Assembly (NCBI RefSeq): GCF_907163105.1
Contig: NZ_OU015321.1
Location: 2,371,001-2,435,000 of the forward strand
Source: Cloacibacterium caeni
Lineage (GTDB): Bacteria; Bacteroidota; Bacteroidia; Flavobacteriales; Weeksellaceae
Length of the DNA stretch: 64,000 nt
Direction: 5' to 3'
Positions 1 through 64,000 of the stretch are shown here, in pieces. The stretch's first letter is position 1, and each line of letters begins with the position of its first letter. The position numbers were made by a program, and so were the translations under genes. The notes under the pieces were generated by a model. That model saw only the letters and a list, made by a program, of their open reading frames with translations. It did no database searches and was not told where the DNA came from.

Positions 1-319
1 GAGAGGTCATAATCTTACAGAACAATTAAATGACGTGACTGCGCATGCAGAAATGCAGGCAATTACTTCTGCGGCTAATTTTTTGGGCGGAAAATATTTA
101 AAAGATTGTACCATGTATGTTACGCTAGAACCTTGTGTAATGTGTGCGGGAGCTCTAACTTGGTCACAGATTTCAAAAGTTGTCATTGGTGCGAGAGATG
201 AAAAGCGAGGTTTCATCAATCAAAACGTGAAACTTCATCCTAAAACAGAAATTGTTTCGGGAATTTTAGAAAATGAATGCTCAGAAATCGTGAAAAGTTT
301 CTTTAAAAATAAAAGATAA
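1..319 (+). CDS. tadA: tRNA-specific adenosine deaminase / nucleoside deaminase, 5'-truncated by window edge
   Basis: The C-terminal 106 residues of a zinc-dependent cytidine/deoxycytidylate-deaminase-fold protein, open to the window start. The catalytic H-A-E triplet (the first zinc ligand and the proton-shuttling Glu) and the second zinc motif PCVMC are both visible, followed by ALTWSQISKVVIGA, which is typical of TadA. In bacteria TadA converts A34 of tRNA-Arg(ACG) to inosine. About 40 N-terminal residues are expected upstream of the window; an internal GTG at 35 is not the true start because the conserved HAE lies immediately after it. It converges on coaX. A guanine-deaminase-like paralogue is a less likely alternative. 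Confidence 0.85.
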   Translation, partial: RGHNLTEQLNDVTAHAEMQAITSAANFLGGKYLKDCTMYVTLEPCVMCAGALTWSQISKVVIGARDEKRGFINQNVKLHPKTEIVSGILENECSEIVKSFFKNKR

Positions 320-461
320 TTTTTGGGCAGCTTTTCCGCCTTCCGTTCCCGCTTTTTTACTTCACTACGTTTCGTAAAAAGAGCTTCACTCAAGTCGGGC
401 TGCGAGATTTCGTCTAAAAAATACAGTTTTCCACAAAAGAAAATTCTACAATTTTTTGAAA
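320..461. repeat. Intergenic segment with imperfect hairpin, possible dispersed repeat
   Basis: The gap between the convergent tadA and coaX genes is richer in G+C than its surroundings at 326-412. It holds an imperfect hairpin (351-360 pairing with 374-384, arms GCTTTTTTAC and GTAAAAAGAGC with one bulge). The composition and symmetry resemble dispersed intergenic repeats of Flavobacteriia, but only one copy is in this window, so repeat status is an inference. It may also help end transcription of both genes. Confidence 0.35.
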
Positions 462-1220
462 TTATTTGTCTTTCCCTAGGAAATAAAGACCTTTTAAAGT
501 GTGTAATTTATCCGCGATGTCTATTTTATTGGTCAAAGGTTGATAAACATGAGAAACGCCACCTGTTGCAATAACGAAACATTCATCGTTTACTTCTTCG
601 TTTATACGGTCGATAAAACCTTCTACCATTCCTAAAAAGCCATAAACCATCCCCGAAGTCATACAAGAAACCGTATCATGTCCTAAAACAGATTTTGGTT
701 TAGTGAGCTCTATTTCAGGCAGTTGTGCGGTTTGTTTCACCAAAGAATTAAGAGAAGTGATAATTCCTGGAGCGATGATTACGCCCAAAACTTCTCCATC
801 TTCGGCTACACAACTTGCAGTAAGTGCAGTTCCGAAATCTAGAATAATTTTCTTTTTGTTGGGATAGAGAAAATGAGCTGCCACTAAATTGGCAAAAATA
901 TCAGTTCCCATTTGATTAGACTTATGATGAATAGGAGAGTGCGTTTTTCTATCTACCACTATGGCTTCTATTCCGTGAATTTTATACAAAGCACTGCTGA
1001 TAATGTGTGTAAGCTGAGGTACCACAGAACCAATAATGATTTTATCTACCTTTTCTATATCTACATTGTACGTTTGATACAGCATAGAAAATTGGGCGAA
1101 AAGTTCGTCTCTAGTTCCGTAAGGTTTGGTGTTAATAATCCAAGAAACATCACATTTACCATCAATAAAATGGCCAAATCTAATATTGGTGTTGCCAATG
1201 TTTATTACAATGCTCGTCAT
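462..1220 (-). CDS. coaX: Type III pantothenate kinase
   Basis: A 252-residue ASKHA-fold kinase of the CoaX family, which phosphorylates pantothenate as the first step of coenzyme A synthesis in the cytosol. The phosphate-binding loop reads NIGNT (residues 7-11), the second nucleotide motif DFGTALT (128-134), and the pantothenate-site motif GTDIFAN (105-111). The family usually has Asp at the first position of the loop and GxDR in the third motif; here these are Asn and GTDI, so two consensus positions differ. Length is normal. It is transcribed alone toward tadA. A sequence resembling the -7 box (TAACTTTC, 7 of 8) lies at 1246-1253. Confidence 0.85.
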   Translation of the reverse strand: MTSIVINIGNTNIRFGHFIDGKCDVSWIINTKPYGTRDELFAQFSMLYQTYNVDIEKVDKIIIGSVVPQLTHIISSALYKIHGIEAIVVDRKTHSPIHHKSNQMGTDIFANLVAAHFLYPNKKKIILDFGTALTASCVAEDGEVLGVIIAPGIITSLNSLVKQTAQLPEIELTKPKSVLGHDTVSCMTSGMVYGFLGMVEGFIDRINEEVNDECFVIATGGVSHVYQPLTNKIDIADKLHTLKGLYFLGKDK

Positions 1221-1267
1221 TGATTTTAAAAGAAAAATTAGAACCGAAAGTTAAGCATTTTCTGCAT

Positions 1268-1296
1268 AAAAAAAGTTGAGAAATTTCTCAACTTTT
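1268..1296 (-). terminator. Rho-independent terminator after the M1 peptidase
   Basis: A perfect 26-base palindrome (1271-1296, core GTTGAGAAATTTCTCAAC) is followed on the minus strand by a run of T. Its stem overlaps the peptidase stop codon. It also has T-rich sequence on the plus side. Confidence 0.8.
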
Positions 1297-3136
1297 ATTT
1301 TACTTCTAAAAAATTATTTTCAGGGTTTACATCTGCTAATCTTTGAGAGAAGTCTATTCCTAAAATTTGTAAATCAGATTTTTTGTAAGGAATGGTCAAA
1401 GTGTATTCTTTGGTAGTCCAGTTCCAATAATTTAAGGTTTGGAAGTCTCCAAAATAATCTTTGGTTTTAGGAGCTCTCATCATATTTAGCGGAATGTGAT
1501 AGTTCACCGTTTTTTTGTCTTTTGTAAAAATGCTAAAATCAATTGGCATAGGAACTTCACCGTTATTTACGAGCGTAATCGTAGTAGAATCATCATTGTA
1601 TTTTACATCTTTTATCGCGTAATCTATGGTTTTGGTCGTGTTAATCCAATAATGATGGAACCATTTCAAATCCATACCAGAAATTTGCTGTGCAATATGG
1701 ATAAAATCTCTATCTGTAGGATGTTTAAGGTTCCAGTCTTGGTAATATTTTTTCAAAATTTTAGATAAATTTTCTTCACCCACAATGTAGCCTAGTTCTA
1801 CTAAGAATAATTCGCCTTTAGTGTAAGAAGCTACGGTATAAGCCGTTCCGTTATCGTGATGGTCTGCTAACCAAACTGCTGGTTCTTCTTTGCCAGATTT
1901 TACAAATCTTACATAGGACTGAATTGCATTGTAAAAAGGATTTGGCATATCATCTTTAGGGAAAAGTGCATTCATCACGAAATCTTCTGCATAACTGGTA
2001 AAACCTTCATCTAACCAAGGTTTCATGCTTTCGTTAGTGGCAAGCATTTGCTGATACCAAGAGTGCGATCCTTCATGAATCATCAATCCTAATAAATTTT
2101 CTAAACTTCTAGCTTCGCCGAGAATCATGGTACACATTCCGTATTCCATTCCGCCATCTCCGCCTTGTATAAAGCTATAAGTAGGGTAAACGTATCTGCC
2201 AAAAGTGGCATTCATTAATTGGAAAAATTTGGTAATGTAAGGTTGTGCTTCGCTCCAGAATTGTGTTTTTTCAGATTTTTGGTAGACAAAATTCACTTTT
2301 GGTCCATCTGGAACGATGAAGGTTTCTACAGAATAGTCTTTATCTGCAGCCCAAGCAAAATCTAAAATATTTTTTGCGGTAAAACGCCAAGTTGCCTTGT
2401 CGTTTTTATCTGTTTTTATCGTAGGATTTTCGGTGTAGCCTTTTACTTCTGTAGGGTTTTCTAAAACACCACCTGCTCCAACTACATATTCTTTATCAAT
2501 CTTTATGGTTACATCAAAATTAGAAAAAGGAGCGTGAAATTCTCTGCCTACATAATCAAAAGTTGCCCAACCATCATAATCATATTCTGCTAGTTTTGGG
2601 AACCATTGCGTCATGGTCATATCTACACCTTCTCTGTTATTTCTTCCGCTTCTACGGATTTGTTTAGGAACTACAGAATCCCAATCCATCGTAAAAGTGG
2701 TGGTAGAGTTTGGTTTTATTTTTTCGTTGAGGTAAACCTTCATAATGGTTTCTTGAACTTCAAATTTTAGAAGTTTTCCGTTTTGTTTAATCCAGTTTAC
2801 GGTTTGTGAACCTTCTTCGTTTTTAGGAATAGAAGCTAATTTAGAATTTCCGAATTCAGTTAATCTTCCGTCTGCATTTTTTCCTTGGTTTTGCACTCTT
2901 TGATCCATCAAAGAATTGGGTTTAAAAGCATTCCAATACAAGTGAAAGTACACTACCGAAAGTTCATCAGGAGAATTATTGGTATATTTTATTTCTTGGT
3001 TACCGTGATAAGAAAAATTAGCAGCATCTACATCGATTTCCATTTTGTAAGAAGCTTCTTGTTGGTAGTAAGCACTTTGTTGTGCGGAAAATAATCCGAA
3101 TGCTAAAAGAAAAATTGCTAAAAATTTTTGAGTCAT
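1295..3136 (-). CDS. M1-family metallopeptidase, exported
   Basis: A 613-residue zinc aminopeptidase-like protein. The start at 3136 is chosen because it gives a clean signal peptide (MTQKFLAIFLLAFGLFSAQQ); the reading frame runs 33 codons further upstream through a palindromic repeat. The zinc site HEGSH (354-358) with Glu377 fits HExxH-x18-E exactly, and GGMEY (328-332) matches the GAMEN-type substrate motif in position although changed in sequence. The N-terminal half is the beta-sheet domain usual in the family. It is probably periplasmic or surface-located and cleaves N-terminal residues from peptides. It has its own terminator and is not clearly part of an operon. Confidence 0.88.
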   Translation of the reverse strand: MTQKFLAIFLLAFGLFSAQQSAYYQQEASYKMEIDVDAANFSYHGNQEIKYTNNSPDELSVVYFHLYWNAFKPNSLMDQRVQNQGKNADGRLTEFGNSKLASIPKNEEGSQTVNWIKQNGKLLKFEVQETIMKVYLNEKIKPNSTTTFTMDWDSVVPKQIRRSGRNNREGVDMTMTQWFPKLAEYDYDGWATFDYVGREFHAPFSNFDVTIKIDKEYVVGAGGVLENPTEVKGYTENPTIKTDKNDKATWRFTAKNILDFAWAADKDYSVETFIVPDGPKVNFVYQKSEKTQFWSEAQPYITKFFQLMNATFGRYVYPTYSFIQGGDGGMEYGMCTMILGEARSLENLLGLMIHEGSHSWYQQMLATNESMKPWLDEGFTSYAEDFVMNALFPKDDMPNPFYNAIQSYVRFVKSGKEEPAVWLADHHDNGTAYTVASYTKGELFLVELGYIVGEENLSKILKKYYQDWNLKHPTDRDFIHIAQQISGMDLKWFHHYWINTTKTIDYAIKDVKYNDDSTTITLVNNGEVPMPIDFSIFTKDKKTVNYHIPLNMMRAPKTKDYFGDFQTLNYWNWTTKEYTLTIPYKKSDLQILGIDFSQRLADVNPENNFLEVK

Positions 3137-3176
3137 AGGTGATTTTTTTTCAAAGATATAATTTTTTATACACCCC

Positions 3177-3215
3177 GTCAAAATCTTTGATTTTGACACC
3201 CCTCTAAAAGAGGGG
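3177..3215. repeat. Twin-hairpin palindromic element
   Basis: Two perfect hairpins lie one base apart. The first has arms GTCAAAATC and GATTTTGAC (3177-3185, 3189-3197) with loop TTT. The second has arms CCCCTCT and AGAGGGG (3199-3205, 3209-3215) with loop AAA. There is no U tract next to the second. The layout resembles REP-type intergenic repeats; it sits between the restriction gene's terminator and the peptidase start, in the peptidase's likely 5' region. Confidence 0.6.
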
Positions 3216-3219
3216 AACC

Positions 3220-3250
3220 AAAAAAAACCTCCCAAATTTTCTTTGAGAGG
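3220..3250 (-). terminator. Rho-independent terminator after the restriction-modification gene
   Basis: On the minus strand arms CCTCTCAAA and TTTGGGAGG (one G-U pair, loop GAAAA) are followed by eight T. It begins 9 bases after the stop codon of the gene ending at 3259. Confidence 0.85.
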
Positions 3251-3258
3251 ATTGTAAA

Positions 3259-6200
3259 TTATAAATATTTTTTTAAAACCGCTTCTTTTTGTTTAGGAAT
3301 TTCTGAAATTTCAGTTTCTAAAACTTTTATTTTTTCTTCTATTTTTTCTATTTCAGAAACTATTTTTTGTTGTTCTGAAAGTGGTGGAAGCGGGATTTTT
3401 ATATTTGACAATAAAGTTTGATTCAAACTTTTAATATTTGAACCTGAACTGTCGGTTATAATTTTATTTCTAACGAAATCAGTTTTCAAATAATGACAAA
3501 GAAACTTTGAATTAATGTTTTCATTTTCAATCCGTATTCTAATTGTGAAACCAGAAAATGAAGTTTTAGTTTTTAAATTATCAATAAATAAAAATCTACC
3601 AACCAAATTAGCTGAACCATTGGATCTAACAACTAATATGTCATTTGTTTTTAATAGATAATCATCTGATAAATTACCATCAATTTGAATCTTTTCTAGT
3701 GATGCAACGTCTGGCGAAAATCTATTTTGAAAGTCACCAACTCCAACGATATTAATTAATTCACCTAAACTATTTCTAGAATAATTAAGCCCATTTTTGA
3801 AATCAGAAATTGAACCTAAATTAATTTCTTTAAATTTCAAATTTACCATTGATGATGAAATATTAAATTTCAATTTCTCCACTTCCTCTTTTGCTTTCTT
3901 TTCTTTTGCTTCTAAAACTTCAATTTCAGAAACAATTTTTTGTTGAATATCAATTGGAGGAAGTGGGATTTTTAAAGTTAAAACTTGGTCTCTGGAAATA
4001 GATTGAAAAATAGCTCCTTCGTTTCCTGTTATTTGTTCTTGATTAGATTTTAAGTAATAAAAAAGATAAACATTAAGAATTTTATCAGAAACACGCATTG
4101 CATTTAATCCCCTTCCAATGCAAATTCTTTCAAATGGATTTATATTTACAGGACCAACTGGTGCTCTAACTGTCATCAAAACATCGCCCTTTAATGATTC
4201 TTTTGTGATTTTTTCAGTCCAATATTTTGGTTCTTCTAAATATATCTCGCCAAATTCTGTTTTACCTTGATAAAAAGGTATTCCTTTTTTTTCTTGATTA
4301 TAAAACTCTGATTCAGGACTTTGCCCTGAAATTAATTCTATTACATCCTCAAGTTTTACTAACTCCCACTTACTTTCAATCTTCACTTTTTTTTTAACTG
4401 AAAGCGAGATATTTTTTTCAAATTCTGCTCTGTCAAAAGTAAGCATATCTACCAAATCATGGCGAGAAACGTTGTTTTGCATGGCTTCATCTATTGGGAA
4501 ATCATAATCTCCTGCAAATGCTTTATAAATATACGTACTTGCTTTGGTTGGGTTATCAAAAATATCGGCATCAAAAAGTTGGGTGCAATCTTCAATATTT
4601 TTGCCTCTTTGTATTGGGTGTATTCCTTCGCTTCCTCTTCGGTTAGAAAATTCGTAGCCTAAGAAACGTTTTTCTGCATCTTTTTCACCGCTTTTTACTA
4701 GAACAACTTTTTGTGGATATACCAAAATAAAATAGAATAGTTTTTCTTTTTCGATTTCCAAAAGTTTAGTCCAAAATTCTTTATCATTTTTAGATTTTAT
4801 TTTCTTTTGGTATTCTTTGTAAAGTTCGTGTTGGGTTATAACATTGTTTGGTTCTTTTTTCAAAAGAGAAATATAATCTTCAAAGGTTACAGATTGCTTC
4901 GTTCCTCGCAATGACTGATTATCCCAAACATGATTAATGTATTTAGAAACTGGTTTTTCTACACTATTCAATGTAACTTCTAAATGATTGGTAAAGAATT
5001 TCTCTACTGCAATTTTTAGATTAATGCTGTCATAATTATTTCTACGTCTTAAAAATAAAGTAACAGTATTGGTTCCTGTTGCCATAAAAGTGTTAGAACC
5101 TAGTTCTGCAATTCCGATTATTTCAAAATTTTCTAAAATAATTTCTCGTGATTTACTGTAAATTCCTGTGTTACTCAAGATAGAACTTGGCAAAATAATA
5201 CCTGCAACTCCGCCATATTTTAAGAGTTGTTTGGTTCTTTCTATGAAAAGGCATTCTATTTCTGAACTATTGTCTGTTAATTTATCATATAAATCGAAAT
5301 CGCCTTCTCGATAATACTCTCTTGCAGAATTTTTAAAAGCAGAAACCGAATACGGAGGATTGGAAACCAAAACCTCAAACTGTTGGTTTTCTTTAGGGAA
5401 ATCAGGTTGAGTTATGTTTAATTTATTTTTGTATTCTTTATGTTTAAAATTAGCCAAACCATCGGAATGAATTACGTTTGCTAAACCATCACCATGAAGA
5501 TAGCAACCTACTTTGCCTACTTTCACCAAACGATAATCTTTCTCAATACCATAAACATATTGAAGTGCCCAATCAAAATGGCGAATTTTTGAAACTTCTA
5601 TAAAACTTTTTGCTTCAGTTTTTAATTTTTTAGGATCTGTTTTTAAAATTAAACGCTGAATTTCGTGCATGCTTTCGGTAAGAAAATGTCCGCTTCCTGC
5701 TGCATAATCTATTACAAAAGGTAAAAGTTCGTCTTTTTTTCCTGCGAGTAATTTTTCTTCGACCAACTTGTCAATAGGTAAACTTTTGATAACGAATTGA
5801 GCAATAGGAACTGGTGTAAAGAATTGCCCCGATTCTTGTTTCAATCCTGTGGTTAAAAGTAATTCAAAAAAATCGGAAAGATATTGTTGTTTTTGAGTGT
5901 AACGAATTTTGAATTTTTCTAGAAGTTTTACTACTTCTTTTACCACTTTTGCGTTTTCCTTAAAAGATTTGTTGTCGTAAACTTCTTTTATAGCAAACTC
6001 ATTATTTTTTTCAAGACGAAGTCTTGCAATGTCTTTTCTTAAAAGTGCTTTTAAATTTTCATCACCAGCAAAAAGAGAAGCATATTTAGAATCTAAATCA
6101 TCATCAGAAAAATCGGTAACTTGTTTTTCTAAAAATTCTTCCATTCCGTTTTTATACAAATCAGTAAGTCTTAACTGGAAACTTACATCATCATCTTTTC

Positions 6201-7029
6201 CTTCTAACCACTGAAAATCTAATTCTTCATCAGTTCCTTCTTTAGATTTTTCATCGTAAATTTTGCAAAGAAAAAGGGTGAAAATTTTGTTGAAAGCATT
6301 TGGCTTATCAGAAACTACATTATGACGTAAAATTTCTAAAAAGCTATTGAAAATAAAGCTACTATCTTCTTGTTTTATTTCTACTAAATCATTGATTTTT
6401 AAAGCTCTACTTTCAAAATTGTAAGGATTAACCCAAGAATCAAAAACACCATTGTTTTTTGGTAATTTATTCCACTTATCATAGAAATCTTTTACATCGC
6501 CATTTTTGTAGTCTTCTTCAATTTTTACAATTTCGTTTCGGTAAATAATTTCGTTTCCTTTTAACTCAGAAGCATAAAGCATAATTACATCTGCCTTATT
6601 GCTGAATTTAAAATAAGTAAATAATTGTCCTCCGTCTTTATTTAGTTTTGTAAAAGCTTTATCAAACTCTTTTCCGTAGGTTTTACATTCAATTAAAAGA
6701 TATTCAGAACCATCATCACGAGTAACGCAAATGTCTAGCCTTCCTGAGGTTCCGTGACCGGCTGGATAAACTTTTTCTAAAGAGATGTTTTCTGGTTTGT
6801 AACCTTTTTCTAAAAGACGATTAACACATTCCAAAACAACCCAGTCTTCTGGTTTTGTAATGTTTTGTGTAGATTTTTCGCCAATTTTTATTTTTCCTCC
6901 AAAATCAAAAATTTGATTTTTAAAGTCAATTTCTAAACAATAATTATTTTGATATTTTTTTATAAAAATACCATCAGTGTTTTCTTTTGGTTGAAAACCA
7001 AGTGATTGAATTAGTTTTTTAACATCCAT
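3259..7029 (-). CDS. Single-chain restriction-modification enzyme: nuclease, N6-adenine methylase and two HsdS-like recognition domains
   Basis: A 1256-residue fusion. Residues about 60-150 form a PD-(D/E)xK nuclease-like domain (GRLD99 then IE114CK116, as in HsdR N-termini). Residues about 370-680 are a type I-style N6-adenine methylase with GQFFTP (401-406), SAM loop DYAAGSG (441-447) and catalytic NPPY (557-560). Residues about 887-1256 hold two target-recognition units, each followed by the HsdS-type helix beginning IPLPP..QQKIVSEIE. Such R-M-S chains are classed as type IIG or type I-like and would methylate and cut at a probably bipartite site. No separate methylase or inhibitor gene is nearby, so the gene can move as one unit. 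A palindromic repeat is read in frame at residues about 705-713. The frame is intact. Confidence 0.88.
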   Translation of the reverse strand: MDVKKLIQSLGFQPKENTDGIFIKKYQNNYCLEIDFKNQIFDFGGKIKIGEKSTQNITKPEDWVVLECVNRLLEKGYKPENISLEKVYPAGHGTSGRLDICVTRDDGSEYLLIECKTYGKEFDKAFTKLNKDGGQLFTYFKFSNKADVIMLYASELKGNEIIYRNEIVKIEEDYKNGDVKDFYDKWNKLPKNNGVFDSWVNPYNFESRALKINDLVEIKQEDSSFIFNSFLEILRHNVVSDKPNAFNKIFTLFLCKIYDEKSKEGTDEELDFQWLEGKDDDVSFQLRLTDLYKNGMEEFLEKQVTDFSDDDLDSKYASLFAGDENLKALLRKDIARLRLEKNNEFAIKEVYDNKSFKENAKVVKEVVKLLEKFKIRYTQKQQYLSDFFELLLTTGLKQESGQFFTPVPIAQFVIKSLPIDKLVEEKLLAGKKDELLPFVIDYAAGSGHFLTESMHEIQRLILKTDPKKLKTEAKSFIEVSKIRHFDWALQYVYGIEKDYRLVKVGKVGCYLHGDGLANVIHSDGLANFKHKEYKNKLNITQPDFPKENQQFEVLVSNPPYSVSAFKNSAREYYREGDFDLYDKLTDNSSEIECLFIERTKQLLKYGGVAGIILPSSILSNTGIYSKSREIILENFEIIGIAELGSNTFMATGTNTVTLFLRRRNNYDSINLKIAVEKFFTNHLEVTLNSVEKPVSKYINHVWDNQSLRGTKQSVTFEDYISLLKKEPNNVITQHELYKEYQKKIKSKNDKEFWTKLLEIEKEKLFYFILVYPQKVVLVKSGEKDAEKRFLGYEFSNRRGSEGIHPIQRGKNIEDCTQLFDADIFDNPTKASTYIYKAFAGDYDFPIDEAMQNNVSRHDLVDMLTFDRAEFEKNISLSVKKKVKIESKWELVKLEDVIELISGQSPESEFYNQEKKGIPFYQGKTEFGEIYLEEPKYWTEKITKESLKGDVLMTVRAPVGPVNINPFERICIGRGLNAMRVSDKILNVYLFYYLKSNQEQITGNEGAIFQSISRDQVLTLKIPLPPIDIQQKIVSEIEVLEAKEKKAKEEVEKLKFNISSSMVNLKFKEINLGSISDFKNGLNYSRNSLGELINIVGVGDFQNRFSPDVASLEKIQIDGNLSDDYLLKTNDILVVRSNGSANLVGRFLFIDNLKTKTSFSGFTIRIRIENENINSKFLCHYLKTDFVRNKIITDSSGSNIKSLNQTLLSNIKIPLPPLSEQQKIVSEIEKIEEKIKVLETEISEIPKQKEAVLKKYL
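4889..4915. repeat. Palindromic repeat read in frame inside the restriction-modification gene
   Basis: The segment carries ATTGC and GCAAT arms (4893-4897, 4908-4912) around TTCGTTCCTC and matches, from memory, a very common dispersed element of Bacteroidota intergenic regions. On the coding strand it encodes SLRGTKQS between the methylase and the specificity region, without breaking the frame. Confidence 0.6.
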
Positions 7030-7051
7030 TTTTTCTGCTCTTACAAAAATA

Positions 7052-7083
7052 ACAAAAAAAAGTTCCTAAAAAATATAGGAACT
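7052..7083 (-). terminator. Rho-independent terminator after the phosphorylase-like gene
   Basis: Arms AGTTCCTA and TAGGAACT (7061-7068, 7076-7083) are followed on the minus strand by seven or more T, starting 15 bases beyond the stop codon at 7099. Confidence 0.85.
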
Positions 7084-7098
7084 AAAATATTATTAATA

Positions 7099-8787
7099 TT
7101 ACTTCTTTGTCTTGTTTTTAGCAGAAGATTGTAAAATCTTTTCTAAAATTCTTAGTGTGATTAAATAAGTAGGTTTTACACCCGTTAATCCTAATCCGCC
7201 TGAAGAAAGGGTAGAACCTGTTTCTAATGGATTATCAGAAGCATAATACGCATACATTACAAATAAGTCTTCAGAAATATGTTTTCTGATTTTAGAAGCT
7301 ACTTGAATGGCTTTTTGGTAATGAGCTCCTTCCATTTCAAGACCGATGGATTTCCAAGAAGTAGTCATGAAATAGGTTAAAATGTCTTTATTCTGAAGAG
7401 AAGTTCCTAGAACCGTAATCATGCTTCCTTCGAAAGCTCTTAATTCATCATCTTGGAAATCTTCTAATTTCAATGCGTTTTCAAATGGATAATTATCTGC
7501 CGTTCCTTCGAAAATGTGAGAAGTAGGAATCATAATGTCTCCTTTTTCACCGGTAAGAATCCCTGCTTTACCCATGATAGAAACAGATTTTACATTCATG
7601 GTGTACACATTTCCTTCGTATTCGAATGGTCTTAATAACTCATCCATTACTTCATAAGCTTGTTCACCGAAAGCGTAATCGAAAACCATTAAAACATCAT
7701 CTCCTTTGTAACCAGAATTAGCAAATGGAGAGTTTTTGAGGTCTACTTTTGATAAATCAATTAACTGAACGTCTATATTACTTCCAGAATTATCGTCTAT
7801 GTAAATCATTTCTTTAGAAATTGCATATTCCAGAACTTTGTCTCTAAGTTCCTTTTTGTTAGAAATTTCTTCGTAAAGTGAATAATCTACATCTTTAGTA
7901 TTCTTTTTCTTCAATGCGTCATTGGCAAAAAGCATATTTTTCACCGAGTGCATATTGGCAGAAATAATATGTAAAGGTCTGTTTAATAGATTGTTATCTC
8001 CTAAAACTTGTTTTACGTGATTCGCCCATTTTTCGCCGAAATAATGGTGACCAACTCTTTCTTTTAGAATGGCACTGAAATGAATTTCTCTTTCTCTCAC
8101 TTGTTTCAAGTCGTCAAAACTTACTTTTCCTAAGTGATAGATAATTTTGAAAAGTCTATCAGGATTGTTGTCTTCGCCGAAATTATTATAAGCATTAAGC
8201 GTTTCTTCGAAAGTTCTTCCCAAAAGTGAAGAAAGATGAATAAGAGCTACTTCTTTTTCTTTTCTGCTGAATTTTTTCTCACCTTTTGCTACTTGTTCTA
8301 TAATTTTCCAAGAACGTTTTGGTTCTCCGTCTTCATCTATTAAGAAAGCAATGTTTCTTATTTTGTCAGCTTCTATATATAAGAAAGTAAGGTGAGTTAG
8401 AATATCATAAATTTCTGAACGACCTAGTAGAACTTCTATGTTCATTTGGTGTTCATCTATTCTATAGCAATTTCTTCTACGTTTTTTAGGAACTATAGGT
8501 TCAAAACTTCCTTTGTCAAAACCTTCGTCTGAAGTAAGGTGAATAAATGCGCATTCTTCTATACCTTCTGGTAATCTATCTAATACATATAATAAACCAT
8601 CTAGCTCTACTTTATTAGGAACATTCATGGTTCCGTAGATTTCTGGATTGATGATTTTTAGAAGGCTTCTAATGCTATCACCCGAAACTCCTGAAGGTTT
8701 AAAAAATCCTCTGTAAAACAAATGTCTCATAGAGACATAAATTCTTTCGATTGCTTCTGTTGTTTCTCTTGCTCTAGAATTTGCCAT
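7099..8787 (-). CDS. Conserved protein with nucleoside-phosphorylase-like C-terminal region (DUF6909-like)
   Basis: A 562-residue soluble protein, probably the Flavobacteriia family named DUF6909 (recalled, not checked). The N-terminal 300 residues are helical and charged without a motif I recognise. Residues about 400-530 read like a purine-nucleoside/uridine phosphorylase: a GKAGILTGEKGDIMIPTSHI stretch, a segment MITVLGTSLQNKDIL, then GLEMEGAHY, corresponding to the family's MEG/MES ribose-binding motif. Catalytic activity is not proven; a role in nucleotide or stress metabolism is an inference. It is divergent from glnN with a 307-base shared upstream region and has its own terminator. 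A TAACTTTG box lies at 8813-8820. Confidence 0.65.
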   Translation of the reverse strand: MANSRARETTEAIERIYVSMRHLFYRGFFKPSGVSGDSIRSLLKIINPEIYGTMNVPNKVELDGLLYVLDRLPEGIEECAFIHLTSDEGFDKGSFEPIVPKKRRRNCYRIDEHQMNIEVLLGRSEIYDILTHLTFLYIEADKIRNIAFLIDEDGEPKRSWKIIEQVAKGEKKFSRKEKEVALIHLSSLLGRTFEETLNAYNNFGEDNNPDRLFKIIYHLGKVSFDDLKQVREREIHFSAILKERVGHHYFGEKWANHVKQVLGDNNLLNRPLHIISANMHSVKNMLFANDALKKKNTKDVDYSLYEEISNKKELRDKVLEYAISKEMIYIDDNSGSNIDVQLIDLSKVDLKNSPFANSGYKGDDVLMVFDYAFGEQAYEVMDELLRPFEYEGNVYTMNVKSVSIMGKAGILTGEKGDIMIPTSHIFEGTADNYPFENALKLEDFQDDELRAFEGSMITVLGTSLQNKDILTYFMTTSWKSIGLEMEGAHYQKAIQVASKIRKHISEDLFVMYAYYASDNPLETGSTLSSGGLGLTGVKPTYLITLRILEKILQSSAKNKTKK

Positions 8788-8812
8788 ATATATTTTTTTT
8801 TAAAAAAGTCTA

Positions 8813-8820
8813 CAAAGTTA
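8813..8820 (-). promoter_or_regulatory. Candidate -7 box for the phosphorylase-like gene
   Basis: TAACTTTG matches the Bacteroidota TAnnTTTG consensus, 25 bases before the start codon. No clear TTTG -33 partner is seen. Confidence 0.4.
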
Positions 8821-9041
8821 CAACTTTTATTTTGAATTTATGATAAGAGTACTTAATTGTATTGATTTTGAGATGTTTAAGTTCATTTTTGTTCAAAATG
8901 ATTTTGTTTCTCTAAAGTATGAACAAAAGCACAAACAAAGATTAATTTTACATTAAAATAGATTTAAGTTATCGGTTTTATTGATTTGCTATTCAAAAAT
9001 CTATGTAAAATTTACAAATACCCTTAAAATTTTAGGGGTGT

Positions 9042-9074
9042 TTTGTAAAAGTTTCGATTTTTTACTTAAATTTG
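9042..9074 (+). promoter_or_regulatory. Promoter of glnN
   Basis: TTTG at 9042-9045 and TAAATTTG at 9067-9074 are separated by 21 bases, matching the Bacteroidota TTTG / TAnnTTTG promoter pattern. The chosen glnN start follows 20 bases later, which supports the internal ATG over the longer reading frame. Confidence 0.6.
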
Positions 9075-9094
9075 CTGAAAATTTCAACACCTAT

Positions 9095-11290
9095 ATGTCA
9101 ACATTAAGATTTAAAGCGTTAGAAACGCTTCCTTTTAAAAACTTTAGAAAAGATAATCACGTAGAAGTTCCTGCGAAATTATCAGAATTGTATTGCGAAA
9201 ATGTTTTCTCTGAAGAAACCATGAGAGAATATTTAACCAAAGAAGCATTTCAGTCTATCTTAGATGCTATAAGAAAAGGAACAAAAATCCAAAGACATAT
9301 CGCAGATCAGGTTGCTGTAGCAATGAAAGATTGGGCTTTGTCTAAAGGAGTGACTCACTACACTCACTGGTTTCAGCCATTAACAGGAGCTACTGCAGAA
9401 AAGCACGATTCATTTTTTACTCCAATTGAAGGGGGAAGAGCTATCGAAAGATTTAACGGTGGAATGCTTATTCAGCAAGAACCAGACGCTTCTTCTTTCC
9501 CAAATGGTGGAATTAGAAATACTTTCGAAGCGAGAGGTTATACAGCTTGGGATCCTACTTCTCCAGCTTTTATTATGGGAACTACACTTTGTATTCCTTC
9601 TATTTTTATTTCTTATACTGGTGAAACATTAGATTACAAAGCACCATTATTAAGAGCTTTACATGCTGTAGACGAAGCGGCAACAGAAGTAATGCAATAT
9701 TTTGATAAAAATGTAACAAAGGTGATTCCTACTTTAGGTTGGGAACAAGAATACTTTTTAGTTGACTCTGCATTATATCAATCAAGACCAGACTTAGTAT
9801 TAACAGGTAAAACGTTATTAGGACATTCTCCTGCAAAAGGTCAACAGTTAGATGATCATTATTTCGGTTCTATTCCTACTAGAGTGATGAATTTTATGAA
9901 GGAGCTAGAAATAGAATGTATGAAATTGGGAATTCCTGTTACCACAAGACATAATGAAGTTGCTCCAAACCAGTTTGAGTTGGCTCCGATGTTTGAAGAA
10001 GCAAACGTAGCAGTAGACCACAATTCACTTTTGATGGATGTGATGGCAAGAGTAGCTCACAAACATCATTTCCATATTTTACTACACGAAAAACCATTTG
10101 CTGGAGTAAACGGAAGTGGAAAACACAATAACTGGTCACTTTCTACAGATACTGGCGAAAATTTATTAAGCCCAGGGAAAAATCCTAAGAAAAACTTACA
10201 GTTTTTGACTTTCTTCGTGAATACGATTAAAGCAGTTCATGAATATGCAGATTTATTAAGGGCAAGCATTGCTTCTGCAAGTAATGACCACAGATTAGGA
10301 GCAAACGAAGCGCCACCAGCAATTATTTCTGTTTTCATCGGTTCACAATTATACGGTGTACTTTCTGAATTAGAAAAAGTGACTAATGGAAAACTTTCTC
10401 CAGAAGAAAAGACAGAATTAAAACTAAATGTAGTAGGTAAAATTCCAGAAATTTTATTAGATAATACAGATAGAAACAGAACTTCGCCTTTCGCATTTAC
10501 AGGAAATAAGTTTGAAATTAGAGCAGTAGGTTCTTCTGCAAATTGTGCAGAATCTATGACAGTAATGAATACCATCGCTGCAAAACAATTAAAAGAATTC
10601 AAAAAAGAAGTAGATGCTTTAATTGAGAAAGGCCTTAAAAAAGATGAAGCTATTTTCAATGTGTTAAGAGAATACATCAAACAATCGAAAAACATTATGT
10701 TCGAAGGAGATGGGTATTCTGATGATTGGGCAAAAGAAGCACAGAAAAGAGGTTTATCTAACCTTAAAACTACTCCAGAAGCTTTAGGAAGAGAAATGGA
10801 CAAAAAATTCGTGAAACTTTACGAAGAAATGGGCGTTTTCTCTCATGTAGAAGTAGAAGCTAGAAACGAAATTAAGTTAGAAAAATATTCTACAGTAATT
10901 GATATTGAAGCTAGAGTTTTGGCAGATATTGCTAGAAATCACATCATTCCAGCTGCATTAAACTATCAGAACAGATTGATAGACAATGTAAAAGGATTAA
11001 AAGAAATTTTCGGAGATAAAGAATTCAAAGCTTTGGCAAAAGAACAAATGAGTTTAATTACTCAGATTTCTGAAAACGTTTCTATTATTAAGTTAGGAGT
11101 AGAAGAGTTGTTAAAAGCAAAAGATAAAGCAAAATCTACTACCAACTCACAGAAACAGGCAGAAGCCTATTGTAACGAAGTGAAGCCATTGTTTGATAAA
11201 ATTAGGGAAGCATCAGACGCATTAGAAATGATGGTAGATGATGAGCTTTGGCCACTCACAAAATACAGAGAATTATTATTCACCAGATAA
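9095..11290 (+). CDS. glnN: Type III glutamine synthetase
   Basis: A 731-residue GSIII enzyme that makes glutamine from glutamate, ammonia and ATP in the cytosol. The start at 9095 (MSTLRFKALETL) follows a good promoter; the longer frame from 8981 crosses that promoter. Family features are the long N-terminal region, RHNEVAPNQFELAP and the following AVDHN (glutamate/metal site), NGSGKHNNWS (ATP/metal site) and the late NRTSPFAFTGNKFE with its essential Arg and Glu. The length of about 730 separates it from type I enzymes (about 450-470). It is monocistronic with a strong terminator. The GSI-type adenylylation loop is not apparent. Confidence 0.95.
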   Translation: MSTLRFKALETLPFKNFRKDNHVEVPAKLSELYCENVFSEETMREYLTKEAFQSILDAIRKGTKIQRHIADQVAVAMKDWALSKGVTHYTHWFQPLTGATAEKHDSFFTPIEGGRAIERFNGGMLIQQEPDASSFPNGGIRNTFEARGYTAWDPTSPAFIMGTTLCIPSIFISYTGETLDYKAPLLRALHAVDEAATEVMQYFDKNVTKVIPTLGWEQEYFLVDSALYQSRPDLVLTGKTLLGHSPAKGQQLDDHYFGSIPTRVMNFMKELEIECMKLGIPVTTRHNEVAPNQFELAPMFEEANVAVDHNSLLMDVMARVAHKHHFHILLHEKPFAGVNGSGKHNNWSLSTDTGENLLSPGKNPKKNLQFLTFFVNTIKAVHEYADLLRASIASASNDHRLGANEAPPAIISVFIGSQLYGVLSELEKVTNGKLSPEEKTELKLNVVGKIPEILLDNTDRNRTSPFAFTGNKFEIRAVGSSANCAESMTVMNTIAAKQLKEFKKEVDALIEKGLKKDEAIFNVLREYIKQSKNIMFEGDGYSDDWAKEAQKRGLSNLKTTPEALGREMDKKFVKLYEEMGVFSHVEVEARNEIKLEKYSTVIDIEARVLADIARNHIIPAALNYQNRLIDNVKGLKEIFGDKEFKALAKEQMSLITQISENVSIIKLGVEELLKAKDKAKSTTNSQKQAEAYCNEVKPLFDKIREASDALEMMVDDELWPLTKYRELLFTR

Positions 11291-11298
11291 TCACAACT

Positions 11299-11328
11299 TC
11301 CCTCTCCATTTCGAGAGGGATTTTTTTT
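11299..11328 (+). terminator. Rho-independent terminator of glnN
   Basis: Arms TCCCTCTC and GAGAGGGA (11299-11306, 11313-11320) are followed by eight T. It lies between glnN and the acetyltransferase start at 11338. Confidence 0.9.
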
Positions 11329-11337
11329 AATATTAAT

Positions 11338-11796
11338 ATGAAAATAGATATCCTAAAAACCGAATCCCATCACAAAGATTTCCAAAAATTAGTCTACGAA
11401 TTAGATCTTTATCTTGCAGAAATAGACGGAGAAGACCATTCTTTTTATGCTCAATATAATAAGCTAGATGCTATAAAAAACTGTATTATTATTTATATAG
11501 ACAAAGAACCCATTGCTTGTGGTGCTTATAAAAAATATGATGACCAAACCATCGAAGTTAAAAGAATGTTTACCAAAGAGCACTATAGAGGAAAAGGATA
11601 TGCTAAAATGGTTCTATTGCTTCTTGAAAAATGGGCAAAAGAAGAAGGTTACAATTTTTCTGTTTTAGAAACTGGAGTTCAGCAAGTTTCGGCGGTTCAT
11701 CTTTATGAAAAGTCCGGCTATTCTCGTATTCCTAATTATGAACCTTATGAAAATGTAGAAAATAGCATTTGTTTTCTAAAACAGTTAGTGTATTGA
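11338..11796 (+). CDS. GNAT-family N-acetyltransferase
   Basis: A 152-residue acetyltransferase. The start at 11338 is just past the glnN terminator; the longer frame from 11248 runs back into glnN. The acetyl-CoA loop RGKGYA (preceded by VKRMFTKEHY) and the following amphipathic helix ending in LLEKWAKEEGY are the GNAT motif A; AVHLYEKSGYSRI is motif B. The substrate cannot be read from sequence. Since it begins after the terminator, it is either transcribed by read-through or from a weak promoter of its own. Confidence 0.8.
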   Translation: MKIDILKTESHHKDFQKLVYELDLYLAEIDGEDHSFYAQYNKLDAIKNCIIIYIDKEPIACGAYKKYDDQTIEVKRMFTKEHYRGKGYAKMVLLLLEKWAKEEGYNFSVLETGVQQVSAVHLYEKSGYSRIPNYEPYENVENSICFLKQLVY

Positions 11797-11924
11797 TTTT
11801 AAGAAATTTACGTGACAAATTTAATAATAAAGAATTTGCTCCGTTAAAGTTTACATCATTATAGACTAGCGTTATATAATTTATAGATTTTGACAATATT
11901 TTGTTAAAAAGTCTTAAAAAAAAA

Positions 11925-11969
11925 TTCCGCAGGATTTCCAAAATAGGAGCCTCGCGGAAATTTTTTTTT
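11925..11969 (+). terminator. Terminator hairpin after the GNAT gene
   Basis: TTCCGCAGG (11925-11933) pairs with CCTCGCGGAA (11950-11959, one bulged C) and is followed by nine T at 11961-11969. The minus-strand side is also T-rich, so it may work both ways. It lies about 130 bases after the GNAT stop codon, farther than usual. Confidence 0.65.
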
Positions 11970-12051
11970 AACATATGAAAGACAAATGTTAAAAAATGTT
12001 AAATTTTTTGATTAACTGACAATTATCAAGTCCTAAAAAACTTGTATAATA

Positions 12052-12059
12052 TACTTTTG
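12052..12059 (+). promoter_or_regulatory. Candidate -7 box of the NlpC/P60 gene
   Basis: TACTTTTG fits TAnnTTTG, 41 bases before the chosen ATG. It lies immediately upstream of a longer-frame TTG codon at 12062, which supports the downstream ATG at 12101 as start. No -33 TTTG is seen at the expected distance. Confidence 0.45.
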
Positions 12060-12100
12060 TCTTGTCTAAAAAAGAAATCTACACAGATAATCAAATAAAT

Positions 12101-12763
12101 ATGAAGAAAAGAGTTTTGCTAAGTTTGGTTGCAATTATTTCCATCTTCTCGTTGCAATCTTGTGTAACAAACTACGTTGTTTCTACACCTACAAAATACA
12201 AATCTAGTACCAAACTAGATAAAATAAATACTAAAAATCTAAATTCTGCGAGCAAAAGTTCTTATGATAGCTATAATGCAACTTTTGAAATGGCAAAAAA
12301 ATCAGAAATGGCTGCTTTGATTACGGGAGCGATTTCTCATGCTAAAACGATTGATGATATTCTAAGTGAAGCGAATACATATCTTGGAACACCATACAGA
12401 TTTGGTGGTTCTACCAGAAGTGGAATAGATTGTTCAGCATTCGTTTTAAACGTTTATGAAGAAACTACAGGTTTAGAATTGCCAAGAGTAGCGGCAGAAC
12501 AAGCTGAGCTAGGAGAAAGAGTAGAGAGACAGCAATTGCAAAAAGGAGATTTAGTTTTCTTTGCGCACAACAGAAGAATCTCTCACGTAGGAATAGTACA
12601 AGAAGTTACACCAGAAGGAGAAATTAAATTTATTCATGCAGCTACTTCTAGAGGTGTTATGGTTTCTTCACTTAATGATTCTTATTGGGGACCAAAATAT
12701 AGATTTGCCAAAAGAATTCTAAAAGAAGATCAAAATATTGCTACTGCAGAAGCAACGAATTAA
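12101..12763 (+). CDS. NlpC/P60-family cell-wall hydrolase lipoprotein
   Basis: A 220-residue lipoprotein. The start at 12101 gives a signal peptide ending in the lipobox LQSC (Cys21); an earlier TTG would spoil it. After a 60-residue linker the papain-like NlpC/P60 domain (about 85-210) shows the catalytic Cys in GIDCSAF (Cys111), His162 in SHVGIV and a third polar residue His179 in FIHAAT. Such enzymes cut D-glutamyl-diaminopimelate or similar bonds in peptidoglycan, probably from the outer membrane here. It lies opposite the elongation operon and originally shared a terminator region with rodA. Confidence 0.88.
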   Translation: MKKRVLLSLVAIISIFSLQSCVTNYVVSTPTKYKSSTKLDKINTKNLNSASKSSYDSYNATFEMAKKSEMAALITGAISHAKTIDDILSEANTYLGTPYRFGGSTRSGIDCSAFVLNVYEETTGLELPRVAAEQAELGERVERQQLQKGDLVFFAHNRRISHVGIVQEVTPEGEIKFIHAATSRGVMVSSLNDSYWGPKYRFAKRILKEDQNIATAEATN

Positions 12764-12790
12764 TATAGATTAATTAAATTAAATAGTGAT

Positions 12791-12826
12791 AAAAAACCTC
12801 CGCAACTAGTTGCGGAGGTTTTTTTA
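12791..12826 (+). terminator. Strong terminator after NlpC/P60, symmetric
   Basis: A near-perfect palindrome (AACCTCCGCAA and TTGCGGAGGTT around CTAG) is flanked by six A and by seven T, so it can stop transcription from both sides. Before the insertion sequence arrived it would have lain only a few bases beyond the rodA stop codon and could have served rodA as well. Confidence 0.9.
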
Positions 12827-12869
12827 TTTATGTCTTGTCCTGAAAAAAGTTGACTAAAAATTAGATAAT

Positions 12870-13244
12870 ATGTCAACAAAAAAGAAAATTTCAAAAATTC
12901 CAATTGCCCCACAAATTTATAGCGAAGCATTTAAACGTCAAGTTGTAAGTGAATTTGAGAGGGGTTTATTTACTAAAGCAGAACTTCGAAGACGTTACAA
13001 TATTCAAGGCAATAGTTGTCTACCAAGATGGTTAAAAAAATATGGTAAATTTACCTATGAAGATAAATTAACTATTGGTCGTCCTATGAAAGATCCTCAA
13101 CAACAGCGTATAAAAGAGCTAGAGGCTCAATTAGCAAAAAAAGAAGAAGAATTAAAAGTATTCAAACGATTTATTGAAATAGCTGAACGTGAGCTTAAAA
13201 TTGATATTGTAAAAAAGTCTGGTTCCAAGCAGTTGAAGAAATAA
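12870..13244 (+). CDS. IS3-family transposase OrfA (helix-turn-helix)
   Basis: A 124-residue basic protein. Residues about 14-60 form the DNA-binding helix-turn-helix (YSEAFKRQVVSEFERG then KAELRRRYNIQGNSCLPRWLKKYG). Residues about 80-110 form a short coiled coil rich in E and K, which serves multimerisation. Near its end the sequence A AAA AAG (13211-13217) is in the phase needed for -1 slippage into OrfB. Confidence 0.9.
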   Translation: MSTKKKISKIPIAPQIYSEAFKRQVVSEFERGLFTKAELRRRYNIQGNSCLPRWLKKYGKFTYEDKLTIGRPMKDPQQQRIKELEAQLAKKEEELKVFKRFIEIAERELKIDIVKKSGSKQLKK

Positions 13245-14137
13245 ATGTAAATAGTTCATTGACTATTTATGAGTTATGCGAACTGTTTGGATACACAAAA
13301 CAAGCATTTTACAAGCGAAAGTCAAAGGTAAAAACGCCTAAATACAACTCAGAATTATTACGAAGTTTAGTAGTTACTATTCGTAAGCAATTACCCCGAA
13401 CAGGTGGCAAGAAACTTTATGTAATGTTACAAGATGAATTTATAAAACATCATATATCAATTGGTCGGGATCATTTTTTAGATTTTTTAAAAGCCGAATA
13501 TTTACAAGTACCTAAAGTTCGAAGATATTACAAAACAACAAACTCAAGACATTGGATGAAACGCTATCCAAATTTAATTAGCAATTTTGTACTTAACAGA
13601 CCTGAGCAAGTTTGGGTTGCTGATATAACTTATTTACGAACAAAAGAGAAAACATACTATTTGCATTTACTCACTGATGCTTGTTCCAAGAAAATCGTTG
13701 GTTATCAACTGTCAGATAATTTAATGAGTTCAACTACAGTAAAAGCTTTAGAAATGGCTTTGATTAACAGGGAAACAAAAAATCAACTCATTCACCATTC
13801 TGATAGAGGTTTACAATATTGCAGTAAAGAGTATACCGAATTGTTAAAGAAAAACAATATTTTAATTAGTATGACGCAAGAATACGACCCGTATGAAAAT
13901 GCAGTAGCAGAAAGAGTAAATGGAATTTTAAAAGAAGAATTTGGTTTACATGAAATATTTGAAAACTATCAAAATTTAAACAAACAAGTTACACAAGCCA
14001 TAACTTTATACAACAATTTTAGAATACATATGTCAATTAATATGATAACTCCAAACCAAGCGCATCAACAAAAAACAATACAATTAAAACAATGGAAAAA
14101 AATAAATCGTAACAGAATTAATTCTGCTACGATTTAA
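13205..14137 (+). CDS. IS3-family transposase OrfB (DDE integrase core)
   Basis: The retroviral-integrase-like catalytic half. The frame opens at 13205; the first possible initiation codon is a TTG at 13259, but synthesis as an OrfAB fusion by frameshifting is more likely. It has the HTH_21-like region (VTIRKQLPRTGGKKLYVML) and the catalytic triad: Asp in VWVADITYL, Asp in HHSDRGLQY and Glu in ENAVAERVNGILKEE, with spacing as in DD(35)E enzymes. There are no stops or gaps. The stop at 14137 is 45 bases from the right end. Confidence 0.92.
   Translation, partial: YCKKVWFQAVEEINVNSSLTIYELCELFGYTKQAFYKRKSKVKTPKYNSELLRSLVVTIRKQLPRTGGKKLYVMLQDEFIKHHISIGRDHFLDFLKAEYLQVPKVRRYYKTTNSRHWMKRYPNLISNFVLNRPEQVWVADITYLRTKEKTYYLHLLTDACSKKIVGYQLSDNLMSSTTVKALEMALINRETKNQLIHHSDRGLQYCSKEYTELLKKNNILISMTQEYDPYENAVAERVNGILKEEFGLHEIFENYQNLNKQVTQAITLYNNFRIHMSINMITPNQAHQQKTIQLKQWKKINRNRINSATI
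13211..13217 (+). promoter_or_regulatory. Programmed -1 frameshift site (A AAA AAG)
   Basis: The heptamer is in phase with OrfA codons AAA AAG. The OrfB frame is open from 13205, upstream of the heptamer, so slippage gives a continuous OrfAB protein reading ...KKVWFQAVEEI. This is the classical arrangement for IS3 transposase production. Confidence 0.75.
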
Positions 14138-14182
14138 CTATATTTGAATTATTAACGAGTCAACCTTTTTTAGGACAACTCA

Positions 14183-15412
14183 TTATACGAGTGAATTCTT
14201 ATCTGCGTAATTTAATTTAAAGAAAATAGCGGTCATAATAGAGAATGCTAAAAGAGAACTCCCTCCATAACTGAAATAAGGTAGTGGAATTCCCACTGTA
14301 GGAAATAGTCCCATTACCATTCCTAAATTGATGGAAAAGTGCATGAGTAATATTCCAGCAAAACAATAACCGAAAACTCGGTTAAAAGTATTTTTTTGAG
14401 TTTCGGCTAAGTAAAATATTCTCCCGATATAAATGGCATAAAATAACACCAAAAGAAAACTTCCGAAGAAGCCCCATTCTTCTCCCACAGTACAGAAAAT
14501 GTAATCTGTCTCTTGTTCAGGAACGAACTTTCCTTGTGTTACAGAACCTTGCATGTACCCTTTTCCAAAAAAACCACCAGAACCAATAGCCGTTTTAGAA
14601 TACAATAAGTTATAACCAGAAGTATCTCGGAAAGCTTTTTCACCTTTGTAGAGAACTTCTATTCTTTCTCGCTGATGCTTTGGTAGTTTTTCCATGATTT
14701 TTGGAGTTCCAAAACTGATGCCGGCTAAAATTCCTAAGCTTCCGACAATGGTGACTATCGTAGGAACGCTCCAATGAATTTTTTGATAATTAAAGAGAAT
14801 GAAAATGAGGACTAAACCTACTAGAACTCCAGTAATGTAAAGAGGATTAAACGCAATCGACAAAAGAAAAACAGCTGCTAAAACAAATCCTACTATAAAT
14901 AGCCAACCATTTAATCCTTCTCTGTATAAAGCAATCGCAAACGCAGTAAATACTAATAATGAACCTACATCTGGAATGGATAAAACAACTAAAGCTGGCA
15001 CTCCAATAATAGCTAAAACCGTCAACTGTGATTTTCTCATTTTCAGATTAAAATCAGGTCCAGAAACGTAATTGGCGAGCATAAGTGCTGTCCCGATTTT
15101 TGCAAATTCAACGGGTTGCATGGTAAAACCGCCAAACTTGTACCAGTTTTTTTGACCTAAAATTTCAGTTCCAAAAACATGTAAACCTGCTAATGAAAGG
15201 ACGCCCAATATGAAAAAAATTCCCGCAAAGTTTTCAAAAAACTTTGTTCTCATAGTGAAAATTACAAGTCCTACCACGAGTGAAATTCCAAAAAATATAA
15301 ATTGTTTGGTTCCTAATCCTTCATCTACACTATAAATATTTGCTATTGCAAAAAGTGAAATAGCCAAGTATAGAAAAATGCCAAGTTTATCAATTCCTTC
15401 TGCCCATTTCAT
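14183..15412 (-). CDS. rodA: Rod-shape SEDS glycosyltransferase RodA
   Basis: A 409-residue inner-membrane protein of the SEDS family with about ten hydrophobic segments. It polymerises lipid II into glycan strands during elongation, in complex with PBP2 encoded just upstream. Family hallmarks are GQKNWYKFGGFTMQPVEFAK, the periplasmic loop region around KHQRERIEVL, EWGFFGS and the C-terminal GLFPTVGIPLPYFSYGGSS. It is the last gene of the mreB-mreC-mreD-mrdA-rodA unit, 3 bases after mrdA. Its stop codon TAA is part of the target duplication of the IS3 element, which has separated it from the terminator at 12791-12826. Confidence 0.95.
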   Translation of the reverse strand: MKWAEGIDKLGIFLYLAISLFAIANIYSVDEGLGTKQFIFFGISLVVGLVIFTMRTKFFENFAGIFFILGVLSLAGLHVFGTEILGQKNWYKFGGFTMQPVEFAKIGTALMLANYVSGPDFNLKMRKSQLTVLAIIGVPALVVLSIPDVGSLLVFTAFAIALYREGLNGWLFIVGFVLAAVFLLSIAFNPLYITGVLVGLVLIFILFNYQKIHWSVPTIVTIVGSLGILAGISFGTPKIMEKLPKHQRERIEVLYKGEKAFRDTSGYNLLYSKTAIGSGGFFGKGYMQGSVTQGKFVPEQETDYIFCTVGEEWGFFGSFLLVLFYAIYIGRIFYLAETQKNTFNRVFGYCFAGILLMHFSINLGMVMGLFPTVGIPLPYFSYGGSSLLAFSIMTAIFFKLNYADKNSLV

Positions 15413-15415
15413 CTT

Positions 15416-17413
15416 TTACGTTTTATTATTTTTAGTGGTGTCTTTTAATTTTTTTGGATTTTGTGCTGCCTTTTTTTCATTGAGTAATCTTAGGCTGTCT
15501 TCTAGTTTTTTCAATTGAATAGGGTCTGGTTTAGGCGCGGTATACCAACCTTTTTTGGTAAGATGATTGATGTACATTCGCTTGTACTCTCCCATGAAAC
15601 TAGATTGTATCATTCTATCGTAGAGATAAGTTCTCTTAATATCTCCTAACAAATATTTTTCAGCGATAATGGTAGAAGCTGGACCTGCCCAAGTTGCACC
15701 AAAACCAGCGTGTTCTATTACTGCAACTACTACAATTTTTGGTTTATCAGCAGGTGCTGCCATTACAAAAATTGAATTATCTCTTCCTCCAGGAACCTGT
15801 GCAGTTCCTGTTTTTCCGAGTTGTGTGAATTCTTTAGAAGCAAGTCCTCTAGCTGTTCCGCCGATGAAAACATCTTTCATACCTTTTAGAACCACATCAA
15901 AATATCTAGGTTCTACTTTGGTCACATGTTTTTTCTTAAATCTTTCGTCTGGATTAGGTTTTCCGTCAATAGATTTTACAATATGTGGTGTAAAATACCA
16001 ACCTCTATTAACAATAGCCGCAGTAAAATTTGCCATTTGAAGCGGAGTAAGTAGAACGTCTCCTTGTCCCATTCCATTAAAAATAGCAGATTGATACGGA
16101 TGCCATTTTTCCCCTAATCTTTTGGTATAAAATTCTCCGGATGGAATTTTTCCTTTTGCACCAACTGCCAAGTCATTATTCATAAATTCTCCTAATCCGA
16201 AGCTATTCATGATTTCTTTCCATTCATCTATGGCTCTATTTCTTCCTTTTGGGCCGTATTTTTCGGTGATTTTATAAAAAACACTAGAAAAATAATTGTT
16301 GCAAGATTTTTCTATGGCTTTTTCCATTCCGATAGGCCAATAAGTACCACAGTGACAACCGATGGTATGTCTTCCCATTCTATAACCGTGTCTACAAGTA
16401 AATTTGGTAGAATCACTGATGACTTTCATTTGATAACCAGCTAATGCGGTCAACAATTTAAAAGGCGAACCTGGAGGATAAGCAGCTTGAACTGAACGGT
16501 CATAAGTAGGTTTGTTATCATAGATGGTGTCATTTGCCAATCTATAAATATTTCTTTTTTTGTTAGGTCCTGTAAAAAGATTTGGGTCTATGTCTGGCCC
16601 AGTTGCGAGTGCTAAAATTTCTCCATTATTTGGATCAAGTGCTACAATTGCGCCATGCTTATTCACAAGCATTTCTTCGGCGATTCTTTGCAAATCATAG
16701 TCTATAGTAAGCGTTAAATCTTTACCAGAAACCACTTCTTTATCTAACTCACCGTTTTTATAAGGGCCTACATTTCTCAGTTTAATGTCTTTCTGAATGT
16801 AGCGCATTCCTTTTTCGCCACGCAATTGTTTTTCGTAAGCGCGCTCTATTCCTGTAATCCCAGCAATATCACCAGGCAAATAATAAAGAGAATCTTTTTT
16901 GATGTAATTCTCGTTGACCTGATTGGTGTAGCCAAGTAAATTTCCAGAGGTAGAAACTTCATATTTACGCTGAGGTCTTTCTACGATATTAAAAGCGGGA
17001 TATTTGAAGATAATTTCCTGAATTCTAGCGATTTCTTCTCTGCTCATATCACTTTTGAAAGTCATAGGAGTGAGTTTAGAGTAATATTTTTCTTTTTTAA
17101 TAGACTCTATTTTTTTGATGAAATCTTTTTTGCTGATTTTTAATAAATTACAAAAACCCAAAGTATCAAAATCTGGCGTCATTTGACTTTGGGTGAAAGA
17201 AATTTCATAAGAAGGTTGGTTACCTACTAAAATTTTTCCGTTTCGGTCAAAGATAATTCCACGTTGAGGAATGACATAGTCTATCTTGATAGAAGTATTG
17301 GCTGCATTGAGCGCATATCTATCTGTAAGCAACTGTAAATAGACCAATCTTGCCACAAAAATTGCGGCAATGAGAAAGAGAAATAAGGTAATTTTATAAT
17401 AGGCTGTTTTCAA
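15416..17413 (-). CDS. mrdA: Penicillin-binding protein 2, elongation transpeptidase
   Basis: A 665-residue class B PBP that cross-links peptidoglycan with RodA. An N-terminal membrane anchor (about 7-28) is followed by the pedestal domain and transpeptidase. Active-site motifs: S316PFK319, S370CN372 and K534TG536. Between the first two motifs lies a cluster C340, H342, H349, C353, H354, C355, in the region where a metal site has been described in some PBP2 proteins. The lysine-rich C-terminal tail is low-complexity. Its start overlaps the mreD stop by 4 bases, indicating translational coupling. Confidence 0.95.
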   Translation of the reverse strand: MKTAYYKITLFLFLIAAIFVARLVYLQLLTDRYALNAANTSIKIDYVIPQRGIIFDRNGKILVGNQPSYEISFTQSQMTPDFDTLGFCNLLKISKKDFIKKIESIKKEKYYSKLTPMTFKSDMSREEIARIQEIIFKYPAFNIVERPQRKYEVSTSGNLLGYTNQVNENYIKKDSLYYLPGDIAGITGIERAYEKQLRGEKGMRYIQKDIKLRNVGPYKNGELDKEVVSGKDLTLTIDYDLQRIAEEMLVNKHGAIVALDPNNGEILALATGPDIDPNLFTGPNKKRNIYRLANDTIYDNKPTYDRSVQAAYPPGSPFKLLTALAGYQMKVISDSTKFTCRHGYRMGRHTIGCHCGTYWPIGMEKAIEKSCNNYFSSVFYKITEKYGPKGRNRAIDEWKEIMNSFGLGEFMNNDLAVGAKGKIPSGEFYTKRLGEKWHPYQSAIFNGMGQGDVLLTPLQMANFTAAIVNRGWYFTPHIVKSIDGKPNPDERFKKKHVTKVEPRYFDVVLKGMKDVFIGGTARGLASKEFTQLGKTGTAQVPGGRDNSIFVMAAPADKPKIVVVAVIEHAGFGATWAGPASTIIAEKYLLGDIKRTYLYDRMIQSSFMGEYKRMYINHLTKKGWYTAPKPDPIQLKKLEDSLRLLNEKKAAQNPKKLKDTTKNNKT

Positions 17414-17916
17414 ACTTTTTCTTTGATTTTAAATGCTAACGAATAGAGGAGTACAAATATTATAGAAATAACACTGGTTACTAAAATATTAAGTATTACT
17501 TCAAAAAACCTGTCGAATTTAAAAAATTCTATACTCTGAACTAATAGTTGATGCACAAAAATACTTGAAAAAATATAAAATAGAAACTGTGACCACTGAA
17601 GATTATGGAAAGAAAATACATCCGAAGAGACTTCTGTGGAAGTTTTGAAAATAATGGTTCTAAAATAGGCGATAAGTGTAGTGGCAAATGCATTGATACC
17701 CCAAGTTCCTAAAAATGCGTCTATAGATAATCCTAAAATAAAACTCGCCGATAGAAAAATATAGAGATTCCTGTAAAAAGGATAAAACAAAACAAAAATA
17801 ATGTAGATGACAGGAGTATATTTACCAGCAATATCTATTCTGTTAAATAAAAATATTTGCAATGTAACTAACATTGCGATTAATAAAACATCTGTAAATA
17901 AATTTCTACTGATCAT
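17410..17916 (-). CDS. mreD: Rod shape-determining protein MreD
   Basis: A 168-residue, strongly hydrophobic protein with about five membrane segments, poorly conserved in sequence as is normal for MreD. The identification rests on size, topology and position between mreC and mrdA. It overlaps mreC by 11 bases and mrdA by 4. It is a membrane partner of MreC in the elongasome. Confidence 0.85.
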   Translation of the reverse strand: MISRNLFTDVLLIAMLVTLQIFLFNRIDIAGKYTPVIYIIFVLFYPFYRNLYIFLSASFILGLSIDAFLGTWGINAFATTLIAYFRTIIFKTSTEVSSDVFSFHNLQWSQFLFYIFSSIFVHQLLVQSIEFFKFDRFFEVILNILVTSVISIIFVLLYSLAFKIKEKV

Positions 17917-18757
17917 TGTTTATCGTGGCATCAAGAGTATCTTGAATTTGTTTTACTTCTAATTTTTTTAAATTTCTTACAACATAAACTTTGTTAAGTT
18001 GCCCCATTTTTTGGCTCAGTTCTACAGAAATATCCCAATATCCTGTTTTAGAATCTACTTCGTAGCCAGCAACTCTACCAATCATAATTCCTTGTGGGAA
18101 AATTGCAGATTTGCCATCTGTAACTACCGTGTCGCCTACTTTTATTGGCACATATTTAGGAATGTCTGATAAATGCATGGTTCTAGAATTTTCGCCTCTC
18201 CAAGTAAGCGTTCCGAAAAATCCAGAATCTTTAAGCGAAGCATTAATTCTAATTTTGTTCATACTGAGTACAGATTGTACCAATGCATAATTATTAGTGG
18301 TATTGATCACAATTCCTGCAATTCCTTGTGGTGCAATTACACCCATTTTAGGGAAAACGCCATGTCTTTTTCCTCTGTTAATGGTAAAATAATTATCTTT
18401 TCTAATGATAGAATTATTTACAATTTCACCATCTACGAAAGTGTAAATTTGTCCACCACCAATCGTGTCGGTAACTCTTACAAAACTAGGATTTTTAATT
18501 TTTTCTTTACCGTATAATTCCTGCATCAGCGTTTTATTCTGAGCAACTAATTCTTCATTAATTTGCTTCAGTTTTAAGTAGCTGGTTCCTTCGTCTATGT
18601 AACCAGAAACCCAAGCATTAAACGCGGTAGTTTGTGCTGCAATAAAAGATTGTTGCATTGAGTTTCTACTGAAAATCAATGTTACGGCAATTATTTGTAA
18701 AAAAAGAAAGAACAGAAATAATCCGTTCTTGCTAAATAATCTTATCAAAAACCCCAT
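17906..18757 (-). CDS. mreC: Rod shape-determining protein MreC
   Basis: A 283-residue bitopic protein: short cytoplasmic N-terminus, membrane segment (about 12-30), coiled coil (about 55-85) and a periplasmic beta-rich domain containing the family motif GVIAPQGIAGIV and VGDTVVTDGKSAIFPQGIMIG. It links MreB filaments to PBP2. It lies 19 bases after mreB. Confidence 0.93.
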   Translation of the reverse strand: MGFLIRLFSKNGLFLFFLFLQIIAVTLIFSRNSMQQSFIAAQTTAFNAWVSGYIDEGTSYLKLKQINEELVAQNKTLMQELYGKEKIKNPSFVRVTDTIGGGQIYTFVDGEIVNNSIIRKDNYFTINRGKRHGVFPKMGVIAPQGIAGIVINTTNNYALVQSVLSMNKIRINASLKDSGFFGTLTWRGENSRTMHLSDIPKYVPIKVGDTVVTDGKSAIFPQGIMIGRVAGYEVDSKTGYWDISVELSQKMGQLNKVYVVRNLKKLEVKQIQDTLDATINNDQ

Positions 18758-18776
18758 TCTATAACTAGGTTTTTAC

Positions 18777-19802
18777 TTATTTTATAAGGAAGTTAAATTT
18801 ATCCATGTTTTTAAGAGCAATACCTGTTCCACGAACAACCGCTCTTAATGGATCTTCTGCTACGAAAACTGGTAATCCTGTTTTCTTGTGAAGTCTGTCT
18901 GCTAAACCTCTTAATAAAGCACCACCACCAGCTAAATAAATACCAGTTTTGTAAATATCTGCTGCTAATTCTGGCGGAGTAAGAGAAAGCGTTTCCATTA
19001 CTGCATCTTCTATTCTGATGATAGATTTATCTAGAGCTCTTGCGATTTCTTTATAACCTACCATAATTTCTTTTGGCTTACCAGTAATTAAATCTCTACC
19101 TTGTACTGGAATATCTTCCACCTCTACATCTAAATCTTCTACTGCAGAACCTACTTCTATTTTCACTCTTTCTGCTGTTCTTTCTCCGATGTATAAGTTG
19201 TGATGCGTTCTTAAGTAGTAAGCAATGTCATTCGTGAAAACATCACCTGCAATTTTTACAGATTTATCACAAACAATACCACCAAGAGCCACTACTGCAA
19301 TTTCTGTAGTACCACCACCTATATCGATAATCATGTTACCTTCAGGTTTTTGTACATCAATTCCTACACCTATTGCTGCAGCCATTGGTTCATATATTAA
19401 TCTTACTTCTTTAGCATTAACTTTTTGAGCAGAATCTCTTACCGCTCTTTTTTCTACTTCTGTAATACCAGAAGGAATACAAATTACAATTCTAAGAGAA
19501 GGCTGAATTAATTTTCCTTTGATGCCAGGAATTTGCTTGATAAATTCCTTAATCATGTGTTCTGATGCAGCAAAATCTGCAATTACACCATCTTTTAACG
19601 GACGAATCGTTTTAATATCTTCGTGCGTTTTTCCTTGCATGTGTTTCGCTTGTTCTCCTACAGCAATTGCCTTTCCAGTTGAACGCTCGATAGCCACGAT
19701 TGACGGCTGGTCAATCACGATTTTATTATTATGTATGATAAGTGTGTTCGCTGTTCCTAAGTCTATCGCAATTTCTTGCGTGAACATATCAAATAACCCC
19801 AT
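18777..19802 (-). CDS. mreB: Actin-like rod shape protein MreB
   Basis: A 341-residue bacterial actin that organises elongation at the inner membrane. Phosphate loop IDLGTANTL, second phosphate motif DIGGGTTEIAVV and adenosine motif AGGGALLRGL are present, as is the EPMAAAIGVG segment. Length is normal. It is the first gene of the operon; a TATCTTTG box lies 25 bases upstream. It diverges from a GNAT gene. Confidence 0.97.
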   Translation of the reverse strand: MGLFDMFTQEIAIDLGTANTLIIHNNKIVIDQPSIVAIERSTGKAIAVGEQAKHMQGKTHEDIKTIRPLKDGVIADFAASEHMIKEFIKQIPGIKGKLIQPSLRIVICIPSGITEVEKRAVRDSAQKVNAKEVRLIYEPMAAAIGVGIDVQKPEGNMIIDIGGGTTEIAVVALGGIVCDKSVKIAGDVFTNDIAYYLRTHHNLYIGERTAERVKIEVGSAVEDLDVEVEDIPVQGRDLITGKPKEIMVGYKEIARALDKSIIRIEDAVMETLSLTPPELAADIYKTGIYLAGGGALLRGLADRLHKKTGLPVFVAEDPLRAVVRGTGIALKNMDKFNFLIK

Positions 19803-19826
19803 TTTCTTCTATAAATTTTTAAGTGA

Positions 19827-19834
19827 CAAAGATA
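19827..19834 (-). promoter_or_regulatory. Candidate -7 box of the mre operon
   Basis: TATCTTTG on the minus strand fits TAnnTTTG and is 24 bases before the mreB start. No obvious -33 element accompanies it. Confidence 0.45.
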
Positions 19835-20003
19835 TAAATTTCAGAGCATTTAAAAATAATGAAAAACAAAAAATATCGTTAAAATTTTATAAATTTTTAA
19901 ATGCTTGTTGTAACTTTAAACTCGAAACTTTAAAAATTATTTTTCTCTGTTGAGAATTTAATGAATTTCATTTCTTAAAATAATTTAATATTCAGATTTT
20001 CAA

Positions 20004-20420
20004 ATGATTAAAAGAATTAGCCCAGAAGAAACCTATCTTCTTAGACGAGAAATCCTTAGAAAAAATCTTCCTCAAGAATCACATGAATTTAGTGGTGATT
20101 TTGATGACCAAACTTTTCATCTAGGTTATTTCGTGGAAGATAGAATTGTGGGAATTATTACGGTCTTGCAAAATGGCCAAATTGCTCAAATTAGAGGAAT
20201 GGCAGTTTTAGAAGATTATCAGGGGAATGGAATAGGAAAAAAATTGGTAGAAAAAGCTGAAGAGATTTTAAGAGAAGCTCAAATTCATAAAATTTGGATG
20301 AATGCCAGAGAAACAGCTGCAGAATTTTACCAAAAATTAGGGTATAAAATTGAAGGTGAATTGTTTAACATAAAACCTATCGGGTTTCATTATGTAATGA
20401 CCAAATATTTCAATTCATAA
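20004..20420 (+). CDS. GNAT-family N-acetyltransferase
   Basis: A 138-residue acetyltransferase. Motif A reads IRGMAVLEDYQGNGIGKKLVEKAEEIL with the acetyl-CoA loop QGNGIG; motif B reads AAEFYQKLGYKIEGELF. It resembles small ElaA/YjdJ-type enzymes but the substrate is unknown. It lies 68 bases upstream of hemA on the same strand; hemA has its own candidate promoter, so the two may not be one unit. Confidence 0.8.
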   Translation: MIKRISPEETYLLRREILRKNLPQESHEFSGDFDDQTFHLGYFVEDRIVGIITVLQNGQIAQIRGMAVLEDYQGNGIGKKLVEKAEEILREAQIHKIWMNARETAAEFYQKLGYKIEGELFNIKPIGFHYVMTKYFNS

Positions 20421-20470
20421 CATCTATTAAAATATGATGAAAATTAGAAATTTTATATCATAATAATGAT

Positions 20471-20478
20471 TAAATTTG
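20471..20478 (+). promoter_or_regulatory. Candidate -7 box of hemA
   Basis: TAAATTTG fits TAnnTTTG; the hemA ATG follows after 10 bases, implying a very short leader. No clear -33 element. Confidence 0.35.
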
Positions 20479-20488
20479 CAAACTTGAA

Positions 20489-21766
20489 ATGAATTCTCTT
20501 GCGAAGACATATAATACACAGAACTTCACTGTTTTAAGCATTAGTTTTGAAAAAGCCAATGCCGAAATCAGAGGGAAATTTGCGTTTTTTGATGAACACG
20601 TAAAACAATTCGTAAAAGAAATTCATGAAAAGAAACTCGGTGACGCATTTGTAGTTTCTACTTGTAACAGAACCGAAATCTATACTACTTCTCATAATTA
20701 TATTGCGATTGCAGAGATGTATTGCAAGAGTGTAGACGTAAGTTTGATGGATTTCATGCAGTTTGTAAATGTGATGAAAAACGAAGAAGCGCTTTATCAT
20801 CTATTCAGGGTTTCTGCAGGTTTAGAAAGTCAGATTTTAGGAGACTTCGAAATTATTGGTCAGATAAAAAATGCTTACCATAGATTCAAAAAACATAAAA
20901 GTTTTAGCAATCCTTACTTAGAAAGAGCCATTAATTCGGCGATTCAGATTTCTAAAAGAATTAAAAACGAAACCGCACTTTCAAACGGTGCAGCTTCTGT
21001 TTCTTATGCAGCGGTTCATTATATCTTAAAAACTCAAAAACAGATTTCAGAGAAGAATATTCTTCTTTTGGGAACTGGCGAAATCGGTCAAAATACTGTA
21101 GAAAATTTGGTGAAACATGTGTATCAGCCAAAAGTAAAAATCGCCAACCGTTCTTATGAAAAAGCAGAGAAAATTGCAGAAAAGTACAGCATTCCGCAAA
21201 TTGCTTTTGAAAATTTCGAAGAAGAACTGAAATCTACAGATATTCTTATCGTTGCAACTGGCGCTTCACACCCGATTATTCATCAGAAACATTTTCCAAA
21301 CGGAAAAGAAACCTTGGTGATAGACCTTTCTATTCCAAATAATGTAGATAAAAAAGTGGCGGAAAATAAAGCGGTGCAATTGGTAGATGTAGACGAATTG
21401 TCTAAGCATATTCAAGAAACCATCGAGCAACGTAAGAAAGAAATTCCTAAAGCGGAGAAAATCATCAAGGAAATGACCAAAGAGTTTTTGGCTTGGGAAA
21501 GAAAAAGAAAATTCGCGCCGAATATTCATCAATTTAAAGCTGCGCTGAAACACATCGAAGACCATGAAATGCATAATTTCCACAGAAAACACAGATATGT
21601 GGATATAGAAGACATGGAACTCACCGAAAAATTGATTCAAAAAATCACCAATAGATTTGCGAAATATATCATCGAAAATCCGCTTCGTGCTGAAGAAGTT
21701 ACTAAGTTGATGAACGAAATTTTGGTAGAACAACCCAAAGAAGAGTTCAACAAAAAACATCAGTAA
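20489..21766 (+). CDS. hemA: Glutamyl-tRNA reductase
   Basis: A 425-residue enzyme that reduces glutamyl-tRNA to glutamate-1-semialdehyde, the first committed step of C5-pathway tetrapyrrole synthesis. The catalytic Cys59 lies in VVSTCNRTEIY; GLESQILGDFEIIGQIK follows, then the NADPH-binding Rossmann motif LLLGTGEIGQN (about 190-200) and a C-terminal helical dimerisation region. It heads a haem gene run hemA-hemC-hemD-hemE. Confidence 0.96.
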   Translation: MNSLAKTYNTQNFTVLSISFEKANAEIRGKFAFFDEHVKQFVKEIHEKKLGDAFVVSTCNRTEIYTTSHNYIAIAEMYCKSVDVSLMDFMQFVNVMKNEEALYHLFRVSAGLESQILGDFEIIGQIKNAYHRFKKHKSFSNPYLERAINSAIQISKRIKNETALSNGAASVSYAAVHYILKTQKQISEKNILLLGTGEIGQNTVENLVKHVYQPKVKIANRSYEKAEKIAEKYSIPQIAFENFEEELKSTDILIVATGASHPIIHQKHFPNGKETLVIDLSIPNNVDKKVAENKAVQLVDVDELSKHIQETIEQRKKEIPKAEKIIKEMTKEFLAWERKRKFAPNIHQFKAALKHIEDHEMHNFHRKHRYVDIEDMELTEKLIQKITNRFAKYIIENPLRAEEVTKLMNEILVEQPKEEFNKKHQ

Positions 21767-21767
21767 T

Positions 21768-21795
21768 TTTAGAATTTACGATTTAGAATTTACGA
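21768..21795. repeat. Tandem duplication of a 14-base unit between hemA and hemC
   Basis: TTTAGAATTTACGA occurs twice without a gap (21768-21781 and 21782-21795), two bases after the hemA stop codon. Confidence 0.85.
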
Positions 21796-21821
21796 AGTTT
21801 TCAAGAAAAGAAATTTTTATA

Positions 21822-22730
21822 ATGATTAGAATAGGTACCAGAAATTCGCCTCTTGCAATGTGGCAAGCAAAAGAAGTAGAACAAAAATTACAAAATTTAG
21901 GCTACGAAACAGTGCTGGTTCCTGTGCTTTCTTCTGGGGATAAAAACCTTAATCAGCCGCTTTATTCCCTAGGAATTACGGGCGTTTTTACCAAAGATTT
22001 AGACATTGCTTTACTCAATAATGAAATAGATATTGCAGTACATTCTCTGAAAGATGTTCCTACTATTTTACCTCAAAATATAGAAGTTTCTGCCGTTTTG
22101 GAAAGAGATTTTCCGCAAGATGTTTTGGTGAGAAAGTCTTCTTCAAAAAATAAAAATTTAGCAGAACTTAAAATTGCGACCAGCAGTTTGAGAAGAAGAG
22201 CTTTTTGGTCAGAAAAATTCCCGAACACTCAGTTTTCAGATATCAGAGGAAACGTACAAACGCGTTTAAAGAAATTAGAAGAAGGAGATTTTGATGCTAC
22301 ACTTTTTTCTTTGGCGGGTATTAAAAGAATGGAAATGGAGTTGGGGTATGAAATACTAGATTTTATGATTTCTGCTCCTAGTCAGGGAGTTGTAGCAATT
22401 TCGAGTAGGGTAGATGATAAGGAAACCAAAGAAATTTTGCAAAAAATCAATCATAAAACCACTCAAATTTGCGTTGAAATAGAACGTAATTTCCTCAGAA
22501 CTTTAGAAGGTGGCTGTACTGCGCCAATTGGAGCAATAGCGATTTTTGAAGAAAATAAAATCAAATTTTCTGGAAGATTAAATTCTTTAGACGGAAGTAA
22601 AACGATAAATGTAGTTGAAGAATTTGAGTATGAAAAATCTGAAAATTACGGTAAAAAATTTGCAGAATTTGTACTAGAAAACGGAGGAAAAGAAATGATG
22701 GAAGAAATTAAGAAACAAATAAAGGAATAG
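21822..22730 (+). CDS. hemC: Porphobilinogen deaminase (hydroxymethylbilane synthase)
   Basis: A 302-residue enzyme that joins four porphobilinogen units. N-terminal IRIGTRNSPLAMWQA, VHSLKDVP (70s), ATSSLRRRA (about 119-127) and the dipyrromethane cofactor cysteine in LEGGCTAPIGA (Cys232) are all present. It lies 55 bases after hemA and 7 bases before hemD. Confidence 0.97.
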   Translation: MIRIGTRNSPLAMWQAKEVEQKLQNLGYETVLVPVLSSGDKNLNQPLYSLGITGVFTKDLDIALLNNEIDIAVHSLKDVPTILPQNIEVSAVLERDFPQDVLVRKSSSKNKNLAELKIATSSLRRRAFWSEKFPNTQFSDIRGNVQTRLKKLEEGDFDATLFSLAGIKRMEMELGYEILDFMISAPSQGVVAISSRVDDKETKEILQKINHKTTQICVEIERNFLRTLEGGCTAPIGAIAIFEENKIKFSGRLNSLDGSKTINVVEEFEYEKSENYGKKFAEFVLENGGKEMMEEIKKQIKE

Positions 22731-22737
22731 AGTCATC

Positions 22738-23409
22738 ATGAAAATCCTTTTCACGAAAACAGGAATCGAACATGAGGTTTCAGAGAAATTAGAAACCGGT
22801 TTTTCTTGTGATTTTAAGGATTTTATAGCGATTGAAAGAATTAAAACCAAACCTTTTCCACTTAAGAATTCTTCACTTATTTTCACGAGCGTAAACGCTG
22901 TAAAATCTTTCTTTGAAAATGGGTTTCAGCCAAATGAAAACTTTCAAGAAGCCCATTATAATAAAATCTACGCAGTAGGTCTTAAAACCAAAAAAGAATT
23001 GAGAAATAACGGTTTTGGAACCTTTAAAGTGAAGAAACATCTCAATGATTTGTCTGAATTTATTCTCAAGCATAGTCAAAAAGAAAATTTTATTCACTTC
23101 TGTGGCAATTTAGCGCTTGATATTTTAGATAAAGCATTACCTCTTCAGAATATTTCTTACAAAAAAGTAATGCTTTACAATACTAAAATTCTCTACCCAA
23201 AAATTCATGAAAAATATGAGGCTGTAGTTTTTTTTAGTCCAAGTGGAGTTCGTAGTTTTGCGAAGTTTAATTCTTTAGAAAATTTGAAAATCTTTTCTAT
23301 CGGACAAACCACAGAAAAAGAGCTGAGAAAATTTACACAAAGTAAAATTTTTACCAGTAAAGAAAGCAATTTAGAAGATTTAATTAAAATAATAATGTCT
23401 CACAGATAG
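22738..23409 (+). CDS. hemD: Uroporphyrinogen-III synthase
   Basis: A 223-residue protein between hemC and hemE. HemD sequences are very divergent; recognisable parts are the SLIFTSVNAVKSFFENG segment, KIYAVGLKTKKEL and the late VVFFSPSGVRSFAKF with FSIGQTTEKEL, matching the two-lobed HemD fold. It closes the linear tetrapyrrole to uroporphyrinogen III. The last codons (reading SHR then stop) are formed by the left arm of an inverted repeat at 23398-23418, so the C-terminus may have been altered by that repeat. Confidence 0.85.
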   Translation: MKILFTKTGIEHEVSEKLETGFSCDFKDFIAIERIKTKPFPLKNSSLIFTSVNAVKSFFENGFQPNENFQEAHYNKIYAVGLKTKKELRNNGFGTFKVKKHLNDLSEFILKHSQKENFIHFCGNLALDILDKALPLQNISYKKVMLYNTKILYPKIHEKYEAVVFFSPSGVRSFAKFNSLENLKIFSIGQTTEKELRKFTQSKIFTSKESNLEDLIKIIMSHR

Positions 23410-23524
23410 CACAGATTTTTAATTTAAAATTTAATTCTTTCATTGATTGAAATTAAATCAGTTAAAGGCTAAGAAATAGAAATCTTGAATTTATTTTCTG
23501 TGAAAATCTGTGTAATCTGTGAGA
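23398..23524. repeat. Interrupted inverted repeat spanning the hemD end and hemD-hemE gap
   Basis: Arms at 23398-23418 and 23504-23524 are inverted copies matching at 19 of 21 positions (common core CACAGAT..CACAGATTT). The arms enclose 85 AT-rich bases. The left arm contains the hemD stop codon. Elements of this type (CACAGAT/ATCTGTG) are, from memory, common in Bacteroidota genomes. Confidence 0.7.
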
Positions 23525-23539
23525 AGCAAAACAAGAAAA

Positions 23540-24565
23540 ATGATAAAAAACGACCTATATTTAAGAGCATTACGAGGCGAAACTGTAGAAAGACCACCGG
23601 TTTGGATGATGAGACAAGCAGGAAGATATTTGCCAGAATTTATCGCGCTACGTGATCAGTACGATTTTTTCACTCGTTGTCAAACTCCAGAATTGGCAGC
23701 AGAAATTACTGTTCAACCGATTAGAAGATTTCCGCTAGATGCAGCGATTTTATTTTCTGATATTTTGGTAGTTCCACAAGCGATGGGAATTGATTTCAAA
23801 ATGAAAGAATCAGTTGGACCATGGCTAGATACACCAATTAGAAGCTTAGAACAAGTACAAAATCTGCAAGTAGAAGGAGCAGAAGAAAATCTGAAATATG
23901 TTTATGATGCGATTGACATCACTTTACAGAAATTAGAAAACGAAATTCCTTTGATTGGTTTTGCTGGTTCACCTTGGACTTTGCTTTGCTATTGTGTTGA
24001 AGGAAAAGGCTCTAAATCTTTTGACATTGCGAAGTCATTTTGCTTTACTCAACCAGAAGCAGCGCATTTGCTTTTACAAAAAATTACAGACGTAACCATC
24101 GCTTATTTAAAGAGAAAAGTACAAAGCGGAGTTTCTGCGGTGCAAATTTTTGATTCTTGGGGCGGAATGCTTTCTCCTGAAGATTATCAAGAGTTTTCTT
24201 GGAAATACATTAACCAAATTGTAGAAGCTTTAGCTCCAGAAGCTCACGTTGTAGTTTTTGCGAAAGGTTGTTGGTATGCTTTAGAAGAAATGACGAAATC
24301 TAAAGTTTCTGCTTTGGGTGTAGACTGGACGATTACTCCAGAATTGGCAAGAAAATTTACCAATAATTCTATCACTCTTCAAGGAAATTTTGATCCTGCA
24401 AGATTACATTCTTCTCCTGAAGTGATTAGAAAAATGGTTCATGAAATGATTGATAGATTTGGTAAAGACAAATACATTGCTAATCTTGGTCACGGAATTT
24501 TACCAAATATTCCTTTAGAAAATGCCGAAGCTTTTATTAGAGCGGTGGTAGAATGGAAGAGTTAA
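23540..24565 (+). CDS. hemE: Uroporphyrinogen decarboxylase
   Basis: A 341-residue enzyme that decarboxylates uroporphyrinogen III to coproporphyrinogen III. The start at 23540 ([14 protein letters not shown]) is chosen over 23519, which begins inside a repeat arm. Signature regions [40 protein letters not shown] and [10 protein letters not shown] are present. It ends the haem gene run. Confidence 0.97.
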
Positions 24566-24586
24566 AAACCCATCTTTATATAAATT

Positions 24587-24617
24587 AAAAATCCTCAGAA
24601 TTTTCTGAGGATTTTTT
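24587..24617. terminator. Bidirectional terminator between hemE and the nitroreductase gene
   Basis: Arms ATCCTCAGAA and TTCTGAGGAT (24591-24600, 24603-24612) are flanked by A upstream and six T downstream. Two convergent genes end here, at 24565 and 24619. Confidence 0.88.
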
Positions 24618-24618
24618 A

Positions 24619-25251
24619 TTATTTCACTTCTGTGATAAATTTATCTTTTGGTTTTCTTACTTTTTCAAGTTTTTCTAACCAGTCTTTTTCAGTGTCTCTG
24701 TAACCAAGAGGTAAAAGTAAAACACTTCTTAATCCTTTTTCTCTTAAACCAAGAATTTCGTCTACTTTTTCTGGGCTGAAACCTTCCATTGGTGTAGCGT
24801 CTACACCTTCGAAAGCAGCTGCAATAATTGCAGCACCGAAAGCAATGTACGCTTGTTTTGCAGTGTGTACGAAGTTTTCTTCAGCAGATTTAGGAACGTA
24901 AGCGTTCAATAAAAATTGTCTGTAGTTTTCCCAACCATCATTAGTAAAACCTCTTACTTCGTTCGTTAAATCAAACATGTAGTTGATTCTTTCTGCAGTG
25001 TAAGTATCCCAAGCTGCGAAAACCAAAACATGAGAAGCATCTGCAACTTGCGGTTGATTACTTGCTGCTTCTTTCAATTGATTTTTAACCTCTTGATTAG
25101 ACACCACGAAAATTTCGAAAGGCTGTAAACCGCTAGAAGTAGGAGCAAGACGAGCTGCTTCTAAAATTCTTTCTACTTTTTCATCGCTTACTTTTTCTCC
25201 GTTCATCGCTTTTGCAGCGTATCTCCACTTTAATTTATCTAATAATTCCAT
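24619..25251 (-). CDS. Nitroreductase-family NAD(P)H oxidoreductase
   Basis: A 210-residue flavoprotein resembling NfsB/YfkO. The FMN-binding N-terminus reads LKWRYAAKAMNG, followed by LEAARLAPTSSGLQPFEIFVVSN, and the C-terminal GLREKGLRSVLLLPLGYRD binds cofactor phosphate. Such enzymes reduce quinones or nitro compounds; the natural substrate is not evident. A TATCTTTG box lies 18 bases upstream. Confidence 0.85.
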   Translation of the reverse strand: MELLDKLKWRYAAKAMNGEKVSDEKVERILEAARLAPTSSGLQPFEIFVVSNQEVKNQLKEAASNQPQVADASHVLVFAAWDTYTAERINYMFDLTNEVRGFTNDGWENYRQFLLNAYVPKSAEENFVHTAKQAYIAFGAAIIAAAFEGVDATPMEGFSPEKVDEILGLREKGLRSVLLLPLGYRDTEKDWLEKLEKVRKPKDKFITEVK

Positions 25252-25269
25252 TTTATAAAAAATTTTTTA

Positions 25270-25277
25270 CAAAGATA
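25270..25277 (-). promoter_or_regulatory. Candidate -7 box of the nitroreductase gene
   Basis: TATCTTTG on the minus strand fits TAnnTTTG and precedes the ATG by 18 bases. Confidence 0.4.
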
Positions 25278-25347
25278 AGTTATGATGAGCGGTTTTGTCA
25301 TTGATTTATGTTAAGAAAGAAATAGAAAAATAATTAAAAAATGCGAT

Positions 25348-25851
25348 TTAAAATTCTAACCGATCTCTTTTACAATACCAATTTGGCATACAATAAGAAA
25401 GTTCGCAGCCAGCAAAATGATATTTTTTCTTATTTTTCTTCATGAAATCTAAAGTCGTTAATCCATAAAATATAGGAACAACTTTTTTGGAAGATTTACA
25501 TTTTGGGCAAACAGAAGTTTTATTTTCATGATATTGGCAGAACTTTTTGACAAAAATATTTAAAGAGGTGTCTCCGTTTATTTTGATGAGAAAAAGATTT
25601 TTGTCGTAAAATTCATTGTTGATTGTGAATTGATAATCCCCATTTTCAATATTTGAAAATCTGAAATTTCCATACATATCAGAGGTTGAAAAGTATTCTT
25701 TTTCAGAATTGATTTTTATAAGTTTTATTTCAAATAGAACTCGGTCATACTTTCTACTAATGATAGTATCACGTATTTTTCCGCTTAGACTTTGCGCATA
25801 AGAATTTATTGAGAATAGGCTTAAAACAAAAATTAGAAGAAGTCTTTTCAT
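25348..25851 (-). CDS. Exported protein with carboxypeptidase-regulatory-like domain and cysteine motifs
   Basis: A 167-residue protein with a signal peptide (MKRLLLIFVLSLFSINSYAQ). Residues about 22-100 have the look of a small beta-sandwich (SLSGKIRDT ... STSDMYGNFRFSNIENGDYQF), as in CarboxypepD_reg or DUF4198-like folds. The C-terminus has cysteine pairs (CPKCKSSKK, then CELSYCMPNWYC) that could bind metal or form disulphides. Function unknown. It overlaps the stop of the GH3-family gene by one base and probably follows it in a transcript. No close terminator is seen. Confidence 0.6.
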   Translation of the reverse strand: MKRLLLIFVLSLFSINSYAQSLSGKIRDTIISRKYDRVLFEIKLIKINSEKEYFSTSDMYGNFRFSNIENGDYQFTINNEFYDKNLFLIKINGDTSLNIFVKKFCQYHENKTSVCPKCKSSKKVVPIFYGLTTLDFMKKNKKKYHFAGCELSYCMPNWYCKRDRLEF

Positions 25852-27368
25852 TAGTTTTTATTCAACTCCAAAAGTGGATCGATGTATTCTCTGTCGTTGC
25901 TCAATCGTGGCACTTTGTTTTGTCCGCCCAGTTTTCCTCTAGATTCCATCCATTGATAGAAAAGTTTTTCTTTTGCCATGTGAATAATTGGCGGATTCAG
26001 TGTCATATTGAGGTAACGTTTCGCTTCGTAATCTGAATTGATAGATTTTAAAGTGTCATCAAAAATTTTAGAAAACGCTTCGAAATTATTAGGATGTTTG
26101 GCAAATTCAATCAACCATTCATGCGCTCCAGATTTTCCTTCGCTCATAAAAACAGGCGCTCCAGTGTAATCTAAAACGTGAGCTTCTGTTGCATCACATG
26201 CTTTTTTTAGCGCGGTTTCTACATTATCTATCATTAATTCTTCGCCAAAAGCATTGATATAATGTTTGGTTCTGCCGGAAATCTGAATTCTATGCGGAGA
26301 AAGGGAAGTAAATTTTACCGTATCGCCGATTAAATAACGCCAAAGTCCACCATTGGTAGTAATAACCACAGCATAATTTTTGCCGAGTTCTACTTCTCCT
26401 AGCGGAATAGCCTGAAGATTATTTCGGTCAAATTTATCCATCGGAATAAATTCGTAGAAAATTCCGTAATCGAGCATCAGAAGCATTTCATCACTGCTAC
26501 TTCTGTCTTGAATCCCGAAGAAACCTTCAGAAGCATTGTAAATTTCGTAGTAATTGATGTCTTTGCCGATGATTTTTTTATACTGTTCTCTGTAAGGCTT
26601 AAAACTGATTCCACCGTGGAAAAATACTTCTAAATTTGGGAAAATTTCAGAAATATTGCCTTTTCCTGTTTCGGTTAAAATTCTTTGAAGTAAAACCATC
26701 ATCCAACTTGGAACGCCGGTTAAACTTCCTACGTCTTGGTTTTTAACTTCTGAAACGATGGCTTTCAGTTTGGTTTCCCATTCTGACATCAGGGAAGTTT
26801 TTTTGCTGGGAACCGTGGTAATTTCTACCCAAAAAGGAAGATTTTCTATCAAAATAGCAGACAAGTCTCCGAACTTAGTATTGAAGCTTTCGTACAATTC
26901 TGCACTTCCGCCTAATCTTAAATTTTTATTGAGAAATAATTCATTATCAGGATGATTGTTTGCATAAATGGAAATTAAATCCTTTCCTGCTTTGTAATGA
27001 CAATCTTCTAAACTTTCGTCTGAAATAGGAATGAATTTGCTTTTTGCATTAGTTGTTCCAGAAGATTTAGCAAACTGGCGAATAACTCCTGGCCAAGAAA
27101 TATCTTTTTGACCTTGTCTTGCTTTTTCTATGTAAGGCTCGAATTCTTCATAGTTTACGATAGGAACTTGTTGCTGAAAATCTCGGTAAGAAGAAATGTC
27201 TTTGAAACCGAATTTTTTGCCGTATTCTGTTTCTTCTGCATGAAAAAGCTGAGAAAACAAAACTCCGTTTTGAGTTTCAATAGGATGTTTCATGAAATTC
27301 TGAATTTGGTCTATTCTTTGTCGAATAAACCAATTTACAGCCATATTGAAGAGAGCTTTTGTTGCCAT
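25851..27368 (-). CDS. GH3 auxin-responsive-promoter-family protein (acyl-adenylate-forming)
   Basis: A 505-residue member of the GH3 family, widespread in Bacteroidota as single genes. In plants GH3 enzymes adenylate jasmonate or auxin and join them to amino acids; the bacterial substrates are unknown. Visible ATP-site features are FAKSSGTTNAKSKFIPIS (loop), YNASEGFFGIQD and LWRYLIGDTVKFTSLSPHRIQISGRTKHYINAFGEEL. The frame is complete. It lies upstream of the small exported protein with a one-base overlap. Confidence 0.85.
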   Translation of the reverse strand: MATKALFNMAVNWFIRQRIDQIQNFMKHPIETQNGVLFSQLFHAEETEYGKKFGFKDISSYRDFQQQVPIVNYEEFEPYIEKARQGQKDISWPGVIRQFAKSSGTTNAKSKFIPISDESLEDCHYKAGKDLISIYANNHPDNELFLNKNLRLGGSAELYESFNTKFGDLSAILIENLPFWVEITTVPSKKTSLMSEWETKLKAIVSEVKNQDVGSLTGVPSWMMVLLQRILTETGKGNISEIFPNLEVFFHGGISFKPYREQYKKIIGKDINYYEIYNASEGFFGIQDRSSSDEMLLMLDYGIFYEFIPMDKFDRNNLQAIPLGEVELGKNYAVVITTNGGLWRYLIGDTVKFTSLSPHRIQISGRTKHYINAFGEELMIDNVETALKKACDATEAHVLDYTGAPVFMSEGKSGAHEWLIEFAKHPNNFEAFSKIFDDTLKSINSDYEAKRYLNMTLNPPIIHMAKEKLFYQWMESRGKLGGQNKVPRLSNDREYIDPLLELNKN

Positions 27369-27415
27369 TGCTCAAATTTAATAAAATTTTTGAGAATTTA
27401 GTAATTAGAATGCAA

Positions 27416-27447
27416 CAAAAATCCGCTCTAAAAATTTAGAACGGATT
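27416..27447 (-). terminator. Terminator after the bacilliredoxin gene
   Basis: AATCCG-C-TCTAAA pairs with TTTAGA-A-CGGATT (27420-27432, 27435-27447, one C/A mismatch), followed on the minus strand by five T. It lies 22 bases past the stop codon at 27470. Confidence 0.75.
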
Positions 27448-27469
27448 GAGGATTATTTTTGAAAGAATT

Positions 27470-27880
27470 TTAGCAAAATTCTTCGTAAGCTGCTTGTAAA
27501 TTTGCCGCAATTGCACCTGCAGGATTTCCTTCGATGTGGTGTCTTTCTAGCATGTGAACCAATTCTCCATCTTTGAAAAGTGCAACGCACGGTGAACTTG
27601 GAGGGAATGGTGCAAAATGCTTTCTAGCTTCTGCTACCGCTTCTGTGTCAAAACCTGCAAAAACAGTAGTCAAATGGTCTGGTTTTTTATCACCAGTTAA
27701 AGAATAAATAACGCCTGGTCTTGCTGCTCCTGCTGCGCAACCACAAACCGAATTTACCATAACTAGGGTAGTTCCCGGTTGTTTAAGTGCATCATTTACT
27801 TGTTCTGCTGAGGTAAGGTCTTGGAAACCTTTATCTGTGAGTTCTGCCTTCATTGGCATTACTAAATCTGCTGGATACAT
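27470..27880 (-). CDS. Bacilliredoxin, BrxA/BrxB (YphP/YqiW) family
   Basis: A 136-residue thioredoxin-fold protein. The active site CGC (Cys46, Cys48) in VNSVCGCAAGAARPG and the MYPADLVMPM N-terminus define the family. In Bacillus such proteins remove bacillithiol from mixed disulphides; whether this organism makes bacillithiol cannot be told from this window. It is monocistronic with its own terminator. Confidence 0.92.
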   Translation of the reverse strand: MYPADLVMPMKAELTDKGFQDLTSAEQVNDALKQPGTTLVMVNSVCGCAAGAARPGVIYSLTGDKKPDHLTTVFAGFDTEAVAEARKHFAPFPPSSPCVALFKDGELVHMLERHHIEGNPAGAIAANLQAAYEEFC

Positions 27881-28020
27881 AATATATATTTTATTTAATG
27901 ATTAGAAAATTCAAGATTTTGTAGTGCAAATTTATAATTAAAATTTGGAAAATTCTATTTAATTCTATTATCAAAAATATGCCAAAAATCTATTAAGACA
28001 AAATGACTCCTTTTTAATGA

Positions 28021-28047
28021 AAAAAGCCGATGAATTTTTCATCGGCT
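28021..28047 (-). terminator. Terminator at the end of the division/cell-wall cluster
   Basis: Arms AGCCGATGAA and TTCATCGGCT (28025-28034, 28038-28047) followed by T on the minus strand, 26 bases after the YqeY stop codon. It appears to close the long mraZ-to-yqeY run. Confidence 0.85.
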
Positions 28048-28072
28048 CTTTATCGTTAATATGAAAATTTAA

Positions 28073-28519
28073 TTATGATAATAGTTTTTTCACCATTTCA
28101 GAGATGGATTTTCCATCTGATTTTCCTGCCAAAGCTTTAGAAGCAGTTCCCATAACTTTTCCTAAGTCTTTTAGAGATTCTGCGCCTACTTCGGCAATGA
28201 TTTTTTTAATTTCTGCTTCTAATTCTTCCGCAGAAAGTTGAGCAGGTAAAAATTGTTCAATCACTTTCATTTGTGCCATTTCCACTTCAGCCAAATCATT
28301 TCTATTTTGAGCAACAAATTGTTCGTAAGAATCTTTTCTTTGCTTAATCATTCTTTGGAGAATGGCAATTTCTTGTTCTGCAGAAACATCAGCTCCTTTT
28401 GCTTCAGTTTTAAGCAAGAGAATTTGAGATTTTACGGCTCTCAGAGAGTCAAGAGCTACTTTGTCTTTTTCTCTCATTGCGGTTTTAATCGCTTCGTTTA
28501 TGGTAAGTTCTAAACTCAT
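28073..28519 (-). CDS. GatB/YqeY domain protein
   Basis: A 148-residue YqeY-like protein: N-terminal helical region (INEAIKTAMREKDKVALDSLRAVKSQI) and the C-terminal GatB tail-like domain (DLGKVMGTASKALAGKSDGKSISEMVKKLL). It is related to the tRNA-binding tail of GatB amidotransferase; the function of the free-standing form is unclear. It lies 21 bases after ftsZ, a placement also seen in other Bacteroidota as far as I recall. Confidence 0.9.
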   Translation of the reverse strand: MSLELTINEAIKTAMREKDKVALDSLRAVKSQILLLKTEAKGADVSAEQEIAILQRMIKQRKDSYEQFVAQNRNDLAEVEMAQMKVIEQFLPAQLSAEELEAEIKKIIAEVGAESLKDLGKVMGTASKALAGKSDGKSISEMVKKLLS

Positions 28520-28540
28520 TTTCTCTAAATTTTAAAAATT

Positions 28541-30460
28541 TTAATCTACGTCTTTGTTTAAAAACTTGTTCTCTCTGATTTGTACTCTTCCATTGTTTTC
28601 AGAAAGGAAACTAGAAATTTGCTGTTGAGAAGCATTTTCGTGACCTATATTGATGTTTTTTCTTCTGAAAGCAGGAATATTTTCAAATTCATTTTCGTTT
28701 TCTATTGTCTGATAACGAGAGTTGAACTCTTTCAATTTATCTCTTCTTGCCTGAACTTTTTCTGTAGCAGTGTTTTTTTCGATAAATTTAAATTCCTCTT
28801 CAATTTTAGTTTCTGTAAAAGTGATTTTTTCTTCAGTTTGATTTTCAAAAACGGTTTTTACTTCTTCTATTTCTTCTGCAATCTTGAAAGTGAACTCAAT
28901 TGGTTTTTCTTCAACTAAAGTTTTCGTTTCTGCTTTTGGTCTATAAGTTTCAACAGTTTTTTCCTCTACAATGAAAGAAATTTCTTCTTTGGTCTCTTCT
29001 ACGGAAAGTTTCACATTTTGTACTTCTTGTGCAGCATTAAACTGAGTTTCTTCAATGATTGTGGTTTTCTTTTCTTCTGTTTCAAAAGTGAAAGATTGAG
29101 ATTCTAAAACGTCTTCATCATCAAATGAAAATAATTCTAAAACATTATTTTCCTGTTCTTCTACTTCAAAAGTTTGATGACTGCTTTCGATGCTTAAACT
29201 TTCGTCTTCAAAAAATCTAAGTTCTTCAATTCTTTCTTCCATTACTGCCGCTTGTGTTTCTGCAAATTGATTTACAGAATTGCTAGGAAAATCTGGAGTG
29301 CTGTTCTCATTAGAATCATCTAAGAAAAACATGCTTTTTGATGAGTTTTGCATTGGATTTTCTTGAGATTTTTCAGAAGAAGTTTTCCCAAATGGAGATT
29401 CTCTCTTCACTTTTGGTGTAGAAGGACTGTCTTCTAATGTATATCTAATTTTTTCGGTAGGACCAGCATATTTTTGATCATCTGCTGCAAAACCAGTGGC
29501 AATAACCAATACACTGATAGAATCTCCCAATTCTGCATCTGTTCCTACACCGAAAATAATATCTGCAGTGTTTCCTGCTTCGCGCTGAATGTGGTCATTA
29601 ATTAAGCCGATTTCATCCATAGTAGCTTCTTCGTTTCCACTTCTGATAAGGAGAAGAACGTTTTTAGCTCCTGTGATTTTATTATCATTTAATAATGGAG
29701 AATCGAGTGCTTTTTTCACGGCTTCTTCAGCTTTGTTTTCGCCAGAAGCGGTTCCTGTAGACATGAGAGCAGTTCCTGAATTTTGTAAAACTGAACGCGC
29801 ATCACGGAAGTCTATATTTACATCGAAATAACCAGTAATTACTTCTGCCATACCTTTAGCAGCATTGGCTAACACTTCATCTGCCTTAGCAAAACCAGAT
29901 TTGAAGCCTAGGTTACCAAATTGCTGACGAAGTTTATCGTTATTAATAACAATTAAGGAATCTACATTATTGCGAAGTTTTTCTAAACCATTTTCGGCTT
30001 GTTCTAGTCTTCTTTTCCCTTCAAAACTAAAAGGAACGGTAACAATACCAATGGTTAAAATTCCCATTTCTTTGGCAATTTTTGCAATAACAGGAGCCGC
30101 ACCAGTTCCGGTTCCGCCACCCATTCCTGCGGTTATGAAAACCATTTTGGTATTATGGCCTAGAACAGCTTTGATTTCATCAATACTTTCTAAGGCAGAT
30201 TTTTCTCCAACTTCTGGGTCTGCTCCAGCTCCTAAACCTTCTGTAATGGCAGCTCCTAACTGAACTTTTGTAGAAATTGGGTTATTATCTAGTGTTTGTG
30301 CATCGGTGTTACAAATGATAAAATCTACTCCATGAATTCCTTTCTCGTACATGTGTTTCAACGCATTGTTACCTCCACCACCTACACCAATTACTTTTAT
30401 GATAGATGAATTTCCTTTTGGTAAATCGAATGAAAACCCTGTATTTAATGTATTTTCCAT
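28541..30460 (-). CDS. ftsZ: Cell division GTPase FtsZ
   Basis: A 639-residue tubulin homologue that forms the Z ring. The GTPase core (about 1-325) has GVGGGGNNAL, the tubulin signature GMGGGTGTGAAPV and FSFEGKRR. It is followed by an unusually long, glutamate-rich linker (about 330-595) and a C-terminal segment with NIPAFRRKNI, probably the FtsA/partner-binding peptide, then about 35 more residues. Typical FtsZ proteins have 380-450 residues. It lies 51 bases after ftsA. Confidence 0.96.
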   Translation of the reverse strand: MENTLNTGFSFDLPKGNSSIIKVIGVGGGGNNALKHMYEKGIHGVDFIICNTDAQTLDNNPISTKVQLGAAITEGLGAGADPEVGEKSALESIDEIKAVLGHNTKMVFITAGMGGGTGTGAAPVIAKIAKEMGILTIGIVTVPFSFEGKRRLEQAENGLEKLRNNVDSLIVINNDKLRQQFGNLGFKSGFAKADEVLANAAKGMAEVITGYFDVNIDFRDARSVLQNSGTALMSTGTASGENKAEEAVKKALDSPLLNDNKITGAKNVLLLIRSGNEEATMDEIGLINDHIQREAGNTADIIFGVGTDAELGDSISVLVIATGFAADDQKYAGPTEKIRYTLEDSPSTPKVKRESPFGKTSSEKSQENPMQNSSKSMFFLDDSNENSTPDFPSNSVNQFAETQAAVMEERIEELRFFEDESLSIESSHQTFEVEEQENNVLELFSFDDEDVLESQSFTFETEEKKTTIIEETQFNAAQEVQNVKLSVEETKEEISFIVEEKTVETYRPKAETKTLVEEKPIEFTFKIAEEIEEVKTVFENQTEEKITFTETKIEEEFKFIEKNTATEKVQARRDKLKEFNSRYQTIENENEFENIPAFRRKNINIGHENASQQQISSFLSENNGRVQIRENKFLNKDVD

Positions 30461-30511
30461 ATATTTTCGATGTATAAAAGTTACTTACTTATTTTGTGTT
30501 ATTCGTTTTAA

Positions 30512-31867
30512 TTATTCTACTTCTTCGAAGAATTTTTTTACTTTTTCAAGGATGGATTGTCCAAAAGTAGGTTTGTTTTTCTTCACTTCCTCGATGTGTT
30601 GTGAAATTTCTTGTTCCTCAGTTTTTACTTCTTCTACTGTATTTTCTGTTTGAGGAACTTCTATTACTTTTGGCTCTTCTATAGGTTTTTCTACAGGTTT
30701 TTTGTCGTGAATTTTTAAACTTTCCATCAATAAACCAATTGAGGTAGCAAACTCAGGAGATTTCAGATATTGGTTTTTGTCATTGGCAATATATTCATTG
30801 GCAAAACCAATTCTTGCATCAAATCCTGTTACATAATTGGCTAACTGACGAAGGTTTTTAAGATTAGAACCGCCACCTGTTAACACAATTCCTGCGATGA
30901 GTTTGCGTTTTTGTTCATAAGCTCCATAAGCTTTTAATTCTGTATTTACCATTTCGAGAATTTCTTCTACTCTTGCATTGATAATACTTGCCAAAGATTT
31001 TAGAGAAATTTCTTTGTCTGGTCTTCCGTGTAAACCTGGAATGGTAACAAACGTAGAATCTTTTTCTAAATCTGGTACAGCAGACCCGAATTTTACTTTC
31101 AGTTGCTCTGCGTGTTTTTCTATAATGGAACAGCCTTCTTTAATATCGTCTGTGATAATTCCGCCACCATAAGGAATGACGCAAGTATGACGAATGATGT
31201 TATCTTTAAAAATAGCAATATCTGTAGTACCACCACCGATGTCTACGATGGCAACTCCCGCTTCTTTTTCTTCAGTAGTAAGAACAGCTTCTGAAGACGC
31301 AAGAGGTTCTAGAGTAAGGGCTTCCATTTCTAAACCAGCTTCGCGAACACAACGTGCTATATTTCTGATGCTTCCCATTTGACCAACAACTACGTGGAAA
31401 TTTGCTTCCAGACGTTTTCCGTGCATACCGATTGGTTCTTGGATTTCGCCTTCAGAATCTACTTTGTACTCTTGTGGAAGCACGTGTATGATTTCTTCAC
31501 CAGGAAGCATGACTAGTTTTTTTACTTGGTCTTTTAAGATTTCTATATCTTCATCTGTGATATATTTATCTGGGTTTTCTCTCATGATGTAATCTGAGTG
31601 TTGCAGACTACGAATGTGTTTGCCTGCGATACCTACGGTTACCCTATGAATAGGAACTCCTGAAGATTTTTCTGCTTCTGAAATAGCAGCTTTGATAGAG
31701 CTTATCGTTTGAGAAATATTATTCACAATTCCTTTGTGAACTCCCAAACTTTTGGCTTTACCTACGCCTAAAACTTCAATTTTTCCGTGGGCATTTTTTC
31801 TGCCTACAATGGCAACAATTTTCGTGGTACCAATGTCTAAACCTACTGAATAATCATGTGTTTCCAT
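30512..31867 (-). CDS. ftsA: Cell division actin-like protein FtsA
   Basis: A 451-residue actin-family protein that ties FtsZ to the membrane. Motifs SVGLDIGTTKIVAIVG (phosphate 1), VDIGGGTTDIAIF (phosphate 2) and VLTGGGSNLKNL (adenosine) are visible. After residue about 385 comes an acidic, proline-containing linker and a final amphipathic helix (GQSILEKVKKFFEEVE) suited to membrane binding. It lies between ftsQ (19 bases) and ftsZ. Confidence 0.96.
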   Translation of the reverse strand: METHDYSVGLDIGTTKIVAIVGRKNAHGKIEVLGVGKAKSLGVHKGIVNNISQTISSIKAAISEAEKSSGVPIHRVTVGIAGKHIRSLQHSDYIMRENPDKYITDEDIEILKDQVKKLVMLPGEEIIHVLPQEYKVDSEGEIQEPIGMHGKRLEANFHVVVGQMGSIRNIARCVREAGLEMEALTLEPLASSEAVLTTEEKEAGVAIVDIGGGTTDIAIFKDNIIRHTCVIPYGGGIITDDIKEGCSIIEKHAEQLKVKFGSAVPDLEKDSTFVTIPGLHGRPDKEISLKSLASIINARVEEILEMVNTELKAYGAYEQKRKLIAGIVLTGGGSNLKNLRQLANYVTGFDARIGFANEYIANDKNQYLKSPEFATSIGLLMESLKIHDKKPVEKPIEEPKVIEVPQTENTVEEVKTEEQEISQHIEEVKKNKPTFGQSILEKVKKFFEEVE

Positions 31868-31886
31868 ATATTGCTGTTCTCTTTTT

Positions 31887-32708
31887 TTAATTAGTTGTTT
31901 TTTCTTCGGTTTTTTGTGTTCCTGTAACGGTGTTTATTGGGGTTTGTTCATTTGTTTGTAAACTGTCTTCTTCGGGTTTATAACCAGAATTAAGAGTGGT
32001 TACGATTTGGTTGTCATATTTCACAGAAATTTTAGAATATTTTTCTGGAGCTTGATATACCAAATATTTTTCTACAAATGTTTTAAAACCTTTTACTTTA
32101 AAATCTATTCTATCTAAATCACCGATTTCTACTTTATAATTTCCATCGCTGGTTGCAAGATTGTAGTTTCCGTTTTCTTTTGTAATGCCTACAAAGAAAT
32201 TTTTGCAGAAACTGTCTTTGTTTATTTTTTCTATTAACTCAATGAGTTTTTTATACTCTTTCTTCTTCACATCGCCAGAAACGAGCATGCAAGAATGAGA
32301 GTATGTTTTAGAAATTGGGAACTCTATTCCTTTTTTGTCTACATAAAATCCTTTTCCGCCATTATTTAATCTAAAAACGGGAACTCTTTGTTTAATATCT
32401 ACATTAAGTTTTCCATTTAAATTCAAATAAACGTTTGCGCTATCTACAGCTGGCAATTCGTTTAATTTTTTTTCTAAACTCGGGATATCTACATCGCCCA
32501 CTTTTTTTGTGGTATTATACCTTTCTACAATGATTCTAATGTCTTTTTCGTCTACAAAATAAACAGGAGTGGAGCTATCATTTAATTTTACGATGATAGA
32601 TTGCTCATCAATTTTTCGGTCATTGAATCTCTTCAAAGAGAAGCTCAATAGAAATCCGAAGATGACTACTGTGACAAAAATTTTGAGAATTCTCCACTTG
32701 TTTTTCAT
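31887..32708 (-). CDS. ftsQ: Cell division protein FtsQ
   Basis: A 273-residue bitopic protein: cytoplasmic N-terminus, one membrane segment (about 9-25) and a periplasmic POTRA-like region (VYFVDEKDIRIIVERYNTT, then IPSLEKKLNELPAVDSANVYLNLNGKLNVDIKQRVPVFRL). It ends in a threonine-rich tail. Identification rests on this pattern and its place between murC and ftsA. Confidence 0.9.
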   Translation of the reverse strand: MKNKWRILKIFVTVVIFGFLLSFSLKRFNDRKIDEQSIIVKLNDSSTPVYFVDEKDIRIIVERYNTTKKVGDVDIPSLEKKLNELPAVDSANVYLNLNGKLNVDIKQRVPVFRLNNGGKGFYVDKKGIEFPISKTYSHSCMLVSGDVKKKEYKKLIELIEKINKDSFCKNFFVGITKENGNYNLATSDGNYKVEIGDLDRIDFKVKGFKTFVEKYLVYQAPEKYSKISVKYDNQIVTTLNSGYKPEEDSLQTNEQTPINTVTGTQKTEEKTTN

Positions 32709-32735
32709 AAACTTACGTCCGAGTTTTTTCTAATT

Positions 32736-34088
32736 TTAATTTTTCAATGTACCAATCCAATTCATAATTGGGTCATACAAAGTGTCTATGTTTCCTGCAC
32801 CTACTGTAAGCAAAATGTCAAAATCTTTTTCTTTGATTTTGTCAAAAGCTTCGCTCAAACTGCATACTTCTTTTTTCTCTAACTGTACTTTTTCTAGTAA
32901 CCAATCAGAATTTACCCCTTCAAAATCTTTCTGCAATTCTCTTGCAGGATAAATGTCTAATAATAACAATTCATCTGCTGCAGCTAAGCTTTCTGCAAAA
33001 CCATCTGCAAAATCTCTGGTTCTGCTGAATAAATGTGGCTGAAACGCTACCAACAGTTTTTTATTTGGGTTAAAAGTTCTGATGGAACCAATCACCGCAT
33101 TCAGTTCTGTTGGGTGGTGCGCATAATCATCTACATAAATCTTTCCGTTTTCAAAAGTATGTTTGGTATAACGTCTTTTAATTCCTTTGAAACTAGAAAT
33201 CCCTTCTTGAATTGCCGAAAAATCTGCTCCTAAATTGTGCAAAACAGCAATCGCAGCAGTTGCATTTTCCACATTATGCGTTCCCGGAATTTGCCATGCA
33301 AATTCTACGGTTTGTTCGCCAGCATGAAAATCAAACATCATCCAACCGTCTATAATGTGCAGATTATCAGAATAATAATCCGCTTCTTCATTCACAGCAT
33401 ACGTTTTACAAGGTCTGCCAATATTTACACCTTTTCTCACGAAAAGTTGATCGTTTTCTGGTACTAAATCTGCAAAATCTCTAAATCCTTGTTCTATGGT
33501 TTCTGTATCTCCATAAATATCAAGATGATCTGCATCAATAGAAGTAATAATCGCCCAATCTGGTGAAAGATTTAGGAAACTTCTGTCATATTCATCAGCT
33601 TCTAAAACAGACATTTCTGTTCCGTTAAAGATGAAATTTGACTTGTAATTTTCTGCAATTCCACCTAAAAATCCTGAAAATGGAAGATTCGCCACTTTGC
33701 AAAGATGTGCTACCAAACTTGAAGTAGTTGTTTTCCCATGTGTTCCAGCTACTGCAATACAGTTGGTATCTTCGGTAATCATCCCGAGAACTTTTGCACG
33801 TTTTAAAACTTCAAAACCATTTTCATTAAAATAATCTAAAATTCCCAAAACTTTAATCGCAGGTGTATAAATCACTAATGTTTCTTCTTTCTTCAAAGAC
33901 GAAATTTTCTCATCTACCACATCTTCATAAGTGATAGAAATTCCTTCCTTCTGAAGCTCTGTAGTGAGTTTGGTTTCGGTTTTGTCATAACCCAAAACAT
34001 TTTTCCCGGCAGCATGGAAATATCTTGCCAAAGCAGACATCCCGATTCCACCGATTCCTACGAAGTAAAAGTTTTTATAGTTTTTCAT
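32736..34088 (-). CDS. murC: UDP-N-acetylmuramate--L-alanine ligase
   Basis: A 450-residue Mur ligase that adds the first residue of the stem peptide. FVGIGGIGMSALARYF is the UDP-binding N-terminus, AVAGTHGKTTTSSLV the ATP loop, and VDDYAHHPTEL the conserved C-terminal motif of MurC. It follows murG with a 105-base gap that contains a palindromic repeat. Confidence 0.97.
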   Translation of the reverse strand: MKNYKNFYFVGIGGIGMSALARYFHAAGKNVLGYDKTETKLTTELQKEGISITYEDVVDEKISSLKKEETLVIYTPAIKVLGILDYFNENGFEVLKRAKVLGMITEDTNCIAVAGTHGKTTTSSLVAHLCKVANLPFSGFLGGIAENYKSNFIFNGTEMSVLEADEYDRSFLNLSPDWAIITSIDADHLDIYGDTETIEQGFRDFADLVPENDQLFVRKGVNIGRPCKTYAVNEEADYYSDNLHIIDGWMMFDFHAGEQTVEFAWQIPGTHNVENATAAIAVLHNLGADFSAIQEGISSFKGIKRRYTKHTFENGKIYVDDYAHHPTELNAVIGSIRTFNPNKKLLVAFQPHLFSRTRDFADGFAESLAAADELLLLDIYPARELQKDFEGVNSDWLLEKVQLEKKEVCSLSEAFDKIKEKDFDILLTVGAGNIDTLYDPIMNWIGTLKN

Positions 34089-34108
34089 TTCTTTTATTTT
34101 TTACGTTT

Positions 34109-34188
34109 TGTCATTTTGAATGGAGTGAAACGGAATGAAAAATCTTTAAATAGATTCTTCACTACACTTTGTTTCGTTCAGAATGACA
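34109..34188. repeat. 80-base imperfect palindrome between murG and murC
   Basis: The ends TGTCATT and AATGACA frame two 37-base arms that match imperfectly as inverted copies (for example TGTCATTTTGAA against TGTCATTCTGAA) around a short AT spacer. The arm sequence GTCATTCTGAACG..GAATCT is, from memory, one of the commonest dispersed repeats in Bacteroidota. As RNA it would form a long hairpin between two co-transcribed genes. Confidence 0.75.
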
Positions 34189-34193
34189 GACGT

Positions 34194-35306
34194 TTACTCT
34201 TTAATATTCAAATTCTTAAAAATCTCATTCACAATTTCTTCTGTTGCTTTTGGTTTTGCAAAAAAGTCTAAATTTTGAGCCATTTCCGTTCTCAAATCTT
34301 CGTTTTCGCAAATTTCTGAAAGCGTGTTCCAGAATTTATCTTTCATCTCTGTGTCTTTCACCATTTTAGCAGCGTTTTTTTCAACCAAAGTCTGAGCGTT
34401 TTTGGTTTGATGATCTTCTGCTGCAAACGGAAAAGGAACCAGCAAAACTGGTTTTTTAGCAATGGCTAATTCCGAAATCGCAATCGCTCCAGCTCTAGAA
34501 ACAATTACATCTGCCGCAGAATAAGCCATTTCCATGTTTTTAATAAATTCTACAATTTGAATGTTTCTGCTGTGAATGTCTTTCGTTTCTTCTAAAATAT
34601 TTTTATAATCTAGTTTACCTGTTTGCCAAATCAGCTGGTAATCTTTTTCTAAAACTTGATTAATGTTTTCTTTCCAGCCGTTGTTCAAAGTTCTAGAACC
34701 TAAAGAACCGCCTACTGAAAGTATAGTTAATTTCCCTTTTTCTAAACCTAATTTTTCTTTGGCTAAATCGCTGTCAATTATATCAGTAATAATGTTTTTT
34801 CTGATAGGATTTCCTAAAAATAACGTTTTCGTTCCGTGGAAGAATTTTTCCATATTTGGATAGGCGGTAAAAACGGTTTTTGCTTTTTTAGCATTGAAAA
34901 TATTGGTTTTCCCAGGGAGAGAATTCTGCTCTTGGATAAAAGTAGGGATTCCCATTCTCGCAGCGATGAATAAAGCTGGTCCGCTTGCAAAACCACCAGT
35001 TCCTACCGCAAAATCTGGTTGGAATTCTTTGATGATTTTTCTAGCTTTAAGCAAACTAGAAATCACTTTAAACGGTAAATTAATATTAGCCAACAGATTT
35101 CCTCTGTCAAAGCCTGCAATGTTTAATCCTTCAATTTTGAAGCCAGCTTGCGGAACTTTTTCCATCTCCATTTTTCCATTGGCTCCCATGAACAAAAATT
35201 CCGCATCAGGAAAACGTTTTTGTATTTCCTGCGCAATGGCAACAGCAGGAAAGATGTGACCACCTGTTCCACCACCACTCATTAAAACTTTTAATTTTTT
35301 GCTCAT
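34194..35306 (-). CDS. murG: Lipid II synthase MurG (GlcNAc transferase)
   Basis: A 370-residue GT28 glycosyltransferase that adds GlcNAc to lipid I on the cytoplasmic face. The start at 35306 (MSKKLKVLMSGGGTGGHIFPA) is chosen because the longer frame overlaps the upstream gene. SVGGSLGSRTLN and SRAGAIAISELAIAKKPVLLVPFPFAAEDHQ are the acceptor and donor motifs. It lies one base after the small membrane-protein gene. Confidence 0.97.
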   Translation of the reverse strand: MSKKLKVLMSGGGTGGHIFPAVAIAQEIQKRFPDAEFLFMGANGKMEMEKVPQAGFKIEGLNIAGFDRGNLLANINLPFKVISSLLKARKIIKEFQPDFAVGTGGFASGPALFIAARMGIPTFIQEQNSLPGKTNIFNAKKAKTVFTAYPNMEKFFHGTKTLFLGNPIRKNIITDIIDSDLAKEKLGLEKGKLTILSVGGSLGSRTLNNGWKENINQVLEKDYQLIWQTGKLDYKNILEETKDIHSRNIQIVEFIKNMEMAYSAADVIVSRAGAIAISELAIAKKPVLLVPFPFAAEDHQTKNAQTLVEKNAAKMVKDTEMKDKFWNTLSEICENEDLRTEMAQNLDFFAKPKATEEIVNEIFKNLNIKE

Positions 35307-35307
35307 A

Positions 35308-35664
35308 TTAACGTTCTTTTCCTGGATATTTGTCAGCTGAATAATAATTTCCAAATTCTGACATTTTATTCCTTGGTTGGTTATAATCAACTATTTCTCT
35401 GTCTGAAGTAATAATTATTTCAAACCTTTCATTTTCAAACTGTCCAATTGCATTTAATCCTCTTTCAGAAGCATTTCTAACAGTTGTTCCTTTTGGTATT
35501 TTGAAATACGTTTTTTCTCCTCCTAAAATTCCAACATTTATATCTTCTTTCAAAATTCCTAATTCATAAGAAGGAGTATTAATTTTGTTCAATAACCAAG
35601 ATAAGATAAATATAAAATTCATCAAAATTGAAATCGTTAAAATCCATTTTTGTTTACGATTCAT
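35308..35664 (-). CDS. Small single-pass membrane protein of unknown function inside the division cluster
   Basis: A 118-residue protein with one N-terminal membrane segment (about 7-24, ILTISILMNFIFILSWLL) and a soluble remainder rich in polar residues (for example GGEKTYFKIPKGTTVRN). I recognise no family. It lies 7 bases after ftsW and 1 base before murG, so it must be co-transcribed with them. Its orientation implies a periplasmic C-terminal domain. Whether it takes part in division or is a passenger is unknown. Confidence 0.6.
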   Translation of the reverse strand: MNRKQKWILTISILMNFIFILSWLLNKINTPSYELGILKEDINVGILGGEKTYFKIPKGTTVRNASERGLNAIGQFENERFEIIITSDREIVDYNQPRNKMSEFGNYYSADKYPGKER

Positions 35665-35671
35665 AAATAAT

Positions 35672-36901
35672 TTATGCTATATCATTTATTTCTTCTACAT
35701 TTTGTTTTTTGCCCATTCCTTCTTCTTCGAAAGTGAGAATTCTTGAACTTACATTCAGAATAATTCCTAATTGAAGATAAGTCACCAACATTGAAGTTCC
35801 TCCATAACTTATTAAAGGCAACGGTTGTCCTGTTACTGGAATAAGATTTACCGCTACAGCAATATTTACTGCTAATTGCACGAAAATCATAATTCCTAAA
35901 CTTAGCACCAATAAACTCCCGAAAAAAGCTCGCATTTTACTGGCAATCATCACAATTCTAATCATCATAATCATATACAACGTGATGAGTGCTAATGCTC
36001 CAAAAAAGCCATATTCTTCTACAATAATGGCGAAAATAAAATCTGAAGCAGACTGTGGAAGCATTTGTTTCAATGCAGATTTTCCTGGTCCCATTCCTGT
36101 AATTCCGCCGTGAACTATGGCTGCTTTTGCCTGGTTGACTTGGTAATTTTTTGCTTTTACAGTTTCGTCTTCTACATTGGCATTTTTCTTAGAATTGGCA
36201 AAAGTTTCTATTCTACTTACCCAAGTATGAACACGATTGCTGCCAATTAAATCTGTTTTTAAAGCCAAAAACAAGAAAATTCCCACAAAAAGTCCTGAAA
36301 TTCCTAAAAATCCTAAAATGTATTTTGCGGAAAGTTGACCTACTAACATTACTGCTAATGAAACCATTAGAATCATCAAAGCAGTAGAACCATTATCTTT
36401 TGCAACCAATCCGAAAACCAATAAAACCGGTCCGAAAATGTAAAATATGTTCTCTATTGGAAGTCTTTCTCTTTTAATTTTTTTAGTTAAATATCTGCAC
36501 AAATAGATAATTAACATGAGGTATGCAAAGCTTGATGGCTGAAAAGAAATTGGAGTTCCTGGAATTTTTAACCAACGAGAAGCAGACGCTCCGTCGATTT
36601 TTTGTCCCGTAAACATGGTTACAAAAAGTAAAATCACCATAATTCCGAGAAGGATACTGCTCAGTTTTCCGATGTGTTCGTATTTTACAGTTCCTACAGC
36701 TCTCATAATGGCTAAACCTAAGAAAACAAAAAACATATGCTTGATAACGTGTCCCGTAGTTGTACCATTCTGCACAATGTATTCTAAGTTAGAACTTGCA
36801 GAATAAACAGGGAACACGGAAAAGAAGGAGATTAAAATAATCACCATCCAAAGCACTTTGTCGCCTTTTAAAAGTTCAAATTTGTTTTCTTGTTGTTCCA
36901 T
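35672..36901 (-). CDS. ftsW: Septal SEDS glycosyltransferase FtsW
   Basis: A 409-residue polytopic membrane protein (about ten segments) that polymerises septal glycan with FtsI. It is distinguished from RodA by position between murD and murG; SEDS motifs include ASRWLKIPGTPISFQPSSFAYL, EEYGFFGALAL and NLIPVTGQPLPLISYGGTSML. The C-terminal cytoplasmic tail is short and acidic. Confidence 0.95.
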   Translation of the reverse strand: MEQQENKFELLKGDKVLWMVIILISFFSVFPVYSASSNLEYIVQNGTTTGHVIKHMFFVFLGLAIMRAVGTVKYEHIGKLSSILLGIMVILLFVTMFTGQKIDGASASRWLKIPGTPISFQPSSFAYLMLIIYLCRYLTKKIKRERLPIENIFYIFGPVLLVFGLVAKDNGSTALMILMVSLAVMLVGQLSAKYILGFLGISGLFVGIFLFLALKTDLIGSNRVHTWVSRIETFANSKKNANVEDETVKAKNYQVNQAKAAIVHGGITGMGPGKSALKQMLPQSASDFIFAIIVEEYGFFGALALITLYMIMMIRIVMIASKMRAFFGSLLVLSLGIMIFVQLAVNIAVAVNLIPVTGQPLPLISYGGTSMLVTYLQLGIILNVSSRILTFEEEGMGKKQNVEEINDIA

Positions 36902-36911
36902 TCTTTATTTC

Positions 36912-36963
36912 ATAGGATTGAAATCCTATTTTATTTCTTATCGCCACTTCGTGGCTTTTTTTT
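36912..36963. repeat. Twin-hairpin element between ftsW and murD
   Basis: ATAGGATT and AATCCTAT (36912-36919, 36922-36929) form one hairpin; GCCAC and GTGGC (36943-36947, 36951-36955, loop TTC) form a second. Eight T follow at 36956-36963. The layout parallels the element at 38323-38366. The T run suits termination only on the plus strand, opposite to the genes here. Confidence 0.65.
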
Positions 36964-38302
36964 AATTGTTTTTTAAAACTTCTTCTTTAAATAATTGTCC
37001 TCTGTGTTCATAGTTATTGAATAAATCAAAACTGGCACAACAAGGAGAAAGTAAAACGGTATCGCCTTTTTCTGCTAGAGATTTCGCAGTTTTCACCGCT
37101 TCTTCCATGCTAGAAGTATCTACGATAATGTCTTTTTTGTCTTTGAAAAAATTAATGATTTTAGCATTGTCAAGCCCTAAACAAATAATCGCTTTTACTT
37201 TTCTTTTTACTAAATCTTCTATTTCTGTATAATCATTTCCTTTGTCTGTTCCGCCTACAATCCAAACCGTTGGTGTTTTCATACTTTCTAAAGCATAGTA
37301 CGTAGCATTTACATTGGTTGCTTTAGAATCATTGATGAATTTCACGCCATTAATTTCTGCCACACCTTCTAATCTGTGTTCTACCGCTTGGAAAGTCATC
37401 AGAGAATTTCTAATGCTTTCATTGCTGATATTCAATAATTTACCAGCGATAGAGGCAGCTAAGCTATTGGCAACATTATGTGTTCCCATCAGAGATAAAT
37501 CTTCTATTTTCATAGAAAACTCATCGTGAAGTTTTACCACAATTTTTTCCTCTTCTGTATAACCTCCTTCTTCTAATTTTTCCTTCATAGAGAAAGGAAT
37601 TTGCTTCACTCGCAAATCTAATTCTTGAAGCAATTTTTGACTCATTTCATCATCTTTATTGTAGATAAAATAGTTGTCATTTTCTTGATTTTCGGCAATT
37701 CTAAATTTTGCCAAAGCATATTCTTCGTAGTTGTAATTGTATTGGTCAAGATGATCTGGACTCAAATTCAACAATAAAGAAATATATGGTCTAAAATTCT
37801 GAATATCATCTAATTGGAAGCTGCTAACTTCTAATACATAATAATCAAAATTCTCTTGCGCAACTTGCATTGCGAAACTTTTGCCGATGTTTCCACCCAG
37901 TCCTACATTCAAGTTGTCATTTTTCAGAATGTGATAAATGAGCGATGTAGTAGTGGTTTTCCCATTACTTCCTGTGATGGCGATGATTTTGGCATTGGTA
38001 AATTCTGCACCGAATTCTATCTCCGAAGAAAGTCTGATTCCTTTTGCTTTGATTTTTTGAACCATTTCAGCTTTCTTAGGAACTCCTGGAGATTTTATAA
38101 CCCAATCTGCAGCAAGAATTCTTTCTTCATCGTGGTTTTTTTCTTCAAACTCGATTCCGTTTTCTACCAAAACTTTTTTGTAATTCTCTTTAATTTCGCC
38201 TTTGTCTGAAAGAAAAACTTCCAAACCTTTAGTTTTAGCCAAAATTGCAGCGCCCACTCCACTTTCTCCTCCTCCTAGAATTACGACTTTCATTTTTTCC
38301 AT
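36962..38302 (-). CDS. murD: UDP-N-acetylmuramoylalanine--D-glutamate ligase
   Basis: A 446-residue Mur ligase. VVILGGGESGVGAA is the UDP-substrate end, AITGSNGKTTTTSLIY the ATP loop, HRLEGVAEINGVKFINDSKATN the MurD-specific central motif and LLSPCCASFDLFNNYEHRG the C-terminal motif. The ATG at 38302 is used; a second ATG three codons later is equally possible. It lies in the gap pattern mraY-71 bases-murD-60 bases-ftsW. Confidence 0.97.
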   Translation of the reverse strand: MEKMKVVILGGGESGVGAAILAKTKGLEVFLSDKGEIKENYKKVLVENGIEFEEKNHDEERILAADWVIKSPGVPKKAEMVQKIKAKGIRLSSEIEFGAEFTNAKIIAITGSNGKTTTTSLIYHILKNDNLNVGLGGNIGKSFAMQVAQENFDYYVLEVSSFQLDDIQNFRPYISLLLNLSPDHLDQYNYNYEEYALAKFRIAENQENDNYFIYNKDDEMSQKLLQELDLRVKQIPFSMKEKLEEGGYTEEEKIVVKLHDEFSMKIEDLSLMGTHNVANSLAASIAGKLLNISNESIRNSLMTFQAVEHRLEGVAEINGVKFINDSKATNVNATYYALESMKTPTVWIVGGTDKGNDYTEIEDLVKRKVKAIICLGLDNAKIINFFKDKKDIIVDTSSMEEAVKTAKSLAEKGDTVLLSPCCASFDLFNNYEHRGQLFKEEVLKNN

Positions 38303-38322
38303 TTTGATTTTGATTATTATAA

Positions 38323-38366
38323 TGGATTAAAATCCAATGCTTATATATCGTTCGTTCCTCCGGAAC
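38323..38366. repeat. Twin-hairpin element between murD and mraY
   Basis: TGGATT and AATCCA (38323-38328, 38331-38336) form one hairpin; GTTCC and GGAAC (38354-38358, 38362-38366, loop TCC) form a second. GGATT..AATCC, the TTAT..ATCG spacer and the 5-bp/3-base second hairpin all recur at 36912-36955. Confidence 0.65.
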
Positions 38367-38373
38367 TTAATTT

Positions 38374-39612
38374 TTATCTAATTTTCAGTGTTATTAAACA
38401 AATAATCGCCAACATAACTCCTATGATAACCATTCTGTTAACAATTTTGCTTTCATGGAAACCACTTTTCTGATAATGGTGATGAAGTGGAGACATTTTA
38501 AACAATCTGTTATTCTGAGCGTACTCTAATCCGTACTTTTTCTTTCTGTATTTAAAAACCGCTACTTGCAGCATTACTGAAAGATTTTCGATTAAGAAAA
38601 TCCCACATAAAACTGGAATCAACAATTCTTTTCTTAAAATAATTGCTAAAACCGCTATTACACCACCTAACATTAAACTACCAGTATCGCCCATAAAAAC
38701 TTGAGCTGGATAAGTGTTGTACCAGAAAAATCCTATCGTTGCTCCAATTAGAGCAACTGCGAAAATGGTGGTTTCTCCCATGTTCGGAAGGAACATAATA
38801 TTCAGATAATCAGCGAAAATGATGTTTCCAGATAGATAGGCAAAAAAGGCTAGTGTTCCTAAAATTACCACACTCGTTCCTGCGGCGAGTCCATCAATTC
38901 CGTCTGTAATATTGGCTCCATTAGAAACAGCGGTCACAATGAAAATTACCAGTGGAATAAAAATAATCCAAGCCCATTCTTCCTGCGAAGATTCGTCCAT
39001 CCAGAAAAGAATTTTACTATAATCGAATTCATTATTTTTCATAAATGGAACGGTAGAAATGGTTTCTCTTTCTGCTGGAGCGAAGTTTTGAGAAACGCTG
39101 GTTCTATTGATTTCGTGAGCATCAGCATATTTTCTTTTGATGGTAATGTCTGGGTGAAAATACATGGTAACTCCAACGATTAAACCTAAACCAACTTGTC
39201 CTATAATTTTAAAAATTCCGCTTAAACCGTCTTTATTTTTCTTTATTTTTTTGAGATAATCGTCTATAAAACCGATGGCACCCATCCAAAGCATGGAAAC
39301 AATTAACAGAAGAACATAAATATTAAATTTTGTAAATAAGAGTACAGGAATAATGGTGGCAAAAATGATGATTAAACCTCCCATTGTTGGTGTACCTTCT
39401 TTTTGTTTTTGTCCTTCTAACCCGAGATCTCTTACCAATTCGCCCATCTGTTTGTTGCGCAGATAATTGATGATTTTTTTACCATAAACCAGTGCAATAA
39501 GCAATGACAAAAGCACAGCAAAAGCCGCTCTGAAAGAGATGTATTTCAGTAAGTTTAATCCAGGAATGTGAATTCCGTGATTGGTAAGATATTCGTATAG
39601 ATAGTATAGCAT
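38374..39612 (-). CDS. mraY: Phospho-MurNAc-pentapeptide transferase (lipid I synthase)
   Basis: A 412-residue inner-membrane enzyme with about ten segments, which transfers phospho-MurNAc-pentapeptide to undecaprenyl phosphate. Catalytic motifs [31 protein letters not shown] and [12 protein letters not shown], plus [14 protein letters not shown], are all present. An extra loop after residue about 165 ([16 protein letters not shown]) makes it longer than the 360-residue proteobacterial form; Bacteroidota MraY proteins are commonly this length. Confidence 0.97.
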
Positions 39613-39629
39613 TTGTTTAATTTTAATGT

Positions 39630-40010
39630 TTACAAGTCAAAGGCTTGGATAAATATTTGACCTCTATATTTACATATTGTATCAGCATTAATATTTGGCT
39701 TTTCATATTTTTCCCATTTTAACCCAATGTTATCATATAATTTTATTATTTCTTTTTTGTAAGCCGTATCTTTATTTTTTATGTACTTTTCACAAAGACA
39801 GTTTGCAACATCTACTTTAGCATTATTTTCCGAAAAATCTAAATATCCTGGTTTTGGTTTTTCAAATAATCCTTTGTAATAAACACCTTCACAATCTAAA
39901 ACATTTAACTTTCTTTCAAACTTGTTTGTAAATAGATACAACATCAAAACTCCTACAAAAACGATTGAAATGACAGCGAATAATATTTTAAATATTTTTT
40001 TCATCATCAA
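39630..40010 (-). CDS. Small single-pass membrane protein with cysteines, unknown function, inside the division cluster
   Basis: A 126-residue protein with a membrane segment near the N-terminus ([20 protein letters not shown]) and a polar domain containing four cysteines (DCEG, CLCEKY, ICKYRG). The start may be any of three consecutive ATG codons. I recognise no family. It sits 1 base after murE and 17 bases before mraY, hence co-transcribed with both. The domain would be periplasmic, where the cysteines could form disulphides. Confidence 0.6.
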
Positions 40011-40011
40011 A

Positions 40012-41481
40012 TTACTTCGACATCAATTTATATAACTCTACAATCGTCTCTTTGTCATCAAAATGGTGTCTCACTCCATTGATTTCCTGATACGTTTCGT
40101 GGCCTTTTCCTGCAACGAGAACAATATCTTTTGGTTCGGCAAATTTTATTGCCATTTTTATTGCTTCTCTTCTGTCTGGAATAGAAGTGTATTTGCTAAA
40201 ATTCTGCGGTTCTACACCTGCTTCAATTTCTTTGATAATCTCTTGAGGATTTTCAGTTCTCGGATTGTCTGTGGTAATAATGGCCAAAGTAGATTTTCTA
40301 GTTGCAATTTTTCCCATTTCTGGTCTCTTTGCATGGTCTCTGTCTCCACCACAACCGAAAACAGTTATTAATCTTTCGTTTTTGGTTCTAATTTCGTTGA
40401 TGGAATCTAAAACATTTTCCAAAGCATCTGGAGTGTGAGCATAATCTACGATGAAGAAAATTCCGCCATCAGATTTTATGGTTTCAAATCTGCCATTCAC
40501 TCTTTTTAAAGTAGAAATCGCTTGTAAAACTTCTTCTTCATTAAATCCTAATTCTACTGCAATTGCAAAAGCTAAAAGCAAATTATAAACATTGAATTTG
40601 CCCGTTAAAGTCGTCCAGAATTCTTTTCCGTTGAAATTCAGAAGCATTCCGTTGAAATCAACTTCTAAAATTTTTCCGTGATAATCTGCCAAAGTTTTCA
40701 AAGCGTAATTTTTCTTTTTCGCTTTGGTATTTTGTAGCATTACATCGCCATTTTTATCATCAGCATTGGTAATCGCTACTGCTGTTTCTGGTAATTCGTC
40801 GAAGAATCTCTTTTTGGTTTTCAGATATTCATCAAACGTTTTATGATAATCAAGGTGATCATGAGTAAGATTGGTAAAACCAGCCACAGCAAAGTGTAAA
40901 CCTTCAATTCTGTCTTGATGAATTCCGTGAGAAGAAACTTCCATAAAAGCATATTCGCAACCGTTTTCTACAGCTTTTGCCAACATTTGATTCAATCGGA
41001 TTACATCTGGAGTGGTGTGAGTTGAAGGAATAATTTCATCGCCAATTCTGTATTCTACGGTAGAAATCAGCGCACTTTGATAGCCTAAATTTTTGAAAAT
41101 GTCAAAAAGTAGAGTAGAAGCGGTGGTTTTTCCGTTGGTTCCTGTAATGCCGATTAATTTCAGATTTTCAGAAGGATTTCCATAAAAATTAGCAGCGAGC
41201 TTGCCTAAAGTTTTAGATGAATTTTTAACTTGAATATAGTTAATTCCATCGATTAATTTTTCTGGTAAAACTTCGCAAACAATGGTTTTCGCTCCCTTTT
41301 CGATTGCCGAAGAAATATAAGAATGTCCGTCTGAAACAGTTCCTTTTATAGCAACATAGAGCGAGCCTTCGGTAACTTTTCTGCTATCGAATACAATTTC
41401 TGACACTTCGACTTCGCTCAGTGCAAGAATTCCGCTAGTTTCTAAAACGGGAATTTTATGTAATAATTCTGATAAAATCAT
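40012..41481 (-). CDS. murE: UDP-MurNAc-L-Ala-D-Glu--meso-diaminopimelate ligase
   Basis: A 489-residue Mur ligase. ITGTNGKTTASTLLF is the ATP loop, and TTDNPRTENPQEI contains DNPR, the motif that recognises meso-diaminopimelate; lysine-adding enzymes differ there. So the peptidoglycan should be of the DAP type. It lies 1 base after ftsI. Confidence 0.97.
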   Translation of the reverse strand: MILSELLHKIPVLETSGILALSEVEVSEIVFDSRKVTEGSLYVAIKGTVSDGHSYISSAIEKGAKTIVCEVLPEKLIDGINYIQVKNSSKTLGKLAANFYGNPSENLKLIGITGTNGKTTASTLLFDIFKNLGYQSALISTVEYRIGDEIIPSTHTTPDVIRLNQMLAKAVENGCEYAFMEVSSHGIHQDRIEGLHFAVAGFTNLTHDHLDYHKTFDEYLKTKKRFFDELPETAVAITNADDKNGDVMLQNTKAKKKNYALKTLADYHGKILEVDFNGMLLNFNGKEFWTTLTGKFNVYNLLLAFAIAVELGFNEEEVLQAISTLKRVNGRFETIKSDGGIFFIVDYAHTPDALENVLDSINEIRTKNERLITVFGCGGDRDHAKRPEMGKIATRKSTLAIITTDNPRTENPQEIIKEIEAGVEPQNFSKYTSIPDRREAIKMAIKFAEPKDIVLVAGKGHETYQEINGVRHHFDDKETIVELYKLMSK

Positions 41482-41482
41482 T

Positions 41483-43498
41483 TTAATTCTGTAATTCCAA
41501 ATAAATTCTTTGGTTTTTATTAATGACAGTTCCAGCCATCGGGAACTGATTTTTTATTTTTCCAACACCTTTATAATCAACTCGATAACCTTGGTTTTCT
41601 AATTGTGGAATAATGTTTTTGCCTATTAAACCTTTTAGATTTGGTAGAACTCCGTTTTTCACGTTTACCTTTACATTGGGTTCTAGCATTTTATTAAGGT
41701 TCACCTTTTTATCTACTAAAAGCTCCTTTTCTATATTTAGTGGTGTTTTAAGGAAGACTTTTCCTGCAATTTCTTTAAAAACTGGCGCCGAAACTACTGA
41801 ACCATAATATCCTTTTGATGTTTTTGGTTGATTTACCATTACTATACAAGTGTATTTAGGATTATCAGCTGGGAAAAATCCTGCAAAACTTGCTTGATAT
41901 TTTGTTGGTCCCGGTTTCCAATATTCAAATCTCGCGGTTCCAGTTTTTCCTGCCAATTTGATGTTTGGCGTGAAAATACTTTTTGCGGTTCCTTTTTCTA
42001 CCGCTTTGGTAAGCATCGCAGTCATTAGATTGATCGCCTCAGTTGAAGCCATTTTATCTACCAAAACCTGAGGTTCTGCTTGGTAAGTAGTTTTACCATC
42101 TTTCATGATTTTTTCTATGAAAAGCGGCTTCACCATTTTTCCTTTGTTGGCAATTCCGTTATAGAATGTAGTGAGCTGTAATAAATTGAGGCTCACACTA
42201 TAACCATATCCTAGAGAAGCCAATGTAGCTTTGTTCCATCTTTTATTTTCTGGCGTTACAATTGAAGGTTTGGTAACACCCGGAAGTTCGATTTCTAATT
42301 TTTCAAAAAGTTTCCATCTTTTCAAATGTTTTAAGAAAACATCTGGTTTATCTGCATAATGTTGTGTGATGATTTTTGCTGCACCAATGTTACTTGATTG
42401 TGCTAAAATATCACTGATGTCATACGTTCCACCTGCGTGAGAATCGTTAATTACTTGACCTCCGTAAACCCATTTAATTCCGCCAATGTTGATTTTGGTA
42501 TTTTCATCTATAAATCCATCGTCCATTGCCGCTAAAAGCGAAACCGTCTTAAATGTAGAACCTGGTTCTGTAGCATCTTTCAATGCGTAATTGTAAGCAT
42601 CTATATAATTTCCTTCTTCATTTCTTCTAAGGTTTACCATGGCTCTTACTTTTCCAGTAGCGGTTTCCATCACGAGAACAGAACCATGATCTGCTTCGAA
42701 ATGTAGCAGTTGTTTTTCTAAAGCAGAATGGGCAATATCTTGAATTCTTAAATCAATAGTAGTATATACGTCTTGACCGTCAATTGGATCTTGAACTTTC
42801 CAGTAATCAATTGGTTTCCACTGAGATGAATTGATTCTTTGCTCTAATCTTTTGCCATCTGTTCCGGTAAGATATTTAGAAAAAGCGCCTTCTAATCCAG
42901 ATTTTCCAATCTCGTTATCCATTCCTATGGTTCCTGCGCCAATTTGAGCTGTTGCTAGTTCTCTTCGGAATTTTCTATCGATAATGAGACATCTATTTTT
43001 CTTAAATTTCCCTGTTTTTTTATCTTTTTTACTGAAAATCGGGAATTTTTTAATTCTGTCATATTGGTCGAAATCTAAACCTCTAACCAATGAAAAATAT
43101 TGATTTTTTTTCTTTTTTTGTTCGTCAAAGATTTTTCTGTAATGAACTCTTGATTTACCAAACATTTGACTCAAAGAATCAGTCAATGCGCCAATATTAT
43201 TGTCGTAAACAGAATCTTTGATGGTTTTAAAATCGATATATGCATCGTATCTCATTACGGTGGTTGCTAAAATAGAACCATCTGATGCAAAAAGGTTTCC
43301 ACGAGCAGCTTTTAAAGTGGCCTCTCTGTAATTTTTACTGATATAATTGTCTTCAAATTCTTCTACATTGGTATTTTGTAGAAAAAGAATTCTCGCTAAA
43401 AACATAATAAATACGATGAAAGCTACCCCTGCAAAAAGGTAACCCCATTTTAACGCTTTGCCGCGTTTGATATCATATTCATTACTATTTATCGCCAT
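41483..43498 (-). CDS. ftsI: Division transpeptidase FtsI (PBP3) with C-terminal PASTA domain
   Basis: A 671-residue class B PBP for septal cross-linking. Membrane anchor about 18-40, then pedestal, then transpeptidase with S314TFK317, S368SN370 and K518TG520. The last 65 residues (LPNLKGLIGKNIIPQLENQG and following) form a PASTA domain, rare in Proteobacteria but regular in Bacteroidota. It overlaps the upstream ftsL-like gene by 14 bases. Confidence 0.95.
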   Translation of the reverse strand: MAINSNEYDIKRGKALKWGYLFAGVAFIVFIMFLARILFLQNTNVEEFEDNYISKNYREATLKAARGNLFASDGSILATTVMRYDAYIDFKTIKDSVYDNNIGALTDSLSQMFGKSRVHYRKIFDEQKKKKNQYFSLVRGLDFDQYDRIKKFPIFSKKDKKTGKFKKNRCLIIDRKFRRELATAQIGAGTIGMDNEIGKSGLEGAFSKYLTGTDGKRLEQRINSSQWKPIDYWKVQDPIDGQDVYTTIDLRIQDIAHSALEKQLLHFEADHGSVLVMETATGKVRAMVNLRRNEEGNYIDAYNYALKDATEPGSTFKTVSLLAAMDDGFIDENTKINIGGIKWVYGGQVINDSHAGGTYDISDILAQSSNIGAAKIITQHYADKPDVFLKHLKRWKLFEKLEIELPGVTKPSIVTPENKRWNKATLASLGYGYSVSLNLLQLTTFYNGIANKGKMVKPLFIEKIMKDGKTTYQAEPQVLVDKMASTEAINLMTAMLTKAVEKGTAKSIFTPNIKLAGKTGTARFEYWKPGPTKYQASFAGFFPADNPKYTCIVMVNQPKTSKGYYGSVVSAPVFKEIAGKVFLKTPLNIEKELLVDKKVNLNKMLEPNVKVNVKNGVLPNLKGLIGKNIIPQLENQGYRVDYKGVGKIKNQFPMAGTVINKNQRIYLELQN

Positions 43499-43853
43499 TT
43501 TCTAAACTGTCTACTTTTATTAAAAGTTTATGTGGATGATTTTCTAAAGACATTAGAGAATCTCCTTCCATTTCTTTGCTTAGCTCACTTTCCATTCTTA
43601 CTTTAATCAATCTGCTCTGTGCGTAAGCATTTCTAGATTTATATTCTTCTGCCTGTTCTTTAAGTTGGTTTACGGTTTCTATTTTTTTGTTGACCAAGTG
43701 ATTGCTGTAAATCATAATCATCAACAAGGAAAAAATGAGTAAAAAATATTTGTAATGAACTTTTACTTCATCACGGTTTAAGAAGTTTCCCTTCATGATA
43801 TCCATGAAAGTAAGTTTCTTTGGTTTTTTATTATATGTTACTCTTTTTGCCAC
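43485..43853 (-). CDS. ftsL: FtsL-like division protein
   Basis: A 122-residue bitopic protein: basic cytoplasmic N-terminus, one membrane segment (about 35-51), then a coiled-coil region (VNQLKEQAEEYKSRNAYAQSRLIKVRMESELSKEM). Sequence identity in this family is low; the call rests on topology and position between rsmH and ftsI. It would act with FtsB/FtsQ to activate FtsW-FtsI. Confidence 0.82.
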   Translation of the reverse strand: MAKRVTYNKKPKKLTFMDIMKGNFLNRDEVKVHYKYFLLIFSLLMIMIYSNHLVNKKIETVNQLKEQAEEYKSRNAYAQSRLIKVRMESELSKEMEGDSLMSLENHPHKLLIKVDSLENGDK

Positions 43854-43872
43854 AGACTTTGTCTGATTTTAA

Positions 43873-44766
43873 TTATATTTTTATTCCCACTCGCATTTTT
43901 GCACTTCTTGCTCTAGAATTTTCTTCTATTTCTTCTTCTGTTGGAATGATGGCTTTACTTTTTAACAATTCAAAAGCTTTAGCATAATTTCCATAAATAT
44001 CTCGTTCTGGTTCTCCTTCGAACATTCCGTTTTTTAGGAAACGTTTTACCAATCTGTCTTCTAAAGAATGATAAGAAATTACGACTAATCTTCCTTCTTT
44101 TTTCAAGATTTTATAAGACTGTAGCAACATTTCTTTTAAAACTTCTAGCTCTTGATTTACCTCTATTCTAATCGCTTGGAACAACTGTGCAAAAAATTTA
44201 TTCTGCTTAAATTGTGGAATATAACTAAAGACTTTTTTCAAATCTTCGGTGGTTACAATTTCCTTTACTTTTCTAGCGTGTACAATTTCTCTCGCTAGTT
44301 TTCTGGCTTCTCTTATTTCACCATAGTAGTAGAAAATATCAGCCAAATGTTCTTCTTCGTATTCATTCACTACTTTTCTCGCGTCTAGATGTTGCATCAC
44401 GTTCATTCTCATGTCTAGAGGTGCATCACTTCTGGTAGAAAAACCACGTTCTGCAGCATCAAATTGGTGAGAAGAAACACCTAAATCTCCTAAAATTCCG
44501 TCTACTTCAGTTACGCCGTACATCAACAATGAATTTTCTAAAAATCTAAAATTCTGATTGATTAATGTAAATCTTTCATCATCAATTGAATTGTTAAGCG
44601 CGTCTAAATCTTGGTCAAAACTGTATAGTTTTCCTTTGCTGGAAAGTCTTTTTAATATTTCACGAGAATGGCCACCTCCACCGAAAGTTACATCTACGTA
44701 AACTCCATCAGGATTAGTGATGAGAGCGTCTATACTTTCCTTTAATAATACAGGATTGTGATACAT
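43873..44766 (-). CDS. rsmH: 16S rRNA (cytosine-1402-N4) methyltransferase
   Basis: A 297-residue SAM-dependent methyltransferase (MraW). YHNPVLLKESIDAL, the SAM motif VDVTFGGGGHSREIL, GILGDLGVSSHQFD and RGFSTRSDAPLDMRM are diagnostic, as is the C-terminal RSAKMRVG. It modifies C1402 in the ribosomal P site. It lies 41 bases after mraZ. Confidence 0.97.
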   Translation of the reverse strand: MYHNPVLLKESIDALITNPDGVYVDVTFGGGGHSREILKRLSSKGKLYSFDQDLDALNNSIDDERFTLINQNFRFLENSLLMYGVTEVDGILGDLGVSSHQFDAAERGFSTRSDAPLDMRMNVMQHLDARKVVNEYEEEHLADIFYYYGEIREARKLAREIVHARKVKEIVTTEDLKKVFSYIPQFKQNKFFAQLFQAIRIEVNQELEVLKEMLLQSYKILKKEGRLVVISYHSLEDRLVKRFLKNGMFEGEPERDIYGNYAKAFELLKSKAIIPTEEEIEENSRARSAKMRVGIKI

Positions 44767-44807
44767 TCTATTAGATTTAAAAAATTATAAAAATTGAGGT
44801 GTAGAGA

Positions 44808-45272
44808 TTATTCTTCGTCAAAATTGATGTCGCCCATCACTTCTTCGGTTAGTTTCCCGAAATCAACTTCGTTGGTAGCAATTACTTTTTCATACGCTTC
44901 TTTGTCCCAAATTTCAAACTGTTCACCTGCTCCTGAAATCACTATTTCTTTATGAAGATTGGCAAATTGTTTCAAATCTTTTGGAATAAGAATCCTCTCA
45001 GAAGAATCCAGCTCTACGTTTTTTACACCGGCGGTAAACATTCTGATGAAATCTGCATTCTTTTTCACGAAACGGTTCAGTCCGTTTATCTTTTTCATCA
45101 GTTTTTCCCAAGGCTGCATTGGGTAAACTTCTAAGCAATTCTGAAACACAGCACGCTTAATTACAAAGTTCTTGTCCTCAGAACTTTGCAATAGTTTTAC
45201 TAATGACGAAGGAAGCTTTATTCTGCCTTTGTCATCAATCTTGCATTCATATGTTTCGTAGAAATGAATCAT
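44808..45272 (-). CDS. mraZ: Transcriptional regulator MraZ
   Basis: A 154-residue protein of two AbrB-like repeats: YECKIDDKGRIKLPSSL (early) and VELDSSERILIPKDL (middle). The start at 45272 (MIHFYETYECKID) is preferred over an upstream TTG. MraZ rings bind TGGG repeats upstream of their own operon and repress or modulate it; two such repeats lie at 45306-45320. It is the first gene of the division cluster. Confidence 0.95.
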   Translation of the reverse strand: MIHFYETYECKIDDKGRIKLPSSLVKLLQSSEDKNFVIKRAVFQNCLEVYPMQPWEKLMKKINGLNRFVKKNADFIRMFTAGVKNVELDSSERILIPKDLKQFANLHKEIVISGAGEQFEIWDKEAYEKVIATNEVDFGKLTEEVMGDINFDEE

Positions 45273-45278
45273 TTGGAG

Positions 45279-45286
45279 CAAATTTA
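45279..45286 (-). promoter_or_regulatory. Candidate -7 box of the mraZ operon
   Basis: TAAATTTG on the minus strand fits TAnnTTTG but ends only 6 bases before the ATG, which would give an almost leaderless transcript. No TTTG -33 element is seen; the MraZ repeats lie where such an element would be. Another promoter farther upstream is possible. Confidence 0.3.
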
Positions 45287-45305
45287 TTTATTATTTTCTA
45301 AAATT

Positions 45306-45320
45306 TCCCACTTTTCCCCA
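45306..45320 (-). promoter_or_regulatory. Candidate MraZ operator (two TGGGN repeats)
   Basis: On the minus strand TGGGG and TGGGA are separated by exactly five bases (AAAAG), the same 10-base period as known MraZ-binding repeats, 34-48 bases before the mraZ start. Escherichia coli has three such repeats; here only two are seen. Confidence 0.65.
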
Positions 45321-45490
45321 CTTTTTAACTTAATGTTGATAACTTTTTAGTTGTAGAGCTTTTTATAGCTAACTTATTGATTAATAAAATGTTAATAAAT
45401 GAGTGTGATGCAAGGGTAGATGTAAGACGAATTGATGTACTTTAAATGAAATTAACACAACAAAAACCGGTCAAAATTCCATTTTTTTTG

Positions 45491-45498
45491 TATTTTTG
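45491..45498 (+). promoter_or_regulatory. Candidate -7 box of the alpha/beta hydrolase gene
   Basis: TATTTTTG fits TAnnTTTG, 19 bases before the ATG at 45518, in the region divergent from mraZ. No -33 partner is clear. Confidence 0.4.
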
Positions 45499-45517
45499 CG
45501 TTTGACAGATACGTTAT

Positions 45518-46279
45518 ATGATTTTTAATACCAAAAAGGAGAAGAAATATACATTTATAGAAAGCGGAGAAGGTCATCCTATGGTGCTTCTACATGGATT
45601 GATGGGAGGCTTAAGTAATTTTGATAAAATGATTACTTATTTCTCAGAAAGAGGCTATAAAGTTTATGTTCCGCAACTTCCTATTTATGATTTGCCAGTG
45701 CTGAATACTAATCTTACCAGCATCGCAAAATATGTAGCAAGATTTATAAAAGATAAAATAGGACAACCCGTAACTTTAGTGGGGAATTCTATGGGTGGTC
45801 ATATTGGCCTTATTCTTACATTAGCTAATCCAGAGTTAGTGCATTCTTTAGTTTTAACAGGAAGTTCTGGTTTGTACGAAAAAAGTTTTGGAGAAACTTT
45901 CCCAAGAAGAGGGGATAGAGACTATATCAAAAAGAAAACAGAAGAAGTTTTCTTTGACCCGAAAGTAGCTACAGATGAATTAGTAGACGAAGTTTTCGCG
46001 GTGGTAAATGATAGAATGAAAGGCATTAAAACAGTGCTTTTAGCGAAAAGTGCCATCAAGCATAACATGCTCCATGATTTGCCAAAAATAAAACAGCCAA
46101 CTTGTATTATTTGGGGAAAACAAGACGGAGTAACTCCACCCGATGTAGCAGAAGAAATGGATAGACAAATTCCTAATTCAGACTTGTTCTGGTTAGATGA
46201 ATGCGGTCACGCTGCGATGATGGAAAAACCAGAAGAATTTAATGAAATTCTTTACAACTGGTTAAAAGATAAAATTTAG
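45518..46279 (+). CDS. Alpha/beta-fold hydrolase
   Basis: A 253-residue hydrolase. The oxyanion-region HGLMGGLSNF, nucleophile elbow GNSMGGHIG (Ser in GxSxG), acid in IIWGKQDGVTPPD and catalytic His in DECGHAAMMEKP are all in order. It resembles the BioH/MhpC-like esterase group; the substrate is unknown. It lies 52 bases upstream of engB and is followed by a hairpin. Confidence 0.88.
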   Translation: MIFNTKKEKKYTFIESGEGHPMVLLHGLMGGLSNFDKMITYFSERGYKVYVPQLPIYDLPVLNTNLTSIAKYVARFIKDKIGQPVTLVGNSMGGHIGLILTLANPELVHSLVLTGSSGLYEKSFGETFPRRGDRDYIKKKTEEVFFDPKVATDELVDEVFAVVNDRMKGIKTVLLAKSAIKHNMLHDLPKIKQPTCIIWGKQDGVTPPDVAEEMDRQIPNSDLFWLDECGHAAMMEKPEEFNEILYNWLKDKI

Positions 46280-46301
46280 AATTAAGAAGAAAAAATAATG
46301 A

Positions 46302-46327
46302 TGGAAGTTGAAAAGCTTCCATTTTTT
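46302..46327 (+). terminator. Weak terminator between the hydrolase and engB
   Basis: ATGGAAG and CTTCCAT flank an 8-base loop and are followed by five or six T. It lies about 25 bases after the hydrolase stop codon and just before the engB start. Confidence 0.5.
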
Positions 46328-46331
46328 GAAT

Positions 46332-46952
46332 ATGATAGTAAAGACTGTAAACTTTGTAAAATCTAGTGGGAAATGGCAAGAGTGCCCAGAACCTACGATT
46401 CCTGAATATGCTTTTATCGGTAGAAGTAACGTGGGGAAATCTTCGTTAATCAATGCCATTATGAATCATAAAGATTTGGCAAAAACTTCGCAAACTCCTG
46501 GGAAAACACAGCTGATTAATCATTTTTTGGTGAATGAAAATTGGTATCTTACCGACTTACCTGGCTATGGTTATGCTAAAGTTTCTAAAAGTTTGAGAAA
46601 AGATTTTGAAAAACTCATCACCAATTATATTCTGAATAGGAAAAATTTAGTAACCCTTTTTGTTTTAGTAGACATAAGACATACTCCGCAAAAAATAGAT
46701 TTAGAATTTATGGAATGGTGCGGAGAAAATGGGGTGCCGTTTTCTATCGTTTTTACCAAGCAGGATAAGCTAAAACCAGGAGCTGCCGACAGAAATGTAG
46801 AAGTATATAAAACCAAACTTCTAGAATCTTGGGAAGATTTACCAGATATTTATATTACTTCTGCCGAAAAGAAAATGGGTGGTGATGAAATTCTGAAATT
46901 CATAGAAAAGACCAATGCTTATTTGGTTAAAAATAAAGTGAAGTTCGTGTAG
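46332..46952 (+). CDS. engB: Ribosome-biogenesis GTPase EngB (YihA/YsxC)
   Basis: A 206-residue small GTPase needed for assembly of the large ribosomal subunit. The start at 46332 lies past a terminator-like hairpin; the earlier TTG frame start lies within that hairpin. P-loop [12 protein letters not shown] (G1), TPGKTQ (G2), DLPGYGYA (G3) and TKQDK (G4) are present with the TSA-like G5 (ITSAEKKMG). Confidence 0.96.
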
Positions 46953-46954
46953 TT

Positions 46955-47470
46955 ATGTCAACAAAGTTTTATAAAATTTTTGTTTATAGTTTTTTGTTTA
47001 TTTTTCTATTAATTGTTTCTATATCATATTACTTCATCATTAATTCGGAAAAAATTAAATATGATTCAAGTTTAGCAAATCATAAATTTTTAAACCAAAG
47101 AAGCACGGAAATAATTTTTGAAAATGAGGAAAAAGTAAATTATGATGTTATTTTTTTTGATTTTTGTAAAGTTTTAAAGAAAAATGACCACTCATATCAT
47201 TTTATTACAGGAAAAGAAGATAAACCCTTTAATGGATTTACACTGTTCACCTTGAATCATAAATTTTCTAAAATAAAATACTATTTTCCAAACAATAAAG
47301 AATATTATAAAGTTGATCTGGAAGAATTAACAATTAGTAAGCCTTATTTAAAAATTGGAGATTCGATATTTGGAAAATTAAAAGTTGAAATCGAACCACA
47401 ATATATTGGTGCTAATAAAAAACATAAAGGAACCATTTTTTTCAAAACTGTTGTCAAGAGATATGAGTGA
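46955..47470 (+). CDS. Small membrane-anchored protein of unknown function
   Basis: A 171-residue protein with an N-terminal membrane segment (about 8-30, VYSFLFIFLLIVSISYYFII) and a predicted extracytoplasmic beta-rich domain with no motif I know. It begins 2 bases after engB and overlaps the start of the next acetyltransferase gene by 8 bases. Its sequence looks more AT-rich than engB, which would fit a lineage-specific insertion, but this is by eye only. Confidence 0.55.
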   Translation: MSTKFYKIFVYSFLFIFLLIVSISYYFIINSEKIKYDSSLANHKFLNQRSTEIIFENEEKVNYDVIFFDFCKVLKKNDHSYHFITGKEDKPFNGFTLFTLNHKFSKIKYYFPNNKEYYKVDLEELTISKPYLKIGDSIFGKLKVEIEPQYIGANKKHKGTIFFKTVVKRYE

Positions 47471-47921
47471 TATTTTTAATATAACATGGAAAATAAAATC
47501 ATTTGAAGAGCTATCCATTCACGAATTGTATGAGATTTTGAAAGTGAGACAAGAGGTTTTCGTGGTAGAGCAAACTTGTTATTACTTAGATGCAGATGGT
47601 TATGACCAGAAAGCGCTTCATCTTTTTGCAGAAAAAGAAGGGAAAGTGGTTGCGTATTGTAGGATTTTTCCTGAAGGCGTAAAATATCCAGAAGCTTCCA
47701 TCGGAAGAGTTCTTACCCATCCTGATTTTAGAAATTTAAAACTAGGGAAAACTCTTATCCAATTTGCTTTAGAAGCTATAAAAACCAGATTTAATACCAG
47801 TGAATGTAGAATTTCTGCACAAGATTATCTCATTAAATTTTACAGTGATTTTGGGTTTCAAGACACTGGGAAAAAATATCTGGAAGATGATATTCCACAT
47901 ACAGAAATGGCGAGAAAATAA
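47463..47921 (+). CDS. ElaA-like GNAT acetyltransferase
   Basis: A 152-residue acetyltransferase. The start at 47463 (MSDIFNITWKIKSFEEL) is chosen by homology pattern; the longer frame lies inside the upstream gene. YEILKVRQEVFVVEQTCYYLDADGYDQ is characteristic of ElaA, followed by SIGRVLTHPDFRNLKLGKTLIQFAL (acetyl-CoA site) and CRISAQDYLIKFYSDFGF. Substrate unknown. Confidence 0.88.
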   Translation: MSDIFNITWKIKSFEELSIHELYEILKVRQEVFVVEQTCYYLDADGYDQKALHLFAEKEGKVVAYCRIFPEGVKYPEASIGRVLTHPDFRNLKLGKTLIQFALEAIKTRFNTSECRISAQDYLIKFYSDFGFQDTGKKYLEDDIPHTEMARK

Positions 47922-48001
47922 TTTCTCACCATTCATGTTTTCGCTTGTGTTTTCTTCTTTGATTTAAAAGATTTATAATTTTAAAAGTACTGATAAAAAT
48001 A

Positions 48002-48025
48002 AATGGTGAGATTTCTCTCACCATT
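48002..48025. repeat. Perfect hairpin after the ElaA-like gene
   Basis: AATGGTGAGA and TCTCACCATT pair around TTTC. A further TTTCTCACCATT occurs at 47923-47934, right after the ElaA stop codon, and could pair with the left arm instead. There is no T run, so it is not a standard terminator. Confidence 0.6.
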
Positions 48026-48111
48026 CCCCGTTTAAAACTTACTCTACTCTTAATGCAAGTGTGTTGTTATTTAAAGTTATTAGTCTAATAAAAAATTTTA
48101 CTCTAAATTAC

Positions 48112-48140
48112 AAAAAAAGAGCAGACTAAAAAGTCTGCTC
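48112..48140 (-). terminator. Terminator of msrA
   Basis: Arms GAGCAGACT and AGTCTGCTC (48119-48127, 48132-48140) followed on the minus strand by seven T, 22 bases after the msrA stop codon. Confidence 0.9.
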
Positions 48141-48162
48141 AAAAGTTAAATTTTTCAATTCT

Positions 48163-48801
48163 TTATTTCAATAGCCCAAGTTCGCCGAAATGTTTTTTGA
48201 ATTTGGCTACTTTTGGACCTACTACAGCGCTACAATAAGGCTGATTAGGATTGATTTCAAAATAGTTTTGGTGATATTTCTCTGCGCCCCAGAATTTTTC
48301 AAAAGGAACGATTTGAGTAACATATTTCCCGTTCCATTTTCCAGATTTTTCTGAATTTTCCAGAGAAACTTGTGCTTCTTCTTTTTGTTTTTCAGAATGA
48401 TAGAAAATTACGGAACGGTATTGTGTACCGATGTCTTCACCTTGTCTGTTTAATTGGGTAGGATCGTGCAGGAACCAAAAAGATTCTAACAATTGCGAAA
48501 AAGAAATAACAGAAGGATCAAAGGCGATTTGTACCACTTCTGCATGACCCGTTTCACCTGTACAAACTTCTTCGTAAGTAGGATTTTCTTTATGACCACC
48601 AGAATAGCCAGAAGTTACAGATTCTACACCTTTTAACATGTCAAAACATGCTTCTACACACCAAAAACAACCGCCACCAAACGTAGCATATTCTAGATTT
48701 TTGTTTTCCATTTTAAGATTTTTTTTCTTTGAAACTTTATTTTCTTGTCCGTTACAAGAAATCAGTAAAATACTCATCAAAAATATAAAAAACTTTTTCA
48801 T
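48163..48801 (-). CDS. msrA: Peptide-methionine (S)-S-oxide reductase, lipoprotein form
   Basis: A 212-residue MsrA that repairs oxidised methionine. The N-terminus is a lipoprotein signal (MKKFFIFLMSILLISC, lipid Cys16), so it acts outside the cytoplasm. The catalytic motif GGGCFWC (Cys45) is followed by SGYSGGHKENPTYEEVCTGETGHAEVVQ. An internal ATG at codon 31 could also give a cytoplasmic form without the signal. Confidence 0.94.
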   Translation of the reverse strand: MKKFFIFLMSILLISCNGQENKVSKKKNLKMENKNLEYATFGGGCFWCVEACFDMLKGVESVTSGYSGGHKENPTYEEVCTGETGHAEVVQIAFDPSVISFSQLLESFWFLHDPTQLNRQGEDIGTQYRSVIFYHSEKQKEEAQVSLENSEKSGKWNGKYVTQIVPFEKFWGAEKYHQNYFEINPNQPYCSAVVGPKVAKFKKHFGELGLLK

Positions 48802-48843
48802 TTAGAAATAACGTTGTTGTTTTAATTTTTATTTTAATAATAG

Positions 48844-49371
48844 TTAAAATCTTTTGCCAATTCCTAACATTCCTGTGGTGTTTACTTTATTTTCTCCTCC
48901 AAAATTTCGTCCTAATCCTGTTCCGATTTCTAAGACAATATCATTTTTTACCACCCACTTTCCTCCGAATTTAAATCCGACACCAAAATTGGTTTCTTTT
49001 TCTGTAGTATACATAGTGTATCCTCCATATTGAGAAGAAACATAATAAGATTTTTCTACATCTCCACTGTTAATGCTGCAATATCCGCCAATATAAAAAC
49101 CATTGGCTCTTTTTTTACCAAAATAGTAATTATAATAAGGTGTTATACTGAACCCATTATTATCATCTATTATATAGTCATCAAGAAGAAAAGAAGTGGT
49201 AACCCCAATTCCTGAGTTTTCAGAAATAATTCTTTCGTACTCTACATTTACTGCTCCTAAAACTAATGCAACAGGATTTATCACGATGTCATTTGATTTT
49301 AAAGTTGTAGAATTTTGAGAAAATGTAAACGTGCTAACAGCTAGAGTAAAAATTGTAATCAGTTTTTTCAT
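48844..49371 (-). CDS. Outer-membrane beta-barrel protein, small
   Basis: A 175-residue protein with signal peptide (MKKLITIFTLAVSTFTFSQ) and alternating hydrophobic strands with glycine and aromatic girdle residues (SITPYYNYYFGKK, GFYIGGYCSIN, TNFGVGFKFGGKW). It ends in Phe, as expected for BamA substrates. It resembles the 8-stranded OmpW/OprF-type barrels; role unknown. Confidence 0.75.
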   Translation of the reverse strand: MKKLITIFTLAVSTFTFSQNSTTLKSNDIVINPVALVLGAVNVEYERIISENSGIGVTTSFLLDDYIIDDNNGFSITPYYNYYFGKKRANGFYIGGYCSINSGDVEKSYYVSSQYGGYTMYTTEKETNFGVGFKFGGKWVVKNDIVLEIGTGLGRNFGGENKVNTTGMLGIGKRF

Positions 49372-49439
49372 TGTATTGTTTTTAATTAATGCTAAAGTAT
49401 TAAAATTTTTCTCAAAAAATCTTGATTACAATCAATTTC

Positions 49440-49472
49440 ATAAAAAAAATCCGAAGAAAAACTCTTCGGATT
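49440..49472 (-). terminator. Terminator of secA
   Basis: AATCCGAAGA and TCTTCGGATT pair around a short A/C loop at about 49448-49472; the minus strand continues with eight T. It lies 25 bases after the secA stop codon. Confidence 0.88.
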
Positions 49473-49496
49473 TTAATGTATATAATGTTGAGTAGA

Positions 49497-52400
49497 TTAA
49501 GAAGTAGGAATTTCTCCTTTGAATAAGAACGAAATAATTTCTTTGTTTACTTTATCCATCATTTCGCTGAACAAATGGAAAGACTCCTGTTTGTAAATTA
49601 CCAATGGGTCTTTTTGCTCATAAACTGCACCTTGTGAAGATTTACGTAAATCATCCATTTCTTTAAGGTGATGTTTCCAGTTTTCGTCTATAATGGTTAA
49701 ACAGATGTTCTTCTCGAAATCATTAATCATAGATTCGCACTGAGTTTCATAAGCTTGCTTAAGATCAGTAACAATGGTAAGTGTTTTGGTTCCGTCAGAG
49801 AAAGGTACTTGTACGTTTTTGAACATATGACCTTGTTGTTTGAATACATTTTCTATGATTGGGAAAGAGTTTTCTTTCAATAAAACCAATCTGTTTTTAT
49901 AATCTTCTTCTGCTTTTTTGAAAACGATATCTGTGATTTCTTTTTCAGTTTTTGCCTTGAATTCAGCTTCAGTAAGTGGAGCTTCCATCGTGAAGAATTT
50001 GATGATTTCGTATTCAAATTCTTTGAATTGGTTGCCGCCTTTTGTATTGCTTACAATAGATGCTGCTACATCATAAATGGTATTAATGATGTCATATTTT
50101 AAATGGTCGCCAAACAATGCATTTTTTCTACGTTTGTAGATTACATCACGTTGTTTGTTCATTACATCATCATATTCTAGCAATCTTTTTCTGATACCGA
50201 AGTTGTTTTCTTCTACTTTTTTCTGAGCTCTTTCGATAGATTTGGTAATCATAGAGTGCTGAATTACTTCGCCTTCTTTGTGTCCCATTTTATCCATCAT
50301 TTTTGCGATTCTTTCAGAACCGAAAAGTCTCATTAAGTTATCTTCTAGAGAAACATAGAATTGCGAGCTTCCTGGGTCTCCTTGTCTACCAGCTCTACCT
50401 CTTAACTGTCTGTCTACACGTCTAGAATCGTGTCTTTCTGTACCTATAATTGCTAAACCTCCGTTTGCTTTTACGTCTCCTTGCAATTTAATATCGGTAC
50501 CACGACCAGCCATGTTGGTAGCAATGGTTACTACACCAGATCTACCAGCTTCAGCTACAATGTCTGCTTCTTTTTTGTGCAATTTCGCATTCAATACATT
50601 ATGCGGAATTTTTCTTAATTGAAGTGCTTTTGACAAGAACTGAGAAATTTCTACAGAAGTTGTACCTACAAGTATTGGTCTTCCTGCTGCAGTAAGTCTT
50701 TCGATTTCATCAATTACCGCATTGAATTTTTCTCTGTTGGTTTTATAAACTAAATCTTGTCTATCATCTCTGATGATTGGTCTATTGGTAGGAATTACAA
50801 CTACGTCTAATTTATAAATTTGCCAGAATTCTCCTGCTTCAGTTTCTGCAGTACCCGTCATCCCGGCTAATTTGTTATACATTCTGAAGTAGTTCTGTAA
50901 CGTAATAGTAGCGAAAGTTTGTGTAGCTGCTTCGATTTTTACATTTTCTTTAGCTTCAATCGCTTGGTGAAGTCCGTCAGAATAACGTCTTCCTTCCATG
51001 ATACGTCCTGTTTGCTCATCTACGATTTTTACTTCGCCGTCGATGACTACATATTCATCATCTTTTTCAAATAAAGTATATGCTTTTAATAGTTGATTTA
51101 AAGTGTGAATTCTTTCAGATTTTACAGCATAATTTCTGAAAAGCTCTTCTTTTTGAGCAAATTCTTCTTCTTTAGTAAGATTTTTTGCCTCTAATTCAGC
51201 AATCAAGGTTCCGATGTCTTCTAAAACGAAGAAGTTAGCATCTTGGTTACCTTGAGACATATATTCTACACCTTTGTCTGTAAGGTCTATTTGATTATTT
51301 TTCTCGTCGATTACAAAATAAAGGTCTTTATCTACAATACGCATTCTCTTGCTATTGTCTTGCATGTATTCCCCTTCTGTTTTTTGTAAAAGCACTCTTA
51401 TTCCTTCTTCTGAAAGGAATTTGATGAGGTGTTTGTTTTTAGGTAAACCTCTGTAAGCCTGTAAAAGTTTAAAACCTCCGTCTGTTTTATTACCTGCTGC
51501 AATTAATTTCTTCGCTTCGGTTAATAAATTAGAAACGATTTGTTTCTGAACGGCTACAATTCTGTCTACAGAAGGTTTTAACACATCGAATTCTTGTCTG
51601 TCACCTTGAGGAATTGGTCCAGAAATAATCAATGGAGTTCTCGCATCATCAATTAATACTGAGTCTACTTCATCGACAATTGCAAAGTTTAATTCACCTT
51701 GAACTAATTCTTCAGGCGAAGAAACCATGTTGTCTCTTAAATAGTCAAAACCGAACTCATTATTGGTTCCATAAGTGATATCTGCTTGATAAGCTTTTCT
51801 TCTTGCATCTGTATTCGGTTGATGCAAATCGATACAATCGATGCTTAAACCGTGGAACTGATAAATTGGTCCCATCCAAGCCGAGTCTCTTTTTGCCAAG
51901 TAATCATTCACGGTAACTACGTGAACACCACGGCCAGGAAGTGCATTTAAGTAAATAGGTAGCGTTCCTACTAAAGTTTTACCTTCACCAGTTGCCATTT
52001 CGGCGATTCTACCACTGTGAAGTGCAACACCACCGATAAATTGGGTGTCATAGTGAACCATGTCCCAAATTACTTCTTTACCAGCAGCATCCCATTTGTT
52101 TTTCCAAAAAGCTTTGTCTCCTTTAATTTCTACAAAATCTTTAGCAGCAGCTAATTCTTGGTCATGCTCAGTTGCTGTAACGGTAAGTCCGCCGTTTTGA
52201 GCCAATCTTCTTGCAGTTTCTTTGATAACCGCAAAAGCTTCTGGAAGAATGTCGTTCAATACTTTTTCTTCAATTTGATAAGAATCCTTTTTCAGCGTTT
52301 CAATTTGCCCAAAAAGTTTTTCTTTTTCGTCTACGTCAGAAGATTTTGCAATTTGCTCATGAACTTCTACTACCTGATTGGTAATGTGTTCTGTAGCTGC

Positions 52401-52571
52401 ATCAATTTTATCTTTGAATTCTTGAGTTTTTGCTCTCAATTCATCATCCGAAAGCTCGGCAATTGCGGGCTCTACTTTCTTAATTTTGTCTACAACTTTT
52501 TTGATTTCTTTGAGGTCTTTAGCGTTTTTGTCGCCTAAGAATCCTTGAAGAACTTTATTTAAAAAACTCAT
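49497..52571 (-). CDS. secA: Preprotein translocase ATPase SecA
   Basis: A 1024-residue motor that drives proteins through SecYEG. Walker [11 protein letters not shown], Walker [22 protein letters not shown], the [13 protein letters not shown] and [14 protein letters not shown] helicase motifs and [17 protein letters not shown] are present. Long insertions in the first nucleotide domain (about 340-480) explain the length, as in other Bacteroidota. The C-terminus ends [10 protein letters not shown], without the cysteine-rich zinc tail that binds SecB in many bacteria. Confidence 0.97.
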
Positions 52572-52643
52572 AATAATTGCTTTTGGCTAGTAGCAAAATG
52601 CTTCAGCCATATTAACGTTAAATTTATAAAAATTCAAAAAAAA

Positions 52644-52673
52644 GCCGATTGCCGATTGCCGACAGCCGACTGC
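52644..52673. repeat. Four tandem copies of a 7-base unit upstream of secA
   Basis: GCCGATT, GCCGATT, GCCGACA and GCCGACT follow one another at 52644-52671. Two are identical and two differ by one or two bases. The run lies between the DUF2795 gene (ending at 52679) and secA. Confidence 0.8.
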
Positions 52674-52678
52674 ATTTT

Positions 52679-52900
52679 TTAGTATTCGTCTTCGTTCCAG
52701 AGGAAGTCTTCGTCTGTAGGATAATCACTCCAGACTTCTTCTATGCTTTCATAGATTTCTCCTTCGTCTTCAATGGCTTGAAGATTTTCTACTACTTCCA
52801 TTGGTGCACCTGTTCTAATAGCATAATCGATAAGCTCTGCTTTAGTCATCGGCCAAGGTGCGTCGCTTAAATATGAAGCTAATTCTAATGTCCAATACAT
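52679..52900 (-). CDS. DUF2795-family small acidic protein
   Basis: A 73-residue protein. YLSDAPWPMTKAELIDYAIRTGAPMEVVENLQAIEDEGEIYESIEEVW matches the DUF2795 family, widespread in Bacteroidota; function is unknown. The C-terminus is strongly acidic. It is upstream of secA on the same strand, 107 bases away. Confidence 0.85.
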   Translation of the reverse strand: MYWTLELASYLSDAPWPMTKAELIDYAIRTGAPMEVVENLQAIEDEGEIYESIEEVWSDYPTDEDFLWNEDEY

Positions 52901-53020
52901 AATATTTAAATTTTTTGCAAAAGTATAAAATTAGGTGAGATTTCAAAATTTTTCTATCTGATTTTCAACAGATTTATAAAATCTAAACTTAATTTTTAAT
53001 AATGTTCTAATATAATTGTT

Positions 53021-54046
53021 TTATCTGTTTCTCAAAAACCATTCCACAAAAATTTTTATGCCATTTTGGTATTTTGTTTTTGGGGAATAGTTGATAAGGT
53101 TTTTCGCTTTTTGTATATCTGCGTTGGTTTTTTCTACATCTCCAGGTTGCATTGGCAGATTTTTTTTGATGGCAGATTTTCCAAGTTCTTGTTCTATTCC
53201 TGTCACCATTTCGTTTAGATTTACCACTTCGCTTTCGCCTAAGTTGATGGTTTCGTATACGTTATGATGGTTTTCTACATATTTTACAGATTTTACCACA
53301 CCATCGATGATGTCTTCTATAAAAGTATAATCTCTAGCGGTAGAACCATCGCCGTAGAAAGGAATTTCTTGGTTTTCAGAAATCAATTTTGTGAATTTAT
53401 GAATGGCTAAATCAGGTCTTTGTCTTGGGCCGAAAACCGTGAAAAATCTCAAGAAAATCATGTCTATTCCGTATAAATGATGATAAACATGGCCTAGAAT
53501 TTCTGTACATTTTTTAGTGGCTGCATAAGGCGAAATAGGTCTGTCTACATTATCTGTTTCAGAGAAAGGAATTTTTTCGTTATTCCCATAAACGCTTGAT
53601 GATGATGCAATTACGTTTTTCTTTACGCCGTATTCTTTGCACAATTCCCAAAGGTACATGGTTCCTTTTATATTCACTTCTTCATAATCTATAGGCCTTT
53701 CTATAGAAGGACGAACTCCAGCCAAAGCTGCAAGATGAACTAAAACATCTATTTTATGATTTTTAAAAATTTGAGCTAAAGCTTCTTTGTCACGAATGTC
53801 GGTATAGTAAAGAATGTAATTTTCTGATTGAGTTTGATTTACAAGCTTTTGAATATCATTTTCTTTATCAGAAAATTCAAAATCAGTAGATTGTTGAACC
53901 GATTCTAAAGTATTTTTGATTTTAACCTGATAATCATAGAAATCATCAAAATTGTCAATGTTAATGACAAAATGTCCATCTTTCAACAAATGTTCTACCA
54001 AATGTGAACCAATAAATCCAGAACCGCCTGTTACTAAATAATTCAT
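53021..54046 (-). CDS. NAD-dependent epimerase/dehydratase, UDP-glucuronate-4-epimerase-like
   Basis: A 341-residue extended SDR enzyme. NAD loop VTGGSGFIGSHLVEHLL, VHLAALAGVRPSIERPIDYEEVN, SSSSVYGNNEKIPFSETDNVDRPISPYAATKK (YxxxK) and FFTVFGPRQRPDLAIHKFTKL follow the GAE/WcaG pattern. It would supply a sugar nucleotide for surface polysaccharide; the exact sugar is an inference. A TTTG/TAAATTTG promoter lies upstream. Confidence 0.88.
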   Translation of the reverse strand: MNYLVTGGSGFIGSHLVEHLLKDGHFVINIDNFDDFYDYQVKIKNTLESVQQSTDFEFSDKENDIQKLVNQTQSENYILYYTDIRDKEALAQIFKNHKIDVLVHLAALAGVRPSIERPIDYEEVNIKGTMYLWELCKEYGVKKNVIASSSSVYGNNEKIPFSETDNVDRPISPYAATKKCTEILGHVYHHLYGIDMIFLRFFTVFGPRQRPDLAIHKFTKLISENQEIPFYGDGSTARDYTFIEDIIDGVVKSVKYVENHHNVYETINLGESEVVNLNEMVTGIEQELGKSAIKKNLPMQPGDVEKTNADIQKAKNLINYSPKTKYQNGIKIFVEWFLRNR

Positions 54047-54068
54047 TTGTTTGTTTTACAAAGAGTAG

Positions 54069-54102
54069 CAAATTTAAGAATTTGGAAATGATTATGGTCA
54101 AA
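54069..54102 (-). promoter_or_regulatory. Promoter of the epimerase gene
   Basis: On the minus strand TTTG (54102-54099) and TAAATTTG (54076-54069) are 22 bases apart, a good match to the Bacteroidota promoter; the ATG follows 22 bases later. Confidence 0.5.
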
Positions 54103-54120
54103 TATAAAATAAATTTTCGC

Positions 54121-54168
54121 GCAGATTGAGCAAATTAGGATGATTCTTTATAAATATGCTCAATCAGT
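54121..54168. repeat. Imperfect inverted repeat between the epimerase and DUF2797 genes
   Basis: GCAGATTGAGCAAATT (54121-54136) and AATATGCTCAATCAGT (54153-54168) pair at 13 of 16 positions; TTCGC at 54116-54120 and GCGAA at 54176-54180 extend the symmetry. It resembles dispersed Bacteroidota repeats with the core CAGATTGAGCA. Confidence 0.55.
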
Positions 54169-54223
54169 AAAATCAGCGAACCATTTAATATCTTTTTCCT
54201 TATTTTTACTCAAAATTTTCGCA

Positions 54224-55018
54224 ATGCAATTTAAAGGACAAATTCTCAAAATGTCTTCCGTTCTCGGAAATCCAATTCAGTATTACCTCAATCTTTCAGG
54301 AGATTTAATTTCTATGAATCAGCTATTTGGTAAAAATTTTACCATAAAACATGTTGGTTATCAGTGTGTAGAATGTGGTAAAGATGAAAAAATCTATAGA
54401 ATGGGATTTTGTAAAAAATGTTTTTTCGAAAGTCCTTATGCAAGTGATACGATTTTGAAGCCAGAACTTTCTACAGCGCATCTCGGCATCGAAGAGCGTG
54501 ATTTAGAAATAGAAAAAGAAATACAATTGCAACCTCACATTGTTTATTTGGCTTATACAGGTGATGTAAAAGTTGGGGTAACGCGCGAAAGTCAAGTTCC
54601 GACTCGTTGGATTGATCAAGGAGCGACTTTTGCCTTGCCGATTGCAAAAACTGAAAACCGCTATGAAGCGGGAATGATAGAAGTGGAACTCAAAAAACAT
54701 ATTGCAGATAAAACCAATTGGAAAAAAATGCTTCAAGACGACCGCGAAAGTGATGTAGATTTATTGGATTTTCGCAACAAGATTGCAGAACTTTTTCCTA
54801 AAGATTTTAAAAATTTTGCGATTGATGGTCAAGAAATGGTGCGTTTAGACTTTCCGTATGAAACGCCTACGAAAATTAATTCTTTCACACTAGATTCTAA
54901 GCTAGAGTTTGAAGGGGTGTTAAAAGGAATTAAAGGACAGTATTTGTATTTTAATGATGGAGATTTTATCAATGTGAGAAGCCACGAAGGTTATGTGATT
55001 GAGTTGGGGATTTCGTGA
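54224..55018 (+). CDS. DUF2797-family protein with zinc-ribbon and GIY-YIG-like region
   Basis: A 264-residue protein. The start at 54224 avoids the repeat upstream. An N-terminal cysteine cluster CVECGKDEKIYRMGFCKKCFF is a zinc ribbon. The central HIVYLAYTGDVKVGVTRESQVPTRWIDQGA, with a later Glu in YEAGMIEVELKKH, is reminiscent of GIY-YIG nucleases, but this assignment is my inference. Function unknown. It lies upstream of the WG-repeat lipoprotein. Confidence 0.75.
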   Translation: MQFKGQILKMSSVLGNPIQYYLNLSGDLISMNQLFGKNFTIKHVGYQCVECGKDEKIYRMGFCKKCFFESPYASDTILKPELSTAHLGIEERDLEIEKEIQLQPHIVYLAYTGDVKVGVTRESQVPTRWIDQGATFALPIAKTENRYEAGMIEVELKKHIADKTNWKKMLQDDRESDVDLLDFRNKIAELFPKDFKNFAIDGQEMVRLDFPYETPTKINSFTLDSKLEFEGVLKGIKGQYLYFNDGDFINVRSHEGYVIELGIS

Positions 55019-55039
55019 ACTTAAATAAAAACTAAAACC

Positions 55040-56878
55040 GTGAAATATTATTATTACTTATTTTTTATTTTGTTGCTTTCTTGTTCTGGGAGTTCTCAGA
55101 AAATTACTAGAAAAGAAATTTCATATATTGAAAAAGACAAAGAAACGGGTTGGTTTAGGGTGCTTAACACAAAAAATAAATGGGGTTTTATTGATAAAGA
55201 TAGTATCATAAGAATACCTTTTGAATATGATTTTGTGAATCCTTTTGAACATCAATTAGCTTATGTGAAAAATAAAGGAAAGGAGTTTTACATCAATCCT
55301 AAAAATGAAATTGTAATTGAAGGAAGTTTTGATAAAATTGATATTTTTTCTGAAGGATTAGCGTCTGTGAAGAAAGATGGAAAATTTGGTTTTATTAACG
55401 AAAAAGGAAAGCTCATCATTCCATTAATTTATGATAATGTTAGTTATTTTGAAAAAAATGGATTGGTAAAAGTTTCTAAAAACAAAAAATTTGGCTTCAC
55501 TAATAAAGAAGGTAAAGAAATAATTCCTTTAATTTTTGAAGATGCAGATTATCAGCAACTTGACAACATTGTAATTGTTAAGAAAAATAAAAAGTGGGCT
55601 TTTTTCGATAATCACGGAAAACAACTTTCAGATTTTGTTTATGATAAAGTTTTTAGAACAGATTATTATGATTTCTCTAAAGATATTTTTACCAGAGACC
55701 AATCTACATTTTTTAAAAATGGAGCAGCTCTCGTTCTTAAAAATGGAAAATATGAGTTTCTTAATGAAAAAATAAAACCAGCATTTGTAAACAATAAATT
55801 TGATTCTGCTTCGGTTTTTGACACCTATAAAAACGCTATTGTAAAAAGAAACAGAAAATACGGAATGATAAAGCCAAATGGCGAAATTAAAGTTCCATTT
55901 GAATATGATTACATTGAACCTTTTGACACCAATCTCCCAAATTTCTCTGAATATTACAATGCAAGAAAAGGCAAAATCTATTCTTTTTTCAACAAAAATT
56001 TAAAGAAAATTGGAGAGTCTTATGAACCAATTTATAATGATTTCAGCACCAATAATACAGAGATTTCTTTCAAAAGCTTAAAAGATAAATATGGTGTTGT
56101 AGATTGGCAAGGAAATGAAAAAATCCCTTTTGTATATGATGAAGCTTTAGATTTTAAAAGGAGTAAAAATTCTATCGCCAAGAAAAATGGAAAATTTGGA
56201 GTTATTAGTTATCAAAACAAAGAAATATTTCCCTTTATCTATGATGAGATTAATGAACTTGATGAAGTTGAAAATCTTAAAAACACCTATCTACTTTCAA
56301 ATAAGAAAGAAGATAAGATCGTTAATATCAATGGGGAAATTTTTCTTTCAAGTTACCAAATGATTCATCCCATTTTTTATGATCATTCTAAATTTATCGT
56401 AAAGAAAAATAATAAATTCGGAATTGTAGATTTACAAGACAAAATTCTGTTGCCAATCATTTTTGATGAAATCTCAGATTGGGTAGAATATGGACCAGAA
56501 GACAGACACATTGTAAAAAGAAACGGAAAGTATGGAATGGTAGAATATAAAACATTCAAAGAAAAAATTCCTGCGATTTATGATTTTGTTTTTATTGCTC
56601 GAGACAAGGTTTTTGTAGGTAAGGATGAAAAATATGGAATCATAGATTTAAATAATAAAATTATTTGTCCACTCATTTATGATGAGATAAAACCAAGTTT
56701 TGGTTATGGCTTTGGAATGTTAGAAAGCAGAATTTTTGCCAGAAAAGGAAAACAATATTTAGAAATTGACGAAAAAGGAAAAGTTTTGAAAGAAATTTCT
56801 CAAAAACTATATAAAGAGAATACAGATAGAAATTTTGATCAAATTCAAGAGCCGCCAAAAGCGCCAAGAATTAATTGA
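55040..56878 (+). CDS. WG-repeat lipoprotein
   Basis: A 612-residue protein with a lipoprotein signal (lipid Cys in LLLSCSGSS) and about twelve repeats of roughly 45 residues of the WG type, such as KWGFIDKDS..IPFEYD, KFGFINEKG..IPLIYD and KYGIIDLNN..CPLIYD. WG repeats form beta-rich scaffolds and are usually extracytoplasmic. A role in ligand or partner binding at the envelope is an inference. It lies 21 bases after the DUF2797 gene. Confidence 0.85.
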   Translation: MKYYYYLFFILLLSCSGSSQKITRKEISYIEKDKETGWFRVLNTKNKWGFIDKDSIIRIPFEYDFVNPFEHQLAYVKNKGKEFYINPKNEIVIEGSFDKIDIFSEGLASVKKDGKFGFINEKGKLIIPLIYDNVSYFEKNGLVKVSKNKKFGFTNKEGKEIIPLIFEDADYQQLDNIVIVKKNKKWAFFDNHGKQLSDFVYDKVFRTDYYDFSKDIFTRDQSTFFKNGAALVLKNGKYEFLNEKIKPAFVNNKFDSASVFDTYKNAIVKRNRKYGMIKPNGEIKVPFEYDYIEPFDTNLPNFSEYYNARKGKIYSFFNKNLKKIGESYEPIYNDFSTNNTEISFKSLKDKYGVVDWQGNEKIPFVYDEALDFKRSKNSIAKKNGKFGVISYQNKEIFPFIYDEINELDEVENLKNTYLLSNKKEDKIVNINGEIFLSSYQMIHPIFYDHSKFIVKKNNKFGIVDLQDKILLPIIFDEISDWVEYGPEDRHIVKRNGKYGMVEYKTFKEKIPAIYDFVFIARDKVFVGKDEKYGIIDLNNKIICPLIYDEIKPSFGYGFGMLESRIFARKGKQYLEIDEKGKVLKEISQKLYKENTDRNFDQIQEPPKAPRIN

Positions 56879-56946
56879 GTCTTAAAATATAAACATTACT
56901 CAAAATCTTGTAACCCAAAAAGCTAATAACCAAATACTTTTGCTCT

Positions 56947-59064
56947 ATGAAGAGAGCTTTACGAATTCTATTTTCCGTTATTTTTGGGTTTGCAGTGATT
57001 TTGGTTTCGGCAAATCTGTATTTCCATTATTGGTTGCAGCATCATTTGCCTCAGTACATCGAAAATAAATCTCCGTATCATATTCATTATCAGAAATTAA
57101 ACATAGAATTTATAAGCGGAAATATTTCTGCAAGTAAAGTTAAAATTACTCCAAAACATATATATAATCTAAAACTCTTACAGCTTAACGGAACTGTAGA
57201 TTCTCTTTTTATTTCAAATCTTGGGATTTACGATGCTATTTTAAATAAGAAAATTAATGCTAAATACTTAAAACTTTTTCGTCCAAATCTTCAGATTGTT
57301 CTACCTGAAAATCAACAAGGTGATAAGAAAAATAAGCGACCTTTGATTTCTAAAAATTTGATGATTGAAGACGGCAATATTGAAATCCTAAGATTTGATA
57401 AAAGTAAATTTTTGTCAATTGAAAATTTAAGTTTAAATATTGAAAATCTGAAATTTACAGAGAAAGAGGTGTCTCGTAAATTGCCAATTGTTTTTGACCA
57501 ATATTCTATAAAAAGTAAAGCATTTCATTTTTATCCAGATGAAGTGTATCACATTTCAGCTGCCGAAATTAATACAGAAAATGGCCAAATGTCTGTGACA
57601 GATTTTTCAATGAAACCTTTGATGAGTTTTTCTGAATTTTCAAGAAAATTTCCTAGAAAATCACTTTTTGATATTTCTTCTCAAAAAATGAATTTCAAAG
57701 ATATGGTATTGAAGAAGAATAAAATTAGTTTGTCTGAAGTTCGGTTTTCTGAACCTAATTTAACGTTGTATTCTTCTGAAAATCAGAATAAAAATAAAAA
57801 TAAACCTTTTACTTATATTGTTGAATTACAAAATGTTTTCTTTGATAATGGAAAAGCAAAAATTATCAAAAATGGACAAAAAAAGTTTTCCGTAGACAAT
57901 ATAAATGCTCATTTTGAACAATTGGTTTTAGATGAAAAAAATCCCAATAATGAATTGCCTTTTCGATATGATAATTACCAAATTTCGGGAAGAAATATTT
58001 TTTTAGATGCTGGAAAATTCTATCAGTTGTTCATTAATAATGCTGATTTTCAGAAAAATTCTATGGATTTAAGAGGATTGCATTTACAACCTAAGTTTAC
58101 TAAAACCCAATTTACATCTAAAATTTCTACCGAAAAAGATTGGTATAATGTAAAAATTGCACAAACGAGAATTACTGATTTTCATTGGAAATTAAAAGAT
58201 AGCCAACCGAAAATAAATGTTGGTAATGTATTGATTAACAATTTACAAGCTCAAATTTATAGAAGTAAAAGTCCTAAAGATGATTTGACCAGAAAAAAAC
58301 TTTACAGTGAATTGCTTCGTTCCATAAAATTTCCTCTTTTGGTGAAAAATTTGAATATTAGAAATTCAAATTTAATTTATGAAGAGGATTTACCGAATGG
58401 AAATAAACCTGGAAAACTTACTTTCAGTCAATTTAATTTAAATGCCCAAAATCTCAATTCAAATAAAGATTTCAAAAGCACAGTTGTTCCCATTAAAATA
58501 CACACACAATTTATGAATGTAGCGCCTATGAAAGTAAACTGGAGTTTTGATACGGCAAATCTTCAGGATGATTTTACGATTTCAGGGCAAATAAATGATT
58601 TACCAGCCGAAAGTATTAACGCTTTTGTTACGCCCTATTCTCATAAAAAAGTTGAAGGAAATATTCACGAAGTACGGTTTAATTTTAGAGGAAACAGGAC
58701 TGAAATTTCTGGAAATTACACGATGAAACATGAAAATGTGAAAGTGAAAGTTTTAGATGAAAAAACTAAAAAAGAGAAGAAATTGATGAGTGCCGTTACA
58801 AATTTAATCGTTCGCACGAATTCTAAATCCGAAACAGAAAATGTAGTAGTTCACACCACTAGAAATCCTACGAAATCATTTTTTAATTTGCTTTGGAAAG
58901 GAGTAGAAGAAGGTTTGAAGAAAACTTTGGTGGGTAAAAATGTAGAAAAAACTGAGAAAACGGTAAAACAGGTAAAGCAAAAGTTAGGTTTGCAAGATTC
59001 TGTAAATCAAAAAGAAAAGCTTAAAAAAGAAAAAGGATTTTTTAAAAATTTATTCAAAAAATAA
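56947..59064 (+). CDS. Large AsmA/DUF748-like envelope protein
   Basis: A 705-residue protein with one N-terminal membrane segment (about 6-27) and a long periplasmic part that reads like AsmA/TamB/DUF748 families: KLNIEFISGNISASKVKITPKHIYNLKLLQLNGTVDSLFISNLGI at the N-terminus and GNYTMKHENVKVKVLDEK near the C-terminus. Such proteins are thought to bridge the envelope and carry lipids. The last 60 residues are basic helices. A TACTTTTG box lies 4 bases before the ATG. The family call is by pattern only. Confidence 0.65.
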   Translation: MKRALRILFSVIFGFAVILVSANLYFHYWLQHHLPQYIENKSPYHIHYQKLNIEFISGNISASKVKITPKHIYNLKLLQLNGTVDSLFISNLGIYDAILNKKINAKYLKLFRPNLQIVLPENQQGDKKNKRPLISKNLMIEDGNIEILRFDKSKFLSIENLSLNIENLKFTEKEVSRKLPIVFDQYSIKSKAFHFYPDEVYHISAAEINTENGQMSVTDFSMKPLMSFSEFSRKFPRKSLFDISSQKMNFKDMVLKKNKISLSEVRFSEPNLTLYSSENQNKNKNKPFTYIVELQNVFFDNGKAKIIKNGQKKFSVDNINAHFEQLVLDEKNPNNELPFRYDNYQISGRNIFLDAGKFYQLFINNADFQKNSMDLRGLHLQPKFTKTQFTSKISTEKDWYNVKIAQTRITDFHWKLKDSQPKINVGNVLINNLQAQIYRSKSPKDDLTRKKLYSELLRSIKFPLLVKNLNIRNSNLIYEEDLPNGNKPGKLTFSQFNLNAQNLNSNKDFKSTVVPIKIHTQFMNVAPMKVNWSFDTANLQDDFTISGQINDLPAESINAFVTPYSHKKVEGNIHEVRFNFRGNRTEISGNYTMKHENVKVKVLDEKTKKEKKLMSAVTNLIVRTNSKSETENVVVHTTRNPTKSFFNLLWKGVEEGLKKTLVGKNVEKTEKTVKQVKQKLGLQDSVNQKEKLKKEKGFFKNLFKK

Positions 59065-59089
59065 ACCGCAGAAATATCTGCGGTTTTTT
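59063..59089. terminator. Bidirectional terminator between the AsmA-like and prolyl oligopeptidase genes
   Basis: AAACCGCAGA and TCTGCGGTTT (59063-59072, 59077-59086) are followed by T on the plus strand and by TTTATTTTTT on the minus strand. Two convergent genes end here. Confidence 0.88.
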
Positions 59090-59104
59090 ATTGCTTTCTG
59101 AAAA

Positions 59105-61219
59105 TTATTTTTTCAATTCTTTAATTCCCATTTCATAGAGTGCAAAACTCATCAAATCTGTGTTTTCACCAATAACTTGGTCTGTACTTCTACCAGCTCC
59201 GTGTCCTGCATTTACTTCAATTCTTATTAAAGCAGGATTGTTGCAGCTTTGTTTTTCCTGTAATTCTGCCCCGAATTTAAAAGAGTGTGCCGGAACTACT
59301 CTGTCATCATGATCACTCGTGATAATCATCGTAGAAGGATAACAAGCGCCTTTCTTTACATTGTGAACTGGTGAGTATGATTTTAAATATTCGAACATTT
59401 CTTTTGAATCTTCCGCAGTTCCGTAATCGAAAGACCAACCAGCTCCTGCAGTAAATTTATTGTATCTGAGCATATCAAGAACACCAACTCCAGGAAAAGC
59501 TACTTTCGCTAAATCAGGTCTCATCGTCATGGTTGCACCCACTAATAAGCCACCGTTTGAACGACCAGAAAGTGCCATAAATTCTGGCGAAGTGTAGCCG
59601 TTTTTCTGTAAATATTCACCTGCAGCTATAAAATCTTCAAAAACGTTTTTCTTTTGCATTTGTGTTCCAGCAACATGCCATTTTTTGCCGTATTCACCGC
59701 CTCCTCTAAGATTTGGAACGGCATAAATTCCGCCGTTTTCCATCCAGATTGCATTCACTACGGAGAAATTTGGGGTAACAGAAATATTGAAACCGCCGTA
59801 ACCGTATAAAATAGTTGGATTTTTACCATTAAGTTTAATTCCTTTTTTGTAAGAAATCATCATGGGCACTTTTGTTCCATCTTTTGAAGTGAAAAATACT
59901 TGCTCAGAAACATAATCTTCTGGATTGAATTTTACGTTTGGTTTTTGGTAAATTTCAGAAGTTCCGTTTTCTACATTGAATTTATAAGTAGTTCCGGGCG
60001 TGATATAATTGCTGAAAGAGTAATACAATTCTTTTGCAGTTTCTTTGCCACCAATATTAGAAGCGGTTCCAATTCCAGGAAGAGTGATTTCTCTGATTAA
60101 TTTACCGTTATAATCGAACTGTTTCATATAAGAGACAGCGTCTTTCATGTATTTAGCGAAGATATAACCACCACCAGTTGAAGCGCTTAGAACGTTTTCG
60201 GTTTCTGGGATAACGTCTGTCCAAACAGAAGGATTTTTAATGTCAAATTTCTGCAATTTCATGTTTGGAGCATTTTTATCGGTCATGATGTAGATAAAAT
60301 CTCCTTTGGTGTCTAAAACATCGGTATTGTAATCAAATCCTTTTTGAATCGCAATCCAGTCGGTGTTATTTTTAAGGTCTTTCACGTACAATTCATTTCC
60401 GTTGGTTGCAGTTGAAGCATTTAGAATCAAAAATCTTTCGTCATCTGAAACGCCGATGTTCATGTATCTGCGTTTGAAATTCTCATCTCCGATGATATGT
60501 TTGTCTTCAGATTGCTTGGTTCCTAATTTATGGAAATAAACTTTGTGCATATCTGTTTTTACAGAAAGTTCTGAACCTTGTACTTTTCCGTAAGTAGAGT
60601 AGAAGAAACCTTCGTCTCCCAACCAAGAAGCGCCAGAAAATTTAACATCGGTAATGGTTTCGTCTATTTTTTCTTTGGTAATCGCATTGATGATGACAAT
60701 CTTTTGCCAATCACTTCCTCCTTCAGAAATATTGTAAGCGGCAAGCGTTCCTTTTTTGTTAAAAGACAAGCCAGACATAGAAGTAGTTCCTTTTTCTGAA
60801 AATTTATTAGGGTCAAGGAAAACTTCGGTGTTGCCATTTTTATCCGTTCTGTAGAGTACAGATTGTGCTTGTAAACCGTCATTTTTGTAGAAATAGGTGT
60901 AGTCTCCTTCTTTAAATGGAGCAGAAATTTTCTCGTAGTTCCAAATGTTTTTTAACTGTGCACGAATTTCTTCACGAAACGGAATTTGATTAAGATAATT
61001 TTGTGTAAAAGCCACTTCACGCTGAACCCAATCTTTAGTATCTTCAGCACGATCGTCTTCTAACCAACGATAAGGATCTGCCACTTTAGTCCCAAAATAT
61101 TCGTCAGTATGTTCTACTTTTTTGGTTTCAGGATAGTTCAATGAATTTTTCATAACTTGTGATGAGCACGAGGCGAGGAATAATCCTGCTAATGCCATAG
61201 TGAATGTATTGATTTTCAT
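59105..61219 (-). CDS. Prolyl oligopeptidase, S9A family, lipoprotein
   Basis: A 704-residue serine peptidase that cuts short peptides after proline. The N-terminal signal has a lipobox (LASC). A seven-bladed propeller (about 75-430) precedes the hydrolase domain with Ser554 in LSGRSNGG, the Asp region DHDDRVVP and His673 in NAGHGAG; GGFNISVTPNFS and NLRGGGEYG are typical of the family. It is anchored outside the cytoplasm. Confidence 0.95.
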   Translation of the reverse strand: MKINTFTMALAGLFLASCSSQVMKNSLNYPETKKVEHTDEYFGTKVADPYRWLEDDRAEDTKDWVQREVAFTQNYLNQIPFREEIRAQLKNIWNYEKISAPFKEGDYTYFYKNDGLQAQSVLYRTDKNGNTEVFLDPNKFSEKGTTSMSGLSFNKKGTLAAYNISEGGSDWQKIVIINAITKEKIDETITDVKFSGASWLGDEGFFYSTYGKVQGSELSVKTDMHKVYFHKLGTKQSEDKHIIGDENFKRRYMNIGVSDDERFLILNASTATNGNELYVKDLKNNTDWIAIQKGFDYNTDVLDTKGDFIYIMTDKNAPNMKLQKFDIKNPSVWTDVIPETENVLSASTGGGYIFAKYMKDAVSYMKQFDYNGKLIREITLPGIGTASNIGGKETAKELYYSFSNYITPGTTYKFNVENGTSEIYQKPNVKFNPEDYVSEQVFFTSKDGTKVPMMISYKKGIKLNGKNPTILYGYGGFNISVTPNFSVVNAIWMENGGIYAVPNLRGGGEYGKKWHVAGTQMQKKNVFEDFIAAGEYLQKNGYTSPEFMALSGRSNGGLLVGATMTMRPDLAKVAFPGVGVLDMLRYNKFTAGAGWSFDYGTAEDSKEMFEYLKSYSPVHNVKKGACYPSTMIITSDHDDRVVPAHSFKFGAELQEKQSCNNPALIRIEVNAGHGAGRSTDQVIGENTDLMSFALYEMGIKELKK

Positions 61220-61244
61220 TTGTTGAGAATTTCCTCAAAAATAA

Positions 61245-61273
61245 ATAAAAAAAACCGAAGAATTTCTTCGGTT
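61245..61273 (-). terminator. Terminator of the T9SS-sorted protein gene
   Basis: AACCGAAGAA and TTCTTCGGTT pair around one base (61253-61262, 61264-61273), followed on the minus strand by eight T. Confidence 0.85.
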
Positions 61274-61282
61274 GGTGTGGAA

Positions 61283-62494
61283 TTATTTTTTTTCGACTTT
61301 AAAGTTCTTAAAACCTTTATCGTTTTTGATGACCAAGTAGTAAATTCCTTTAGGATAAGAGGTTATGCTAATCCTGTCTGTGTTAGGAATACTTTGTAAA
61401 ACTTTTCCAGAAGAATCCATTAAGGTTAAGTGATATTTTTCTAAGGTTTTGCTCTGTACATAAACATAATCGCTACTTGGATTAGGGTAAATATTTACCG
61501 AAAGTTCTGGTTTCATAATGTCATCTGTGGCTAATCCTGAAGAAGTAGCGAGCCAGATAACAGCATTGAGCAGTAGGATTCTGTGATTACCAACTGCATT
61601 AAAGAAATAACCGTCATATAAAGTGTCTCCAGGATCACCGGTTCCATCATCTGGTACAGAGCTATCTCCTACAGCACAAACTTTTCCAATGCCATAAATG
61701 GAAGTCGCAAATCTAACATTATTGCTTGAAGTGTTATCAGCATTTGATTCATAAACCAGTCCTTTAGTGTTTGGATTGGCGCTTTTATCAAGTACCATGG
61801 TTGTTCCATTGTAATAATCTACCTGAGAAACCTTTCCATAAGGTCCGTTTAAAATTACATTGTTAGAATCATTAATAACATTTGCAGTTTTAGACGTAAT
61901 GTTTTCGTAATTGAAATTTATTCCGAAAGGATTGGTTTTGATGGAATTATTGTTAAAAAAGTCGTTATAAATTTGTGGTGCGTCCCAATTGTCAGCATTT
62001 CGATCAGCTCCTGAGTGATTGGCTACCATAAAAAGACCTCCTCCATTAGAAACAAAATTGATAAGTGCTGATTTTTCTGTAGAAGAAAAAGGAGAATTAG
62101 GTTCACAAATAATAAATACTTTATAATTAGATAAGTCTTGTGGATTGGTAGAGTCATTGTAAGTTATTCTACCATCATAAGGAAGTGTTTCTACAAAATA
62201 ACCATGTTTTACTAAATCAATTGCCCAACCACTAATTCCACCTGTCCAAAAATTTTCTGGAGTAGTGCTGGTAATATTTGATTGGTCTGGAGTAGGAAAT
62301 CTCTGAGGGTTTGATTCTCTTCCGCCAATAGTAACGGTACTATTAGAGTTTGTTCTAAGGTTAAATTCGTCTGCATCTATTACCCAATCTGCATTTCCTG
62401 CCATTTCGGCTTTTGTTGCATCAAATAAAATTTTGATTTGGGCATTGGTTGATAAAAATACAATTAAGGTAAAAACGGATAATATTTTTTTCAT
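61283..62494 (-). CDS. T9SS type A sorting-domain protein with glutamine-amidotransferase-like fold
   Basis: A 403-residue secreted protein. The start at 62494 gives a clean signal peptide (MKKILSVFTLIVFLSTNAQ). Residues about 20-320 contain LVKHGYFVETLPYDGRI, VFIICEPNSPFS and FVSNGGGLFMVANHSGADRN, a pattern of ThuA/DUF4350-like class I amidotransferase folds without a clear catalytic Cys. Residues about 330-403 are the type IX sorting domain (SVNIYPNPSSDYVYV to YPKGIYYLVIKNDKGFKNFKVEK). It should be secreted and attached to the cell surface. Substrate unknown. Confidence 0.85.
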   Translation of the reverse strand: MKKILSVFTLIVFLSTNAQIKILFDATKAEMAGNADWVIDADEFNLRTNSNSTVTIGGRESNPQRFPTPDQSNITSTTPENFWTGGISGWAIDLVKHGYFVETLPYDGRITYNDSTNPQDLSNYKVFIICEPNSPFSSTEKSALINFVSNGGGLFMVANHSGADRNADNWDAPQIYNDFFNNNSIKTNPFGINFNYENITSKTANVINDSNNVILNGPYGKVSQVDYYNGTTMVLDKSANPNTKGLVYESNADNTSSNNVRFATSIYGIGKVCAVGDSSVPDDGTGDPGDTLYDGYFFNAVGNHRILLLNAVIWLATSSGLATDDIMKPELSVNIYPNPSSDYVYVQSKTLEKYHLTLMDSSGKVLQSIPNTDRISITSYPKGIYYLVIKNDKGFKNFKVEKK

Positions 62495-62578
62495 AAATAA
62501 ACTTGCTATAAAAAGGGAAGCGAAGTTACAGATTTTCAATGCAAAGACAAAGAATTTTTTTTGATGAATAATAACATA

Positions 62579-62604
62579 AAAAACCTCAGCGAAAAGCTGA
62601 GGTT
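62579..62604 (-). terminator. Terminator of the rplU-rpmA operon
   Basis: AACCTCAGC and GCTGAGGTT (62582-62590, 62596-62604) with loop GAAAA, followed by T on the minus strand, 23 bases after rpmA. Confidence 0.88.
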
Positions 62605-62627
62605 TCTAAATTTTTATAACGCTTAAA

Positions 62628-62885
62628 TTATGCGTTTGGTTCTACAGATACAAAAGATCTGTTGTTTGCTTTCTTAGTAAAAACTACTTTACCGTCTACT
62701 AATGCATGCAAAGTGTGGTCTTTACCCATTCCCACGTTTTCACCTGGGTGGTGTTGTGTACCTCTTTGTCTTACAATAATATTACCAGCAATAGCGCTTT
62801 GTCCACCGAAAATCTTCACACCTAATCTTTTAGAGTGAGATTCTCTACCGTTTTTGGAACTACCAACTCCTTTCTTGTGTGCCAT
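62628..62885 (-). CDS. rpmA: 50S ribosomal protein L27
   Basis: An 85-residue L27 with the usual N-terminus [24 protein letters not shown], which reaches the peptidyl-transferase centre, and [24 protein letters not shown]. There is no cleavable N-terminal extension of the Firmicutes type. It lies 29 bases after rplU. Confidence 0.98.
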
Positions 62886-62914
62886 TTTATTTTAAGGTTT
62901 TTTGGTTTTTAAAA

Positions 62915-63343
62915 TTAATCTTCAGTGTCTTTTTTTGCAGTTTTTTTAGCAGCTGGTTTTTTAGCTGTTTTTTCTTCTGCTACTACTTCTTCAGTTGTTT
63001 CTTTTTTGGTAGCTTTTTTAGCTTTTGGAGCATCTGCACCACCAATTGATACAATTTGAATTTGAGTTAATTGTTGTCTGTGACCATTTTTCACTTTGTA
63101 ACCTTTTCTTCTTTTCTTTTTGAAAACGATTACTTTATCTGCTTGTACATGGTCTAGGATTTCTGCTTGAACAGAAACACCCTCTACAGCTGGGGCACCT
63201 ACAGTGATTGCTCCGTCAATAGTAAGAAGAACTTTGTCAAAAGAAACTTTGTCTCCTTTTTCTCCTTTTAAACGGTTTACAAACAACTTTTGGTTTTGCT
63301 CAACTTTGTATTGAAGCCCTGCTATCTCTACGATTGCTAACAT
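62915..63343 (-). CDS. rplU: 50S ribosomal protein L21 with lysine/alanine-rich C-terminal extension
   Basis: A 142-residue L21. The first 103 residues are the normal protein (MLAIVEIAGLQYKVEQNQ ... FKKKRRKGYKVKNGHRQQLTQIQI); about 40 further residues are rich in K, A, E and T (KKATKKETTEEVVAEEKTAKKPAAKK). The extension resembles histone-H1-like tails seen on some ribosomal proteins. The gene leads the rplU-rpmA pair and has a promoter upstream. Confidence 0.97.
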   Translation of the reverse strand: MLAIVEIAGLQYKVEQNQKLFVNRLKGEKGDKVSFDKVLLTIDGAITVGAPAVEGVSVQAEILDHVQADKVIVFKKKRRKGYKVKNGHRQQLTQIQIVSIGGADAPKAKKATKKETTEEVVAEEKTAKKPAAKKTAKKDTED

Positions 63344-63374
63344 TGTTTATAATTTTTTTAGTTAATTCAGGGTG

Positions 63375-63407
63375 CAAAAGTAAGAAATATTTTTGAGTTA
63401 TCCACAA
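63375..63407 (-). promoter_or_regulatory. Promoter of rplU-rpmA
   Basis: On the minus strand TACTTTTG (63382-63375) and TTG (63407-63405) lie 22 bases apart, fitting the Bacteroidota promoter; the rplU ATG follows 31 bases later. Confidence 0.5.
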
Positions 63408-63442
63408 TAATGCTAAAATTTTTTATTTACACTGATAAATTG

Positions 63443-63450
63443 TAAATTTG
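63443..63450 (+). promoter_or_regulatory. Candidate -7 box of the acyltransferase gene
   Basis: TAAATTTG fits TAnnTTTG, 19 bases before the ATG at 63470. No clear -33 element. Confidence 0.4.
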
Positions 63451-63469
63451 AAATTACTTAATAAACTTT

Positions 63470-64000
63470 ATGAAACGAGACCTCTACATTGATTTTGCCA
63501 AAGGCTTGGCTACTCTTTCTATTATTTTTATTCATACTGCTTTTTGGAGCGGTCAACTTTATCTTCCTTCGGAAGTGAGAACGTTGAGTTTACTCATAGA
63601 TGTTCCTGTATTTTTTGCGTTAAGTGGCTTAACTTCTGGGAATAATGTAGAAAAAACTTTGTACAGATTGCTGAAACTTCAGGTCACCTATATGATTTTC
63701 GTGACGTTCTTATTTTTCTTGGATGGATTTATGAAACTCGGAATCTTCAATATTTTTGGAGCAGAAGGCATGCAATCTTATTACACCGTTTTCGGGACTA
63801 AATATGGTGTACCTAATCTAGATTCAGCATTTAATTGGGATATGCTCGGCAATTGGTGGCTTCACAGCTATAGCAATTGTGATAGTTTTCCTGTAGTGAT
63901 GGGAAGTTTTTGGTATCTTAAAGTCTATTACATCGTAACTGTTTTTGGAGTTTTAGCCTTGAAATTTTTCCCAAAACATATCAAATGGTTAATAGGAGTT
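63470..64000 (+). CDS. Acyltransferase-3-family membrane protein, 3'-truncated by window edge
   Basis: The first 177 residues of an integral membrane protein, open to the window end. The start reads MKRDLYIDFAKGLATLSIIFIHTAFWSG, whose conserved D..KG and His are typical of acyltransferase-3 proteins that O-acylate sugars or lipids; LIDVPVFFALSGL follows as the second membrane segment. At least four hydrophobic segments are visible. It diverges from rplU. Substrate unknown. Confidence 0.75.
   Translation, partial: MKRDLYIDFAKGLATLSIIFIHTAFWSGQLYLPSEVRTLSLLIDVPVFFALSGLTSGNNVEKTLYRLLKLQVTYMIFVTFLFFLDGFMKLGIFNIFGAEGMQSYYTVFGTKYGVPNLDSAFNWDMLGNWWLHSYSNCDSFPVVMGSFWYLKVYYIVTVFGVLALKFFPKHIKWLIGV

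Follow-up and report, generated by a model that had tools for sequence, protein, structure and literature searches.

The locus between the NlpC/P60 gene and rodA

The window, i.e. the whole stretch of 64,000 nucleotides of Cloacibacterium caeni DNA that was analysed, contains an insertion sequence lodged between two convergent genes. The gene on its left is a plus-strand open reading frame of the NlpC/P60 type at 12062-12763 (Pfam NLPC_P60, 8.6e-29), and the gene on its right is rodA, on the minus strand at 14183-15412 (Pfam FTSW_RODA_SPOVE, 4.6e-65). The terminator common to both genes is a bidirectional intrinsic terminator at 12791-12824, which was recognised by inverted-repeat and consensus scans as well as by folding, and which represents the target of the insertion. 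Its arms are perfect over 17 nt and fold at -21.1 and -21.6 kcal/mol on the two strands (z -6.0 and -7.7). The left end of the element lies 23 bp from the dyad of this palindrome.

The element itself spans 12831-14182 on the plus strand and is 1352 bp long. Alignment with the other genomic copies places both ends at identical positions in all seven, with 0-9 differences among them. The left terminal inverted repeat (12831-12855, plus strand) faces the terminator and matches the right one (14158-14182, minus strand) at 21 of 25 positions; the repeats end in TG...CA and the target duplication is 3 bp long, which fits the IS3 family with its duplications of 3-4 bp. Two overlapping frames follow each other. 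The first, orfA (12870-13244, plus strand), has no Pfam match to a helix-turn-helix domain and a partial match to NCBIfam transpos_IS3 (2.8e-11) that stays below the cut-off. The second, orfB (13247-14137, plus strand), encodes a DDE transposase with an rve-type domain (Pfam rve, 1.1e-24), the motifs WVADITY, HSDRG and ERVNG, D35E spacing, and a match to NCBIfam transpos_IS3 of 238.8 bits against a cut-off of 160 (1.1e-70). As orfB lies in the -1 frame relative to orfA, and the slippery heptamer A AAA AAG stands in the orfA frame at 13211-13217 (plus strand), a -1 frameshift yielding an open fusion of 422 aa is a candidate mode of expression, judged from the sequence only. A promoter scan inside the element revealed no excess, with 7 found against 8.5 expected.

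The sequence-only reading had assigned the element to the IS3 family, had noticed TTA on both sides with the right-hand copy forming the rodA stop codon, and had concluded that the insertion preserved this stop while moving the symmetric terminator 1.35 kb away. All of this holds. The family assignment agrees with the rve-type DDE domain, the transpos_IS3 match, the inverted repeats and the 3-bp duplication; 12828-12830 and 14183-14185 both read TTA, and the latter is the TAA of the minus-strand frame. The comparison with related genomes that it had proposed was carried out, and the empty site was found in two sister genomes, G005 (L036) and G006 (L039), each with exactly one TTA. On the rodA strand the empty site reads ...ACTCGTA TAA ATAAAAAAACCTCCGCAACTAGTTGCGGAGG..., which equals the flanks in the window minus one TTA. 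The 3-bp target duplication TTA is thus genuine, and before the insertion the rodA stop was directly followed by the terminator. The coincidence of duplication and stop codon, considered at first as the main point, was set aside and looks incidental: other copies use other triplets, the feature common to them is the terminator, and here the terminator happens to abut the stop.

Terminator hairpins beside the other copies likewise predate insertion, being host DNA that is present in the empty sites of sister genomes. The joined flanks of L003 (left) and L002 (right) are contiguous in G005, G002, G001 and G006, those of L002 (left) and L001 (right) in G003 and G004, and those of L006 in G001, with the hairpin included in every case. 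The copies L001-L003 have no matching duplications because they recombined with each other, as the cross-paired flanks in the sisters reveal, and the lack of duplications was therefore rejected as an argument against IS3-type insertion. The flanks of L005 are likewise not contiguous in relatives.

Two observations concern the fate of copies after insertion. The swapped flanks of L001, L002 and L003 mark the element as a substrate of chromosomal rearrangement in its own genome. Additionally, two copies lie end to end in G001 (L021/L023, G001:C1:253944-256390), one opening with an inverted repeat of the right-end type and the other truncated, and the joint looks like a product of recombination or aborted transposition.

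Position of related copies relative to terminators

In the genome of the window, six of the seven copies are located directly 3' of a GC-rich intrinsic-terminator hairpin and its T tract, with the left end pointing inward each time. For the rodA/NlpC terminator, the sister genome G002 has an independent second copy at the opposite flank, where it separates the palindrome from the NlpC gene; its duplication is ACT and its left end again faces the palindrome. With OrfB as query, relatives were detected in 54 of 320 genomes of the family. From these, 100 loci were fetched and both ends were found in 88 (12 were dropped); one further copy at a contig edge was set aside, and the remaining 87 together with 12 copies of the window's own subfamily make up the 99 used for flank counts. 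A hairpin with a score of at least 20 within 45 nt is present in 69/99 left flanks, in 5/99 right flanks, and in 3/99 and 2/99 of the distal controls. A matching hairpin at the right distance occurs by chance at 15 of 7798 random window positions, and at 16 of 912 positions lying 5-95 nt past the stops of long open reading frames. Of the 88 related copies with both ends, 73 carry direct repeats of 3 bp or more, as counted by hand. Targeting of terminators is thus strongly supported by the comparative evidence.

The arrangement recurs in further genomes. Flavobacteria bacterium BAL38 (nine copies) and a Flavobacteriia metagenome-assembled genome (one copy) have the element after a terminator in 10/10 cases. 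Inspection by eye found it in a Sphingobacteriaceae metagenome-assembled genome, Pedobacter fastidiosus and Flammeovirga pacifica and, within a class-level sample of 28 loci, at six of them (L239, L241-L244, L249). It is not universal among relatives, as a supported clade of 1408-1573-bp elements shows no terminator targeting, and terminator targeting is distributed patchily over the OrfB tree, with 13 changes that stem partly from noisy single-copy rows.

Some relatives have habits of their own. A 1569-bp element in G002 (L126-L130; 47% OrfB identity) has a terminator at neither end in 5/5 copies and is devoid of a right-end hairpin. More distant relatives (L186-L188 in G289, L202, L204, L213, L216) lie near CGTTRNNC-like motifs, which we take to resemble integron attC sites, another hairpin-forming target.

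The distance from the dyad to the junction is characteristic of each subfamily. For the 1350-bp subfamily, to which the window copy belongs, it amounts to 22.75±0.77 bp (38 copies with a hairpin, 11 without), for the 1308-bp subfamily to 24.59±0.88 bp (16 with, 6 without) and for the 1385-bp subfamily to 27.61±1.25 bp (35 with, 9 without). Hairpins with the dyad at least 35 bp from the junction were excluded, such as that of L015, which at 45.5 bp is the hairpin of a neighbouring element. The spacing is nearly independent of half-stem length (slopes 0.19, -0.03 and 0.05 in the three subfamilies).

Among the alternatives, the one that fares best holds that the transposase recognises the T tract, or AT-rich DNA following a GC block, instead of the hairpin. 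Thirty of the 99 left flanks fall under the hairpin threshold; some of them carry a weak hairpin at the expected position (L096, L100, L144 and L181 are examples), and others have a T tract alone (L005, L108, L131, L148) or nothing (L112, L124, L183). The hairpin-less copies L005, L108, L114, L122, L131 and L148 carry T5-T9 at about -14 to -8, and both ancestral flanks of L005 contain T6 and no stem, so the T tract may contribute or even suffice. Against this reading, the distance to the dyad scatters less in each of the three subfamilies than the distance to any of the T-tract reference points (start, middle or end). When it was compared with the distance to the first of these in 5000 bootstraps per subfamily, it was the less variable one in 4976, 4022 and 4873 of them. 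Moreover, seven copies with a hairpin but no T4 run keep the spacing. Regressed on the separation between dyad and T start, the spacing has slopes of 0.01, 0.33 and 0.26, which makes the subfamily of the window copy the one that follows the dyad rule most cleanly. On balance, sensing of the T tract in place of the palindrome is improbable.

A second IS3 branch bears on another candidate guide, RNA polymerase. The genomes G001 and G002 also harbour an element of the IS150 group, with matches at 40 places and an OrfB that shares 58% identity with InsK of E. coli. When 30 loci were fetched (L298-L327) and ends were found in 29, 28 of the 29 proved to interrupt the loop of a terminator-like hairpin (offset -1.0±1.3), with a 3-bp duplication in 22/29. 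This element and that of the window are both IS3 members in one genus with terminators as targets, but the former splits the loop, and the OrfB proteins are only ~31% identical over 165 aa. Two IS3 branches thus use terminators in the same genus, at different offsets.

Guidance by a polymerase paused at, or released from, the terminator would account for the left end being on the T-tract side, at a distance that may be comparable to the polymerase footprint. It is nevertheless quite unlikely, since insertions occur on both sides of the bidirectional rodA/NlpC terminator, and the IS150-group element found in this genus is inserted right into the loop. Furthermore, L101, which has an A tract upstream and no T tract and would terminate the opposite strand only, still keeps a spacing of 23.5 bp.

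The antisense hairpin at the right end

The right end of the element contains a near-perfect 17-nt inverted repeat at 14103-14136, overlooked in the sequence-only reading. On the rodA strand the hairpin (14136-14103) is followed by T7 at 14102-14096, so that the whole feature, a terminator-like structure on the minus strand at 14096-14136, is the predicted end for rodA transcripts. The hairpin begins 47 nt beyond the stop codon of rodA, and orfB reaches into it with its last ~35 nt only. It folds at -17.9 kcal/mol (z -8.5); the original terminator has a value of -21.6 kcal/mol (z -7.7) on the same strand. The consensus scan rated both hairpins as terminator-like, with 5 such sites in the window against 0.5 expected. 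The efficiency of the element hairpin as a terminator is uncertain, because it is AT-rich and includes 4 G-C pairs.

This feature is constant among the targeting elements. An antisense hairpin with a T tract occurs in the last 150 nt of 25/25, 8/8 and 21/21 elements of the three subfamilies (54/54 sampled), and in 1/6 and 0/3 of non-targeting relatives (1/9). L167 and L142 were filed by length under the wrong subfamily in this survey, which leaves the totals the same. The stem sequences are unrelated, and the retention of structure without sequence suggests a function. Service as a terminator of the transposase itself was considered and rejected, as the sense strand offers only a loose T-rich tail, in 31/54 elements against 54/54 for the antisense strand.

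With the original terminator moved 1.35 kb away, the rodA operon mRNA had been proposed to extend antisense through the transposase gene and to dampen transposition. This consequence is very doubtful, given the antisense hairpin and T7 at 47 nt past the rodA stop, with its -17.9 kcal/mol and z of -8.5, and the presence of such a terminator in all 54 elements surveyed. If the hairpin works, the rodA transcript should end ~87 nt past the stop instead of ~45, which lengthens the 3' UTR by ~40 nt; antisense transcription should end at the edge of the element, and rodA should have swapped one terminator for another. The original observation is confirmed, its proposed consequence is unlikely, and the underlying phenomenon is more interesting than had been stated.

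Terminator choice, known systems and significance

The best explanation, and very probably the correct one, is a Bacteroidota clade of IS3 elements whose transposase selects intrinsic terminators at a subfamily-specific distance from the dyad and which carries a terminator of its own at the right end. The pattern of targeting is observed directly in the copies; that a protein reads the target is what we infer from it. Random or merely AT-preferring insertion, with selection sparing copies in harmless places beyond terminators, is hardly credible: sites between convergent genes are indeed tolerated and some copies do lie outside terminators, but selection does not fix the orientation relative to a symmetric palindrome, nor does it hold the spacing of two subfamilies to <1 bp around values that differ between them; the right flanks show no hairpin signal, and of the 912 positions past long-ORF stops only 16 match.

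According to the clade-wide explanation, the element inserts about 23, 25 or 28 bp from the dyad, always with its left end toward the palindrome, and makes a 3-bp duplication. The ruler would most likely be the palindrome itself, either as an extruded hairpin or cruciform or as a two-fold symmetric site. Since each element brings a hairpin and T tract near its right end that read against the transposase, an inserted copy has the host terminator at its left border and the one it carries at its right border. The gene upstream would retain the terminator it had, a replacement would be provided for a convergent gene downstream (here rodA), and read-in transcription would probably be kept from the transposase on both sides. 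The neighbouring genes should consequently be little disturbed by insertion.

A more ambitious version, in which we place slightly more belief than doubt, envisages a broad IS3 clade across Bacteroidota with structure-specific target capture, subfamily rulers and an evolved replacement antisense terminator, giving near-neutral insertion and an insulated transposase. The transposase (or OrfA) would measure from the dyad of any terminator palindrome, and the second IS3 branch in the same genus would independently use the same targets at zero offset.

By the features tested, the clade belongs to the IS3 family. Its OrfB is 30% identical over 163 aa to InsK of IS150, which forms a very long branch on the tree, and 27% over 275 aa to InsF of IS3. 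Among the matches listed, those with an IS name are plasmid-borne elements called ISSen1-like by PGAP, with ~42% OrfB identity. Group IIC introns are said to insert after terminator stem-loops in a fixed orientation; they are retroelement ribozymes, not DDE transposases. Hairpin targets are also described for IS1272/TnSha1 of the IS1182 family, which select hairpins, several of them confirmed terminators, without primary sequence specificity, and insert in both orientations through a blunt stem cut that removes part of the hairpin and leaves no target duplication (PMC4923244). Compared with that account, the present elements have another transposase family, a 3-bp duplication, an intact terminator, a fixed dyad offset and orientation, and their own terminator. 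Within the IS3 family, IS1397, ISKpn1 and ISPsy8 target REP palindromes, and ISPsy8 makes a 3-bp duplication at the symmetry axis of the REP hairpin, as described in PMC1525189. Family and palindromic target are alike, but the insertion here is placed 23-28 bp beyond the axis of terminators; individual junctions lie 21-30 bp from the dyad, and the stems are unrelated in sequence. A search of the openly licensed PMC literature found no paper on IS3 elements targeting terminators, which is weak evidence of absence; the papers searched likewise yielded no match for the target, the offset, the rule of orientation or the replacement terminator.

How DDE transposases choose their targets is poorly understood. 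The closely comparable proteins of these elements offer natural rulers of 23, 25, 28 and 0 bp from a palindrome, which makes the targeting determinant testable. The finding also carries a warning that terminators beside such elements are insertion sites and not accidents. Furthermore, choosing terminators and carrying one of its own provides a way for an insertion sequence to spread with little harm: both genes that flank a bidirectional terminator would still have one, and the transposase would be shielded.
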